Of a stretch of 46,982 nt of DNA, positions 1 to 46,982 are shown piece after piece. Below the pieces are notes generated by a model. The model did not search any database, was not told the DNA's origin, and saw nothing but the letters and a program-made list of their open reading frames with translations. Source of the DNA: Candidatus Omnitrophota bacterium (GTDB lineage Bacteria; Omnitrophota; Gorgyraeia; JAFGHF01); NCBI GenBank assembly GCA_016939375.1, contig JAFGHF010000008.1, positions 1-46,982 on the forward strand. The letters are read 5' to 3'. The translations under genes were made by a program, and so were the position numbers. Each line of letters begins with the position of its first letter. Position 1 is the first letter of the stretch.

Positions 1-87
1 GAGGTGCGTGAGCGGTTGAAACGGCATGCCTGGAGAGCATGTGTAGTCTTCGGATTACCCTGGGTTCGAATCCCAGCCTCTCCGCCA
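1..87 (+). tRNA. tRNA-Ser(GGA), 5' end cut by window
   Basis: The class II tRNA shape is visible: an anticodon stem-loop whose seven-base loop reads CTGGAGA (anticodon GGA), a long variable arm, the T loop GGTTCGAATCC, and an encoded CCA at 85-87. The 3' acceptor strand CCTCTCC at 77-83 predicts a 5' strand GGAGAGG; the window starts at its fourth base, so about 3 nt are missing. It would read UCC/UCU serine codons. Confidence 0.95.
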
Positions 88-120
88 GACTTTTAATTTG
101 TATAAGCCGAAAGGGGCAAG

Positions 121-1707
121 ATGCGTAGATTAAAAGATTTTGTTGCCCGTTGTGAAGGAATCAATATCGGCTTGGGTCTTTGGATCTGTACTTTTTTGGC
201 CATAGTCTTTATCCGCGATTGCATCGAAGGTCTGGTGGTCTCTAACTTTTTCCCCGAATTCAATGAATTTCACCTTTTACATTTTCCCGTATTTTTCGTC
301 TCTGCTCTCTTAGCCTTGATTATCTTGCTACATTTTTTCACTAAGACAGATATTATAAAGGTATCAAAGATATGCTTGATATTTTTTGCGGTGATCATCC
401 TGCCCGCGGCGCTTGACTTTTTACTATCCTTATCCGTGGGCAGAGAGGTCGACTATGAATATATTACCGAAGATATCTGGAAGGCACTGGTCAATTTCTT
501 CAATCCTTTCGTAACACTGCCGGCTATACCTTTTACTATCAGGATAGAGATAGCCGCGATCACTTTTTGCTCATTTCTCTATATTTTCATAAAAAGAAAT
601 AAAATCCTTTGGTCGCTTCTGGGCGCGTTTTTAGCCTTTATCATCTGTTTTTTCTACATCGCCGTTCCGGGTATATTAGTCGGCTCTTGTGTCGTTTTCC
701 TAAAGGTTTTGAGCTCCATATTGCGCTTTGCCCATCTGCCCTTAGGGGGGGCGGGATTAGGCGGGATAGTCGATGAAAAGGTGGTGGTCATCCAGGAACT
801 TATATTTACGGCTATCTTAGGCGCTATCTGGTTCTGGCGTTATGATTTGAAAAAGGCCAAGGCGCTTTTTGCCAACTTAAGGCTTAACCGTTCTTTTCAT
901 TATATGCTTTTGGTACTGATGGGTTTTGTTTTATATTTGTCAGAAGTGCGTGGCGTTTTAGACTTATTTATCTTGCTCAAGATGGCAGGAATACTTTTGG
1001 CGGTATTTTTCGCATTTCAGTTTTCCGTGGTAGTCAACGATATCTTCGATATAGATTGTGACAAGGCATCCAATAGTCAAAGACCGCTTGTAACAGGAAC
1101 CTTGGGCAAGAGCGAATATTTAAAAGTCGGATATGTATATTTAGCCCTTGCCTTGCTTTTTGCATTCTGGGTCAGCGGTACCTGTTTTATGATCACCTTG
1201 GTCTATATTGCCTTTTACTTTGTATATTCCGCTCCGCCTCTGCGGCTGAAAAGGTTTTTTCCCGTTTCTTCGCTTGTAATAGGCATCCAGGCATTGTTGG
1301 CATTTCTTTTGGGGCAGATGTCGCTGCAAGGGGAGAGCGAGGGGTTTTTTGCCTATTCCAATGTATGGATAATGATTTTTACGGTTTTTTTACTCAGCTC
1401 AAACATAAAGGATCTAAAGGATATTGAGGGAGACCGAAATTGCAATATCCGCACTCTTCCGGTTATTTTCGGAGAAACCAAAGCCAGGATGACCATCGGC
1501 TTTTTGGTATTTTTAAGTTATCTATTGGTGCCGATTTTTCTCTACCCCTTATTTTATAGCCCACTGGTTACTTATTCAGCTTTATTATTTGGCCTGGCTA
1601 ACTACTTCTATATCAAAAAGCCGGGCACTCAAGAGAAGCCCGTGTTTTTTATGTATTTTTCATACGCCTTATTAATAGTTTTATTCCTAAGAAAAACCCA
1701 ATTGTAG
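121..1707 (+). CDS. UbiA-family prenyltransferase with long N-terminal membrane extension
   Basis: This is an integral membrane prenyltransferase of the UbiA superfamily, which transfers a polyprenyl group to an aromatic or other acceptor. The two Asp-rich signatures that bind Mg-diphosphate are intact: NDIFDIDCD at about residues 306-314 (NDxxDxxxD) and DLKDIEGD at about 431-438 (DxxDxxGD). The catalytic domain fills roughly residues 250-528. The first ~240 residues form an additional block of about six hydrophobic segments that ordinary ~290-residue UbiA proteins lack. An AAAGGGG ribosome site precedes the ATG. The stop codon TAG shares its last two bases with repeat element A. The acceptor cannot be told from sequence; no menaquinone, heme or ubiquinone genes are adjacent. 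Confidence 0.85.
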   Translation: MRRLKDFVARCEGINIGLGLWICTFLAIVFIRDCIEGLVVSNFFPEFNEFHLLHFPVFFVSALLALIILLHFFTKTDIIKVSKICLIFFAVIILPAALDFLLSLSVGREVDYEYITEDIWKALVNFFNPFVTLPAIPFTIRIEIAAITFCSFLYIFIKRNKILWSLLGAFLAFIICFFYIAVPGILVGSCVVFLKVLSSILRFAHLPLGGAGLGGIVDEKVVVIQELIFTAILGAIWFWRYDLKKAKALFANLRLNRSFHYMLLVLMGFVLYLSEVRGVLDLFILLKMAGILLAVFFAFQFSVVVNDIFDIDCDKASNSQRPLVTGTLGKSEYLKVGYVYLALALLFAFWVSGTCFMITLVYIAFYFVYSAPPLRLKRFFPVSSLVIGIQALLAFLLGQMSLQGESEGFFAYSNVWIMIFTVFLLSSNIKDLKDIEGDRNCNIRTLPVIFGETKARMTIGFLVFLSYLLVPIFLYPLFYSPLVTYSALLFGLANYFYIKKPGTQEKPVFFMYFSYALLIVLFLRKTQL

Positions 1708-1923
1708 AACCGTTTTCCACCCTAATCGGGAAACTGTTTTGGCCCTGAGCAGGAAAGTGTCCCCAGAACTCAATATATTTTGTCACATAGCGTAGCTAGC
1801 CCATTCATAGGGAAAAAATATAAGCTTTTTATATAACTGTTAATTTTTTTCATTGTTTTGAAAAGGGGACAGTTTCCTGTTTGGAACTGGGACACTTTCC
1901 CGATGGGTTTGGAAAACGGTTCT
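1706..1923. mobile_element. Element A: non-autonomous RAYT-derived element, 218 bp
   Basis: Two inverted arms of 59 nt (1706-1764 and 1865-1923) flank a 100-nt core. The outer 14 nt are a perfect inverted repeat (AGAACCGTTTTCCA / TGGAAAACGGTTCT). The arms match those of elements B, C and D elsewhere in the window. The core is close to that of element B (over 90 % by eye) and holds a relic of a transposase C-terminus. The first two bases of the element complete the stop codon of the prenyltransferase gene. A G-rich run that forms the ribosome site of the next gene follows the right end. Confidence 0.9.
1786..1812 (-). pseudogene. RAYT transposase C-terminal relic in element A
   Basis: Read on the minus strand, this piece encodes PYEWASYAM followed by TGA. 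It matches the C-terminal PYEYKWSSYA segment of the intact RAYT in element C with a two-residue gap. Nothing upstream restores the HUH or catalytic Tyr motifs, so it is a deletion remnant and not a gene. Confidence 0.65.
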
Positions 1924-1948
1924 GATTTGGGGGGGGGAGGTAAAGAAT

Positions 1949-2944
1949 ATGCGTTTGTGTAAGAATAATGTTTTTTTGGGCTTTAGCGTTGTGTTGGCGG
2001 TTGCCAGTTTGTTTTATAGCGCTGCTATGGCAGAAGAGGATTTCTCTGTCGATATTTATAAACCAGATAAAGCTTGTAATGGGACAACGTTATTTCCCGA
2101 TAATCATATCAAAGGAAAACCCCGGGTAGTAGAAGTAGATATGCAAGGCAATATTGTCTGGGAATATGTCCTCCCGCACAACCTAAGGCCTTATACTAAC
2201 CCTGGCTTCGATGTGGAATCTTTATCCAACGGGAACTTTGTGCTTGAGTTGCCTCGTAAGGGCATATATGAGATAGATCGTAATGGCAACGTCCTATGGA
2301 CATACCTGGATGGAAAGGTATCCCACGATGTAGACCGCCTGGCAAATGGCAATACATTATTAGTGTTTGGAAATGAAGATGGCTTAGAAGATGCCCAGGT
2401 CAAAGAAGTGGACCCCTCAGGAAAAATAGTCTGGTCCTGGCACGCCAAGGACCATTTTTACAAAGAGCCCTATAAAGATATTTACCATCAGGGCTGGACC
2501 CACACAAATGCGGCCTCCAGGATGTCCAACGGCAACACACTGATCAGTTTAAGAAATTTCCATTTTATTGTCGAAGTTGACCCGCAAGGAGCTGTTGTAA
2601 GAAAAATAGGAGAGGGTATCCTTCAACATCAACATGACCCGGAAGTCCTTGCCAGCGGAAATATACTTATTGCCAATCACGGTAGACCTCAAGGCGCGAT
2701 TGAGGTCGATCCACAAACTGACGAAATAGTATGGCAATTCGATGTGCCCGATCCTAGCGCATGGCCTATCAGGGACGCAAACAGACTTGCTAATGGAAAT
2801 ACATTGATTACAGCAACAACAAAGATACTTGAAGTTACCCCCCAAGGAGAAATCGTCTGGCAGATGAGCCTTAAAGGCATATCATTTGAGAGAAGAGAAG
2901 GCCCTGCGCGGGGATTTTATAAAGCCACCAGGATCAGCCAATAG
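1949..2944 (+). CDS. Secreted PQQ-like / arylsulfotransferase-type beta-propeller protein
   Basis: A Sec signal peptide (hydrophobic core ending near residue 28, AMA) precedes about 300 residues of repeated blades. The blades have the pattern 'NGNxL..ExDxxGxIVWxW', for example at about 120-165, 240-275 and 280-315. This is the style of the arylsulfotransferase/PQQ-like propeller superfamily. It is therefore probably a periplasmic or exported enzyme or binding protein. The ATG follows a very G-rich ribosome site made by sequence just outside element A. True ASST enzymes use a catalytic His; one His-rich stretch (LQHQHDPE, about 228-235) is suggestive, but I cannot assign activity. It is separated from the TpsB gene by a terminator. 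Confidence 0.75.
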   Translation: MRLCKNNVFLGFSVVLAVASLFYSAAMAEEDFSVDIYKPDKACNGTTLFPDNHIKGKPRVVEVDMQGNIVWEYVLPHNLRPYTNPGFDVESLSNGNFVLELPRKGIYEIDRNGNVLWTYLDGKVSHDVDRLANGNTLLVFGNEDGLEDAQVKEVDPSGKIVWSWHAKDHFYKEPYKDIYHQGWTHTNAASRMSNGNTLISLRNFHFIVEVDPQGAVVRKIGEGILQHQHDPEVLASGNILIANHGRPQGAIEVDPQTDEIVWQFDVPDPSAWPIRDANRLANGNTLITATTKILEVTPQGEIVWQMSLKGISFERREGPARGFYKATRISQ

Positions 2945-3080
2945 ATGCCATTTTTACACACTTCAATTACACCCAAATTAGCTTGAAATAGCTGGCTAAT
3001 AGTGTTAACATATTACTTAGCCACAGAGGGGTGGTATATTGAAGAAGAATAAAGTAAATCGGCTTTTGTTAATTAACGGG

Positions 3081-3115
3081 CCTGCCTCTTGATAAGAGAG
3101 AGCGGGATTTTTTTT
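3081..3115 (+). terminator. Rho-independent terminator between propeller and tpsB genes
   Basis: The stem CCTGC+CTCTT / AAGAG+GCGGG has a GAT loop and a small AGA bulge, and a run of eight T follows. It lies 137 nt after the propeller stop and 42 nt before the tpsB start. It could end the upstream transcript or act as a leader attenuator for the TPS operon. Confidence 0.75.
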
Positions 3116-3156
3116 GCGATTTTTAATTAGAGAAAAAGAGTTAAAAGGAGAAAAAT

Positions 3157-4869
3157 ATGGATTTGAGACTTAAATCTCTATTTTTGGCATTTTTATTATT
3201 ATTCTTTTATATACCCGGGGCTTATTCTCAAGTTCCACCTAAGACAAGGGCCGGGGCAGTGGAAAGAAACCTGGAGGTGCCCGAGGCAGAGGCCGAGAAG
3301 AGAAAACCAGAAGACATTGTCATTGAAGAAGAGCAGCAGAAACTAGAGATGCCTAAGGGCGAAAAAGTCAAAGTCTTGGGATTTGAATTTGAGGGGAACA
3401 AAGTGTTAGATGATGAGCTCTTAAATGATTTAGTTTCCGGTTATATAAATAAAGAGTTGTCCCTGACAGAGCTTGAGCAGATATGTGAGCTGATAGCTCA
3501 GGAATATCATAAGCAGGGGTACTTCTTGGCCAAGGCCATATTGCCCGCGCAGGAGATAAATAAAGGAATAGTCAAAATCATCATCTTAGAGGGAACTTTG
3601 GGCGTCATAAGGATAAAACCGGATGAATATTACCGGGAAGATTTTATCATAGCTCATTTTCATCCCACAAAAAATGGCATAATCCATCACCCCAGCCTTA
3701 TCAAAAGCCTGCTTTTGTTAAATGAGAACCTGGACTTAGTGGTAAAAGCGACTTTAAAAAAAGGAGAGAAACTCGGCACTACGGATATTATTATAAAAGC
3801 CGAGGATAACTTCCCTTTTGATTTATCTTGGGATTACAACAATTTCGGCTCTGAGTATAATGCAGAGCATAGAATGGGCACCAGCGCAGAGGTGGGAAAT
3901 ATCCTTATGCAGGGAAGCAAGTTGAGCTTTAGAGGGGTAGGGGGTATAGACGGCGAGGATTTATGGTTTACCAAGGCCGGGTATCAATTCCCGATAGCCA
4001 ATTATGGCACAAAGGGGAGTCTATCTTATCTTTGGTCCGATTTTGATGTAGGCAAGGAATATGAGAACTTAGATGCTGGAGGAGAATCTAAGATAATCAG
4101 CGCAGAGATAAACCATCCTATAATCAGAAGCCGTGTTACCAGCTTGGACTGTTTAGTCGGGTTTGACTATAAAGACATAGAGAACTATTTAATGGGTGAC
4201 CTCGATAGCGATGATGAACTAAGTATTTTTAAGGCAGGGTTAAATTTCAATCATCTGGATAGTTATAAGGGCAGAAACCTGCTCAATTCATTATTATCAG
4301 TGGGAGTAGACGACCTCTGGGGGGCAATGGGTAGCGATGAACCGGTATTGGCCAGCAGGGTAGGATCCGGCGGAGAGTTTGTTAAGTTCAACCTAGATTT
4401 TACCAGAATTCAAAAAATACCTTGGTCTTCTTTTTTGATATTTAAGTTTTCCGGACAAACCACTCCAGATATCTTACCGGTTTCTGAGCAATTCTCTATC
4501 GGAGGCGGAAGTAGCGTAAGGGGCTATCCCATTTCGGAATATTTAGGCGACCAGGGCTATTTTGGCAGCTTGGAATTAAGGACTCCTATACCTTTTATAT
4601 CAGAGATGAATGTTCCCTTTACTAATCAGAGGAAATTCAAAGAGTTTATACAATTGACGGCTTTTCTAGACCACGGAAAGACTTTTTTGAGAAACCCCCA
4701 GGCGGGCGAGGCTGACGACAACACGATAACAGGTGCAGGCCCCGGCCTAAGATTGACGGTGTGTGGGTTTAATGCAAGCCTTGATTGGGGATTTAGTGTT
4801 GCCGGAGACGAACCATCGACTGCTGAAGACTGCATATTTTATGTCAGGGTAGAGAAAAAGTTATTTTGA
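3157..4869 (+). CDS. TpsB two-partner secretion outer-membrane transporter (ShlB/FhaC family)
   Basis: This outer-membrane pore recognises and exports the neighbouring TpsA exoprotein. A signal peptide (residues 1-25) is followed by a charged, Pro/Glu-rich linker. POTRA-type domains come next at about 65-215 (motifs 'VLGFEFEGNKVLDDELL' and 'YHKQGYFLAKAILP'), then a C-terminal 16-strand-type barrel from about 220 to 570. The family's conserved loop-6 signature is present as VRGY in 'SSVRGYPISEYLG' (about 451). The protein ends in an aromatic residue (VEKKLF), as barrel proteins do. Length 570 is normal. AAAGGAG precedes the ATG. The gene ends 26 nt before the TpsA ATG, so the two are one operon. 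Confidence 0.92.
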   Translation: MDLRLKSLFLAFLLLFFYIPGAYSQVPPKTRAGAVERNLEVPEAEAEKRKPEDIVIEEEQQKLEMPKGEKVKVLGFEFEGNKVLDDELLNDLVSGYINKELSLTELEQICELIAQEYHKQGYFLAKAILPAQEINKGIVKIIILEGTLGVIRIKPDEYYREDFIIAHFHPTKNGIIHHPSLIKSLLLLNENLDLVVKATLKKGEKLGTTDIIIKAEDNFPFDLSWDYNNFGSEYNAEHRMGTSAEVGNILMQGSKLSFRGVGGIDGEDLWFTKAGYQFPIANYGTKGSLSYLWSDFDVGKEYENLDAGGESKIISAEINHPIIRSRVTSLDCLVGFDYKDIENYLMGDLDSDDELSIFKAGLNFNHLDSYKGRNLLNSLLSVGVDDLWGAMGSDEPVLASRVGSGGEFVKFNLDFTRIQKIPWSSFLIFKFSGQTTPDILPVSEQFSIGGGSSVRGYPISEYLGDQGYFGSLELRTPIPFISEMNVPFTNQRKFKEFIQLTAFLDHGKTFLRNPQAGEADDNTITGAGPGLRLTVCGFNASLDWGFSVAGDEPSTAEDCIFYVRVEKKLF

Positions 4870-4895
4870 TTTGCTTATGTAAGTGGAGGTTAAAA

Positions 4896-7800
4896 ATGCC
4901 CAAGCCCAATAAATTTTTAGTCTTTCTATCTAGCTTTTTGATAATAACTTTAAGTATTCCCCTAGAAGTTTTTTGCCTGCCCCAGCCTAAAGAGGTCGTC
5001 GCAGGCAGCGCCGATTTTAAAGTCTCCGGGAATTCCATGCAGGTAAAGACATCGGATAAAGTAATAATCAACTACGATAGTTTTAGTATTGGCGAACCAG
5101 AGTCAGTGAATTTTCTGCAGCCTTCGGCGACTTCCTGTGCCTTAAACAGGGTGGTCAGCTCTATCCCATCGGATATTTTGGGAAGTCTATCGGCCAATGG
5201 AAGGATATTTCTGGTCAATCCCAATGGGATATTCTTCGGCCCTAACTCAAGAATAGATACGGGTAGTTTCATTGCTTCTACTTTAGATATCGCCAATGAG
5301 GATTTTTTGGCTGAGAATTACAACTTCTTTCTAAAAGACGCGATGCTCTCATCCATAGTCAACCAAGGAGAGATTAGGGTAGCAGACGGAGAGTTCGTGG
5401 CCTTAATCGCACCCCGCATATCAAATGAGGGCTTAATACAGGTAAACTTAGGAAAAGTCGCTTTGGCCTCAGGCGAAGACGTAAGCCTAGACTTTACCGG
5501 AGACGGTTTAATAAATTTTGCGGTAGAGGGGAGCGTAGAAGACGCCCTCGTTACGAATAAGGGTGAGATTTCAGCGGATGGCGGAGAGGTATTAATAGCC
5601 GTGGATGCGGCCAAAGAAGTGATTGAGGAAGTAATAAACAATGAAGGAATAATCCAGGCCAAGTCTTTAGTCAATGATGGTGGCAGCATAAGATTGGTAG
5701 GAGGCCAACAGGGACAAATAGTAAATCGAGGAACGATAGATGCCTCAGCAAAAGAAGACGGCGCAAACGGTGGAGAAATCAATGTCGATGGCTCACAAGT
5801 AGGCCAGTTTGGCCAGGTCCATGCCGATGCCACCAGAGGCGATGGTGGTGAGATTGATATCTACGCCGAGGATATTGTTGTTTTAAGCCCCGATAGTCTC
5901 ACAAGTGCCAATGCTGGAGCCAATGGTGATGGCGGTGAGGTCATCGTATTTTCGCCCGATACCGCATTATTCCATAAAGATGCAAAAATAGAAGCTAAAG
6001 GTGGTGAGCTTTCCGGAGACGGAGGTTTTATAGAGGTTTCAGGAAAAGAGCATGTTGAGATAAACGGCAGTGCAGATGCCGGTGCCGTCAATGGCAACCC
6101 AGGGGAATTTCTCATTGATCCTTATAATGTAGAAATCACAAATGCCAATGCTAATGGCGGATTTGCCGGAGGTCTTTGGACTCCTGCAGGTACGCCTTCA
6201 ACCGTAAATGAACAATCGATAGAGGATCTATTAGATGACGGTACCAATGTAACAATTTCTACTACTGATGGTGGTTTAGAAGATGGTAATATTACTGTCA
6301 GTTCGACTATCGATAAAGACAGTTGCGATGGTACTACCTTGACTCTTGATGCAGACAATAATATTGTTTTAGGTGTTGCCATTTTTGAAGACAGTTTTCC
6401 TTTCGGTATAGATGCTGTTAATCTTGTGCTTGATGCCACCGCTGCTGTAGATATAAACGCCGCAGTCGATACGGGTGGAGGCACTTTTACTTCTAATGGG
6501 ACTAATTTTGACAATTCTGATGGTGGAACAATCATGGTTGACGGTGCGGCTGTTACCATTAATAATACCGGAGCGGTAATTGTGGGTTCGGCAATTAATA
6601 CAGGTACTAATCTTATAGGAGGAGCGATTTCTTTTACTAATCCTACTTCACTGACATTGGCAGCTGACCTTACCACTCGGGGCGGAGATGTAACAGTCGG
6701 CGGAGCGGGCGATATTATCATCGATACTTCCATAACGGTAGAAACTGCACCAGCAGCGGGCATTGTTAATGCCGGATCAATTGACCTTGGTTCATCTAAT
6801 ATATATGCGAATGCACCAGGCTATGATTTAGTGCTTTCCGCGGGACATCCCAGCTATGCTCAAAATGGCGGCAACGTAACAATTGGAGTAGTCGATAATA
6901 ATGCAGGAGGCGCTTCTTTCTTAAATGACCTATCGATTGATGCCGATGGAGGGACTACAGACGGGACCGTAACCCTTAACGGCAACATATCTGTTGATGA
7001 TGACGGAGCAGGCGATATTAGTTCGGTGAATATCGACTGTAATGTGGTTTTATCCGACAGCGTTACAATAGATACGGAAAATGCAGGTGACGCTAGCGGG
7101 GGATCGGTAGATTTATCTGCCTCTACGGTATCCGCGGATGCTAACGGATATGATCTAAGTATTGATACTTCCACTTCGGATGAATTTATGGTGGGAGGCA
7201 ATGTAATACTTGGCGAGTTCTCTAACGGAGGCGGTTTCTATGTCAATGATTTAAGTGTGACCACCACGGCAGGACCTGGATATACCCCCGGATCATTGGC
7301 TTTGCGGGATAATATCTCTCTGGATACAAATGCGGCCGATACAGCCGATTTTCTTGTTGAAGGCGAAGGAGATGTGATTATCGATGCCGACGTGACCATA
7401 GATACAGAACAAGGCGATGACGCTGACGGTGGTTGGGTTGCTTTTAGCATGGGGGAATCGAAGATTTATTCCAACGATCCAACTTACGATTTCGCGATCG
7501 ATGCCAGCACTGACGGCGCAGGTTGTAGCGGCGGCGGGATAGTGTTGGGTGAGATTGGTAATAATAGCGGGGGTGCTGAGTATGTAAATAGCATTTTACT
7601 TGATTCGACTGGTGGCGTAGGTGGTATGGATGCCCCGATGAATCTTTTTGGAGACATGGGTACAGCAGATTCACCGGGCAATAATATTGTCATCAGTGGT
7701 ATGGTCGAATTTTTGGAAGATACAACCCTCACTACCGATCGCACAACCAATGACGGCGATTTGACATTTAACGGCTCGCTAGATGGAGAGGTCAACTTCA

Positions 7801-9650
7801 CGCTAAATATCGGTGGAACAACGACCTTTAATGGTACGGTGGGCGCTAATACGGCACTTGGCGAGGTGGGAGTAGGCGTAGCCTTAACCATAAACTCAAC
7901 AGGGCCAACTTCGTTTGAGAGTACACTCGAAATCGGAGGCGGTGAACAAGGCATAGTCCAAGCAGATACAGCCGGGCCGGTGACTTTCAAAGACGATGTG
8001 GCTATTTTTCCTTTAGGAACAGGTACTGTTTTCAACGCCGATGTAGTTTTTGATGGTCTAGAGTTTGTAATGGGCGCAGAGCCTCTTACCATCGGTAATG
8101 AAGCGACAGACCAGTTGACATTATCAGGTGGCCCGGTAACAATAACTACCCTTAATACGTTCACGGTCAACAGCCTGGTAGATGGTGCTCAGAATCTTAT
8201 TTTACAGATAGATACTGACAATCCATCGGCATTTAATGCGCCTGTGGGCAGCGTAACGCCTATAGGAAGTGGTACAGATCCAGCCTTAGTTGTGGAGATT
8301 GGTTCTGATCAAATAGTATTTGCCAGTACACTGGAGACAGCTTCCGGTATTAACCAGGTTGATTTCGGTGCAGACTTAGTATTTCAGGATGATGTAACTG
8401 TGGCTGCCGGTGATACTGACAGCACTTTTAGTGACAATGTTACCTTTGACGGATTGACCTTTACAGCAGCCGCAGGAGTCACGTTCGGCAATGACCCGGG
8501 AGATGCATTCACCTTATCTGGCGGGCCAACGGTTGTTACTACTGCTGCTGCAGGAGAATACCAAACCTGGACGGGTACAGTCGATAGCGCAATCGGCGAC
8601 ACGCAAGGATTGACTATCCAGACAGGCACAGGCGCGCTCACATTTACTGATTTAGCATTAGTAATCGGTGGCGATTTTGCTCTAGACCATCTTGTTACTA
8701 ATTCAGACTCAGTTGTTCAGGCGGGCGGAATAGGTATATTTACTGAAGGTGCTAATGGAATATCAATGACAGTGACAGGTGCCGGCAACGCAATCGACTT
8801 TGACGACGGTTTTTTAATGAGCACGGGAGGACCTTTGACTTTGCAGGCAGACGATTTGATTCTAACTAGCATGGCAGTAGAGGCCGCTGGCCAAGATGTC
8901 ACCCTAAGGCCCAATGCCAATGGCCGTGAAATTGACCTAGGTACAAACACAGCCGGTAAGTTAGGAATTACTGATGCAGAACTGGATATGATAAACGCAG
9001 ATAAGATAATAATAGGTAGCGCCACTTCCGGGCCGGTAACATTAACGTCAGATATAGATACCGCTAACACTGATAGCATGCAGATTATCAGCGGCTCGAC
9101 AGTTGATACTTCCAGCAATACTTTGACCGAGGCCACAATAGATATAGATGCTACTGATGACGCGACATTAGGTGTCTTGACCGCTACCGGCGCAGTAACA
9201 GTAGAATCTAGTGATGGCTCTATACTCGATGGTATAGGAGATACTAATAATATCACAGCCGGTGCGGATTCTACCCTTTGGGCGAAAGAGATTGTTGGGA
9301 CAGAACCCGAGCCCTTGGATGTCAATGTAAACGGAGGCAGTTTATCTGTCTATGCCGAAGGAGTAGAAGATGATGTCTCTGTACATATTGACGGCACGGT
9401 TTTACCATCTAATACTCTGGCTATGCTTAACAGCCCGCCGGGCTCCGTTATATTTAACGGCACAGTTTTAAATCCAGGACCACCTCCACCACCTCCACCA
9501 CCTCCACCACCAACTGGCGGTGCTCCTCCTACAGTTCAAGGCCAATTGAATCCTACAACCGGCAATCAGATGCCTCCACTTTGGCTTTTTTCTCAAACGG
9601 TAAATGATGGGACGGTAACACCCGGGGACTCTCCTCTCGAAGAAGACTAA
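4896..9650 (+). CDS. TpsA filamentous-haemagglutinin-like secreted protein
   Basis: This very large exoprotein (1584 residues) is presumably exported by the adjacent TpsB and displayed on the cell surface. The ATG at 4896 is chosen because GGAGG stands 6 nt upstream; a longer TTG form from 4866 has no such site. A signal peptide is followed by the TPS secretion domain (about 30-160) with the family's NPNGI motif at residues 108-112. The rest is Asn/Asp/Gly/Thr-rich beta-helix sequence. It has three ~100-residue repeats at roughly 606-920 and two shorter related repeats at roughly 1005-1210. Eleven prolines in a row occur near residue 1530, just before an end rich in Gly, Pro and acidic residues. 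No RGD motif or toxin domain is apparent, so adhesin is more likely than effector, but that is inference. Confidence 0.9.
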   Translation: MPKPNKFLVFLSSFLIITLSIPLEVFCLPQPKEVVAGSADFKVSGNSMQVKTSDKVIINYDSFSIGEPESVNFLQPSATSCALNRVVSSIPSDILGSLSANGRIFLVNPNGIFFGPNSRIDTGSFIASTLDIANEDFLAENYNFFLKDAMLSSIVNQGEIRVADGEFVALIAPRISNEGLIQVNLGKVALASGEDVSLDFTGDGLINFAVEGSVEDALVTNKGEISADGGEVLIAVDAAKEVIEEVINNEGIIQAKSLVNDGGSIRLVGGQQGQIVNRGTIDASAKEDGANGGEINVDGSQVGQFGQVHADATRGDGGEIDIYAEDIVVLSPDSLTSANAGANGDGGEVIVFSPDTALFHKDAKIEAKGGELSGDGGFIEVSGKEHVEINGSADAGAVNGNPGEFLIDPYNVEITNANANGGFAGGLWTPAGTPSTVNEQSIEDLLDDGTNVTISTTDGGLEDGNITVSSTIDKDSCDGTTLTLDADNNIVLGVAIFEDSFPFGIDAVNLVLDATAAVDINAAVDTGGGTFTSNGTNFDNSDGGTIMVDGAAVTINNTGAVIVGSAINTGTNLIGGAISFTNPTSLTLAADLTTRGGDVTVGGAGDIIIDTSITVETAPAAGIVNAGSIDLGSSNIYANAPGYDLVLSAGHPSYAQNGGNVTIGVVDNNAGGASFLNDLSIDADGGTTDGTVTLNGNISVDDDGAGDISSVNIDCNVVLSDSVTIDTENAGDASGGSVDLSASTVSADANGYDLSIDTSTSDEFMVGGNVILGEFSNGGGFYVNDLSVTTTAGPGYTPGSLALRDNISLDTNAADTADFLVEGEGDVIIDADVTIDTEQGDDADGGWVAFSMGESKIYSNDPTYDFAIDASTDGAGCSGGGIVLGEIGNNSGGAEYVNSILLDSTGGVGGMDAPMNLFGDMGTADSPGNNIVISGMVEFLEDTTLTTDRTTNDGDLTFNGSLDGEVNFTLNIGGTTTFNGTVGANTALGEVGVGVALTINSTGPTSFESTLEIGGGEQGIVQADTAGPVTFKDDVAIFPLGTGTVFNADVVFDGLEFVMGAEPLTIGNEATDQLTLSGGPVTITTLNTFTVNSLVDGAQNLILQIDTDNPSAFNAPVGSVTPIGSGTDPALVVEIGSDQIVFASTLETASGINQVDFGADLVFQDDVTVAAGDTDSTFSDNVTFDGLTFTAAAGVTFGNDPGDAFTLSGGPTVVTTAAAGEYQTWTGTVDSAIGDTQGLTIQTGTGALTFTDLALVIGGDFALDHLVTNSDSVVQAGGIGIFTEGANGISMTVTGAGNAIDFDDGFLMSTGGPLTLQADDLILTSMAVEAAGQDVTLRPNANGREIDLGTNTAGKLGITDAELDMINADKIIIGSATSGPVTLTSDIDTANTDSMQIISGSTVDTSSNTLTEATIDIDATDDATLGVLTATGAVTVESSDGSILDGIGDTNNITAGADSTLWAKEIVGTEPEPLDVNVNGGSLSVYAEGVEDDVSVHIDGTVLPSNTLAMLNSPPGSVIFNGTVLNPGPPPPPPPPPPPTGGAPPTVQGQLNPTTGNQMPPLWLFSQTVNDGTVTPGDSPLEED
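6711..7660 (+). repeat. Three degenerate ~300-bp tandem repeats in the TpsA gene
   Basis: Units start near 6711, 7040 and 7372. Each encodes a pattern like 'xIDxxVTIDTExx..GGSVxLxxSxxYxNxxxYDLxIDxST' followed by 'GGNVxLGExxNNxGGxxYVNDLxxD'. They are diverged at DNA level, so this is old protein-repeat duplication and not recent slippage. Confidence 0.7.
9480..9512 (+). repeat. Polyproline-coding microsatellite near the TpsA C-terminus
   Basis: The 9-bp unit CCACCTCCA is repeated about 3.7 times and encodes 11 consecutive prolines. The near-perfect unit makes it prone to in-frame length change, which would alter the spacer between the beta-helix and the C-terminal tail. Confidence 0.85.
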
Positions 9651-9654
9651 AAAT

Positions 9655-9873
9655 AGAACCGTTTTCCACCATAATCGGGAAGCTGTTTTGACCCTGAGCA
9701 GGAAAGTGTCCCCGACGCTTAATATATTTCGTCACATAGCGTAGCCAGCCCATTCATAGGGAAAAAATATAAGCTTCTTATACAACTGTTAATTTTTTTT
9801 CGTTGTTTTGGAAAAGGGACAGTTTCCTGTTTGGCGTGGGGACACTTTCCCGATGGGTTTGGAAAACGGTTCT
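9655..9873. mobile_element. Element B: non-autonomous RAYT-derived element, 219 bp
   Basis: It has the same architecture as element A: 59-nt arms at 9655-9713 and 9815-9873 around a 101-nt core, and identical 14-nt tips. It starts 4 nt after the TpsA stop codon. The core differs from A by scattered substitutions and one or two indels. The sequence GATTTGGGGG occurs just outside the right end of both A and B. Confidence 0.9.
9735..9761 (-). pseudogene. RAYT C-terminal relic in element B
   Basis: The minus strand reads PYEWAGYAM then TGA, one residue different from the relic in element A. The shared stop codon shows that A and B descend from one deleted ancestor. Confidence 0.6.
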
Positions 9874-10170
9874 AAAGGGGGATTTGGGGGTATAAAGGTC
9901 TTACTTTCAGTATAAAAAAGCATTATTTTCTTAACTTGTTGTAAAATAGGCAGTTATGTAAAAATAATTTAAAAAAATGCTTGCCAAATATACCCTTCAA
10001 TAGTATAATAAAGCCCTCGAAATAAGTATTAGTAAATAGCATTTTTGCAGTGATAAATAGACATGTATAAATAGTTACACATCTTTTCAGCCTTCGAATT
10101 CTACTCCCAATTTTAATTATCTTAAGTGGTATAATAAGATAGAAGGATTTGGAACATTGCATCGCACCCT

Positions 10171-10189
10171 TTGGCACGGTTTTTGCTTT
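10171..10189 (+). promoter_or_regulatory. Sigma-54 promoter of the pilus operon
   Basis: TTGGCACGG-N4-TTGCTTT matches the -24/-12 consensus (TGGCACG-N4-TTGCW): GG at 10173-10174 and GC at 10185-10186, with the required 10-nt spacing. Transcription would begin near 10198, giving a ~115-nt leader before pilB. The rest of 9874-10312 (439 bp without a gene) is AT-rich. I see no other strong element in it apart from a hairpin in the leader; activator sites could lie upstream but I cannot define them. Confidence 0.85.
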
Positions 10190-10247
10190 AATATAGGTAG
10201 GATATAATAGTCGGTAGTTATAAATAAATACTATAATTTAAGGGGGG

Positions 10248-10275
10248 ACACAAGTGAGGGGGACCGATCTTGTGT
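10248..10275 (+). promoter_or_regulatory. Hairpin in the pilB leader
   Basis: ACACAAG (10248-10254) pairs with CTTGTGT (10269-10275) around a 14-nt loop, and TTTTC follows. It lies about 50 nt after the predicted start point and 37 nt before the pilB ATG. It could be a weak attenuator or a stabilising 5' structure. Confidence 0.4.
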
Positions 10276-10312
10276 TTTTCTGTCTCTAGGCCAAAAAAGA
10301 GGAAGCAAAATT

Positions 10313-12046
10313 ATGTTTAAAAATAGCGAAGCGATCGGAAAAATCCTTTTGAATTCGGGAAAAATCGATGAGGTGAAGCTTACTCAGGCAGCTGAAGAAC
10401 AGAGTAGGATGCAGCTTCGTCTGCCTTTAGGGGAAGTCTTGATCAAGTTGGGCTATATCACCTCGGAAGACATAGCCATAGCCTTGGCCAAACAGCTGGG
10501 AATACCCTACCACGAATTAGGCGAGGGCTTTAAGTTTGGATCGGAAGAAGTAAGACTTATCCCTGAAACTGTCGCCCGAAAATTCCATCTTGCGCCATTG
10601 GAAAGAAAAAAGAACGCGATCACGATTGTGATGAAAGACCCGCTTAATTTAGAAGCGATCGATACGGTACGTTCTTTGACAAACTTAGAGGTGCACAGGG
10701 CGGTAAGCACCGAAGAAAAGATCTTAGCGGCGATAAATCAATGCTATAGAGAAGAAGCGCATATAGACCGTAGCCTTAAAGATATCGTGGACTTAGAAAT
10801 GGAAAAGCTGGATGAAGACGATATAGCTGAGAGCAGCGTTGATGTCGATCAATTGCGGGTATTGGCTAATGATGTGCCGGTAGTTCGGTTTGTCAATTTA
10901 CTGTTGCTTAAAGCGGTCAGGGATAGAGCCAGCGATATCCATTTTGAGCCGGCAGAATCAGAGGTGACTGTACGTTTGAGGGTAGATGGATTGTTAAGAG
11001 AGGTGACCCCTCCTCCTAAAGCGCTCTATCAGGCCGTGGTCACTCGAATCAAGATCCTTTCTAACATGGATATCGCTGAGAAAAGATTGCCCCAAGACGG
11101 AAGATTTAAATTCAAAGTCTATAGTCGAATAATCGATGTCAGAGTCTCAAGCCTGCCTGAGGCCAACGGAGAAAAGCTGGTATTGCGTATATTAGACCAC
11201 CAGTCGTTGATCGTAAACATGGAGGATTTAGGTTTTGAGACGGATACCCTGGATCGCTTCCAAAAAATCCTCAAGCGTCCGCACGGTATTATCCTGTTAA
11301 CCGGTCCTACCGGAAGCGGCAAAACCACCACTCTCTATAGCGCCTTAAATTTCTTAAAGAGTCCTGAAAAAAATATCCAGACCGTAGAAGACCCTATTGA
11401 ATACTTGATCAAAGGCGTCAATCAGATGCAGATAAAACCCCAGATTGACCTTTCTTTTGCCAGCGCCTTGCGTTCTATATTAAGACAGGACCCCGATATT
11501 ATCATGATCGGCGAGATCAGAGACCTGGATACAGCCCGTATTGCTATGCGCGCGGCTCTGACCGGCCATTTGGTCTTGAGTACCTTACATACCAATGACG
11601 CTACCTCCGCTTTTAACCGCCTTATCGATATTGGAGTAGAACCATATCTTATTGCCTCTACCATAAATCTTGTGATTGCCCAAAGATTAGTAAGGGTTGT
11701 TTGCAAGAGATGTAAAAGAGAGATCACTGAGCCACTCAGCAGTATGAAAATGGTCAAGTCCGTATATCCCGAGGCCGGAAAATGGAAGTTTTGCATGGGT
11801 GAGGGCTGCCCCGAGTGCAGATACACCGGCTACAAAGGCAGGACGGGGATATTTGAATTTTTAGAGATGAACGAAGCGATAAAAGATATTATTTTGGACG
11901 GAAGAGGGGAGGGGCTTTTAAGAAAAAGGGCTATTGAACTGGGAATGAGGACGATGCTTGCCGACGGTTTTCTTAAAGTCAAAAAGGGCCAGACTTCCAT
12001 CGAGGAAGTCTTGGCTGTATGCCCGCCGCCAGATATAAATTGTTAA
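10313..12046 (+). CDS. pilB: Type IV pilus/type II assembly ATPase (PilB/GspE)
   Basis: This hexameric cytoplasmic motor powers pilin polymerisation. The N-terminal GspE_N/MshEN-type domain (about 1-160) begins with the classic 'GKILLNSGKI' and 'LGEVLIKLGYIT' helices. The ATPase core follows: Walker A GPTGSGKTTT at 331-340, an Asp box 'QTVEDPIEY', Walker B 'IIMIGEIRD', and a His box 'LSTLHTND'. A zinc-type tetracysteine motif (CKRC ... CPEC) lies near 465-502. Length 577 fits the family. It is the first gene of the operon, 115 nt below the sigma-54 start point, with AGAGGAAG as ribosome site. It is an assembly and not a retraction ATPase, because the MshEN domain is present. Confidence 0.93.
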   Translation: MFKNSEAIGKILLNSGKIDEVKLTQAAEEQSRMQLRLPLGEVLIKLGYITSEDIAIALAKQLGIPYHELGEGFKFGSEEVRLIPETVARKFHLAPLERKKNAITIVMKDPLNLEAIDTVRSLTNLEVHRAVSTEEKILAAINQCYREEAHIDRSLKDIVDLEMEKLDEDDIAESSVDVDQLRVLANDVPVVRFVNLLLLKAVRDRASDIHFEPAESEVTVRLRVDGLLREVTPPPKALYQAVVTRIKILSNMDIAEKRLPQDGRFKFKVYSRIIDVRVSSLPEANGEKLVLRILDHQSLIVNMEDLGFETDTLDRFQKILKRPHGIILLTGPTGSGKTTTLYSALNFLKSPEKNIQTVEDPIEYLIKGVNQMQIKPQIDLSFASALRSILRQDPDIIMIGEIRDLDTARIAMRAALTGHLVLSTLHTNDATSAFNRLIDIGVEPYLIASTINLVIAQRLVRVVCKRCKREITEPLSSMKMVKSVYPEAGKWKFCMGEGCPECRYTGYKGRTGIFEFLEMNEAIKDIILDGRGEGLLRKRAIELGMRTMLADGFLKVKKGQTSIEEVLAVCPPPDINC

Positions 12047-12059
12047 GGAGTTTTTGACC

Positions 12060-13307
12060 TTGGCTAACTTTCAATATCTTGCCAGAGATAAAAAAGGAGA
12101 TTCAGTCGAGAATGTGATAGAAGCCCCTTCGCGTTTTGAAGCGATAGGTATGCTTAAAAGCCAGGGCCTGACAGTCGTCTCTGTTGCCCCTTTGATTGAG
12201 AAAAGAATAAGGACCCAGACCCGCAGAGAGAAGATAAAGAAGAAGCAAAAACGGGTCCGGGAACATAAAATAGGCTTGCGGGCCACGGCCATTTTTTGCC
12301 GGCAGCTTTCCGTAGCGGTAAACGCCGGTATTACCATAATGGATGCCTTGCGTTTTATCGCTGAAGATATAGAAGAGCCATATTTTAAACAGGTGCTCAC
12401 TGAGATAGTCAATGACCTGCGCGCAGGCAAACATTTTTCCGAAGCCCTGGCAAAACATAAAAAGATCTTTTCACCGCTTTTCGTCGCTTTGATGAGAACC
12501 GCCGAGGAATCGGGCACTATGCACAAGACGCTTGATTATCTATCGCATTACCTGGAGAAAAGCGAGCGTCTCAACCGTAAGATACACAGCATCACCGCTT
12601 ATCCGGCCTTTATCTTCATATTTTTCATACTTGCGATTTTGATCTTTACGCTTTTTGTGCTCCCTCGCTTTGAAGCGATCTTCTTTGATTTCGGGGCGCA
12701 GCTGCCCAAGATCACACAGATAGTATTCGGAGTAAATCGATTTTTAATCAGGCATTTTCCGATTATTGCTTCTGCCGTCGTTGCCGTAATGGTGGCAGTA
12801 GTAATTTATGGACGCACCATAAAGGGTAGATACAACATCGATAAATTCAAACTTAAGATACCTCTTTTTGGTGAATTGATAAGAAAATCTTCTCTTTGTA
12901 AATTTTGCCGCAACCTAGGTGTAATGGTATCTAGCGGAGTGTCTATAGAGAAAGCTATAAAGATCACTTCCCATGTTTGTAATAATAAACTGCTGGAGGA
13001 GTCGTTTGAGAAGGTGAGGCAGAGGATTATTACTGGTACCGATATTTCCGGTAGCTTGGGTAGAGAAAAAGTCTTTCCTAGGCTGATGGTGCGCATGGTA
13101 GGTATAGGGGAGTCTTCCGGGCGTCTGGTACAGATGCTGGATAGAATCTCCGATATGTATGAGGATGAAGTCGAAGGAACAATTATGGTGGCCACTTCGT
13201 TGTTTGAGCCGGTGATGATTGTTGTATTTGGTGGGATAGTTCTAGTTATGGTTCTAGCTATTTATTTTCCTGTATTCAAAGTGGCCATGACAATGCGAGG
13301 CGGTTAA
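12060..13307 (+). CDS. pilC: Pilus/type II inner-membrane platform protein (PilC/GspF)
   Basis: This polytopic platform protein couples the PilB motor to pilin. The open frame begins at a TTG at 12054, but the TTG at 12060 is preferred: it stands 9 nt after AAGGAG and gives the family-typical start MANFQYLARD. Two GspF domains are visible (about 75-195 and 275-400), with the usual 'FCRQLSVAVNAGITIMDAL' and 'FCRNLGVMVSSGVSIEKAI' motifs. There are three membrane helices, near 175-200, 220-250 and 380-410. It is 13 nt downstream of pilB and co-transcribed. Confidence 0.92.
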   Translation: MANFQYLARDKKGDSVENVIEAPSRFEAIGMLKSQGLTVVSVAPLIEKRIRTQTRREKIKKKQKRVREHKIGLRATAIFCRQLSVAVNAGITIMDALRFIAEDIEEPYFKQVLTEIVNDLRAGKHFSEALAKHKKIFSPLFVALMRTAEESGTMHKTLDYLSHYLEKSERLNRKIHSITAYPAFIFIFFILAILIFTLFVLPRFEAIFFDFGAQLPKITQIVFGVNRFLIRHFPIIASAVVAVMVAVVIYGRTIKGRYNIDKFKLKIPLFGELIRKSSLCKFCRNLGVMVSSGVSIEKAIKITSHVCNNKLLEESFEKVRQRIITGTDISGSLGREKVFPRLMVRMVGIGESSGRLVQMLDRISDMYEDEVEGTIMVATSLFEPVMIVVFGGIVLVMVLAIYFPVFKVAMTMRGG

Positions 13308-13394
13308 TAAGGAGGTGGTGCTTTAACGGCAAGGTGAATCTAAAGAAATAAAGTCGTAAGTTAAACAAAGAAACAAAAAAAGGAGAAAAAGTAA

Positions 13395-13847
13395 ATGTTT
13401 AAAGTACTAAGACAACAAAAAGGCTTTACATTGGTAGAGCTGATGACAGTAGCGATTATCGTTGCCATTTTGGCAATAGTGCTTGTGCCTCTTCTCACCG
13501 GCAATAAAAGACAGGCATATGCGACCGAGGCCGAGGCATCATTAGGAACAGTGCGTACCTGTTTACGTCAGTATTTTGCCGCGAATGACGCTTATCCCAC
13601 CATCGCTGCGGGAACAGCAGTAGAAGGAAATGTCTCTGGAATTACTACTGGCGATTTGACAGGAACATATTTTAGTGGTGAAAATTTTACAATTTCATCT
13701 ACTAGCACCGGTTACACCGTTACATGCGATTGGGATGCCGATGATAGCGATGCTACTAATGACGCACCTCAGCAGAGTACTGTCAGGGCAATAGACGCTA
13801 TAACGACACTTGATCAGGACGGGGCCTGGGGCCGTACTGGTTATTAA
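13395..13847 (+). CDS. Major type IV pilin-like prepilin
   Basis: A short basic leader ends in Gly-10 (KVLRQQKG^FTLVELMTV). Cleavage leaves Phe+1 and Glu+5, the prepilin peptidase/methylase signature, followed by a hydrophobic helix. The globular part (about 45-150) is short and Thr/Asp-rich, with 'YFAANDAYPT' as in pseudopilin G-type folds. At 150 residues it is the best candidate for the major subunit. A strong AAAGGAG site and a position directly after pilC support high expression. Confidence 0.9.
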   Translation: MFKVLRQQKGFTLVELMTVAIIVAILAIVLVPLLTGNKRQAYATEAEASLGTVRTCLRQYFAANDAYPTIAAGTAVEGNVSGITTGDLTGTYFSGENFTISSTSTGYTVTCDWDADDSDATNDAPQQSTVRAIDAITTLDQDGAWGRTGY

Positions 13848-13868
13848 TACCAGTTACTGTCAAAAGCA

Positions 13869-14840
13869 GTGAAAACCTTACACTCGATACCTTTCTTTTT
13901 TGGGAAAGAGGCAGTCGCAGGGCTAGATGTAGGCGAAAACTATATCGCTGCGGCCTGCCTCTCTCCCGAAAGAGATGGGCATATAAAAGTAGAACATCTC
14001 GGATGGGTCGATAAAAGACCAGATGCCTCCTTGAAAGTAGTCGCTTCTTTGATAAAAGGTCTCTGGAGGAAAAATCGTATTTCCACCCGCACAGTCTCAA
14101 CTTGTCTGCACTCTCCTTCTTTGGTGTTGAAATATTTTAAGTATTCTAACCTTCCATCCCAGGAGCTGGAATCTACGCTGCGGCTAGAGGCCGAACAGAT
14201 CTTCAACAAACCCCAGAGAGAACTTTTTATAGACTGGCATTTGTTTTCTGCCGATTCTAGTGCTCGAAAAGAGATAGTAAACGGAACTCAGCATGGAATA
14301 CTTTTTGCTGTTCCAGGAGAAACAGTAAAAAAACAACTCTCAATTCTGGAGATGGCTGGCCTTTATCCGGTTATGATGGATGTCGGATGTACGGCCACGA
14401 GCAATCTGTTTTTAAAATTAAGAAATCCTGCGCCTGATAATGTCCATTGCCTGGTCAATATTGCGGACCACCGTGCAGATGTCTCTATCCTCTCCGCAGG
14501 CCCCTTCATCTATCCACGGGTCATATATTCACAGGCTGTTTCCTGGAGCGAGCGCCTGGATTATTTAATCAAAAACATAGAAGATATATTAAGATATTAT
14601 CAATTTAAGCTCCGTCGTAAACCCGTTAACAAACTTATCTTTACTGGACAGCTTCCTGCTAACGGGGGATTGCAGAAAGAAATAAAAAAGGCACTGGACT
14701 TACCTGTAGAGTTTTGGAACCCTTTAAATGAGCTTTCTTTAAAAAGAGATATTCCCGACAAAAAATTGCAAGTGCTTGGTCCGGCAATGTCAGTGTGTCT
14801 AGGGCTGGCCATGCGCCGAGAGAAGTCCGATGAATTTTAA
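13869..14840 (+). CDS. pilM: PilM-like actin-fold pilus assembly protein
   Basis: A GTG start gives 323 residues. 'AVAGLDVGENYIAAACL' near 17-33 is the phosphate-1 motif of the actin-like ATPase fold seen in PilM. Later, 'LVNIADHRADVSIL' (about 198-211) and 'KLIFTGQLPANGG' (about 256-268) correspond to the phosphate-2 and adenosine motifs. In type IV pilus systems PilM is cytoplasmic and binds the PilN N-terminus. The gene overlaps the following pilN-like frame by 11 nt, as expected for such partners. The ribosome site is weak, so translation may be coupled to the pilin gene. Confidence 0.8.
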   Translation: MKTLHSIPFFFGKEAVAGLDVGENYIAAACLSPERDGHIKVEHLGWVDKRPDASLKVVASLIKGLWRKNRISTRTVSTCLHSPSLVLKYFKYSNLPSQELESTLRLEAEQIFNKPQRELFIDWHLFSADSSARKEIVNGTQHGILFAVPGETVKKQLSILEMAGLYPVMMDVGCTATSNLFLKLRNPAPDNVHCLVNIADHRADVSILSAGPFIYPRVIYSQAVSWSERLDYLIKNIEDILRYYQFKLRRKPVNKLIFTGQLPANGGLQKEIKKALDLPVEFWNPLNELSLKRDIPDKKLQVLGPAMSVCLGLAMRREKSDEF

Positions 14841-15435
14841 AGTAAATCTTATTAAGACCCAGGTAATACCGTTGGAGAAAAGGAAAGCTTTGTCTCTGGC
14901 GATAATCATATATTTAGCCATATGTGTATCTATTCTTAGTTTTTTGCTATATCAGATGGCCTCCGATATTATCGAGATAGCAAAATCCAAAAACGACGTA
15001 GGCCATCTGGAGAGCTCTTTCTTCCAGGAAAACTTCCAAAGGAAAAACGGCTTAGATTATACTTTGGCCATGAAAGAGGAAGTGCTCAAATGTATCGATA
15101 AGCTTGAGCTAGTAGACGGAGTCTTATCTAAACGCGTTGATATGATAAACCTGCTTTTAAGGCTTTCCCGACCATTGCCTGCGGGCAGCTATATCGATAA
15201 TTTTAATTTTGATAATATCACTAGAAATTCTGAATTTGATGTCGTTATTCCTGAAAGCTATCAGCAGGGAAATTTCAATATCAGCAACCTGATCTCCGCA
15301 TGGAAACAAGATTCCTTCTTAAAAAATTATATCGAGAATATACATTCTAGCTCCAGCCGCAGACAGCAAAAGGGCGAGGAGATAGTATATATCTCCAGGT
15401 TTTCTTGTGCACTTAATAAGAGCCAAAGATACTAA
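14830..15435 (+). CDS. pilN: PilN-like inner-membrane assembly protein
   Basis: The N-terminus 'MNFKVNLIKTQVIPLEKRK' resembles the short cytoplasmic peptide with which PilN contacts PilM (family core 'INLLP'). One membrane helix at about 22-45 is followed by a coiled-coil and a small periplasmic domain. Assignment rests on gene order after pilM and on topology more than on sequence identity. The start overlaps the pilM end by 11 nt. Confidence 0.75.
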   Translation: MNFKVNLIKTQVIPLEKRKALSLAIIIYLAICVSILSFLLYQMASDIIEIAKSKNDVGHLESSFFQENFQRKNGLDYTLAMKEEVLKCIDKLELVDGVLSKRVDMINLLLRLSRPLPAGSYIDNFNFDNITRNSEFDVVIPESYQQGNFNISNLISAWKQDSFLKNYIENIHSSSSRRQQKGEEIVYISRFSCALNKSQRY

Positions 15436-15453
15436 AGAGGACTTACAAAGGCG

Positions 15454-15981
15454 ATGAATTTATTTATCACACTGCATCTACATAATAAAAGGAGACTGCT
15501 GCTTTGGATTATATCCCCGGCAGTCTTTTTGGCCATATTTTATTTCTTAGTCTCTTCCTATTTTAGGTCTGAGAACACAGTATTGCAGGAGCGCAAGGAC
15601 TTCGTCAAAGCTGTGCCGGTCCTAGAACAGAAGATCGCGCTGGCCCAGGAGGTCCTTGACGAATATAAAGGAATAACATCAGAGATGGATGCGCTGGAGA
15701 TGCTTAACTCCAGGTTTAATCAGATTGCCTATAAAACCGAGTTTACTTTAAACTCATTAAGCGTAGAAAAAGAGAACCGTAAAGACGCAGATAAAGTGTC
15801 TATATTTAAAGTGGCCATTAAAGGTGCGGGATCGCTTGTTTCTGTGATCGGCTTCTATAATGAGATCTATGAGCTCAACGATCTTTTTGTGATCGATATG
15901 GCAAAATTAAGAGTGTTGGGGGCAGAGGCAGAACGTTCTTATGAGGCGGACTTTCTCTTTTCCTATTATAGCGTGCAATAG
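15454..15981 (+). CDS. pilO: PilO-like inner-membrane assembly protein
   Basis: It is 175 residues long with one membrane helix (about 16-36), then a coiled-coil ('TVLQERKDFVKAVPVLEQKI...') and a small C-terminal ferredoxin-like segment ('VSIFKVAIKGAGSLVSVIGFYNEI'). This is the PilO/GspM layout. PilN and PilO normally form a periplasmic heterodimer in the alignment complex. It lies 18 nt downstream of the pilN-like gene and its topology matches. Confidence 0.72.
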   Translation: MNLFITLHLHNKRRLLLWIISPAVFLAIFYFLVSSYFRSENTVLQERKDFVKAVPVLEQKIALAQEVLDEYKGITSEMDALEMLNSRFNQIAYKTEFTLNSLSVEKENRKDADKVSIFKVAIKGAGSLVSVIGFYNEIYELNDLFVIDMAKLRVLGAEAERSYEADFLFSYYSVQ

Positions 15982-16003
15982 GGCTAAAAAAAGGAGTTAG
16001 AAA

Positions 16004-16450
16004 ATGGTGGCAAAATTAAAAAGGCATTTGAAATGGACTATTGCCGTCAGTTGTATAGTACTGGCGGGTGTGCTTATACTTGCTAAGAATGTAGTGGCTA
16101 TGCGCTCACAAAAAAGCAGCGAGAAGTCGCAAGTCTCAAGCGAACTCATTCAGCGCATGGATGAGTTGATGACCTCGATAAAAGAGAAAAGCGAGGCCAA
16201 AGTATTAAAGGTTAACTTTTCTAAGCCCGACGAGAAGTCAGAAAAACACCAGATAAAGATCTCGTTAAGCGGTATCTTGTGGAGTACGAATAACCCTTTT
16301 GCTATTGTGAACAACCAAATCGTAGGCCTGGGTGATGAGGTGGCTCAGTTTCACGTAGAAGAAATAGCCGAGCAGAGTATTTTGCTAAGGGACAAAGATG
16401 GGAATAAAAAAACCGTTTATATGTACAAGAGGGCTCTCTCTGAAAAATAG
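16004..16450 (+). CDS. PilP/GspC-like single-pass protein
   Basis: An N-terminal membrane helix (about 11-29) is followed by a linker and a small beta domain. That domain has 'KISLSGILWSTNNPFAIVNNQIVGLGDEV', the typical homology-region pattern of PilP/GspC ('L.GI....p.A.i....y.v.vGd.i'). Such proteins link the inner-membrane complex to the secretin. AAAAGGAG stands before the ATG. Its end overlaps the next pseudopilin frame by 53 nt. Whether it is PilP or GspC cannot be decided here. Confidence 0.72.
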   Translation: MVAKLKRHLKWTIAVSCIVLAGVLILAKNVVAMRSQKSSEKSQVSSELIQRMDELMTSIKEKSEAKVLKVNFSKPDEKSEKHQIKISLSGILWSTNNPFAIVNNQIVGLGDEVAQFHVEEIAEQSILLRDKDGNKKTVYMYKRALSEK

Positions 16451-16895
16451 AAGCGGGGCCACGATGATCGAAATAATGTTGGCCATGTTGCTACTTTTAA
16501 TACTGGCTTTGGGGGGAGCGGCCTATATCTACCATAGCATCGGATACATCGGGATAATGGGCACCAAGAGATTGGCCTTAGAGGTCGCCAACAGCCGTCT
16601 GGAAACGATGCGCACCGCCGGTTTTGATAATATTAAACCTCTTTCATTGGATTACGATGTCCACTATATCGATCACTCAAGCTCTGCTTGGGCGGTATCC
16701 ACAGCAGACCCCGACGAGACAGTAGATATAAAAGGAATCAGTCTTCCGATCACCACCACTGTACAATATGTGGATGAAGACCCCACCGATGGCATCGACT
16801 CCTATGACTATCTTTTAGCCAGTGTGAGCGTAGGCTTTAGGGTAAACTCCAGCGAACAGGTGACGCTCACCACTTATCTGGGAAGATATAGATGA
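16398..16895 (+). CDS. Minor pseudopilin (PilV/GspI-like)
   Basis: The start at 16398 lies 53 nt inside the previous gene and is supported by AAGGGA 5 nt upstream. It yields a 20-residue leader ending in SG, then ATMIEIMLAM with Glu at +5, a proper prepilin cleavage site. The next in-frame ATG would remove the leader. The hydrophobic helix is followed by 'ANSRLETMRTAGFDNI', a feature of GspI/PilV-type minor pilins. Such subunits prime the pilus tip. Confidence 0.85.
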   Translation: MGIKKPFICTRGLSLKNRSGATMIEIMLAMLLLLILALGGAAYIYHSIGYIGIMGTKRLALEVANSRLETMRTAGFDNIKPLSLDYDVHYIDHSSSAWAVSTADPDETVDIKGISLPITTTVQYVDEDPTDGIDSYDYLLASVSVGFRVNSSEQVTLTTYLGRYR

Positions 16896-17344
16896 TCAAG
16901 ATAAGAAAAAAAAGAGGATTTACGATAGTAGAACTGATGGTTGGCATTGTGGTTTCTTCTATTTTAGCCTTGACTGCCGGTACAATGCTTGTCTTTATAT
17001 CTTTAAGTTGGCGCAGAGGCACCGACTCGACAGAGTTGCAGCGAGATGCGACATTTGCCATGGATATGTTTTCCCGGGCAATAAGGCCGGGCCACACTTC
17101 ATACATACAGGCCTCTGGTTCTACGCTGATAGCCGGAGCTAAATCTTTTTATCTCAGCGGCACCAGCCTCTGGTATGACCCCGATATGGGGACTACGGGT
17201 GATGAAGTGGAGATCATAAAAGATAAGGTCAGCTCGCTCACATTTACGAAAGATCCAACCGCGCATTCTGTGGATATAAATATGGTGCTCCAGGATAGCC
17301 CGGATAGCATCACCTTGAACGCAGAGATAACATACCGAATATAA
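16892..17344 (+). CDS. Minor pseudopilin (PilW/GspJ-like)
   Basis: The prepilin site is MIKIRKKRG^FTIVELMVGI, with Phe+1 and Glu+5. It is followed by a hydrophobic helix and 'DATFAMDMFSRAIRPG', the alpha-spine continuation typical of GspJ/PilW. The globular region is short (150 residues in all). The ATG overlaps the previous TGA (ATGA), so translation is coupled. Confidence 0.85.
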   Translation: MIKIRKKRGFTIVELMVGIVVSSILALTAGTMLVFISLSWRRGTDSTELQRDATFAMDMFSRAIRPGHTSYIQASGSTLIAGAKSFYLSGTSLWYDPDMGTTGDEVEIIKDKVSSLTFTKDPTAHSVDINMVLQDSPDSITLNAEITYRI

Positions 17345-17358
17345 AATCCAAAACTCCT

Positions 17359-18213
17359 ATGCAAATATCCAATAAAAAAGGCTCGATCTTAGCATTTGTA
17401 GTCATATTCATAATTGTATTTAGCCTCATGGGATATGGGCTTCTGTATTTAAGCAGCGTAGATGCTGTGGAAGTCGTTGACACCCATATATTAGGAGAGG
17501 CCTTTTGGGTAGCGGAGGCAGGTATCGAAAGGGCGATCAATAATATACCCAGCACCGACCCGCTTACCGGCACAGTGGGAGATGGTGCCTACAGCGTTAC
17601 TATCGCGCCTGTTACCGGACATTCGTTCCGTTGGACTATTACCTCTACAGGGACAGTCAATAGCATATCTCGGACTATCCAGGTGGTTATCGGGCCTATA
17701 GGTAATGTGATTACCTCCAATGGTCCCATCGATACAGAGCATGGCAATCCTACTATAGAAGGTACGGTAGAGGAATACGCCAATTTTACTTTCCCTGGAG
17801 TTTTTGGTATGTCAAAAGCTGCTGTCCGGGCTATGGCGGCAAATGATTATATCGATCCCCCCAATAACCAGATGCCGGTTGAGGACATAACTTGGATCGA
17901 GATGAGCTCGGGCAATAGGTTTAATATTACCTCAACAGGATGGAGCGGAAACGGTTTATTGGTCATAGAAGGTGATTGCCGGATAACAGGAGGTACATTC
18001 ACCGGGATACTTTGGGTGACCGGCTCACTGGAAGTAGCCGCCGGAAACCCGCTGATCTTAGGTTCTATATTCGTAGAATGTGATGTGACCATTTCAACCG
18101 ACATAACAGGGACCCCGGATATCGGCTACGATAGTATAGCTATAGACGAGGTATACATCGACCTGGGCACTACAAATCCCGCCCGCCGCATCTTATCCTG
18201 GCAAGAACTCTAA
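17359..18213 (+). CDS. PilX/GspK-like pilus tip protein
   Basis: The N-terminus 'MQISNKKGSILAFVVIFIIVFSLMGYGLL' is a prepilin-like leader and helix. The +5 position after the Gly is Ala and not Glu, as seen in GspK-type tip pilins. 'AFWVAEAGIERAINNI' is the diagnostic PilX/GspK segment. The remaining ~220 residues are Thr/Gly/Ile-rich beta sequence with no recognised domain. It is the last gene of the pilus operon; RAYT element C begins 4 nt after its stop. No clear ribosome site is seen. Confidence 0.8.
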   Translation: MQISNKKGSILAFVVIFIIVFSLMGYGLLYLSSVDAVEVVDTHILGEAFWVAEAGIERAINNIPSTDPLTGTVGDGAYSVTIAPVTGHSFRWTITSTGTVNSISRTIQVVIGPIGNVITSNGPIDTEHGNPTIEGTVEEYANFTFPGVFGMSKAAVRAMAANDYIDPPNNQMPVEDITWIEMSSGNRFNITSTGWSGNGLLVIEGDCRITGGTFTGILWVTGSLEVAAGNPLILGSIFVECDVTISTDITGTPDIGYDSIAIDEVYIDLGTTNPARRILSWQEL

Positions 18214-18217
18214 CGTT

Positions 18218-18890
18218 AGAACCGTTTTCCACCCTAATCGGGAAACTGTCCCAGCCCTAAGCACGAAAGTGTCCCCAAGCCCTATATCTTAAGCCTATCA
18301 AGCAAGCACCCTCTTTTTTCGATTTCTAAGACTCTTATAGCATAGCTAGACCATTTGTATTCATATGGAGCAGTACATATAGCAGCTCTTATAGGATTAG
18401 TCTCTACATAATTTATGCAATCGAAAAGATATCTATCCTTTACTATTATCTTGCTCTTAAATCTACCTTGCCAGAGATGTCCTACCTTGTCATATGTATC
18501 GTTAAAGTAAGCGGTATATGAACGATTTATCCCATGCATGAATTTCGACAAGTTCTTAGCCTTTTCTATTTCTCCAACCATGTGCACATGATTGGGCATA
18601 AGGCAGTATCCATAAAGCCTGAACTTGTATTCGTTTTTGTAATATCTTACTCTATTTAAATACTCCCGGTAGTCTTTATCCTTGATAAATATGTTTTGTT
18701 TTTGATTGCCCCTTGTGATAATATGATAACAAGCGTTTTCTAATATGGGTCTTCCAATGCGAGACATAACACCACCCCCTTTATTTATATGACACAACAG
18801 TCGTTGGAATTCTTGCATAGTTTTTAGAAATGGGGACAGTTTCCTGTTTGGAGCTGGGACAGTTTCCCGATGGGTTTGGAAAACGTTTCT
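18218..18890 (-). mobile_element. Element C: RAYT-carrying element, 673 bp
   Basis: Arms of 59 nt (18218-18276 and 18832-18890) match those of elements A, B and D in inverted orientation. They flank a 555-nt interior with a single transposase gene. The outer tips AGAACCGTTTTCCA and TGGAAAACGTTTCT differ at one position. This is the probable autonomous member of the family in this window. It begins 4 nt after the stop codon of the pilus operon. Confidence 0.9.
18282..18767 (-). CDS. REP-associated tyrosine transposase (RAYT, Y1/HUH family)
   Basis: It is 161 residues from the ATG at 18767, chosen because AGGGGGTGG lies just upstream; a longer frame from 18818 adds nothing family-like. 'RPILENACYHIITRGNQKQNIF' and 'YCLMPNHVHMV' (HUH metal motif NHVH) are the hallmark Y1 transposase motifs. 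'GHLWQGRFKS' and 'YVETNPIRA' (catalytic Tyr region), then 'YKWSSYA', complete the RAYT pattern. These single-strand transposases cut at REP hairpins; here the 59-nt arms are the obvious substrate. No disabling change is seen, so it may be active. Confidence 0.92.
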   Translation of the reverse strand: MSRIGRPILENACYHIITRGNQKQNIFIKDKDYREYLNRVRYYKNEYKFRLYGYCLMPNHVHMVGEIEKAKNLSKFMHGINRSYTAYFNDTYDKVGHLWQGRFKSKIIVKDRYLFDCINYVETNPIRAAICTAPYEYKWSSYAIRVLEIEKRGCLLDRLKI

Positions 18891-18907
18891 GGGGTAAATG
18901 GGGTTAA

Positions 18908-19840
18908 ATGAAAATACGTGAGATCATTCCGGGATGGGACTTTATTGAGTTTTCGCTTGTGCGCGCGTTCATAGGTTTAGTTAACCTTTTTCCTATAGGC
19001 GCTTCCACTTGGCTGGCAGGGAAGATTGGCGAGGCGATGTTTGTAATATTGCCGAGCAGAAGGAAAATCGCCCTGGAGAACCTGAATGTAGCCTTCGGCG
19101 AGACAAAAACCGATAGAGAAAAAAGAGATATTGCCCTGGGTTCTTTTCGCCATTTGGCCATTTCCTTGATGGAATTTTTTAGATTGCCAAAGTTCGTAAA
19201 AAAATCCCAAGGGCACGTCCAATTAAAGGGCACCGAACATTTAGACCGTGCTTTCGCTAATGGAAAAGGGGCTATCCTGGTTATGTCGCATCTGGGCCCC
19301 TGGGAATATCTGGTCTTCCTTTCCTATCTCAAGAAGTATCCTACCACGGTCCTTGGCCGGCCGATCAGAAATCCCTATTTTTACCGTTGGATCAAGTCTT
19401 TGAGAAACCTGATGGAACTAAAGCATAGCGACAAAACTATGGGCCCCAGGGAAATCTTCTCGGAATTAAGAAAGAACCACTTAGTGGCTATTACTATTGA
19501 CCAGTGGGCGGGCAACGAGGGCTTATGGACATATTTTTTTAATGTGCCCACCTCGACCACTTCTTTGCCCGCGCGCCTGGCAAAAAGAACGGGCGCCGCT
19601 CTTGTGCCTGCATATTGTATCAGGATAGGAAGTGGCCAATATGAAGTCCATGTAGAGCCCGAAGTTTTCATCAACGAAGATAAAAACAGCGATAAATGGG
19701 TGGAAAAAATGACCGCGCGGCTTAATAGTACTTTAGAAAAGCAAATACGTGTTTTTCCTTCTCAATGGACATGGACGCACAAACGCTGGAAAAAGAGGGG
19801 TTATCCGATAAAAATCGCCGGTAATCAAACACAGAGATGA
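18908..19840 (+). CDS. LpxL/HtrB-like lipid A acyltransferase
   Basis: This membrane-associated lysophospholipid/lipid A acyltransferase (310 residues) adds a secondary acyl chain in LPS biosynthesis. The catalytic HX4E motif is seen in 'VMSHLGPWEY' (about 121-130). 'TTVLGRPIRNPYFYRWI' and 'AITIDQWAGNEGLWTYFFNVPTSTTSLPARLAKRTGA' (pieces of the acceptor-binding motifs) follow the order of LpxL proteins. The ending 'QWTWTHKRWKKR' is the usual C-terminus of the family. The ATG comes 17 nt after element C. Its stop overlaps the lipid kinase start (ATGA). Confidence 0.88.
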   Translation: MKIREIIPGWDFIEFSLVRAFIGLVNLFPIGASTWLAGKIGEAMFVILPSRRKIALENLNVAFGETKTDREKRDIALGSFRHLAISLMEFFRLPKFVKKSQGHVQLKGTEHLDRAFANGKGAILVMSHLGPWEYLVFLSYLKKYPTTVLGRPIRNPYFYRWIKSLRNLMELKHSDKTMGPREIFSELRKNHLVAITIDQWAGNEGLWTYFFNVPTSTTSLPARLAKRTGAALVPAYCIRIGSGQYEVHVEPEVFINEDKNSDKWVEKMTARLNSTLEKQIRVFPSQWTWTHKRWKKRGYPIKIAGNQTQR

Positions 19841-20745
19841 AAAAAATCTTGTTTATTGTTAATCCTGTTGCTTTTGCCGGAAGGGGCTATCGGGCCTGGC
19901 AGAGGTTTCAGGCGCTATGGCCTGAGCAGATAAAGAGTAAAGATATGGCCTTAACGCAGAAGACCGGCCAGGCCAGAGAAATAGCCGCTTGCGCTAAAAA
20001 TTACGACATAATCGTTGCCGTAGGTGGCGACGGCACCGCTAATGAGGTGGCCTCAGGGATAATGGATCGCCAGCCACCCAGGCCTGCCTTGGCTATTGTC
20101 CCAATAGGGACCGGTAACGATTTTGCCCATACCGTAGGCGTGCGCTCTTTAAAAGATGCGCTGTCCGCCTTAGAAGGCGGCCAGAGAAAATCCCACGACC
20201 TTATAAAAATAGATTGCCATGTGAATGGCAAGCCGGCTTGCCGCTACTCATTTCTTTTTTGCGGCGTTGGTTTTGCCGCGGCGTTACTCGCTATACTTAA
20301 ACCTTGGATGAAACTGGTCTTTGGCCCAAAAGGGGCGTATTATTTTGCCACACTTTTAAGCTTGTTTGCTTATAAGCCGCCGCAGATGAAAATAAAGTGG
20401 GCAGATAAAGAGCAAAGCGGTCGCACTTGGGTGGTCATTGCCGGAAACGCCCAATGGGCAGGCGGCGGTGGCATGAAGATCTGCCCGGGCGCACTTACGG
20501 ATGACGGAGAATTAAATATAGTGATTGTTCCGGCGCGGGCGAAAACAGAGATCATCAGCGAAATCGCCAAAATGGCCGACGGCTCTTATATAAAGGAAAA
20601 GGGTATATTATATTTTCCAGCAAAAGAAATCGAAGTAGAAAGCAAGCCCCAGGCCAGACTGGGCATCGACGGGGATGTATTCGGTACTACGCCGGCCAAG
20701 ATTAAAGTATGTCCCCGGGCAATCGAGATCATATCGTTAGCATGA
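19837..20745 (+). CDS. Diacylglycerol kinase-family lipid kinase (YegS/DagK type)
   Basis: It phosphorylates a lipid such as diacylglycerol or a related head-less lipid. 'FIVNPVAFAGRG' at the start, 'VAVGGDGTANEVASGI' (GGDGT nucleotide loop, about 61-75) and 'VPIGTGNDFAHTVG' (about 88-101) are the three signature motifs. The C-terminal half carries 'GGGMKICPGALTDDGELNIVIV' and 'LGIDGDVFG', as in the family. It is translationally coupled to the acyltransferase, which suggests a shared role in envelope lipid metabolism. Length 302 is typical. Confidence 0.9.
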   Translation: MKKILFIVNPVAFAGRGYRAWQRFQALWPEQIKSKDMALTQKTGQAREIAACAKNYDIIVAVGGDGTANEVASGIMDRQPPRPALAIVPIGTGNDFAHTVGVRSLKDALSALEGGQRKSHDLIKIDCHVNGKPACRYSFLFCGVGFAAALLAILKPWMKLVFGPKGAYYFATLLSLFAYKPPQMKIKWADKEQSGRTWVVIAGNAQWAGGGGMKICPGALTDDGELNIVIVPARAKTEIISEIAKMADGSYIKEKGILYFPAKEIEVESKPQARLGIDGDVFGTTPAKIKVCPRAIEIISLA

Positions 20746-20758
20746 TAAGGAGGAGCCG

Positions 20759-21193
20759 GTGAGAAAACTTCTATTTTGTGCTTTGGCGCTTTGCGTTTTG
20801 TCTTCTTTGGCAATTCCTGCAGGCGCAAGGGATATCGAAGAAGAGATGCAGCATAAAAGAGCGCGGCTAAGGGCAAAGACAGAGCGGTTGATCCTGGCCA
20901 TATTAAGAACAGACCATCCTGCGATTGTGGATAATACCTATTATGAAGGCTTTAGCTCCAGCAAAGGCTATAAGATCGATGAGTTTTTGAAGCAATATCA
21001 CGGAGACCGTTATACCTGCGCTGAGATAGAGATAATGACGGTCGAGGTCTTTCCCGGGCCCACGGAAAGGGCGGAGGTCACAGTGCGGGCCCATCTGGCG
21101 GTCACGCCTCCTCATGATGTGCCGCCTATGCGCATAGATGTGTGGGAGTTCGTAAATAAGCAAGACGATTGGTTCCTTGTGCTAAGGAAGTAA
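20759..21193 (+). CDS. Small secreted protein, possible NTF2-like fold
   Basis: A GTG start, directly after GGAGGAG, gives a 144-residue protein with a Sec signal peptide cut near AGA-R (about 23). The mature part is a helix followed by alternating strands ('YTCAEIEIMTVEVFP', 'AEVTVRAHLAV', 'RIDVWEFVNKQDDWFLVLR'). That order resembles NTF2-like proteins. I recognise no specific family. It is 13 nt after the lipid kinase and so probably the last gene of that operon. Confidence 0.6.
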   Translation: MRKLLFCALALCVLSSLAIPAGARDIEEEMQHKRARLRAKTERLILAILRTDHPAIVDNTYYEGFSSSKGYKIDEFLKQYHGDRYTCAEIEIMTVEVFPGPTERAEVTVRAHLAVTPPHDVPPMRIDVWEFVNKQDDWFLVLRK

Positions 21194-21210
21194 TATGGCC
21201 AACAACTTAC

Positions 21211-21239
21211 TTGCTTAGTTTTGGCCTTGGGTGTATAAT
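21211..21239 (+). promoter_or_regulatory. Sigma-70 promoter upstream of the B3/B4 gene, inside an inverted repeat
   Basis: TTGCTT (21211-21216), a 17-nt spacer and TATAAT (21234-21239). The inverted repeat GGCCAA (21197-21202) / TTGGCC (21221-21226) brackets the -35 box and could be an operator. Confidence 0.65.
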
Positions 21240-21314
21240 AGTCGGCACCGCATAAGGAGTGGAAATGGGATTTAAATAGGCTGGCACATAAGGTGATTCT
21301 TGATTAGGAGAATT

Positions 21315-21335
21315 GCCTTATTTTTTTAATAAGGC
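21315..21335 (+). promoter_or_regulatory. Hairpin in the B3/B4 gene leader
   Basis: GCCTTATT and AATAAGGC form a perfect 8-bp stem around five T, ending 16 nt before the ATG at 21352. No T run follows, so it is not a standard terminator; it may influence ribosome access. Confidence 0.4.
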
Positions 21336-21351
21336 TTAAAAGAGTGCAAAT

Positions 21352-22002
21352 ATGTGGAGCATCGATAGCAAGCTACCTATTCAACTGGCAGTTATCCGCA
21401 TTGCTGGTGTTTCTGTAGCCGAACACAAAAAGGCCTTTGAGCGCCTGAGCGATTGCGCCAGTGATTATAAAAGGAAATACGCAGGAAGCGCCATAGGCGA
21501 AATCCAGGGAGTACAGGATGCGCGCCGGCTTTTCCGCGCTATCGGCATAGACCCCACTAAGCACAGGCCGGCATCAGAGGCTTTGCTAAACAGGGCCCTA
21601 AAAGACAAAGAACTTTATAGCATCAATACTCTTGTGGATGTAGGTAACTGGTGCGCATTGGACTTTTTGCTGCCCACATGCGTGTATGACGCGGATAAGA
21701 TCAAGGGCGATGTCATAATGCGCAAGGGTGCAGAAGGCGAGTCTTATCTTGGATTGAACAGCCGCCCCGTTAATGTGCATAACCGTTATCTATTGGCGGA
21801 TGAATCCGGAGCTTTCGGCTCACCGATGAGAGATTCCCAGCGCAGCGCAGTCACGCTAGATACTAAAAAAACGATATTGCTAATCTATGCCCCATTAGAT
21901 TATAATCTAGAGATGCTAAAAGAAAAGGCGCAGCTGTTCGCCCGGCGCACGCAGGATATCTGCGGCGGTTCGCTGGAAGATATAATGTTGCTTAAAGGAT
22001 AG
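21352..22002 (+). CDS. Stand-alone B3/B4 domain protein (PheT B3/4-like)
   Basis: The 216 residues resemble the B3/B4 domain found in phenylalanyl-tRNA synthetase beta chains. There it edits mischarged tRNA; free-standing versions are common but poorly characterised. Motifs include 'RAIGIDPTKHRPASEALLNRALKDKELYSINTLVDVGNWCAL' (in part) and 'GEVLLG'-like 'GESYLGLNSRPVNVHNRYLLADESGAFGSPMRDSQR' (in part), both standard for the family. No catalytic synthetase domain is present. It has its own promoter and is followed 15 nt later by a serine hydrolase gene. Confidence 0.82.
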   Translation: MWSIDSKLPIQLAVIRIAGVSVAEHKKAFERLSDCASDYKRKYAGSAIGEIQGVQDARRLFRAIGIDPTKHRPASEALLNRALKDKELYSINTLVDVGNWCALDFLLPTCVYDADKIKGDVIMRKGAEGESYLGLNSRPVNVHNRYLLADESGAFGSPMRDSQRSAVTLDTKKTILLIYAPLDYNLEMLKEKAQLFARRTQDICGGSLEDIMLLKG

Positions 22003-22017
22003 CGCTTAGGTGTAAAA

Positions 22018-22929
22018 ATGAAAAAAAGAAGGATAATCCTAGTATTGCTTCTAATCTTTGCCGGCTTGGCGGCCCCTTTTGTTTATATTAGGATTTCTGA
22101 ATTTAGAGAAAACCAGGCTTTTTTAGAGAAGAAAAGGGCCTCATTCGGAAAATTGGCCGAAGATCTGCACAAGGAGGCGGCCGACTTTGAAGGAGAGGCG
22201 AGTGTCATAGTCAGAGATCTGGATAATGGTCTCGAGATAGCGATCAAACAGGATGAGAGATTGCCTTCAGCAAGCCTGGCCAAAGTCCCTATAATGTCGG
22301 CATGTTTTTACGCGGCCAGGGAGCAGAGGGTCGATTTATTAGAAAAGCTGCGACTAAGGGCCGGGGATATAGTCTATGGTTCAGGGCTTTTAAAGCACGA
22401 ATCTCCGGGAAAAGAATTGACGGTCGAGGAATTGCTTGAGCTGATGATCTCGGAAAGCGATAATACCGCTACAAACATGCTTATCGATAGGATCGGTTTC
22501 GCGTATTTAAACGGTACGTTTAAGACCTTAGGACTTGAGGATACGAATGTGGATCGTCATATGATGGATTTTAGAAGCAGGAAGAAAGGGATAGAGAATT
22601 TTACCTCAGCCAAAGACATAGCAAAGCTGCTGCAAGAGATATATAAACAGAATCTAGTCGACAAAGAGTATTCATGTAAAGCCTTAGAGTTGCTAAAAAG
22701 ACAAAAAAGCAATGACCGTATACCGGCCAAGTTACCCGAGGATGTCGTTATCGCCCATAAAACCGGGTTAGAGAGGACCGTTTGTCATGACGCCGGAGTC
22801 GTATTTACCGAAAAAGGAGACTTCGTGATCTGTGTATTGACCAAGCATAACGGAAATGGCAGCGGCAAAGCTAAGGAGTTTATCTCCAACGTGGCGCTGC
22901 TTACATATAATTGTTATCAATCATTTTAA
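22018..22929 (+). CDS. Serine beta-lactamase-like / PBP-type hydrolase
   Basis: An N-terminal signal anchor (about 6-26) precedes a class A beta-lactamase fold. The three active-site motifs are present at near-canonical spacing: SLAK at 86-89, SDN at 147-149 and KTG at 248-250. The Glu166-x-x-Leu-Asn motif of true class A enzymes, which should fall near residue 183, is not there; the sequence is RHMMDF. A deacylation-poor penicillin-binding or other periplasmic serine hydrolase is therefore more likely than an antibiotic-hydrolysing enzyme. The 303 residues suit the family. Confidence 0.82.
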   Translation: MKKRRIILVLLLIFAGLAAPFVYIRISEFRENQAFLEKKRASFGKLAEDLHKEAADFEGEASVIVRDLDNGLEIAIKQDERLPSASLAKVPIMSACFYAAREQRVDLLEKLRLRAGDIVYGSGLLKHESPGKELTVEELLELMISESDNTATNMLIDRIGFAYLNGTFKTLGLEDTNVDRHMMDFRSRKKGIENFTSAKDIAKLLQEIYKQNLVDKEYSCKALELLKRQKSNDRIPAKLPEDVVIAHKTGLERTVCHDAGVVFTEKGDFVICVLTKHNGNGSGKAKEFISNVALLTYNCYQSF

Positions 22930-22945
22930 AATTAGGAGGTGGATT

Positions 22946-23902
22946 ATGAGAAAGATTTTGTTTAAAATTTCGGTTTTTATATTGGTTTGTTTTTTGGCGA
23001 ACAGTGTCTACGCCGGCTGGAGTTGGATCGATGAAGAAAAACGCCAGCAGGAGATCGAGGAGACTTCAGAAAAGTTCCAATGGTGGCCCACGGATGCCCA
23101 ACCAGCCCCGATAAAAGATAATCAGCGCTCGGGATACTGGTGGTGGCCTACAGAGCCGGGCGAAGCCAGGCCCTGGGGAAACAGGGGCTTCGTATATGTG
23201 TATAAAATCATATTTGACTATAAAGAGGAAGAGTTGCCGCCTCCCCAACCCCAGGAATTAAGGCCGTCACTTTTGATTAAAAAGGTGATTAAAAATGTGA
23301 AAATCTATTTTGATCTGGATAAGGCGGACTTAAGAGATGACCATGCCTCCATACTTGAAGGTATAATCAAAAGCCTAAAACGCAATCCCGAAGCTGACCT
23401 TTTAGTCACGGGCAATTGTGATATACGCGGTCCAGAGCAATATAACCTCAAATTGGGCAGGCAGAGAGCGGAGTCCGTAAAACAGTTTATGCTTGATGAA
23501 GGAGTCGACAAGGAGCGTATCCGCATAATCAGCCGCGGTAAGCTCGATGCCTTGGCTCCTATGGATGACCTTGTGGGTATGCAGAAAGACCGCAATGCCC
23601 ATTTTGTTATCGCCGAGGTAGAAGAGATCATGTTGCCCTACACCGGGCCGCCCCAGGACGTAGAGGCAAAAGCTGTGGATGAAGGCAAGTACGTTGTCGA
23701 GGAAGAGAAGGACGTTGAATCAGAAGTAAAGGTATCTACCAGGGAATACACGGTCAAAAAAGGAGATAGCCTTTGGAAGATAGCAGAAAAAGAATACGGC
23801 GGAGGACATCGCTGGAAGTATCTTTATGAGTTAAATAAAGATACGATCAAAGATCCGGATAACCTCAAGCCGGGTGAGAAGATCCTCATACCCATAGAAT
23901 AG
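22946..23902 (+). CDS. OmpA-like peptidoglycan-binding protein with C-terminal LysM domain
   Basis: The ATG at 22946 follows AGGAGGTGG and starts a clear signal peptide (VYA-GW, about 26). Two Trp-rich segments (WWPTDAQ and WWWPTEPG) sit near 48-75. The OmpA C-terminal domain runs about 110-220: 'IYFDLDKADLRDDH' and 'GRQRAESVKQFMLDEGV' with 'IRIISRGKLDA', the diaminopimelate-contacting layout. A LysM domain ends the protein ('YTVKKGDSLWKIAEKEYG' to 'LKPGEKILIP'). Both domains bind peptidoglycan. This is a periplasmic or outer-membrane-attached wall anchor; no lipobox is seen. Confidence 0.9.
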   Translation: MRKILFKISVFILVCFLANSVYAGWSWIDEEKRQQEIEETSEKFQWWPTDAQPAPIKDNQRSGYWWWPTEPGEARPWGNRGFVYVYKIIFDYKEEELPPPQPQELRPSLLIKKVIKNVKIYFDLDKADLRDDHASILEGIIKSLKRNPEADLLVTGNCDIRGPEQYNLKLGRQRAESVKQFMLDEGVDKERIRIISRGKLDALAPMDDLVGMQKDRNAHFVIAEVEEIMLPYTGPPQDVEAKAVDEGKYVVEEEKDVESEVKVSTREYTVKKGDSLWKIAEKEYGGGHRWKYLYELNKDTIKDPDNLKPGEKILIPIE

Positions 23903-23919
23903 AAAAATAGGTAAGGATA

Positions 23920-24972
23920 ATGCAAAGATTCGTTAAAAAGATCCGCAGGCGCCCGCTGAATTTTATAGCCTGCCTTTTAGTGGTAATCTATATTATCTGC
24001 ATAGCGATCGTGATACAGAGTGAAAAAGTCAATATTCTTGACGCGGTCCTGATATTGATGCCTTCAATTTTCGGAGAGCTTGGTGAGATAAAAGCGACTC
24101 CGCGGGATATCACCTCAATAGTGTCTTTAGTGATATATGTATGTTTTTTGGGCCTGGTAATCGGGAAGTTGTCGGAAGTGCTGATAAATTTGGCTTTAAA
24201 AGGAGGCGTAATCGTGAAACAGGTAAACCATGAAGGCCATATAGTCATTTGTGGGTGGAACTACCAGGGAGAAAAGATCATCACCAGCCTTTTAAACAGC
24301 GGTTTCAACTGCCCTGTCGTGATATTAACGGATATGGATAAAGTGCCTTATGATTCAGAGCGCGTGGATTTTATTCAAGGTTGCCCCTGGAGAAAGGACG
24401 ATCTGCTAAGAGCGAACATAGAAAAGGCATACGCGGCTTTAGTGCTTACCGGATTGAGCTTGGAAGAGGGCAAAAATCCCGACTCGGATGCTTTAATGAT
24501 TACTTTGGCCATCAAGAATATCAACAAAAACATCCATACATGCGTTCAGCTGCATGCTTCGGAAAACAGGATACATTTAGAGAACGCCAAGGCCGATGAG
24601 ATAATATGCCTGGATAGGGTCGGCGGTGAATTAGCCGTATCCTCGGCATTAAACCACGGTATTTCATCTATCATCGATGAATTATTGACTTTTAACAGGG
24701 GAGATGAGTTTTACAGGTATAAAAAGAGGATACCCGAGGATTATGTAGGAAAGAGTTTTGTGGACATCGCAAAGAGGCTTATTGACAAGAACATAATCCT
24801 TATCGCCATCGAGACTGATGAAGACGACTATGTCAGCAAGCAGTTTTGCGGTGAATTGGTCCATTCATTGAGCGACAAACGGGTGATGGTAATCAACCCT
24901 AAGGGGGAATATAGATTTAGAGAGGACGACTCTCTCTTTATTATCGCCAAGGAAGAACCGGCGGAGCTTTAA
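23920..24972 (+). CDS. TrkA-N/RCK protein with two-helix membrane domain lacking a K+ filter
   Basis: Two membrane helices (about 12-32 and 65-90) precede an RCK-type Rossmann domain from about 108 ('GHIVICGWNYQGEKII'). A second RCK/TrkA-C domain follows ('DYVGKSFVDIAKRLIDKNIILIAI' to 'FREDDSLFIIAKEE'). This is the MthK/Kch-type potassium channel layout. Between the helices, where TVGYGD should be, the sequence is GELGEIKATPRDIT, so the selectivity filter is absent. It may be a ligand-gated membrane regulator or a channel for something else. It sits just upstream of a GIDE protein and LemA and is probably co-transcribed. Confidence 0.82.
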   Translation: MQRFVKKIRRRPLNFIACLLVVIYIICIAIVIQSEKVNILDAVLILMPSIFGELGEIKATPRDITSIVSLVIYVCFLGLVIGKLSEVLINLALKGGVIVKQVNHEGHIVICGWNYQGEKIITSLLNSGFNCPVVILTDMDKVPYDSERVDFIQGCPWRKDDLLRANIEKAYAALVLTGLSLEEGKNPDSDALMITLAIKNINKNIHTCVQLHASENRIHLENAKADEIICLDRVGGELAVSSALNHGISSIIDELLTFNRGDEFYRYKKRIPEDYVGKSFVDIAKRLIDKNIILIAIETDEDDYVSKQFCGELVHSLSDKRVMVINPKGEYRFREDDSLFIIAKEEPAEL

Positions 24973-24974
24973 GC

Positions 24975-25901
24975 GTGTTTGAGCAATTGTTTGAAGACAA
25001 ATTTTATACGCTTGCTTTTCTTGTTATCGGGGTAATCGGTTTTTTTGTCGGCTTTATGCGCCTGCGCAGAAGGAGGATGGTAGAGAATATCCCCACTTCA
25101 ACTGTGCGCGGCTTAGCCTTGGGATTGGTCGAGTTGATAGGAAAGGCCAGGGCAATCTCTAAGACAGGGGCTCCTTTTACAAGTCCCTTGACCGGCACCC
25201 CATGTACATATTACCATTTTTTAATAGAACGTCTTGTAAGAAGCGGAAGAAGCAGCCATTGGGAGAAGATCGCCGAAGGCGATAGCGCGGATTGCCCTTT
25301 TTGGTTGATCGACGATACAGGTAAGATACCGGTCTTACCCAAAGGAGCGGAGATCGACATAAAGCTAAAGTTCCAACACAGGACCAGAGGCAGGTCTGCC
25401 CCGCCCAAATTATCGGAATTTATGACTAAATACAATCTGATGCGCTACAGAAACTACATTTTATCTTTTAAAGAGTGGCATATCAAAAACGAGCAGAAAA
25501 TTTATGTTTTGGGCACGGCCAAGAAAAGCCATGATTTTCTAAACCAGCACAAGAAAAAGCTGGTCAAACGCTTGGAAGAGTTAAAGTCGGACCCTCTTAA
25601 AATGTCCAAGCTGGATTTAAATAAAGACGGCAGGATCGATCAGCAGGAGTGGGATCTGGCTATAGCCAAAGTCGAACAGGAGCTATTGGAAGAGAGCTTG
25701 GCTGGCGGCCAACAGGCTGAAAGCGCCGATGTGATAGTAGCTAAAGGCGATGTGGAAAAACTGTTTATGATATCCGATAGTAGCCAGAAAGAATTGATTA
25801 GTCAGCTGGGTTTTGAGGCCGGACTGGGTATTATAGGCGGAGGGGTCTTAGCTTTATATACATTTTGGTCATTAATGAGATATATCTGCCTACACTTTTA
25901 G
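24975..25901 (+). CDS. GIDE-domain membrane protein with an EF-hand
   Basis: A GTG start gives 308 residues. A membrane helix (about 10-30) is followed by a GIDE domain. This domain is known from eukaryotic MULAN/MAPL E3 ligases and from bacterial homologues ('VRGLALGLVELIGKARA' and 'PFTSPLTGTPCTYYHFLIE'). No RING finger is present, so ubiquitin ligase activity should not be assumed. A single EF-hand loop, DLNKDGRIDQQE (about 214-225), with D, N, D, R, D and E in the metal positions, suggests Ca2+ binding. A second membrane helix lies near the C-terminus. The LemA gene follows after 15 nt. Confidence 0.8.
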   Translation: MFEQLFEDKFYTLAFLVIGVIGFFVGFMRLRRRRMVENIPTSTVRGLALGLVELIGKARAISKTGAPFTSPLTGTPCTYYHFLIERLVRSGRSSHWEKIAEGDSADCPFWLIDDTGKIPVLPKGAEIDIKLKFQHRTRGRSAPPKLSEFMTKYNLMRYRNYILSFKEWHIKNEQKIYVLGTAKKSHDFLNQHKKKLVKRLEELKSDPLKMSKLDLNKDGRIDQQEWDLAIAKVEQELLEESLAGGQQAESADVIVAKGDVEKLFMISDSSQKELISQLGFEAGLGIIGGGVLALYTFWSLMRYICLHF

Positions 25902-25916
25902 GCGAAAGGAGATAAG

Positions 25917-26486
25917 ATGGTAGCGTTTTTTCTCTTTGCTTTTGTCTTTATCGTCATTGGGGTCATGCTTTACTTTGTCGCTATCTACAACGGCCTGATA
26001 AGGTTATCGCGCAATATCGATAAGGCCTGGGCCAACATCGATGTGCTATTGAAACAGAGGTACGATGAGATCCCCAAGTTGATAAAGGTGTGCGAAGGCT
26101 ATATGCAATACGAAAAAGCGACTTTGGAAAAAATTACAGCCGCTCGTACTACCTGCATGCAGGCCAGGACGGTAGATCAATCATCCAAGGCGGAAGGAGA
26201 GCTGGGTAAGGCCCTGAAGACCTTATTCGCTGTGGCCGAGAATTATCCCGATCTAAAGGCCAACCAGAATTTTATGCAACTGCAACAGCGGATCAGCTAC
26301 CTTGAGAGTCAGATCGCTGACCGCAGGGAATTTTATAACGATTCGGTGAACAGCTATAATATCAGGATCCATCAGATACCGGATATGTTTGTCGCCCAAA
26401 TGTTAAAAATGGCGGATAAGGAACTATTTAAGGCCGCGGAGGAAGAAAAAAGAGACGTAGATATCAAGTTTAATTTACCTAAATAA
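25917..26486 (+). CDS. lemA: LemA family protein
   Basis: A short periplasmic N-terminus and one membrane helix (about 3-25) are followed by 'YNGLIRLSRNIDKAWANIDVLLKQRYDEIPKLI', the hallmark of LemA. The long helical domain carries 'YPDLKANQNFMQLQQRI' and 'RREFYNDSVNSYN'. LemA proteins have no agreed biochemical role. They often occur beside GIDE-domain or TPM/HtpX-type membrane proteins, and the GIDE partner is immediately upstream here. Length 189 is typical. The ribosome site is AAAGGAG. Confidence 0.93.
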   Translation: MVAFFLFAFVFIVIGVMLYFVAIYNGLIRLSRNIDKAWANIDVLLKQRYDEIPKLIKVCEGYMQYEKATLEKITAARTTCMQARTVDQSSKAEGELGKALKTLFAVAENYPDLKANQNFMQLQQRISYLESQIADRREFYNDSVNSYNIRIHQIPDMFVAQMLKMADKELFKAAEEEKRDVDIKFNLPK

Positions 26487-26534
26487 ATTGTCTTTTGGCC
26501 TTAAACAGCAGTTTTAGTATATTTGCTTAATCGC

Positions 26535-26563
26535 TTGACATCACGCGCCTTATATCATAACAT
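26535..26563 (+). promoter_or_regulatory. Promoter of the PilZ operon (shared motif, copy 1)
   Basis: TTGACA (26535-26540), 17 nt, TAACAT (26558-26563), inside the conserved context TTATATCATAACATATTG. GTTATA recurs at 26579-26584. The same arrangement, including the 15-nt gap to GTTATA, precedes the GGDEF gene at 36803. Confidence 0.75.
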
Positions 26564-26599
26564 ATTGTCTTGAGAAAAGTTATAGAAAGCTGAGAGGCT

Positions 26600-26881
26600 A
26601 TGAAAAAATTTCTATTGGGATTGATAGTAGGTATATTTTTAGCAAGTTACATTTATTTATTCCTTAATATCGGACCGCAATTCCATGTGACATTGGGCCA
26701 TCTCTTAGACAAAGACACATTGTATTTAAAAGACGGTTCGGTATTACAAGGTTGGATAATCAAAAAGGATTCTCGAAATATCTGGTTTGCCCAGGAAAAG
26801 GGTTATTTTACTTTACCTCTCTCTCAGTGCGAGATAATCCAGGAAAATGCCCTTCTGCAATATATTTGGGAGTTGATCTAA
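26600..26881 (+). CDS. Small membrane-anchored protein with K-D-G beta domain
   Basis: This is a 93-residue protein with one N-terminal membrane helix (about 5-25). A compact beta domain with 'LYLKDGSVLQGWIIKKDSRN' and 'GYFTLPLSQCEII' (about 40-81) follows. The same pattern occurs at the C-terminus of the GGDEF protein (36868) and in the peptidase-like protein (44571). No named family is known to me. It is the first gene behind the shared promoter and ends 2 nt before the PilZ gene start, so the two are likely partners. Confidence 0.65.
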   Translation: MKKFLLGLIVGIFLASYIYLFLNIGPQFHVTLGHLLDKDTLYLKDGSVLQGWIIKKDSRNIWFAQEKGYFTLPLSQCEIIQENALLQYIWELI

Positions 26882-26883
26882 GT

Positions 26884-27693
26884 TTGGATAACAATCCTAC
26901 CCCGCCACCTGAAAAACAAGAAAGAATTTTCTTTCGCTTGCCCATCAGGGTACGGGCTAAGACGATTTTTGCGGATCGGCCTGGTCCAGACATAGTAATA
27001 GATGAAATAAGCACTGCCGGGTTTTCTTTTTCAGTCAAGGCGCCGGTCGAATTTCCTGAAACCTTCGAAGTGTCATTTCGCCTGCCCGATTCTTTAAAGA
27101 TACTGAGGATCTCGGTAGAGGTGAAAGACCGTGTTAGCGTCAAGGATAAACAGAGGATAGGTTGCCGGTTTTCAGATATCTCCGATGAAAATAAAGAGAG
27201 GATCAATAACTACATTATCCAACTTTCCGATTTTTCCATACCCTGCGTTATACTTAGCATAGCTACTTTTTTACTTTCTATTGACGCCCTTTGCCGACTT
27301 TTTGCTTATTTGGCGATTATGAATTATGCCCGGGCGCCGTTCTTAAAAGGTTTTTCCGCGACATCCCTATCCCCTTATTATATTTTGCTACTTTGCTTCT
27401 ATGCATTTATCTGTTTTATGGCTCTGGTCTTTAGCGACGACATGAGAAAAAGAGGTTTCATGATAAACATATCCTGCGTAGGGTTTGCTTTTATCTTTAT
27501 TCTGGCGAAAAGTATTTTGTATTGGAAGGTACGCATGGGGCAAAGCCACTATTTAGTCTTGAACCCCTATTCTTGGATACAATTCGCCCTTTTGTTCTAT
27601 ACTGCTTTGGCAATAGTAGTGGGGGCTACTTATCTTAAACGGGTGGTCACTGTTTCCGATGCCCTCCAGGCCCATCGCAGAACAACACAGTAA
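26884..27693 (+). CDS. PilZ-domain membrane protein
   Basis: The open frame extends upstream to 26752. I prefer the TTG at 26884, 11 nt after GGGAG and 2 nt past the previous stop, because the longer N-terminus only re-reads the neighbouring gene. The PilZ c-di-GMP-binding domain occupies about 10-112: 'RIFFRLPIRVRAK' supplies RxxxR, and 'DEISTAGFSF' the (D/N)xSxxG turn. Four membrane helices follow (about 118-140, 155-178, 190-210 and 228-250). It is a candidate c-di-GMP receptor acting at the inner membrane. Confidence 0.78.
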   Translation: MDNNPTPPPEKQERIFFRLPIRVRAKTIFADRPGPDIVIDEISTAGFSFSVKAPVEFPETFEVSFRLPDSLKILRISVEVKDRVSVKDKQRIGCRFSDISDENKERINNYIIQLSDFSIPCVILSIATFLLSIDALCRLFAYLAIMNYARAPFLKGFSATSLSPYYILLLCFYAFICFMALVFSDDMRKRGFMINISCVGFAFIFILAKSILYWKVRMGQSHYLVLNPYSWIQFALLFYTALAIVVGATYLKRVVTVSDALQAHRRTTQ

Positions 27694-27699
27694 TAGACC

Positions 27700-28119
27700 A
27701 TGAAAAAATTTCTGATTGCAATCGGCATTATAGCGGTTCTGATAGGCGGCTGGCTGCTTTTTGCTAAGAGCCTGATGCCCGGGGCAGAAGAAGTTATCGC
27801 TGTTTTTCACGAGCGCTATAACCAGCGGGATTTCAAAGCTATATATGAGCAGATGACAAGCAAGGAATTCAAAGAGATCCTGGCCTATGAGCCCGTTTTC
27901 AAATATTTTGGAGATACACATGATGCGCTGGGAGGTGTCACTGCCAGCAAAAAGGGTGCCTGGGGCCTTTTTTATGAAAATGTAGGACTGATATTCAACA
28001 TCGAATATGCCACGACTTTTGAGAAAGGCCAGGCCCGGGAATGCTTTAAATTGGTAAAACGAGGCCCTTTCTGGCGTATATTGCTCTATGACCTTAAAGA
28101 AAATCCGGATAATCCTTAA
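27700..28119 (+). CDS. Small membrane-anchored protein, DUF4019/DUF3887-like
   Basis: The 139 residues have an N-terminal helix (about 3-24) followed by 'AEEVIAVFHERYNQRDFKAIYEQMTSKEFKE'. This is the pattern of NTF2-like periplasmic domains in which a helix precedes a conserved 'fn.gdy..iy...s..f'. The strands 'YATTFEKGQARECFKLVKR' and 'PFWRILLYDLK' complete it. Function is unknown. It lies 6 nt after the PilZ gene and closes that operon. Confidence 0.6.
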   Translation: MKKFLIAIGIIAVLIGGWLLFAKSLMPGAEEVIAVFHERYNQRDFKAIYEQMTSKEFKEILAYEPVFKYFGDTHDALGGVTASKKGAWGLFYENVGLIFNIEYATTFEKGQARECFKLVKRGPFWRILLYDLKENPDNP

Positions 28120-28133
28120 AGCCCAAATTGTTA

Positions 28134-28162
28134 TTGACTTACTTGCCTTAGGGCAGTAATAT
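28134..28162 (+). promoter_or_regulatory. Promoter ahead of the lipoprotein gene
   Basis: TTGACT (28134-28139), a 17-nt spacer and TAATAT (28157-28162). The predicted start point near 28169 is followed within about 5 nt by a terminator hairpin and then by the conserved two-hairpin leader. Confidence 0.6.
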
Positions 28163-28173
28163 ATTGAGTTAAG

Positions 28174-28193
28174 TCGCCATAAGGCGATTTTTT
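28174..28193 (+). terminator. Intrinsic terminator hairpin
   Basis: TCGCC / GGCGA with loop ATAA is followed by six T (28188-28193). It may end the PilZ operon transcript. It also sits between the promoter at 28134 and the lipoprotein gene, so it would have to be bypassed by transcripts from that promoter. Confidence 0.7.
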
Positions 28194-28195
28194 AT

Positions 28196-28281
28196 GGTAT
28201 AGGAAAGTATAAAAATATCAGATACCACTGCGAGAATCGCATCAGAGTTATCAGGAAGCGATTTTCTTATATATAAACAGG
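28196..28281 (+). promoter_or_regulatory. Conserved two-hairpin leader, copy 1
   Basis: Hairpin 1: GGTAT (28196-28200) with ATACC (28222-28226), loop starting AGGAAAGTATA. The spacer ACTGC follows. Hairpin 2: GAGAATCGC (28232-28240) with GCGATTTTC (28258-28266). The block ends in AAACAGG (28275-28281). Copy 2 at 35200 keeps every block while the stem bases vary in a pairing-compatible way. This suggests a structured RNA upstream of the lipoprotein start (28311). It matches no riboswitch consensus I know. Confidence 0.6.
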
Positions 28282-28310
28282 TTAAATTATTGGGGAAAAA
28301 GGAGGCGGTG

Positions 28311-28658
28311 ATGAAAAAAGTTTTCTTAGGCGCTATCTGCGTGGCTTTGCTATTCAGCTTTTGTTTTGCTGGTTGTGGCGCTAAAAAAGCTGAATCGAGC
28401 AAGGCGGCAATAGAACAGGCCAAGACAATGGAGACAGTAGAGCAAAAGGCCGATTACCTGATTGGCCAGGCAAAGGCCTTTTACAGCTCCAAGGAATTTC
28501 AAGACGCGATAGATGTAGCCCAGTATATCCTTAGGTATCTGGATAAAGATTCTCAAGAGGCCAAGGACCTTGTCAATAAGGCCAAGGATGCCCTTGCGGC
28601 CCAGGCACAAAAAGTCATGGAAGATGCTAAGAAGGGCCTGTCTGAGTTTGGCAAATAG
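28311..28658 (+). CDS. Small helical lipoprotein
   Basis: The ATG at 28311 follows AAGGAGGCGGTG; an upstream in-frame TTG is ignored. The lipobox is FAGC with Cys near residue 22. The mature ~94 residues are helical and TPR-like ('ADYLIGQAKAFYSSKEFQDAIDVAQYILRYLD', then 'AKDLVNKAKDALAAQ'). It is probably an envelope scaffold or a subunit of a larger complex. It leads a run of three or four small envelope genes behind the conserved leader. Confidence 0.75.
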   Translation: MKKVFLGAICVALLFSFCFAGCGAKKAESSKAAIEQAKTMETVEQKADYLIGQAKAFYSSKEFQDAIDVAQYILRYLDKDSQEAKDLVNKAKDALAAQAQKVMEDAKKGLSEFGK

Positions 28659-28683
28659 TAGCTGCAAAAAAAGGAGGGGGCAG

Positions 28684-29010
28684 ATGAGAAAAACGATTAG
28701 CTGTATGTTGTTGGTGGCATTTTTGATCAGCGGCGTTACAGTTTTTGCTGCTGAAGGCGGCAAAAAAGGAGCCAGTAGCCAGGCCTATGAGCATGCCAGC
28801 GAAGAGGCGATTTTTCATCGCGTCGGTGACTGGTTTTCTACACTGGGCAAGTCTAAAGAGGAAAAGGCGGCTATTATAGCCGAGCGCAGAGCACAAAGGG
28901 CCGCAGCAAGAGCGGAGAAAGAAGCCGCACAGGAAGCGAAAAAAGCCGAGAAGAAGGCCTCGAAAACGGCCAAAAAAGCTGAGAAGAAGCTAAAGGATAA
29001 ACTGCAGTAA
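28684..29010 (+). CDS. Secreted Ala/Lys/Glu-rich coiled-coil protein
   Basis: The ATG at 28684 lies after GGAGGGGGC and gives a signal peptide (VFA-AEGG, about 21). The mature protein of ~87 residues is dominated by a charged Ala/Lys/Glu helix (about 55-105) with repeated AEKKA-like heptads. An earlier ATG at 28570 would overlap the lipoprotein gene and mask the signal peptide. No family is recognised; a periplasmic spacer or structural role fits the composition. Confidence 0.65.
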   Translation: MRKTISCMLLVAFLISGVTVFAAEGGKKGASSQAYEHASEEAIFHRVGDWFSTLGKSKEEKAAIIAERRAQRAAARAEKEAAQEAKKAEKKASKTAKKAEKKLKDKLQ

Positions 29011-29049
29011 GACAAAAAGTCAAACGCAGTCGGAAAGGAAAACTCTGCC

Positions 29050-29892
29050 ATGAAAAAGATCTTATCTACGGTTGTTGTCGTTATCGTCATCTTTTTGGTC
29101 ATTTCCGTTGGCAAGGACCTGATCATAAAGACATCAGCGGAAAAGGTAACGGAGATGGTCACTGGCTTGAAGCTTTCAATAAGCAGCTTTAAGGTAGGGG
29201 TGATAAATACCTTGGTGGGAATAAGAGACTTGCGTCTACACAACCCCAAAGGTTATAAAGACAAAATAATGCTTGATATGCCGGAGATTTATGTCGACTA
29301 TGACTTGCCGGCAATCATGAGGGGCACAGTGCATTTGGAAGAGATGCGCATCAATATGCAAGAGTTTTTTGTGGTCAAGAATGAACGAGGAGAACTCAAC
29401 CTTGATTCGCTAAAAGTGGTACAAGCCCAAAAGGAAGGCAAAAAGCCCCAAGAACAAGAAAAAGGAAAAACACCCCAGATAAAGATAGACAACCTACAAC
29501 TGAAAATCGGCAAAGTCGTATATAAGGACTATTCTAAAGGCGGCACGCCGCAGGTCAGGGAGTTCAATGTAAATCTGAACGAAAAATACAGCAATATCAC
29601 AAATCCCTATTCTCTGGTAAGCCTGATTGTAGTAAAGGCGTTGGCTAATACTACGATAGCCAACTTGACCAACTTTGATCTTCGTGGGCTCCAAGGGACA
29701 GTTTCCGATACCTTGGCTTCGGCTCAGAAGATAGTAGGCGAAGCTACGGCAAAGGCCCAGGAGACCATCAAACAGACTACGGCAATCGCTGAAGAAGCTG
29801 CCCAGAAGACACAACAGGCGGTAGAGGATATCCAAAAGACGACGGAAAGCTTAAAAGAGACCTTTAAGCTTCCTTTTGGCACTAAAGACTAA
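29050..29892 (+). CDS. AsmA-like single-pass periplasmic protein
   Basis: An N-terminal membrane helix (about 3-22) is followed by 'VTGLKLSISSFKVGVINTLVGIRDLRLHNPKGY', a beta-rich segment like the N-terminus of AsmA/DUF748 proteins. 'PEIYVDYDLPAIMRGTVHLEEMRI' and 'NLDSLK' then follow in the usual order. A Gln/Lys-rich linker (about 137-155) and a long C-terminal helix ('AKAQETIKQTTAIAEEA') are additions. AsmA relatives act in lipid transport or outer-membrane assembly. At 280 residues this is a short version. Exact role unknown. Confidence 0.65.
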   Translation: MKKILSTVVVVIVIFLVISVGKDLIIKTSAEKVTEMVTGLKLSISSFKVGVINTLVGIRDLRLHNPKGYKDKIMLDMPEIYVDYDLPAIMRGTVHLEEMRINMQEFFVVKNERGELNLDSLKVVQAQKEGKKPQEQEKGKTPQIKIDNLQLKIGKVVYKDYSKGGTPQVREFNVNLNEKYSNITNPYSLVSLIVVKALANTTIANLTNFDLRGLQGTVSDTLASAQKIVGEATAKAQETIKQTTAIAEEAAQKTQQAVEDIQKTTESLKETFKLPFGTKD

Positions 29893-29979
29893 CAGACCTC
29901 TTCAATATAGTTTCTCACCAAATAATATTGTGTGCGATGTGTGTAGTGGTATGCCTTCTGTAATATCCGAGCTTTTAAA

Positions 29980-30528
29980 ATGAGAAAAGCAAACAATATA
30001 GCCACGCTTTGTGTATTATTGTCTTTTTTATCTACCTTGGCCTTTGCAGCGAGCCCGTTGGATAAGGTCGAAGGAGTCAGCCTGGCCGCTGAGGAAATAC
30101 AACAGGTAAGGGAAGAAATATTCGCATTAGAAAAGACGATGGATGAGCTTGAAGTTATGATAGATTCTGATGCGCAAGAGTTACAGGACCTTTCCCAGCA
30201 GCAGCAGGAAATAGAAAAGAAGTGGTACATCCTGGGCCAAGACGCAGAGCTTTCTTATGAAGCCGTGCGTGAAGGCATCGAGGAGGAGTCAGAACCGATA
30301 AGAGAAAGATATACAGAGCTCAATTCGCGCTGGTGGCAGGCAAAAAGATTTTTAAACGGCCTAGAAGAACATTTGGAACTGTTGCACAACGTGCTTGACG
30401 GCAGTTATTTCACTTCATTGTATAGATTAAGAGAAAAACAGGATTCCGCGCAAAGCACGGAAGCTATATTGCAACAGGCAAAAGAAGCCCGTGAGGTCGT
30501 ATCCTCTTTTATGGCCCATCAGTATTAA
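29980..30528 (+). CDS. Secreted coiled-coil protein
   Basis: The 182-residue protein has a signal peptide (AFA-ASP, about 25). It is almost wholly helical, with a strong coiled-coil at about 38-85 ('EIQQVREEIFALEKTMDEL' then 'QELQDLSQQQQEIEKKWY') and a second at 100-150. I recognise no domain. It lies between the AsmA-like gene and pgi; no clear ribosome site precedes the ATG. Confidence 0.6.
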   Translation: MRKANNIATLCVLLSFLSTLAFAASPLDKVEGVSLAAEEIQQVREEIFALEKTMDELEVMIDSDAQELQDLSQQQQEIEKKWYILGQDAELSYEAVREGIEEESEPIRERYTELNSRWWQAKRFLNGLEEHLELLHNVLDGSYFTSLYRLREKQDSAQSTEAILQQAKEAREVVSSFMAHQY

Positions 30529-30564
30529 TAGAAGACAGGTCTTTAAAGAAAGGAACTTTTTAAG

Positions 30565-32031
30565 GTGAGACATTTAAAATTTGACTTTAACAATATGTTC
30601 AGCTCTAATGTGGGCAAAGACCATGGCGTTAGAGAAAATGAACTAAAAAACGCAACAAAAGTCATACAGAAAACACATAAGCATTTGAAAAAAATAATCA
30701 ATAGCCCCTTTGAGCGCATTGCCCTCGGCCTTGAATGGACACAGCTGCCCTATCAGAATAAGGGTACACTGGAACAGATCCAGGTTTTAGGCGATGAGAT
30801 AGCGAAAAGATTTGAAAATGTCGTCTTCTTAGGTATTGGTGGTTCATACCTAGGCCTTAAAGCCGCGCAGGATGCCCTGGCCCCCTGTTATTATAATGAA
30901 TTTAGTCCCTTGCGCAATAAACGCCCGCGAATATATTTTGAGGGCAATAATCTAGACGCCCAGACGCTCAGCGTATTAATAAAAAATCTCGAGCCCAAGA
31001 AGACCTTTGTAGTGGTGATCTCTAAATCGGGCGAAACAACAGAGACCAAAGCGGCGTTTCAAATAGTAGAAAGCTGGCTTAAAAAGCATGTGGGGAAAAG
31101 TTATGGCCGACAGGTCGTCGCTATTACCGATCCGCGTTCGGGAAGCTTAAGGAAGAAGGTGAATGCGGCCCACAGCCGGGATGCTTTAAGTTTTCGCAGT
31201 TTGCCGCTTTTAAAGGGTGTGGGCGGAAGGTTTTCCGAGTTTAATATGGGGCTTTTGCATTTGGCGATCATCGGAGTAGATATAAAAGAAGTGCTGGCGG
31301 GAGCCAGAGCCATGCTTAGACGGTGCAGTAGCCCTTCAGTATATGAAAATCCAGCCTATATGTATGCCCTGCTTCAGACGATCCTTTATATTAAAAAGAG
31401 AAAATCGATTGCAATATTAATGCCTTTTTCGGAAAAACTAAAATCGACAGCTGATTGGTATGTGCAGTTATTGGCCGAAAGCCTGGGAAAAAAATACGGT
31501 AGAAGGATCGAGACTGATTCATCTGGCAGGGAGATATGGAAAAAGGCTAACATAGTAAACCTGGGCCGGACCCCCATCTCTGCCCGGGGCACAAACGACC
31601 TGCATTCGATCCAGCAGAATAATATTGAAGGCGAAAACAATAAGACTGTTACTTTTGTGCGCGTAGCAAGCTTTGCCCGGGATCTGAGGACCCCTAAAGC
31701 AGGCGATTTCTTAAGCGATAGGAGCTATTGCAAATTGTTGAACTTGGCGCACGAGGCCACTGAATGGGCCCTATCCAGAGAAAAAAGGCCAAATTGCACT
31801 ATTATTATGCCGCAGGTGAACCCTTACCATTGGGGCGAACTTATCTTTTTCTTTGAGATAGCCACAGCTTTCGAAGGTGAATTATTGGAGGTAAACGCTT
31901 TTGACCAACCGGGGGTGGAAAGTTATAAAAATTATATGTATTACAAACTGCGCAGGCCCGGTATGCCTAAGGAAATCGCCAGAGAAATAAAAGATAACCC
32001 GTTAGTCAAGAAGACGAGATTTATTATCTAG
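30565..32031 (+). CDS. pgi: Glucose-6-phosphate isomerase
   Basis: It interconverts glucose-6-phosphate and fructose-6-phosphate in the cytoplasm. A GTG start gives 488 residues. Signature pieces: 'VVFLGIGGSYLGLKAAQDAL' (about 92-110, SIS phosphate loop), 'VVVISKSGETTETKAAF' (about 149-165), 'GGRFSEFNMGLLHLAIIG' (about 220-237) and the C-terminal 'NPYHWGELIFFFEIA' / 'DQPGVESYKNYMY'. The catalytic Glu, His and Lys contexts are all in place. The transaldolase gene follows after 26 nt, linking glycolysis and the pentose phosphate pathway. Confidence 0.95.
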   Translation: MRHLKFDFNNMFSSNVGKDHGVRENELKNATKVIQKTHKHLKKIINSPFERIALGLEWTQLPYQNKGTLEQIQVLGDEIAKRFENVVFLGIGGSYLGLKAAQDALAPCYYNEFSPLRNKRPRIYFEGNNLDAQTLSVLIKNLEPKKTFVVVISKSGETTETKAAFQIVESWLKKHVGKSYGRQVVAITDPRSGSLRKKVNAAHSRDALSFRSLPLLKGVGGRFSEFNMGLLHLAIIGVDIKEVLAGARAMLRRCSSPSVYENPAYMYALLQTILYIKKRKSIAILMPFSEKLKSTADWYVQLLAESLGKKYGRRIETDSSGREIWKKANIVNLGRTPISARGTNDLHSIQQNNIEGENNKTVTFVRVASFARDLRTPKAGDFLSDRSYCKLLNLAHEATEWALSREKRPNCTIIMPQVNPYHWGELIFFFEIATAFEGELLEVNAFDQPGVESYKNYMYYKLRRPGMPKEIAREIKDNPLVKKTRFII

Positions 32032-32057
32032 AGATACAAAAAGGAAGGGAAGGCTTT

Positions 32058-33191
32058 ATGGTTAAAACATCGATTCAGGATTTAGCAGCTCTGGGCCAGA
32101 GTGTGTGGCTGGATAATATCAACAGGTCGATGATCGAGAAAGGTATATTGAGAGAAATGATCGCTAAGGGTTTGCGGGGAGTGACTTCAAACCCTTCGAT
32201 TTTTGACAAAGCGATTTCTTTAAGCAAAGATTATGACCAAAAGATATTCGAGCTATTCGCAGCAGGTAAGTCTACATTCGATACATATGATGAACTTACT
32301 ATCAAAGACATTCAAGATGCCGCAGATATATTTTTGCCGGTGCATGAAGAGACTTCCGGCCTTGATGGATATATAAGCTTAGAGGTAAATCCCAAGCTGG
32401 CCTACGCGACTGAAGCTACGGTCAAAGAAGGCCTCAGGCTTCATCGCCAAGTAAACAGGCCAAATTTAATGTTAAAGGTCCCCTCCACAGAGCAGGGATA
32501 TCAGGCAGTGGAAGAATTGACCGCACATGGCATAAACGTAAATGTAACGCTTATCTTTTCTGTCGAGCAATATCGTAATTCCGCCCGGGCCTATATTCGA
32601 GGTATAAAGCGTTTTCTTCAGAATAAAGGAGAGCCTAAAGACGTGCGTTCCGTAGCCAGTGTATTCGTAAGCAGGGTCGATACGCTTGTCGATAAGCTCC
32701 TGGACCAAGCCCTTAGCTCCGAGCAAGCTAACGATGAAAAAGAAAAAATCAATTCCTTAAAAGGCAAAGCGGCAGTGGCAAATTCCAGCTTAATATATGG
32801 AGAATATTGGCGAATTTTCTCTGGCCCCGAATTTAAGGAACTTAAACAGAAAGGTGTCAACGCACAGAGGGTGTTGTGGGGTTCTACCAGCACCAAGAAT
32901 CCCGCATACAGCGATATCAAATATGTAAGCGAACTTATCGCCAGGAATACGATAAACACAATGCCCGAGGTGACTTTCCAGGCCTTTTTGGACCACGGTA
33001 TAGCAGAAGAGGCTTTAGGCGCTGATATCGCTAAAAGCGAAGGGGTGATCGGACGGTTATCCGCTTTGGGTATTGATGTCAATGAAGCCTGCGAGCAACT
33101 CTTAAAAGACGGAGTAATTGCATTTGAACGGTCATTTGAGTCTTTGTTGAAGGCTATAGAGAAAAAGGCCGCCTCTCTGTGTAAAAAATAG
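32058..33191 (+). CDS. tal: Transaldolase
   Basis: It transfers dihydroxyacetone units in the pentose phosphate pathway. 'LGQSVWLDNINRSMI' at the start, 'LRGVTSNPSIFDKAI' (about 38-52), the Schiff-base Lys in 'NLMLKVPSTEQGYQAVEEL' (about 136-154) and 'VNVTLIFSVEQYRN' (about 159-172) are the standard signatures. Length 377 matches the long Tal form often paired with pgi. It probably forms one operon with pgi and the two small ferritin-like genes that follow. Confidence 0.95.
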   Translation: MVKTSIQDLAALGQSVWLDNINRSMIEKGILREMIAKGLRGVTSNPSIFDKAISLSKDYDQKIFELFAAGKSTFDTYDELTIKDIQDAADIFLPVHEETSGLDGYISLEVNPKLAYATEATVKEGLRLHRQVNRPNLMLKVPSTEQGYQAVEELTAHGINVNVTLIFSVEQYRNSARAYIRGIKRFLQNKGEPKDVRSVASVFVSRVDTLVDKLLDQALSSEQANDEKEKINSLKGKAAVANSSLIYGEYWRIFSGPEFKELKQKGVNAQRVLWGSTSTKNPAYSDIKYVSELIARNTINTMPEVTFQAFLDHGIAEEALGADIAKSEGVIGRLSALGIDVNEACEQLLKDGVIAFERSFESLLKAIEKKAASLCKK

Positions 33192-33202
33192 GGCTAAAAA
33201 AT

Positions 33203-33442
33203 ATGGTTGCTAAGGACGAGCTGTTAAAAGATTTAAGCGAATATTTAGCGCTGGAGGAAGAGATCATCAGGAATTTATCTACTTTTTTCCAGTATTTAGG
33301 CTGGAAGAATGAAGTTGCTCCAGAGGATTCCGAGAAGATCATGTCAGGCCTAAAGAGCCTACAGCAGGATACACAGAGGCATTCGGGGATAATCAAGGAT
33401 ATGCTTAAATATGTGGAGGTTTCGGGCAAGGATGAGTTCTAA
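33203..33442 (+). CDS. Small two-helix protein, degenerate half of a ferritin-like pair
   Basis: The 79 residues form helix-turn-helix hairpin sequence: 'EYLALEEEIIRNLSTFFQYLG' then 'GLKSLQQDTQRHSGIIKDMLKYV'. The layout mirrors the next gene (E-rich helix, then a helix ending D-x-x-R-H). The Glu of the metal-binding ExxH is replaced by Thr (TQRH). It could be a structural partner of the next protein. It is 11 nt after tal and overlaps the next start by 11 nt. Confidence 0.55.
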   Translation: MVAKDELLKDLSEYLALEEEIIRNLSTFFQYLGWKNEVAPEDSEKIMSGLKSLQQDTQRHSGIIKDMLKYVEVSGKDEF

Positions 33443-33629
33443 CGAGGTCTATAAAAAGGAATTTCAAAAAGCCCTGCTTATAGAAGAAAGGGCCAGGGAT
33501 TACTATAAATATTATATTGATAGAATAAAGGACGCCAAATTATTAGAAAAGTTTAAAGAGATCTACGCCGATGAGCAAAGACATGTTCAAGTTGTAAAGG
33601 AATTCATCGATATCCTTTCTAAAGAATAA
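33432..33629 (+). CDS. Small two-helix ferritin/rubrerythrin-like protein
   Basis: The 65-residue form from the ATG at 33432 is preferred, with GGAGG 12 nt upstream. Helix 1 'FQKALLIEERARDYYKYYIDRI' and helix 2 'LEKFKEIYADEQRHVQVVKEFI' supply E and ExxH (EQRH), the half-site of a di-iron ferritin-like bundle. A four-helix bundle needs two such units, so homodimerisation or pairing with the preceding protein is expected. Iron binding is inferred from motif only. Confidence 0.6.
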   Translation: MSSNEVYKKEFQKALLIEERARDYYKYYIDRIKDAKLLEKFKEIYADEQRHVQVVKEFIDILSKE

Positions 33630-33638
33630 GGGGTGCTA

Positions 33639-34712
33639 ATGAAGAAGCTTAAAAGAGCCGTCTTGGCTCAGATGATATTATCTATTTTTTTGTTTTTCTC
33701 GCTTTCCTGCGGCTATGCCCAAGAGGACCAGCGGGATTCAGAAAATCCCTATGGAGTATTGGGATTTTTGCCTTGGCAGCACCCCTGGAATAGTTACCAT
33801 TATGATACGATTGAGAAGGTCGAGAAGGCAGTGAAATTGATGAGTGAAGCAGGGGTGGGTTTTGTCAGGCTCGATTTTCTCTGGTATGACTTGGAGCCTG
33901 AGCCGGGTGTATTTGATTTTGAATGGTATGATCAGGTAGTGGATGTATTATGGGCAAACGATATAAAGATCCTGGCGCTTTTACATTATAATCCCCGCTG
34001 GCGCCAAGATGTACCCTGGAATGCGCCTCCGGATTTTGACCTTTACAAAAGATATGCTACGGCTATGGTAGAACATTTTAAAGATAGGGTCAAATATTGG
34101 GAGATCTGGAATGAGCCTGATGAAAAGACATATTGGCAGCCTCAGGACGATATGCAGACATATACTGCTTTACTGAAGATGATCTACCCCGAAATAAAAA
34201 AAGTCGACCCCAGCGCTCAAGTGCTTATGGGCGGGGTCTCCAAAACCATAACAGTCTCTTTAAAAAGGATCTACAGAAACGGCGGTAAGGACTTTTTTGA
34301 CGTTGTCAATATCCATCCCTTTGTAGATCCTTTGGCCCCCGATGCGATAGATTATGTAAAAGGTATATATAATGGCGTGTGCAAGGAAATGGCCAAATAC
34401 GGCGATCAGGATAAGAAAATATGGTTTACCGAGATCGGCTGTCCGGGAGTAAAAGAGTCGACCCGGGAAAACGGCTGGTGGAATGGTATCAGCCCTACAG
34501 AAGAACAGCAGGCGCAGTGGGTGGATACAGTGTTTTCAGAGTGCCTGAAGTGGCCCGGCGTAGATAAGGTATTTTGGGCCTTTTTTAGAGACACAGATGA
34601 GCATTTTAAATCGGGAGTGGACTATTTTGGTCTGATCAGAAACGATTTTACTGCAAAACCAGCCTATACAGCTTATAAAAGAATAGCTGCAGAAGCGCAG
34701 AAGGAGGAATAG
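33639..34712 (+). CDS. Secreted clan GH-A glycoside hydrolase (GH39/GH5-like)
   Basis: The ATG at 33639 follows AAGGGG by 5 nt; a GTG two codons earlier overlaps that site. A signal peptide (GYA-QE, about 28) leads into a TIM-barrel of ~330 residues. 'VGFVRLDFLWYDLEPEPGVFDFEWYD' is the early barrel motif. The acid/base Glu is in 'YWEIWNEPDE' (E159) and the nucleophile Glu in 'IWFTEIGCPG' (E265), 106 residues apart. This is the clan GH-A arrangement. Substrate cannot be told; beta-xylosidase, cellulase and related activities occur in this group. Confidence 0.85.
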   Translation: MKKLKRAVLAQMILSIFLFFSLSCGYAQEDQRDSENPYGVLGFLPWQHPWNSYHYDTIEKVEKAVKLMSEAGVGFVRLDFLWYDLEPEPGVFDFEWYDQVVDVLWANDIKILALLHYNPRWRQDVPWNAPPDFDLYKRYATAMVEHFKDRVKYWEIWNEPDEKTYWQPQDDMQTYTALLKMIYPEIKKVDPSAQVLMGGVSKTITVSLKRIYRNGGKDFFDVVNIHPFVDPLAPDAIDYVKGIYNGVCKEMAKYGDQDKKIWFTEIGCPGVKESTRENGWWNGISPTEEQQAQWVDTVFSECLKWPGVDKVFWAFFRDTDEHFKSGVDYFGLIRNDFTAKPAYTAYKRIAAEAQKEE

Positions 34713-34718
34713 CCGATT

Positions 34719-35189
34719 ATGGATGAGATATACCTGACCCCTGAAGGATATGAAGAGCTTAAGAAAGAGCTAGATTACTTAAAAAAAGTGCGCCGAAGGG
34801 AGCTTTCCCAGGAAATAGGCAAGGCCAGAGAGCAGGGGGATATAAGCGAGAATGCCGAATATGATGCGGCCAAAGAGGCCCAGGGGCTTAACGAGAAAAG
34901 GATAATGGAATTAGAGGATAAATTAATCAAGGCCCAAGTGGTGGACAAAAACAATATCTCCGCGGATGAAGTGTTATTAGGCGTCACAGTGACTCTTAAA
35001 GACCTGAACTCAAAAAAAGAGGTCAAATACACGTTGCTTTCGGAGCTAGAGGCCGATATCTCCAGAGGAATTATTTCGGTGACTTCTCCCGTAGCCCAAG
35101 CTTTACTGGGCCACAAACAAAACGATGTCGTAGAGGCCAAAATCCCCGCGGGGACACTGAAATATAAGATATTGAAAATCGAGCGTTAA
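34719..35189 (+). CDS. greA: Transcription elongation factor GreA
   Basis: It rescues backtracked RNA polymerase by stimulating transcript cleavage. The N-terminal coiled-coil carries 'LTPEGYEELKKELDYLKKVRR' and the tip 'AREQGDISENAEYDAAKEAQ', with the acidic residues D and E at the functional tip (about 41-44). The C-terminal FKBP-like domain has 'ISVTSPVAQALLGHKQNDVVEAKIPAG'. 156 residues is standard. It lies 6 nt after the glycosidase gene. Confidence 0.96.
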   Translation: MDEIYLTPEGYEELKKELDYLKKVRRRELSQEIGKAREQGDISENAEYDAAKEAQGLNEKRIMELEDKLIKAQVVDKNNISADEVLLGVTVTLKDLNSKKEVKYTLLSELEADISRGIISVTSPVAQALLGHKQNDVVEAKIPAGTLKYKILKIER

Positions 35190-35199
35190 TGTTATTTTT

Positions 35200-35274
35200 G
35201 GTATAGGAAAGTATATAGCGTATACCACTGCGAAAATTGCCTGCCGGAAAAAATTTTCTCGATTGTTAAACAGG
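35200..35274 (+). promoter_or_regulatory. Conserved two-hairpin leader, copy 2
   Basis: Hairpin 1: GGTATA (35200-35205) with TATACC (35221-35226). ACTGC follows. Hairpin 2: GAAAATT (35232-35238) with AATTTTC (35252-35258). AAACAGG lies at 35268-35274. Here the terminal CAGGAG also serves as ribosome site for the GTG at 35283. It aligns with copy 1 at 28196 block by block although the two are 7 kb apart. Confidence 0.6.
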
Positions 35275-35282
35275 AGCATGCC

Positions 35283-36044
35283 GTGGCGAAAAAAAAGATC
35301 TTGGTAGTAGATGATGAAGCCGCTTTGGTCGATATGATAAAGATGAGGCTAGAGGCCAGTGATTATGAAGTCGTCACTGCCTCTGACGGCCAAGAGGGCT
35401 TTGAAAAAATAGAAGCAGAAAAGCCGGATTTGGTAATCTTGGATATCCTGATGCCCAAGATGAGCGGATATGACCTGTTGCGCAAACTAAGGCAAGAGAA
35501 AGGTGCTATCCAATATACTCCTGTATTGGTCGTATCTGCGCGAGGCAGGATGAAAAGCCTGTTTGAAGAGATAGGAATAAGTGACTTTTTAGCCAAGCCT
35601 TTTGACGGTCTGGAGTTAATGGATAGGGTCGAGAGGATTTTGTCCAAACAAGAGCAGAAAAAGGCGGCAAAGAGAAAAGCCCTGTTAATAGCCAGGGACA
35701 GAGAGATAAGAGAGCTTTTAGAGGCGTTTTTGGGGGCACAGATATTTTCTGTCTTCACGGCCGAAAATGGCTCACAGGGTATCGAGAGAGCGGTCAAGGA
35801 GCAACCGGATATAGTATTATGTCAATCTATACTTGAAGATATGAATGCCACGGAGGTATTCCGGGTCATGCGAGGAATGAGCGCTATGGCAAGAATCCCC
35901 TTTATCATATTCAGCTCGCAAGAAGCGGCTTTTGTAGTGGAAAAGGCATCCCCGGGGCAAGAGCTTATCGAATATAGCAGGCCCGAAGACCTGATCAAGA
36001 AATTAGGCCAGTATTTAAACGAATATGGAGAGGCAAATGCCTAA
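35283..36044 (+). CDS. Response regulator with two receiver domains
   Basis: A GTG start gives 253 residues. Receiver 1 (about 4-120) is complete: 'ILVVDDE', phospho-acceptor D54 in 'LVILDILMPKMSG', Ser in 'VLVVSAR' and Lys in 'FLAKPFD'. Receiver 2 (about 135-250) is degenerate; the Asp position is Gln ('DIVLCQSILEDMN') and the Lys is missing. There is no DNA-binding or enzymatic output domain, so signalling would be by protein contact. The next gene, a membrane protein, overlaps by 8 nt and is the likely partner. It lies behind leader copy 2. Confidence 0.88.
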   Translation: MAKKKILVVDDEAALVDMIKMRLEASDYEVVTASDGQEGFEKIEAEKPDLVILDILMPKMSGYDLLRKLRQEKGAIQYTPVLVVSARGRMKSLFEEIGISDFLAKPFDGLELMDRVERILSKQEQKKAAKRKALLIARDREIRELLEAFLGAQIFSVFTAENGSQGIERAVKEQPDIVLCQSILEDMNATEVFRVMRGMSAMARIPFIIFSSQEAAFVVEKASPGQELIEYSRPEDLIKKLGQYLNEYGEANA

Positions 36045-36789
36045 AATAAAACGCATTTTTAATTGGCAGGTAAATTTAGGCTTGTTTTTAGTTATTCTCT
36101 CTTGCGTTGTATATGTCATCCATTATTTGATTTTTAGGGATGCCCACCACATATTTATATATTTGATCGGCGACATAGCATTTGTTTTCTTTGAAGTATT
36201 ACTGGTGACCTTGATCATACATCGCTTGCTCAGTGAAAAAGAAAAACAATCTATGCTTAATAAGCTGAACATGGTCATCGGCGCTTTTTTCAGTGAGGTA
36301 GGCACAGATTTAATAAAGATCTTTAGCGGATTTGATGGAAATATCGATAAGATAAAGAAAGAGCTTGTTCTGAAGAAAGAGTCTTCTGATGAGAACTTCG
36401 CGAAGATATGCGGCGATTTTAAAGGTTATGAAAGCATTCTCGAGCCCAAGAAGGAAGACCTGGCTGCTTTAAGGAGCTTTTTGTTGGAAAAAAGGAATTT
36501 TTTATTGCGCCTGCTGGAAAATCCCAATCTATTGGAGCACAAATCCTTTACCAACTTGCTTTGGGCGGTATTCCACCTTACCGAAGAGCTGGCACATAGA
36601 AAGGAAATAATGCAGCTGCCCGAGACCGACCTTCAGCACCTAACCTTGGACATAAAAAGGGCATATCGTATTTTGGTCCTGGAGTGGTTAAGCTATATGA
36701 AACATTTACAGAATAATTATCCCTATCTTTTTTCTCTGGCGATGCGCACCAATCCTTTTGATATGACCGCCACGGTAGAGGTAAGATAA
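36037..36789 (+). CDS. Two-helix membrane protein coupled to the response regulator
   Basis: The ATG at 36037 is chosen (GGAGAGG is 3-9 nt upstream); it overlaps the previous stop. Two membrane helices (about 8-28 and 36-58) are followed by a ~190-residue cytoplasmic helical domain. That domain carries 'FFSEVGTDLIKIFSGFDGNIDKIKKEL' and 'FTNLLWAVFHLTEELAHR'. No catalytic motif is seen and I do not know a named family. Coupling to a regulator without output domain suggests the two act together in membrane signalling. Confidence 0.65.
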   Translation: MPKIKRIFNWQVNLGLFLVILSCVVYVIHYLIFRDAHHIFIYLIGDIAFVFFEVLLVTLIIHRLLSEKEKQSMLNKLNMVIGAFFSEVGTDLIKIFSGFDGNIDKIKKELVLKKESSDENFAKICGDFKGYESILEPKKEDLAALRSFLLEKRNFLLRLLENPNLLEHKSFTNLLWAVFHLTEELAHRKEIMQLPETDLQHLTLDIKRAYRILVLEWLSYMKHLQNNYPYLFSLAMRTNPFDMTATVEVR

Positions 36790-36802
36790 AGATATCTATC
36801 TC

Positions 36803-36831
36803 TTGACAATATAGCCGTTATACCATAACAT
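36803..36831 (+). promoter_or_regulatory. Promoter of the GGDEF operon (shared motif, copy 2)
   Basis: TTGACA (36803-36808), 17 nt, TAACAT (36826-36831) within TTATACCATAACATATTG, and GTTATA at 36847-36852. All spacings equal those at 26535. The predicted start point is near 36838, about 30 nt before the ATG. Confidence 0.75.
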
Positions 36832-36867
36832 ATTGATATAGGAACAGTTATAAAAAGGGATATAATC

Positions 36868-37713
36868 ATGGAAGATATCAATCTAAGTGGCGTACAAAAG
36901 GACTTTTTGACCGGTTTTTACAACAGAGAACAGCTTAACCCCACACTGGAAAAAAGGATTTCCGACGCCAATATCCATAAGAAAAAATTCTGCATACTTC
37001 TTGTAGATATCGACCATTTTAAAAAGATCAATGATACATACGGACATCTTTGGGGAGATGAATTTTTAAAATATGTATCCAGTACCCTGCGCCTGACCCT
37101 GCAGGATCAGGGGGTGATCTTCCGCTACGGGGGAGATGAATTTGTAGTAGTATTTAAAGACCCCGATCCCAAAAAGGCCTTTGCCTTGGCCAAGACATTT
37201 AATGTGGTGATGCGCAATCGCCCTTTCCTTTTTAATGGCAAGCTTTTCAGAATTACTATAAGTTGCGGCTTGGCCACGTTTCCCGATGATGCCAGAGATT
37301 CGGAAAACTTGATGAAGATAGCCGATAAGGCCATGTACTACTCTAAAAGATACGGACGTAATATGACTATACCCGCCAATAAAATTGGCCTTTATAAACT
37401 GAAAAGAATGGTTTCCCTCTCAGTCAAGGCTTTAGTCGTATTTATAATAGTGGGATTTGTCGGCAGCTATTTCTTCAAAGACCAAATAAAGGCCTATATC
37501 CCCCAAGGTTTAGGGGGAAGAGGGTTTAAGAATGTAATCCCGGTAAAATTCGACACAGATACCAAAGTCATCTTAAAGACCGGAGACGTAATTTTAGGGC
37601 GTAAGGTCGCCGAAGACGAAAATACCTTGGTCTTGGAGATGGCTATGGGCCGGGGCAGCGGCAAAATAACTGTAGAAAAAAGCAAAATATTAAGTATCGA
37701 ATATACTAAGTGA
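36868..37713 (+). CDS. Diguanylate cyclase (GGDEF) with C-terminal membrane helix and K-T-G beta domain
   Basis: It makes c-di-GMP. The GGDEF domain (about 10-168) has 'DIDHFKKINDTYGHLWGDEFL' and an intact active-site RYGGDEF at 86-92. The product-inhibition I-site RxxD is absent (Q-D-Q-G at that place). A membrane helix follows (about 180-205), then a short domain of about 50 residues ending in 'LKTGDVILGRKVAEDEN' and 'GKITVEKSKILSIEY'. This domain is shared with the small protein at 26600. The enzyme is therefore cytoplasmic with an extracytoplasmic tail, the reverse of the usual sensor-first order. Confidence 0.9.
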   Translation: MEDINLSGVQKDFLTGFYNREQLNPTLEKRISDANIHKKKFCILLVDIDHFKKINDTYGHLWGDEFLKYVSSTLRLTLQDQGVIFRYGGDEFVVVFKDPDPKKAFALAKTFNVVMRNRPFLFNGKLFRITISCGLATFPDDARDSENLMKIADKAMYYSKRYGRNMTIPANKIGLYKLKRMVSLSVKALVVFIIVGFVGSYFFKDQIKAYIPQGLGGRGFKNVIPVKFDTDTKVILKTGDVILGRKVAEDENTLVLEMAMGRGSGKITVEKSKILSIEYTK

Positions 37714-37724
37714 AGAGGCTAGGC

Positions 37725-38273
37725 ATGAAGACCAAAATCGCAGTATTTATCATGTTATTGTCTTTGGTTTCAGTTGTACTCTTAGCCCAGCAGCCTCAAG
37801 CTCCCGATGCAGAAAAAGAAGATGATCTGGAAGAAACAAAGCAAGAAATAGAGGCGTTATTAGAGGAGCTTAAAGGTATAGAGTCGACAAGGAATAAATT
37901 AGAGGCCGACCGGGCCAAGTTAAGACAGATCATGGTCAATAATAATGAGATCTCCACAGTTAAGATATTGAATACTATCGCCATAGCCTGTATAGAGTAT
38001 CGAGAGGCCCAAAACCTGGCTACTTACCCTTGGAGCCTAAAGGACTTAGAAGGCTATATTGCCGAAGATATAATCGAAGCCACGGACGCGGAAAATGCTT
38101 TATACGGGTATTATTACAAGTATGATTACATAAACAAAGATAAGTTTAAGGTGAAAGCCATTCCGGCGAAAAAAGGCGAGACGGGCAACAGGACATTCAG
38201 CATTGACCAAGACCAGGTGATACTTGATGCGGATACCAACCAGACCCCTACCTTTGACCTGCAGAACTACTGA
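37725..38273 (+). CDS. Secreted coiled-coil protein with pseudopilin-like C-terminal domain
   Basis: The ATG at 37725 follows AGAGG by 6 nt; a GTG at 37710 overlaps the previous stop. A signal peptide or anchor (about 5-22) is followed by a coiled-coil (about 30-75). The C-terminal ~110 residues, 'TYPWSLKDLEGYIAEDIIEATDAENALYGYYYKYDYI' in part, resemble the globular domain of GspG/PilA-type pilins without the prepilin leader. It is the second gene of the GGDEF operon. Its end overlaps the convergent RHH gene by 7 nt. Confidence 0.6.
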   Translation: MKTKIAVFIMLLSLVSVVLLAQQPQAPDAEKEDDLEETKQEIEALLEELKGIESTRNKLEADRAKLRQIMVNNNEISTVKILNTIAIACIEYREAQNLATYPWSLKDLEGYIAEDIIEATDAENALYGYYYKYDYINKDKFKVKAIPAKKGETGNRTFSIDQDQVILDADTNQTPTFDLQNY

Positions 38274-38608
38274 GCAGCTTTTTTCTCTATCCTTTTAAGT
38301 TCCTTTTCGTGTTCGGCTTGCCAGCATTCAATCGTTTTTCTTGTCTCAAAATATACTTTCGAGAAAAAATTATGCAGTTCCTCAGAAGCGACCCCAAGCT
38401 CTTTACGGTTTTTCTTGACTACTTCCAGCTTGTCTTTTTGGGTTATGCCGTATTTGCATTTAGGGAAAGCCAGTTTAAGAGACTCTCCGTATATTATACA
38501 TAGAGAGACTCTGATTACTTCTGAGAAGCTTATATCATATTTATTGGCGATCGTCTTAATCATATCCGCCAGCCAGTCGTTAAGAAGCACTTGATACCTT
38601 TTATACAT
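38267..38608 (-). CDS. Small ribbon-helix-helix-type DNA-binding protein
   Basis: A 113-residue protein on the minus strand with a perfect AAGGAGGTG 5 nt before its ATG. The first 45 residues, 'KRYQVLLNDWLADMIKTIANKYDISFSEVIRVSL' in part, fit the strand-helix-helix order of MetJ/Arc-type repressors. The C-terminal half is a charged coiled-coil ('KTIECWQAEHEKELKRIEKK'). It is divergent from the 78-residue gene at 38752, with overlapping promoters, so autoregulation is plausible. Confidence 0.7.
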   Translation of the reverse strand: MYKRYQVLLNDWLADMIKTIANKYDISFSEVIRVSLCIIYGESLKLAFPKCKYGITQKDKLEVVKKNRKELGVASEELHNFFSKVYFETRKTIECWQAEHEKELKRIEKKAAQ

Positions 38609-38656
38609 TTTTCACCTCCTTAATACCCATTCTATAAAATTTTTCTAAAATTAACA

Positions 38657-38685
38657 AGTTTAATTTTTTCTCTTGACAACGTCAA
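38657..38685 (-). promoter_or_regulatory. Promoter of the RHH gene
   Basis: On the minus strand: TTGACG (38685-38680), 17 nt, TAAACT (38662-38657). Its -35 box overlaps that of the divergent promoter through the palindrome TTGAC-AAC-GTCAA at 38673-38685. Confidence 0.55.
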
Positions 38686-38701
38686 TATAATGTGGTAGTA
38701 T
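38673..38701 (+). promoter_or_regulatory. Promoter of the 78-residue gene
   Basis: TTGACA (38673-38678), 17 nt, TAGTAT (38696-38701). It shares the TTGAC-N3-GTCAA palindrome with the RHH promoter on the other strand; that palindrome is a candidate operator. Confidence 0.65.
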
Positions 38702-38751
38702 TATACACAGGAGAAGTGTGTAACAAAAATAACAGTTGAGGCGGTGTATAT

Positions 38752-38988
38752 ATGTCACAAGAAGGCTATATCGAGAGTTACAAGGGCCAGAGTATAATGG
38801 TCTATGGGCAAGCTGAGAAATGGAACTGGCAGGTGATCATCTTTGATGACAACCCCACTTTTAAAGTCGATTCCTCGGCTGCTATTTCCCCAAAATCATA
38901 TCCTAACAAAGAAAAGGCAATACAGGGGGCCAGAAAGCACATAGACAGGGTCTTAAAAGACAAAAAAGTCGAGTCAAACACGACATAG
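38752..38988 (+). CDS. Small hypothetical protein
   Basis: The 78 residues read as a short beta-rich domain ('GYIESYKGQSIMVYGQ', 'KWNWQVIIFDDNPTF') ending in a helix ('NKEKAIQGARKHIDRVLKDKK'). It has no signal peptide and no recognised family. It has its own promoter, a GAGGCGG ribosome site and a following terminator, so it is a free-standing expressed gene and not a shadow frame. Confidence 0.65.
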   Translation: MSQEGYIESYKGQSIMVYGQAEKWNWQVIIFDDNPTFKVDSSAAISPKSYPNKEKAIQGARKHIDRVLKDKKVESNTT

Positions 38989-39031
38989 TTGCAACTTATT
39001 TAATTCTAGATAGTTGAGTTTTTTCTCGCTC

Positions 39032-39064
39032 GATCTCCGTAATCTGCTTACGGAGATTTTTTTT
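39032..39064 (+). terminator. Strong rho-independent terminator
   Basis: ATCTCCGTAA / TTACGGAGAT, a perfect 10-bp stem with loop TCTGC, followed by nine T. It ends the transcript of the 78-residue gene. Confidence 0.92.
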
Positions 39065-39137
39065 GCCCCGTAAATTGTGATTATTTCACTTGAGAAAGTC
39101 CTGCAAAAGTGGTAAAATCTACGCAAAATAAATATAA

Positions 39138-39288
39138 GCGCCCGTCCTCCTACGCCCCTTGAAGTAGGGCAAACTATGCTAGGGCTTCGGAGGACAAGGG
39201 AGAATCACTAAAGAAGCTTGCGCCCGTAGCTTCCTCCGAAGCCATTACATAAGCGTTGATAATATGGCTTCGGAGGACGAGCGCTACG
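39138..39288. repeat. Inverted-repeat cluster upstream of tRNA-Arg
   Basis: No gene is seen between 38989 and 39310; this is its main content besides the terminator. TCCTCCGAAGCCAT (39232-39245) and ATGGCTTCGGAGGA (39264-39277) form a perfect 14-bp inverted repeat with an 18-nt loop, extended by CGTAGC (39225-39230) / GCTACG (39283-39288). A weaker pair, GTCCTCC (39144-39150) / GGAGGAC (39188-39194), stands to the left. It looks like a REP-type palindromic repeat, unrelated in sequence to elements A-D. Confidence 0.75.
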
Positions 39289-39310
39289 TCCTAAAGAAGA
39301 ATATTTTTAA

Positions 39311-39387
39311 GCGCCCGTAGCTCAATTGGATAGAGCACTAGTCTACGGAACTAGTTGTTACAGGTTCGAGTCCTGTCGGGCGTGCCA
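39311..39387 (+). tRNA. tRNA-Arg(ACG)
   Basis: The complete cloverleaf runs from GCGCCCG to CGGGCGT (G1-U72 wobble), discriminator G and encoded CCA at 39385-39387. The anticodon stem CTAGT/ACTAG encloses CTACGGA, anticodon ACG. The T loop is GGTTCGAGTCC. A34 is the substrate of TadA, whose gene is in this window at 46326. The modified tRNA reads CGU, CGC and CGA. Confidence 0.96.
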
Positions 39388-39407
39388 ATTTTGCTCCGCA
39401 AAATTGG
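39385..39407 (+). other. Perfect hairpin starting in the tRNA-Arg CCA
   Basis: CCAATTTTGC (39385-39394) and GCAAAATTGG (39398-39407) pair over 10 bp with loop TCC. The encoded CCA is part of the left arm. There is no T run, so it would be a 3' processing or termination structure of an unusual kind. Confidence 0.6.
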
Positions 39408-39464
39408 TATTGAAACAGCGTTAAGCATTTCGATGAATAGGAGAAATGTAGTTGTTTCAATACC
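39406..39464. repeat. 59-nt interrupted hairpin downstream of tRNA-Arg
   Basis: GGTATTGAAACA (39406-39417) pairs perfectly with TGTTTCAATACC (39453-39464). An inner CATTTC (39426-39431) / GAAATG (39443-39448) pair adds a second stem. It shares two G with the previous hairpin. Nature unknown: a small structured RNA, a repeat, or the tRNA transcript end. Nothing else is visible before the GT2 gene. Confidence 0.65.
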
Positions 39465-39494
39465 TTTGTGAGCGCGCCACCCTTAAGGTAAAAT

Positions 39495-40175
39495 ATGGAA
39501 AAACATTACCTGACCATAGTAATTCCCGCCAGAAACGAAGAGCGGACTATTGCCGAGATAGTCACCAAATGCAAGCAGCATTCAGATGATGTCATGGTCA
39601 TTGATGGACATTCCCAAGATAAGACACGCGAGATAGCTAAAAAATGCGGGGCCAAAGTCTATATGGACCACAGCAAAGGCAAGGGAGAGGCCTTGCGCTG
39701 CGGCATTGAAAAGGCCCAAGGCGAGATCCTGGTCTTTATTGATGCCGATGGCTCGCACGACCCCGATGATATCCCGCGGGTCATCCAACCGATAATAGCC
39801 GGTTCTGCCGAACACGTCTCTACGTCTCGGATGCGCGGGGGCTCTGATGAACTGCATGGCGACTTTGGCAAGTTTTTGAGGATGATCGGTAGCGACATCA
39901 TTACTCTGGGCATAAACTACCGCTTTAATGTACGCCTGACCGATAGCCAAAACGGCTTTAGGGCTATAAAGAAGGATGTAGCCAAAAAACTCAGCCTAAG
40001 AGAAAATATCACTACCATAGAGCAGGAGATGATCATCAAGACCTTGAAGAAGGGCTATCGGATTTTCGAGGTCCCTGTCCACGAATTCAAACGGAAATAC
40101 GGAGAGTCCTGCATTGTATTAAGCCGGGTATGGTTGCGCTATGTATTTTCCTGGTTAAAATACCTGTTATTCTAA
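39495..40175 (+). CDS. Family 2 glycosyltransferase (dolichol-phosphate mannose synthase-like)
   Basis: A GT-A fold of 226 residues: 'LTIVIPARNEERTIAEIV' at the start, 'VMVIDGHSQDKT' (about 35-46), 'GKGEALRCGIEKAQGEILVFIDADGSHDPDDI' (in part; DAD metal site about 82-84) and 'TDSQNGFRAIKKDVAK'. No membrane helices are attached, so it is like the catalytic domain of DPM1 enzymes that load a sugar on a polyprenyl phosphate. That would supply the GT39-like transferase encoded at 43201. It lies 4 nt upstream of a radical SAM gene. Confidence 0.9.
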   Translation: MEKHYLTIVIPARNEERTIAEIVTKCKQHSDDVMVIDGHSQDKTREIAKKCGAKVYMDHSKGKGEALRCGIEKAQGEILVFIDADGSHDPDDIPRVIQPIIAGSAEHVSTSRMRGGSDELHGDFGKFLRMIGSDIITLGINYRFNVRLTDSQNGFRAIKKDVAKKLSLRENITTIEQEMIIKTLKKGYRIFEVPVHEFKRKYGESCIVLSRVWLRYVFSWLKYLLF

Positions 40176-40179
40176 AATA

Positions 40180-41595
40180 ATGAAAATATTGCTGATTAAC
40201 GCCCCGGTAGCAAATAAGATTAAGATTGTCCGGGAAGGACGCTGTATGCAGCGTGAAGATGCCTGGGGCACCAGTTGGGCTCCGCTTACTCTAGCTACAA
40301 TAGCGGCGGTGTTAAAAGAAGCGGGATTTGCGACTGGCATCAAAGACTGTACAAAAGAGGACATCGGTTTAGAAGGCTTAAAAGGTATAATAAAAGAATT
40401 TAAACCCCGCCTGGTTATTATAAATACCGCCACCCCTTCAATAGAAAACGACCTATCTTGTGCTTTGTCCATTAAAGAAGTCGATTCTTCGATAAAAACA
40501 GCGGCTTTTGGCATTCACGTGACCGCGTTGGATGAAGAGTGCCTAAAGAGCTACCCCTGTGTCGATTTTATCATCAGGGGTGAGCCGGAATATACTGCCA
40601 GGGACTTAGCCATAGCTATAAGAGATAATACTCCTTATCAAGATATAAAAGGTATTTCCTGGCAAAAGGACGGCTCTATATCCAGAAATAACGAAAGAGA
40701 ATTTATTGAAGACTTAGACCGCCTGCCTTCTCCCGCCTGGGAACAGGTCAATATCGCCAATTACACCATGCCGATTACAGGCGAGGTCTTTTTGTTGGTG
40801 ATGGCCAGTCGCGGTTGTCCGCATCCTTGCACTTTCTGTGCAGCCAGCACATTATACGGCAAAAAACGCAGGTACCGCTCGGCAAAAAGAATAGTGGATG
40901 AGATGCAGGATTGCAAAGATCATTTCGGGGTCAGCTCTTTTCTGTTTTGGGCTGAAGGTTTTGTTTCTGATAGAGAGCACGTATACGCTTTGTGCGATGA
41001 ACTCGAGGAAAGAGGCCTTAAATTCAAATGGGTGGCTAATAGCCGTGTTGATACTGTGGATTTGGCGCTACTTAAGCGTATGCGCAAGGCCGGATGCTGG
41101 ATGATCGGCTATGGCATAGAATCCGGAAACCAGGACATACTGGACTTGGTTAAAAAGGGAACTACGCTTTCTCAAGCCCAAGAAGCTGTACGCCTGGCAA
41201 GAGAAGCCGGCATTAAAAGTACTGCCCATGTCATTGTCGGTTTTCCCGGAGAGACCAAGGAGCATATTTTAAGGACCGCGGCTTTTATAAATAAGCTCGA
41301 TGTTGATTTTCTCCAGCTTTACTGTTGTGTGCCTTTTCCAGGCTCTGTTTTGTATTCACAGGCAAAAAGAGAAGGTCTGGTCAATACCGATGATTGGTCT
41401 ATGTTTGAACAAAACTTTTGCGTATTGGATACACCTCAGATATCAGCAGAGGAAGTTATGCGCCTGAGGAAAAAGATATTCAGCAGGTTTTATTTGCATC
41501 CCAAGAGGATTTGGCGGGTCATTCGTGATATAAGGTCGATAAAAGACCTTCAAAATCTGCTGGTAATGGCAAAAAACTTCACTCATTGGGCATAA
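40180..41595 (+). CDS. B12-binding-domain radical SAM protein
   Basis: The N-terminal ~150 residues form the cobalamin-binding-like Rossmann domain ('ILLINAPV', 'VLKEAGFATGIKDC', 'VDFIIRGEPEYTARDLA'). The radical SAM domain then has the cluster motif CPHPCTFC (C213, C217, C220) and 'RYRSAKRIVDEM'. 'MIGYGIESGNQDILDLVKKG' and 'AHVIVGFPGETKEH' are further family motifs. Class members modify lipids, hopanoids or other natural products, often by methylation. The substrate here is not evident; context suggests an envelope glycan or lipid. Confidence 0.9.
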   Translation: MKILLINAPVANKIKIVREGRCMQREDAWGTSWAPLTLATIAAVLKEAGFATGIKDCTKEDIGLEGLKGIIKEFKPRLVIINTATPSIENDLSCALSIKEVDSSIKTAAFGIHVTALDEECLKSYPCVDFIIRGEPEYTARDLAIAIRDNTPYQDIKGISWQKDGSISRNNEREFIEDLDRLPSPAWEQVNIANYTMPITGEVFLLVMASRGCPHPCTFCAASTLYGKKRRYRSAKRIVDEMQDCKDHFGVSSFLFWAEGFVSDREHVYALCDELEERGLKFKWVANSRVDTVDLALLKRMRKAGCWMIGYGIESGNQDILDLVKKGTTLSQAQEAVRLAREAGIKSTAHVIVGFPGETKEHILRTAAFINKLDVDFLQLYCCVPFPGSVLYSQAKREGLVNTDDWSMFEQNFCVLDTPQISAEEVMRLRKKIFSRFYLHPKRIWRVIRDIRSIKDLQNLLVMAKNFTHWA

Positions 41596-41596
41596 T

Positions 41597-42574
41597 ATGG
41601 GCCTATCCGCCTTTATAAATAAGCAAGTCGCTAAAAACTATTTAGGAAGACCTGAGCTTGCGGAATTCCTGAATTTCCAATACCCTGCGCTTACACTGCA
41701 GTCGGCTGCCTTTATCAATGAATTGTGCTATCGGCTCAGCCTGACCCTGGCTCCTTTTGTAAAAAGCGCGGCCTTTGAACTGACCAATCACTGTAATTTA
41801 CGCTGTAGCATTTGTCCTAATAGTAGACCCCAGACTCGCGAGAAGGGATATATGGACCTCGAGTTGTTTAAGAAGATTATCAGCGAAAACCCGGGTTTAA
41901 ACCTGGTGCAGCTTAACGGCTGGGGTGAGCCTTTTATGCACCCCGCTATACTGGAGTGCATAAAATTTGCCAAATCCAAAGGTAAAAGGGTATATTTGTA
42001 TTCTAACGGCACGATGATAGAAGGTGAGTTGGCCACCGAGATATTAAAAAGCGGGCTTGACCGTATAATCATATCTATAGATGGCGTAGATCAGGCTTAT
42101 GAGAGGGTAAGAAATTTTTCCTATCCGGAAATAGAGAATAGGGTTGTTTCCTTGATCAATAAGAGAAATGAACTGGGTTCTCCGCTGATAATCGATGTCT
42201 CGATGGTAGGCTCAAAAGAAAGCGAAAAAGACATCGATGCATTCAAGATGAGGTGGAAGATAAAGGCCGATAGGATTCAGATATTAAGCTATATCGAGCA
42301 TAGCCAAAAAGAGCGCACCCAGAAGTGCCGGGAATTATGGCGTGGCAACCCCCAAGTCCTTTGGGACGGTAGCGTGACTGTTTGTTGCGTTGACTGGAGC
42401 GGGGAGTTGGTCTTCGCCAAGGTCGGGCCCGATGGATATAGCTTGCCTAAAATATATAATTGTGAAAAAGTAAAGGCCTTAAGGCGCATGCATACTAGAA
42501 AGAAGTTTTCAGGGCTTTGCGGCCAGTGTAATGAATATTCATCAGAATATATAGTAAACCGTTTTGGAAAATAA
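41597..42574 (+). CDS. SPASM-type radical SAM protein
   Basis: The cluster motif is CNLRCSIC (C66, C70, C73) in 'FELTNHCNLRCSICPN'. Typical following motifs are 'QLNGWGEPFMHP' and 'YLYSNGTMIEG', then 'IIISIDGVDQAYERVR'. The C-terminal part has seven Cys-rich positions ('CRELWRG', 'VTVCCVDWSGEL', 'GLCGQCNEY'), as in SPASM auxiliary-cluster domains. It follows the B12 radical SAM gene by 1 nt and overlaps the next gene by 1 nt (TAATG), so they are one operon. Confidence 0.9.
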   Translation: MGLSAFINKQVAKNYLGRPELAEFLNFQYPALTLQSAAFINELCYRLSLTLAPFVKSAAFELTNHCNLRCSICPNSRPQTREKGYMDLELFKKIISENPGLNLVQLNGWGEPFMHPAILECIKFAKSKGKRVYLYSNGTMIEGELATEILKSGLDRIIISIDGVDQAYERVRNFSYPEIENRVVSLINKRNELGSPLIIDVSMVGSKESEKDIDAFKMRWKIKADRIQILSYIEHSQKERTQKCRELWRGNPQVLWDGSVTVCCVDWSGELVFAKVGPDGYSLPKIYNCEKVKALRRMHTRKKFSGLCGQCNEYSSEYIVNRFGK

Positions 42575-43194
42575 TGAGCGCGATCTACTATCCACTTACA
42601 CCGCAGATCCAGGCATTTGAGGTAAACGCCCTGCCCCTTATATATCTAAACAGGGTGTCGGTATTCTATTATGTATTTGTCCTGGCAGCGGTCTTGGTCT
42701 TTGGCATTATTATAAGGGAAGCCCTCTTCAACTTAAAATCCAAAAGAACGTTTTTACAAAGGGTCTGCGGGCATTGGAAATGGCTCTTTTTTGTCATGGC
42801 CCTGTGTTTTTTTCTTATCGACTTAAAAATGCTTTCATTCCAGAGATCGCGCCTTATTTTCCATCTTAAGAACTTCTCCGGCAAATCATTGGATGAAGCG
42901 CGCTCTGTCATCACCGGATACGAAATATACGAATTCGCACGCTTTTGCCAGGAAAAGATTCCCCAGGCTCAATCTGTAAAACTGTTCACCTCCGATGTAC
43001 AGACCAGATATAAACAGCTTGCCTATTATCTTTATCCTTTGGATGCGCGCAGGGTTGTTCCTCTGGAAGAAGTGGATTACATCATAATCTTCCACGCCCG
43101 TCCTGATTTAAACGATGAACAACTGCGCCAGTTCCGTATATTTGCCCGGCGCAAAGACGGCCAAATAATATTAGAACGGATAAAAAGAAAGTAA
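42574..43194 (+). CDS. Membrane protein with soluble C-terminal domain
   Basis: The 206 residues contain two membrane helices (about 28-48 and 67-85). A ~110-residue mixed alpha/beta domain follows ('EIYEFARFCQEKIPQAQSVKLFTSD', 'VDYIIIFHARPD', 'FARRKDGQIILERI'). Similar soluble pieces accompany GT39-like transferases in other genomes, but I cannot name a family. It is positioned between a SPASM gene and a GT39-like gene with a 1-nt overlap and a 6-nt gap. Confidence 0.65.
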   Translation: MSAIYYPLTPQIQAFEVNALPLIYLNRVSVFYYVFVLAAVLVFGIIIREALFNLKSKRTFLQRVCGHWKWLFFVMALCFFLIDLKMLSFQRSRLIFHLKNFSGKSLDEARSVITGYEIYEFARFCQEKIPQAQSVKLFTSDVQTRYKQLAYYLYPLDARRVVPLEEVDYIIIFHARPDLNDEQLRQFRIFARRKDGQIILERIKRK

Positions 43195-43200
43195 AAAGTA

Positions 43201-44568
43201 ATGTTGGAAATCTTCAGGTTGATTTTAGCATTAGCGCTCAGCATAGGGGTAGGTTATTGCGTTTTTATTTCCATTTTTAAAAGCGATGCCTTTGCTTTAT
43301 ATTTTAAACTTGCGCTTTCCTATCTTTTGGGCGTAGGGGCGATCGTCTTTTCGATGTTTTTATTGGGGTTGGCCGGTATAGGATTCAACTTTTTCTCGCC
43401 TCTATTGTTATGTCTTCCTTTTTGCATTTTTGCATTGGTCCGCAAAAGACCTAAATTCAAATCCAGTTTAGACCTTTCTGTATTAAGAAGCCTAAATTTC
43501 TGGGAAATATCCCTTGTAGTGCTGATTGCCTTGCGTTTGGTTTATATATTCTCCCAGGCATTGCTTATCCCCATATACAGCTGGGATGCCTTTGCTACCT
43601 GGGCCTATAGAGCCAAGGTATTTTATTTTGACGGCCTTATGGACTTCTCAAAAGGCGCCAACAGCTATCCCCACACTTCATATCCAAACTTGATCCCGCT
43701 TCTTGAGTGCTGGCTATATAACGCGATGGGTATCTTTGACGACCGCTTGGTCAAAATAATCTTTCCTTTGTTTTATACAAGTTTTATTGTCGTCTTTTAC
43801 TTTTTCTTACGCAGGTTTAGCGAGCGTATTTATGGTCTCTTGGGAGTATATCTATTGTCTACCATGCCGTTTTTGACTTTCCATTCCACGATATCCTACT
43901 CTGACATGCCGCTTATGACGTATAATATTTTGAGTATCATGGCCCTAGTCCTGTGGATCGAGAGCAAAGAAAACCCCTACCTTATCTTAGGGGGTATAGC
44001 AGCCGGGTTAGCTGCTTTTACTAAACTGGAAGGCACAGCCTACATGTTTATTTTAATAGCGCTATTGTTCCTGTACATCTTAAAAACAAAATTATTTGAC
44101 AAAAATAAACCTTCTTTTTCTATTATGAGCTTTTGTGCATTTCTAGTGCCTGCCTGCGTGATAGGCTTGCCCTATACTATCTATAAGAAGGCCATGGGCA
44201 TAGCTAATGAGCGCTTGCCGATTGACTTCTCCGTAGAGAGTCTAAAGAGGATCCCTGATATTATAAGACATTTTAACCACAGCATGTTTTTTGTGGGCAA
44301 CTGGAATCTAATCTGGTTTATGCTGGCAGTGGCGATTTTGTTCAACCTTAAAAGATTAAGAGAGCAAAAGATTGCCTTTTTGCTGATCACGCTCTGTGCC
44401 TATTTAGCGCTATATTTTAGCCTGTTTTTACTGACCAAAAACTATGAGTTTCTCTCCCCGGGCACACTTTTAAACAGGTCATTTTTGCAATTTATACCGC
44501 TTAGCGTCTTGATTATAATCGCCACATTTTTTAAACCGAGGCCGGACCCGAAGAAAATAACGAGGTAA
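43201..44568 (+). CDS. GT39/ArnT-like polytopic glycosyltransferase
   Basis: A GT-C fold of 455 residues with about 11 membrane helices. The first periplasmic loop carries 'IYSWDAFATWAYRAKVFYFDG' (in part) with the Asp expected in the PMT/ArnT catalytic loop, then 'SYPNLIPLLECWLY'. 'HSTISYSDMPLMTYNILS' and 'AAFTKLEGTAYMF' are further family-like motifs. Such enzymes use polyprenyl-phosphate sugars as donor, which the GT2 enzyme upstream could make. The acceptor is unknown. Confidence 0.82.
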   Translation: MLEIFRLILALALSIGVGYCVFISIFKSDAFALYFKLALSYLLGVGAIVFSMFLLGLAGIGFNFFSPLLLCLPFCIFALVRKRPKFKSSLDLSVLRSLNFWEISLVVLIALRLVYIFSQALLIPIYSWDAFATWAYRAKVFYFDGLMDFSKGANSYPHTSYPNLIPLLECWLYNAMGIFDDRLVKIIFPLFYTSFIVVFYFFLRRFSERIYGLLGVYLLSTMPFLTFHSTISYSDMPLMTYNILSIMALVLWIESKENPYLILGGIAAGLAAFTKLEGTAYMFILIALLFLYILKTKLFDKNKPSFSIMSFCAFLVPACVIGLPYTIYKKAMGIANERLPIDFSVESLKRIPDIIRHFNHSMFFVGNWNLIWFMLAVAILFNLKRLREQKIAFLLITLCAYLALYFSLFLLTKNYEFLSPGTLLNRSFLQFIPLSVLIIIATFFKPRPDPKKITR

Positions 44569-44570
44569 AT

Positions 44571-46316
44571 ATGAAAAAATTCATAATTTTACTGATCATC
44601 ATAGTGTTAGTGGTGGTCGTGTTCAAAAAGAGGTACCAGCAGTATGAAGTCGGGCTTAAGCAGGCCTTCAAAGAATTGAGCGCCAATTTTGATGGCTTTA
44701 AAGAAAAATATCTGCCTTTTTTGAAAAAGAGCACTTTCTCTAAAAAAGAACGCTCTGGTGAGCCGGTAGTAATATATTTTAAAAATGGCACCACAATGGT
44801 GGGGGAGCTTTTAGAGGATACAGGGGATACCTATGTGGTCAACTGGAAAGGCCAGGAGACCATTGTCTACGCCGAGATGGTAGAACGTATAGGCGGCAAA
44901 GAAGATATCGCCAAGGAAAAGCCTGTTCTCACCGACAAAGAGATCACCGAATTGTGGCCTTATGAAAACGATATAGTGGTGCGTTTGACCAACCAGATGG
45001 TTGCCGATGCCCAGATCACCAGGGTTACGGATGATGCGATAACCTTAGCTTACAAGATCGAAGGCGGCAGCATGGAGCAAGATATACCACGGGCCAAGGT
45101 AGAATATCTGCTGTTTAAACCAGTTGATAATCAGGCTAGCCGCAAGATAGAGGAAAAGCTCAGGGAAAAATATCCGCCGATGGAATCTTACAAGGTGGGT
45201 AATTTTACTATTTTTACCGATTCCTACCACACCTGGGTCCAGGAGTATATAAAAATACTGCGTAAGGTTTCCTCTGATCTTTACTTTACTTTTTTTGAGC
45301 TTTTCAAAGACAGAAAACCGCAGAGGCAGAACTTCGTAGTAATATTTGACGAATGGATATTTTATGTCATAGACGGCATTAGGCGGGGACTTCCCGCTTG
45401 GATGGCTTATGGTTATTATTTGCCCTACGAAGGAGAAGAGGCTCTCTACACTTACAATAATTTAGGAGACATAACTTCAGAAATAGTATTTCAGTTAGTA
45501 GTGGGAATACGCAGTGATATGTTGGACAGTGCAGTTGAATATGTCAAAGGGGCCCACGACCAGAAACTTGTCGACCGATACGAGGTGTTTATCGATGGCC
45601 AGGCAAAGGAAATAAAGGACAAACTTTGGGACCAGTATTATTTTGTCAAAGGCACGATGAGGGAGCAAAGCGAGAATACGATTCGTCATGAGTTTACGCA
45701 TGAGACATTTGATAACTGGGGCCTACAATGGCTCGAAGTCTCCAAGCTAAACGAAGAAGACAAGGTGTTGGCAGAGGAAAAGAAAGAGATCCTGGAGTCC
45801 GATGACAAAGAGCAACAATTGGAGATCATGCAATCGCTGATCACCAAGAACACAGAGGAGTTGGAAACGCAGGCCGGCAATTCCTGGCTCGCTGAAGGCA
45901 TAGCTACATATTGCGCCACATATCCTTTAGGCAGCGTAGACAAAGAGTTATTATATGACTACCAGCAGATGGTAAGAGAAGGTGCGGTTTATCCTTTAGA
46001 ATCCCTCACCGGCTTTAGGATTGGCAGTTTCCATGGGGCTTGCCCCAGGGCGATAGCGTTCCTATATGCCCAAAGCTGGGCCTTTAGCACCTTTTTGATG
46101 GATGAATATCGTGATGAGTTCATGAAATATCAAAAGAGGATGGCTACGGAGCAGGCCGGGGAATACGATGATATTGCCTGGCTATTGGAAGCCGTAGGGA
46201 AAGATATCCGTACTTTGGAAAAAGAGTTTACCGATTACATGGATACCCACTATGAAGAAGTAGAACCTCCCGGCCTGACGAATTGGTTTAAACAAATTGA
46301 GCTTCAGAGTTTCTAA
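44571..46316 (+). CDS. Membrane-anchored gluzincin peptidase with two K-N-G-type beta domains
   Basis: The N-terminal helix (about 2-20) is followed by two small beta domains: 'VIYFKNGTTMVGELLEDTGD' to 'MVERIGG' (about 65-105) and 'VVRLTNQMVADAQITRVTDD' to 'KVEYLLF' (about 136-182). Both are like those at 26600 and in the GGDEF protein. The zinc site is HEFTH at 373-377, with the downstream Glu in 'SWLAEGIATY' (E442); this is the peptidase MA / DUF1570 layout. The 581 residues are probably periplasmic. It lies 2 nt after the GT39-like gene. Confidence 0.8.
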   Translation: MKKFIILLIIIVLVVVVFKKRYQQYEVGLKQAFKELSANFDGFKEKYLPFLKKSTFSKKERSGEPVVIYFKNGTTMVGELLEDTGDTYVVNWKGQETIVYAEMVERIGGKEDIAKEKPVLTDKEITELWPYENDIVVRLTNQMVADAQITRVTDDAITLAYKIEGGSMEQDIPRAKVEYLLFKPVDNQASRKIEEKLREKYPPMESYKVGNFTIFTDSYHTWVQEYIKILRKVSSDLYFTFFELFKDRKPQRQNFVVIFDEWIFYVIDGIRRGLPAWMAYGYYLPYEGEEALYTYNNLGDITSEIVFQLVVGIRSDMLDSAVEYVKGAHDQKLVDRYEVFIDGQAKEIKDKLWDQYYFVKGTMREQSENTIRHEFTHETFDNWGLQWLEVSKLNEEDKVLAEEKKEILESDDKEQQLEIMQSLITKNTEELETQAGNSWLAEGIATYCATYPLGSVDKELLYDYQQMVREGAVYPLESLTGFRIGSFHGACPRAIAFLYAQSWAFSTFLMDEYRDEFMKYQKRMATEQAGEYDDIAWLLEAVGKDIRTLEKEFTDYMDTHYEEVEPPGLTNWFKQIELQSF

Positions 46317-46325
46317 GGGATTATT

Positions 46326-46790
46326 ATGAAGATAGATGAAATATATATGTCCGAGGCCTTGAAAGAGGCTACCAGGGCCTTTGATGCCGATGAGGTGCCG
46401 ATAGGGGCAATAGTGGTATACCAGGGTCAGATAATCGCCCGGGCCCATAACCAGATGCGTTTGCTCAAAGACCCTACCGCTCACGCGGAGATGATAGCCA
46501 TCACCCAGGCAGCTAATTTCTTAAAAAGTGAGCGGTTGCTAAACTGTACGCTTTATGCTACAATAGAGCCCTGTCCCATGTGTGCCGGGGCTCTTATTTT
46601 GGCCAGAATCAAGCGTCTGGTATTCGGGGCATCTGACCCCAAAGCCGGTGCCTGCGGTTCGATTATCGATATCCCCGGCCAGAAGAAGCTCAATCATCAC
46701 ATAAGTATAAAAAAGGATGTATTGGCCCCAGAATGCGGCTTGCTAATGAGCCGCTTTTTCCAAAAGCAGAGAAAACTGGGCAAAAAATAA
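46326..46790 (+). CDS. tadA: tRNA-specific adenosine deaminase
   Basis: It converts A34 to inosine in tRNA-Arg(ACG). Zinc and catalytic motifs: 'PTAHAEMIAI' (H53, E55) and 'EPCPMCAGALILARI' (C83, C86). 'VPIGAIVVYQGQIIARAHN' and 'VFGASDPKAGACGS' are diagnostic for TadA over cytidine or guanine deaminases. 154 residues is typical. Its substrate gene is present at 39311. Element D begins 1 nt after its stop codon. Confidence 0.93.
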   Translation: MKIDEIYMSEALKEATRAFDADEVPIGAIVVYQGQIIARAHNQMRLLKDPTAHAEMIAITQAANFLKSERLLNCTLYATIEPCPMCAGALILARIKRLVFGASDPKAGACGSIIDIPGQKKLNHHISIKKDVLAPECGLLMSRFFQKQRKLGKK

Positions 46791-46791
46791 C

Positions 46792-46913
46792 AGAAACGCT
46801 TTCCAACCTAATCGGGAAAGTGTTTTGGGCTTGAGCACGAAAGTGTCCCCAAAAGGGGACAGTTTCCCGATTGGAGTGGAAACCGTTTCCCGATTGGTTT
46901 GGAAAACGCTTCT
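46792..46913. mobile_element. Element D: minimal two-arm (REPIN-like) element, 122 bp
   Basis: Two 59-nt arms (46792-46850 and 46855-46913) separated by AAAA. Tips AGAAACGCTTTCCA and TGGAAAACGCTTCT differ from A-C at paired positions. The inner ends CCCC-AAAA-GGGG form a tight turn, so the whole unit is one long imperfect hairpin. It begins 1 nt after the tadA stop and ends 13 nt before tRNA-Ser(GCT). Confidence 0.9.
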
Positions 46914-46926
46914 ACTTGTTTTACTT

Positions 46927-46982
46927 GGAGAGGTGCCTGAGTGGTTGAAAGGAGCCGCCTGCTAAGCGGTTGATCTGGGTTA
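46927..46982 (+). tRNA. tRNA-Ser(GCT), 3' end cut by window
   Basis: GGAGAGG acceptor strand, D arm 'GAGTGGTTGAAAGGAG', and anticodon stem CCGC/GCGG around CTGCTAA (anticodon GCT). The window ends in the variable arm. It would read AGC/AGU codons. Confidence 0.92.

Follow-up and report, generated by a model that had tools for sequence, protein, structure and literature searches.

Two short overlapping genes, here called A and B, form a pair that is not a chance arrangement, as it recurs in 88 non-redundant copies in Candidatus Omnitrophota, of which 62 overlap by exactly 11 nt, including pairs of another class with a different overlap sequence. We infer an obligate, asymmetric and heteromeric pair of half-ferritins that would bind metal and act as a redox, O2 or metal sensor module, and we give this reading an even chance of being correct. 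It draws on the conservation of the pair and its putative ligands, on the fusion of B to signalling domains and on the genes found beside the pair in relatives.

The gene pair in the window and in its relatives

The window is the whole stretch of DNA that was analysed, 46,982 nt of contig JAFGHF010000008.1 from a Candidatus Omnitrophota bacterium. The features to which the argument refers are as follows, with residue counts from an alignment of 88 pairs.

30565-32031, + strand: pgi, 5' of tal; Pfam PGI, E = 3.1e-26
32058..33191, + strand: tal, stops 11 nt 5' of A; Pfam TAL_FSA, E = 2.5e-79
33203..33442, + strand: gene A, predicted half-ferritin-like hairpin without the ExxH Glu, 79 aa
33254..33256, + strand: A Glu18 (Glu in 85/88)
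33371..33373, + strand: A Thr57, the Glu position of ExxH (Ser 49, Thr 23, Gln 10, Cys 2, Lys 2, Ala 2; n = 88)
33380..33382, + strand: A His60 (88/88)
33432..33442, + strand: overlap of A and B, 11 nt (equal length in 62/88 pairs)
33432..33629, + strand: gene B, predicted EncFtn-like half-ferritin hairpin, 65 aa from ATG 33432
33483..33485, + strand: B Glu18, EncFtn Glu32 by spacing (Glu 64, Asp 11; n = 88)
33504..33506, + strand: B Tyr25, EncFtn Tyr39 by spacing (Tyr in 69/88)
33573..33575, + strand: B Glu48, EncFtn Glu62 by spacing (75/88)
33582..33584, + strand: B His51, EncFtn His65 by spacing (75/88)
33639..34712, + strand: glycoside-hydrolase-like gene from ATG 33639, 9 nt past B; best Pfam match Glyco_hydro_42
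35283..36044, + strand: response-regulator receiver protein with two receiver stretches, downstream of greA
36868..37713, + strand: GGDEF protein, downstream of A-B

B would comprise 72 aa if the upstream ATG at 33411 were taken as its start. The first-pass annotation had described two ORFs of 79 and 65 aa with an 11-nt overlap behind pgi and tal, with ExxH only in the second product and Thr in place of its Glu in the first. The coordinates and Pfam matches listed above bear out this arrangement, and so do the residues, which read T57-Q-R-H60 in A and E48-Q-R-H51 in B, next to Glu18 in both and Tyr25 in B. It had furthermore assigned to each protein an E-rich helix and a helix ending in x-Q-R-H; the first helix is indeed E-rich in A and B, but x-Q-R-H sits in the middle of helix 2 and not at its end. 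QRH itself varies among relatives, the conserved part being [S/T]xxH in A and ExxH in B.

Downstream of the pair, a single strand carries the glycoside-hydrolase-like gene, greA, the two-receiver regulator, a gene without Pfam match and the GGDEF gene, in this order; the first of these is probably in one operon with B. A PilZ-containing gene is located upstream on the strand shared with A-B (26752-27693), and its PilZ match (26920-27219, E = 6e-10) is the only one inside the window among the 18 PilZ matches of this genome.

Searching with B itself gave matches in 12 of 39 genomes, mainly inside longer ferritin-like ORFs, and two of the matches were short B homologues, each behind an A-like ORF with an 11-nt overlap. 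A profile of three A proteins, applied to the class, matched 57 of 384 genomes at E<=0.01 (35 of the 221 good-quality ones), and a wider A profile, applied to a phylum draw, matched 99 of 384 at E<=1e-3, although 28 of these matches, weak and partial at E 2e-5 to 8.5e-4, were judged unrelated and set aside; they are located in ORFs of at least 162 aa, most of them about 500 aa. The pair set was built from 77 regions fetched around matches, the window and the search loci, some short weak matches of the A profile searches being left out; A was identified by a local HMM (E<=1e-4, 1e-8 and 1e-6 over three rounds) and B was then sought downstream. The rounds yielded 61, then 83, then 88 non-redundant pairs, the final set being distributed over 81 loci. 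Each of the 88 different A ORFs is followed by a B, with no A lacking one, and the weakest B match (E 0.014, L101) belongs to one of the copies with altered ligands described below. In two fetched regions (L102, L104) A was not found above threshold; a short ORF similar to the lone half-ferritin ORF described below scored weakly in L102.

Across the 88 pairs, the start of B ranges from 38 nt upstream to 55 nt downstream of the end of A, and the identity of 41 compared B proteins to window B is 16-53%. Overlap and neighbours may persist through common descent alone. Named records with the pair, 11 loci from a contig scan, all belong to Candidatus Omnitrophota/Omnitrophica (e.g., Ca. Tantalella remota and Ca. 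Aadella gelida), a scan that used the motifs of one subfamily only and therefore says nothing on absence in other phyla. The pair was not found in plasmids or viral contigs. Among the literature matches listed, none describes paired half-ferritin genes of this kind, and the main text of an Omnitrophota survey (PMC10066038) contains no occurrence of ferritin, rubrerythrin, cellulose, exopolysaccharide, encapsulin or superoxide.

Fold, ligands and a branch with altered sites

With each chain predicted alone, AlphaFold2 returned helical hairpins for both proteins, as the first-pass annotation had proposed, consisting of helices 3-29 and 35-64 in B (mean pLDDT 96.6) and of helices 4-31 and 40-73 in A (mean pLDDT 91.2). 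Through the 11-nt overlap, A often acquires a short acidic/aromatic C-terminal tail (DEF, NEY, DVY). As the model of A shows strand-type residues at 3 and 78, this tail may have a structural role besides arising from the overlap.

An hhalign comparison identifies A and B as homologues (probability 97.1, E 5.7e-11). Compared with solved proteins, the B profile had its best PDB sequence match in the designed diiron protein 2hz8 (E 1.8e-11) and also found EncC (1.1e-5), EncB (2.3e-5) and P. furiosus EncFtn (3.2e-5), with bacterioferritin and other helical proteins likewise among its matches. At E<=0.01, the NCBIfam model EncB_fam matched 27 of 42 B proteins and TIGR04535 (encapsulin-ferritin) 19; the Pfam models matching these proteins were Rubrerythrin (17 at E<=0.01), DUF2383 (17) and EncFtn-like (6), and Rubrerythrin was in addition matched by 6 of 48 A proteins. 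Window B stays just below the cut-off of 22.8 for Pfam Rubrerythrin PF02915 (E=2.9e-4, 21.6 bits) and far below that of 90 for EncB_fam, the model of encapsulin ferritin cargo (E=0.0087, 16.1 bits), and for window A the Pfam search gave nothing useful, Rubrerythrin being unmatched. The best 50 Foldseek matches of B were mostly EncFtn-type (TM up to 0.87, E 0.16 or worse) and included katanin hairpins, the matches of A began with designed hairpins and unrelated proteins, EncFtn appearing once, at rank 22, and in the VIA-align Z scores EncB and EncC were tied with unrelated coiled coils. Hairpins being common, the fold comparison adds little, and we rejected it as proof of kinship because both hairpins match many unrelated ones. 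Judged by its sequence, B belongs to the ferritin-like superfamily, and because its ligand spacing of 30/33/7 exactly equals that of EncFtn we assign it as an EncFtn-type half and A as a diverged half without the ExxH Glu. The likeness to encapsulated ferritins suggested earlier is thus upheld for B, in ligand spacing as well as by profile.

The asymmetry noted in the window extends to the homologues. Position 57 of A is Ser or Thr in 72 of the 88 pairs and Glu in none, and the B ligand set, [ED]...ExxH, is intact in 75. The suggestion that each protein holds one metal half-site was therefore too generous, since A lacks the ExxH Glu in every pair; A may provide only a partial half-site. In the A+B tree, the window pair groups with L060 only (support 100).

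In the other 13 pairs all three B ligand positions are changed, A His60 being kept in each of them, and these pairs cluster as a single branch of the tree, with an SH-aLRT of 99 and one change. All 13 retain the 11-nt overlap, and among the 12 mapped, a GT2 gene immediately precedes the pair in eight and a receiver gene immediately follows it in 11 (examples of the broken pairs are L080:4523-4946, L065:6010-6433 and L081:385-814). Since 13 of 88 pairs have lost all three B ligands, the pair has a use without the site of B. In five fetched regions (L065, L080, L082, L084 and L088) such a broken pair lies within about 9 kb of an intact one. Ser or Thr at A57 is present in 72 of 75 intact pairs versus 0 of 13 broken pairs; the tree needs a single change and has one independent pair, so this link between A57 and the B site carries no statistical weight and we dropped the co-variation as evidence of contact.

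The window genome also encodes, on contig C53, a lone half-ferritin ORF of 59 aa that keeps ExxH as E-E-E-K-H (L177:3777-3956, minus strand), around which the A-B pair was not found; in contrast to A-B, its product is possibly a symmetric homodimer.

Genomic settings, fusions and the proposed role

The gene maps of relatives rest on BLAST clusters, with Pfam applied to example loci only, and names such as FDP or Rbr on them are our own labels. Three settings recur. The first consists of oxygen-defence islands and is represented by a clade of 14 pairs (support 99), in 13 of which a TrxB-like gene directly precedes A and an 8-oxoguanine-glycosylase-like gene directly follows B; in the example examined with Pfam (L054), the island contains a pyridine-nucleotide reductase, Ogg-HhH, desulfoferrodoxin, a rubrerythrin-family protein, glutaredoxin, rubredoxin and Rrf2. 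Moreover, in the nearest relative of the window pair (L060) Pfam identifies an AhpC/TSA-family protein before A and desulfoferrodoxin after B. The second setting comprises exopolysaccharide operons; of the 56 mapped loci, 25 contain a GT2 gene belonging to a single cluster (three of three Pfam-tested matched GT2 and Cellulose_synt), with TPR proteins, GH26 or GH8 enzymes and receivers as neighbours. We dropped the idea that this GT2 protein of about 610 aa carries a PilZ domain of its own, as Pfam found none in the two tested. The third setting combines a CRP-family regulator, a hemerythrin HHE protein and A-B, as seen with Pfam in L099, L128 and L130 (the hemerythrin match of L130 being below cut-off, E 5e-4) and by sequence clusters in five more loci. 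The exopolysaccharide/c-di-GMP and CRP/hemerythrin settings, like the fusions of B described below, go beyond the first-pass annotation. The redox or oxygen-defence link that it considered possible is strong in many relatives; in the window, the pair is surrounded by sugar-metabolism and signalling genes and not by oxygen-defence genes.

B exceeds 100 aa in 15 of the 88 pairs, being fused to PilZ (12), REC-CofD (2) or GGDEF (1); the remaining 73, the window copy among them, are without an output domain. The two REC-CofD fusions (L124:4270-5769 and L136:7118-8629), in which B is joined to a receiver stretch and a CofD-family domain, have an unusual architecture, the receiver being below cut-off in one of them. 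At L128:7034-8765, two A-B pairs stand in tandem behind a CRP-family regulator and hemerythrin, with the first B fused to GGDEF. A is never fused and, from the chosen start codons, never longer than 90 aa (n=88). Because only B is fused, B would be the input domain, placed N-terminally, and A the partner that always stays free.

In the mechanism that we propose, the overlapping genes would yield two paralogous half-ferritin hairpins, A and B, whose synthesis is coupled, presumably at translation, and the two proteins would assemble as a four-helix bundle whose di-metal site, probably for iron, is unequal. To this site B would give Glu18, Tyr25, Glu48 and His51, and A Glu18 and His60, with Ser or Thr standing in place of the ExxH Glu. 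Such a weakened, lopsided site might work as a redox, O2/ROS or iron switch and not as an iron store. Where B is fused, it would relay the signal by its PilZ, GGDEF or REC-CofD domain, and elsewhere via its neighbours, the presumed output being exopolysaccharide synthesis and oxygen-defence genes. The sensor reading is suggested by the fusions of B to PilZ, GGDEF and REC-CofD, with receiver and GGDEF genes also near the window pair, and the redox link by the TrxB-like/glycosylase-like islands, the AhpC/TSA and desulfoferrodoxin genes of L060, and CRP and hemerythrin beside A-B. More tentatively, and with less confidence than we place in the sensor module as such, the pair may represent a new class of c-di-GMP/redox input module, an obligate and asymmetric two-gene half-ferritin heterodimer in which Ser/Thr-for-Glu creates a labile O2, redox or iron switch, wired across Omnitrophota to exopolysaccharide synthases (PilZ, GGDEF), CRP/hemerythrin circuits and oxygen-defence islands, the side branch without B ligands having become a fixed neighbour of the synthase.

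The island clade would also suit a small enzyme that disposes of H2O2 or Fe2+, namely a rubrerythrin-like peroxidase or ferroxidase in split form, supplied by the TrxB-like reductase and the glutaredoxin encoded nearby. The TrxB-like gene directly upstream in 13 of 14 members points this way, as do the superoxide reductase, rubrerythrin-like proteins, glutaredoxin and 8-oxoguanine glycosylase nearby and the Pfam Rubrerythrin matches of B (17/42 at E<=0.01). We nevertheless consider a split enzyme unlikely: it leaves the B-PilZ, B-GGDEF and B-REC-CofD fusions and the copies in exopolysaccharide operons unexplained, and the missing Glu should weaken diiron chemistry, to judge from EncFtn, where E32A abrogated metal binding and the effect of E62A was similar (PMC5012862).

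The two other explanations concern what A contributes and whether metal is involved at all. B could be an EncFtn-like homodimer with a symmetric diiron site that A caps or breaks, so that the switch would lie between B-B and A-B; B holds every ligand of an EncFtn half-site and its homologue A lacks one, the overlapping genes suggest a fixed dosage, and the lone ExxH half-ferritin of the same genome makes homodimeric halves plausible there. A mere cap, however, would need neither Glu18 nor His60, which A keeps in 85 and 88 of the 88 pairs, at least as often as B keeps its full set (75/88), and this makes the capped homodimer improbable in our view. Finally, the pair could be free of metal and serve the exopolysaccharide synthase and other partners as a helical scaffold or adaptor, its acidic and His residues being structural. 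The 13 pairs without B ligands fit this, as they stay paired, all with the 11-nt overlap, and, where mapped, mostly stand after GT2 and before a receiver gene, but they form one single branch, and all B ligands are kept in the other 75 pairs despite an identity to window B of only 16-53%, so that we hold a scaffold to be very improbable. The heteromeric sensor module remains our preferred reading.

Significance and comparison with known systems

Ferritin-like four-helix bundles are commonly thought to derive from a doubled two-helix half. In A-B, two halves persist as separate, unequal and always-paired genes, so that one could study directly how a symmetric homodimer turned into an asymmetric bundle. 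If the pair is a sensor, it would moreover add a ferritin-type input to c-di-GMP signalling and provide a testable role for a gene pair spread through the uncultured phylum Omnitrophota.

Among known systems, EncFtn, EncB and EncC (Pfam EncFtn-like PF22277, NCBIfam EncB_fam NF058679) share with A and B the two-helix hairpin subunit. The ferroxidase ligands of EncFtn are Glu32, Glu62, His65 and Tyr39 from two identical chains (PMC5012862), and B carries E18, Y25, E48 and H51 at the spacing of Glu32, Tyr39, Glu62 and His65. A-B differs in having two unlike subunits, of which A is without ExxH, in the fusion of some B copies to signalling domains, and in the score of window B, which is below that curated for EncB_fam. 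Furthermore, the lack of an encapsulin gene nearby, remarked on in the first-pass annotation, extends to the genomes searched: encapsulin PF04454, the only encapsulin model used, was above cut-off in none of 59 genomes (the window genome and 58 relatives), with a single match below threshold, found in one of the relatives (E 7e-4), and the same search found matches in 3 of 14 known genomes as a control.

Rubrerythrin holds both halves in one chain. Its likeness to A-B (PF02915) lies in the ExxH ferritin-like helices of B, and its difference in that the halves of A-B are separate and unequal genes; the check for fused homologues, proposed with the first description, showed that in none of the 88 pairs are A and B joined in frame as a single chain. 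By its sequence features, A-B is thus neither EncFtn, since A is without ExxH, no PF04454 encapsulin accompanies the pair and the score is below the curated one, nor rubrerythrin. Designed diiron four-helix proteins (2hz8 and related ones) resemble B in being built on ExxH; they are artificial, and what is common to both is the motif and not descent.

For the proposed function, a counterpart is offered by hemerythrin. The main text of a review of c-di-GMP inputs (PMC8846402) contains no occurrence of ferritin or rubrerythrin, and a ferritin-type two-gene input was not present among the literature matches listed, as far as their available parts go. Hemerythrin domains provide both a diguanylate cyclase and a c-di-GMP phosphodiesterase with a non-heme diiron input, and the redox state sets the activity of these enzymes (PMC9388753, PMC8846402). 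The domains differ from A-B in their own ligand set of five His, one Glu and one Asp, held in a single chain. Because hemerythrin domains drive c-di-GMP enzymes by redox state, the wiring from diiron to c-di-GMP has a precedent, and A-B would resemble them, if the sensor reading is right, as a non-heme diiron input acting on c-di-GMP outputs.
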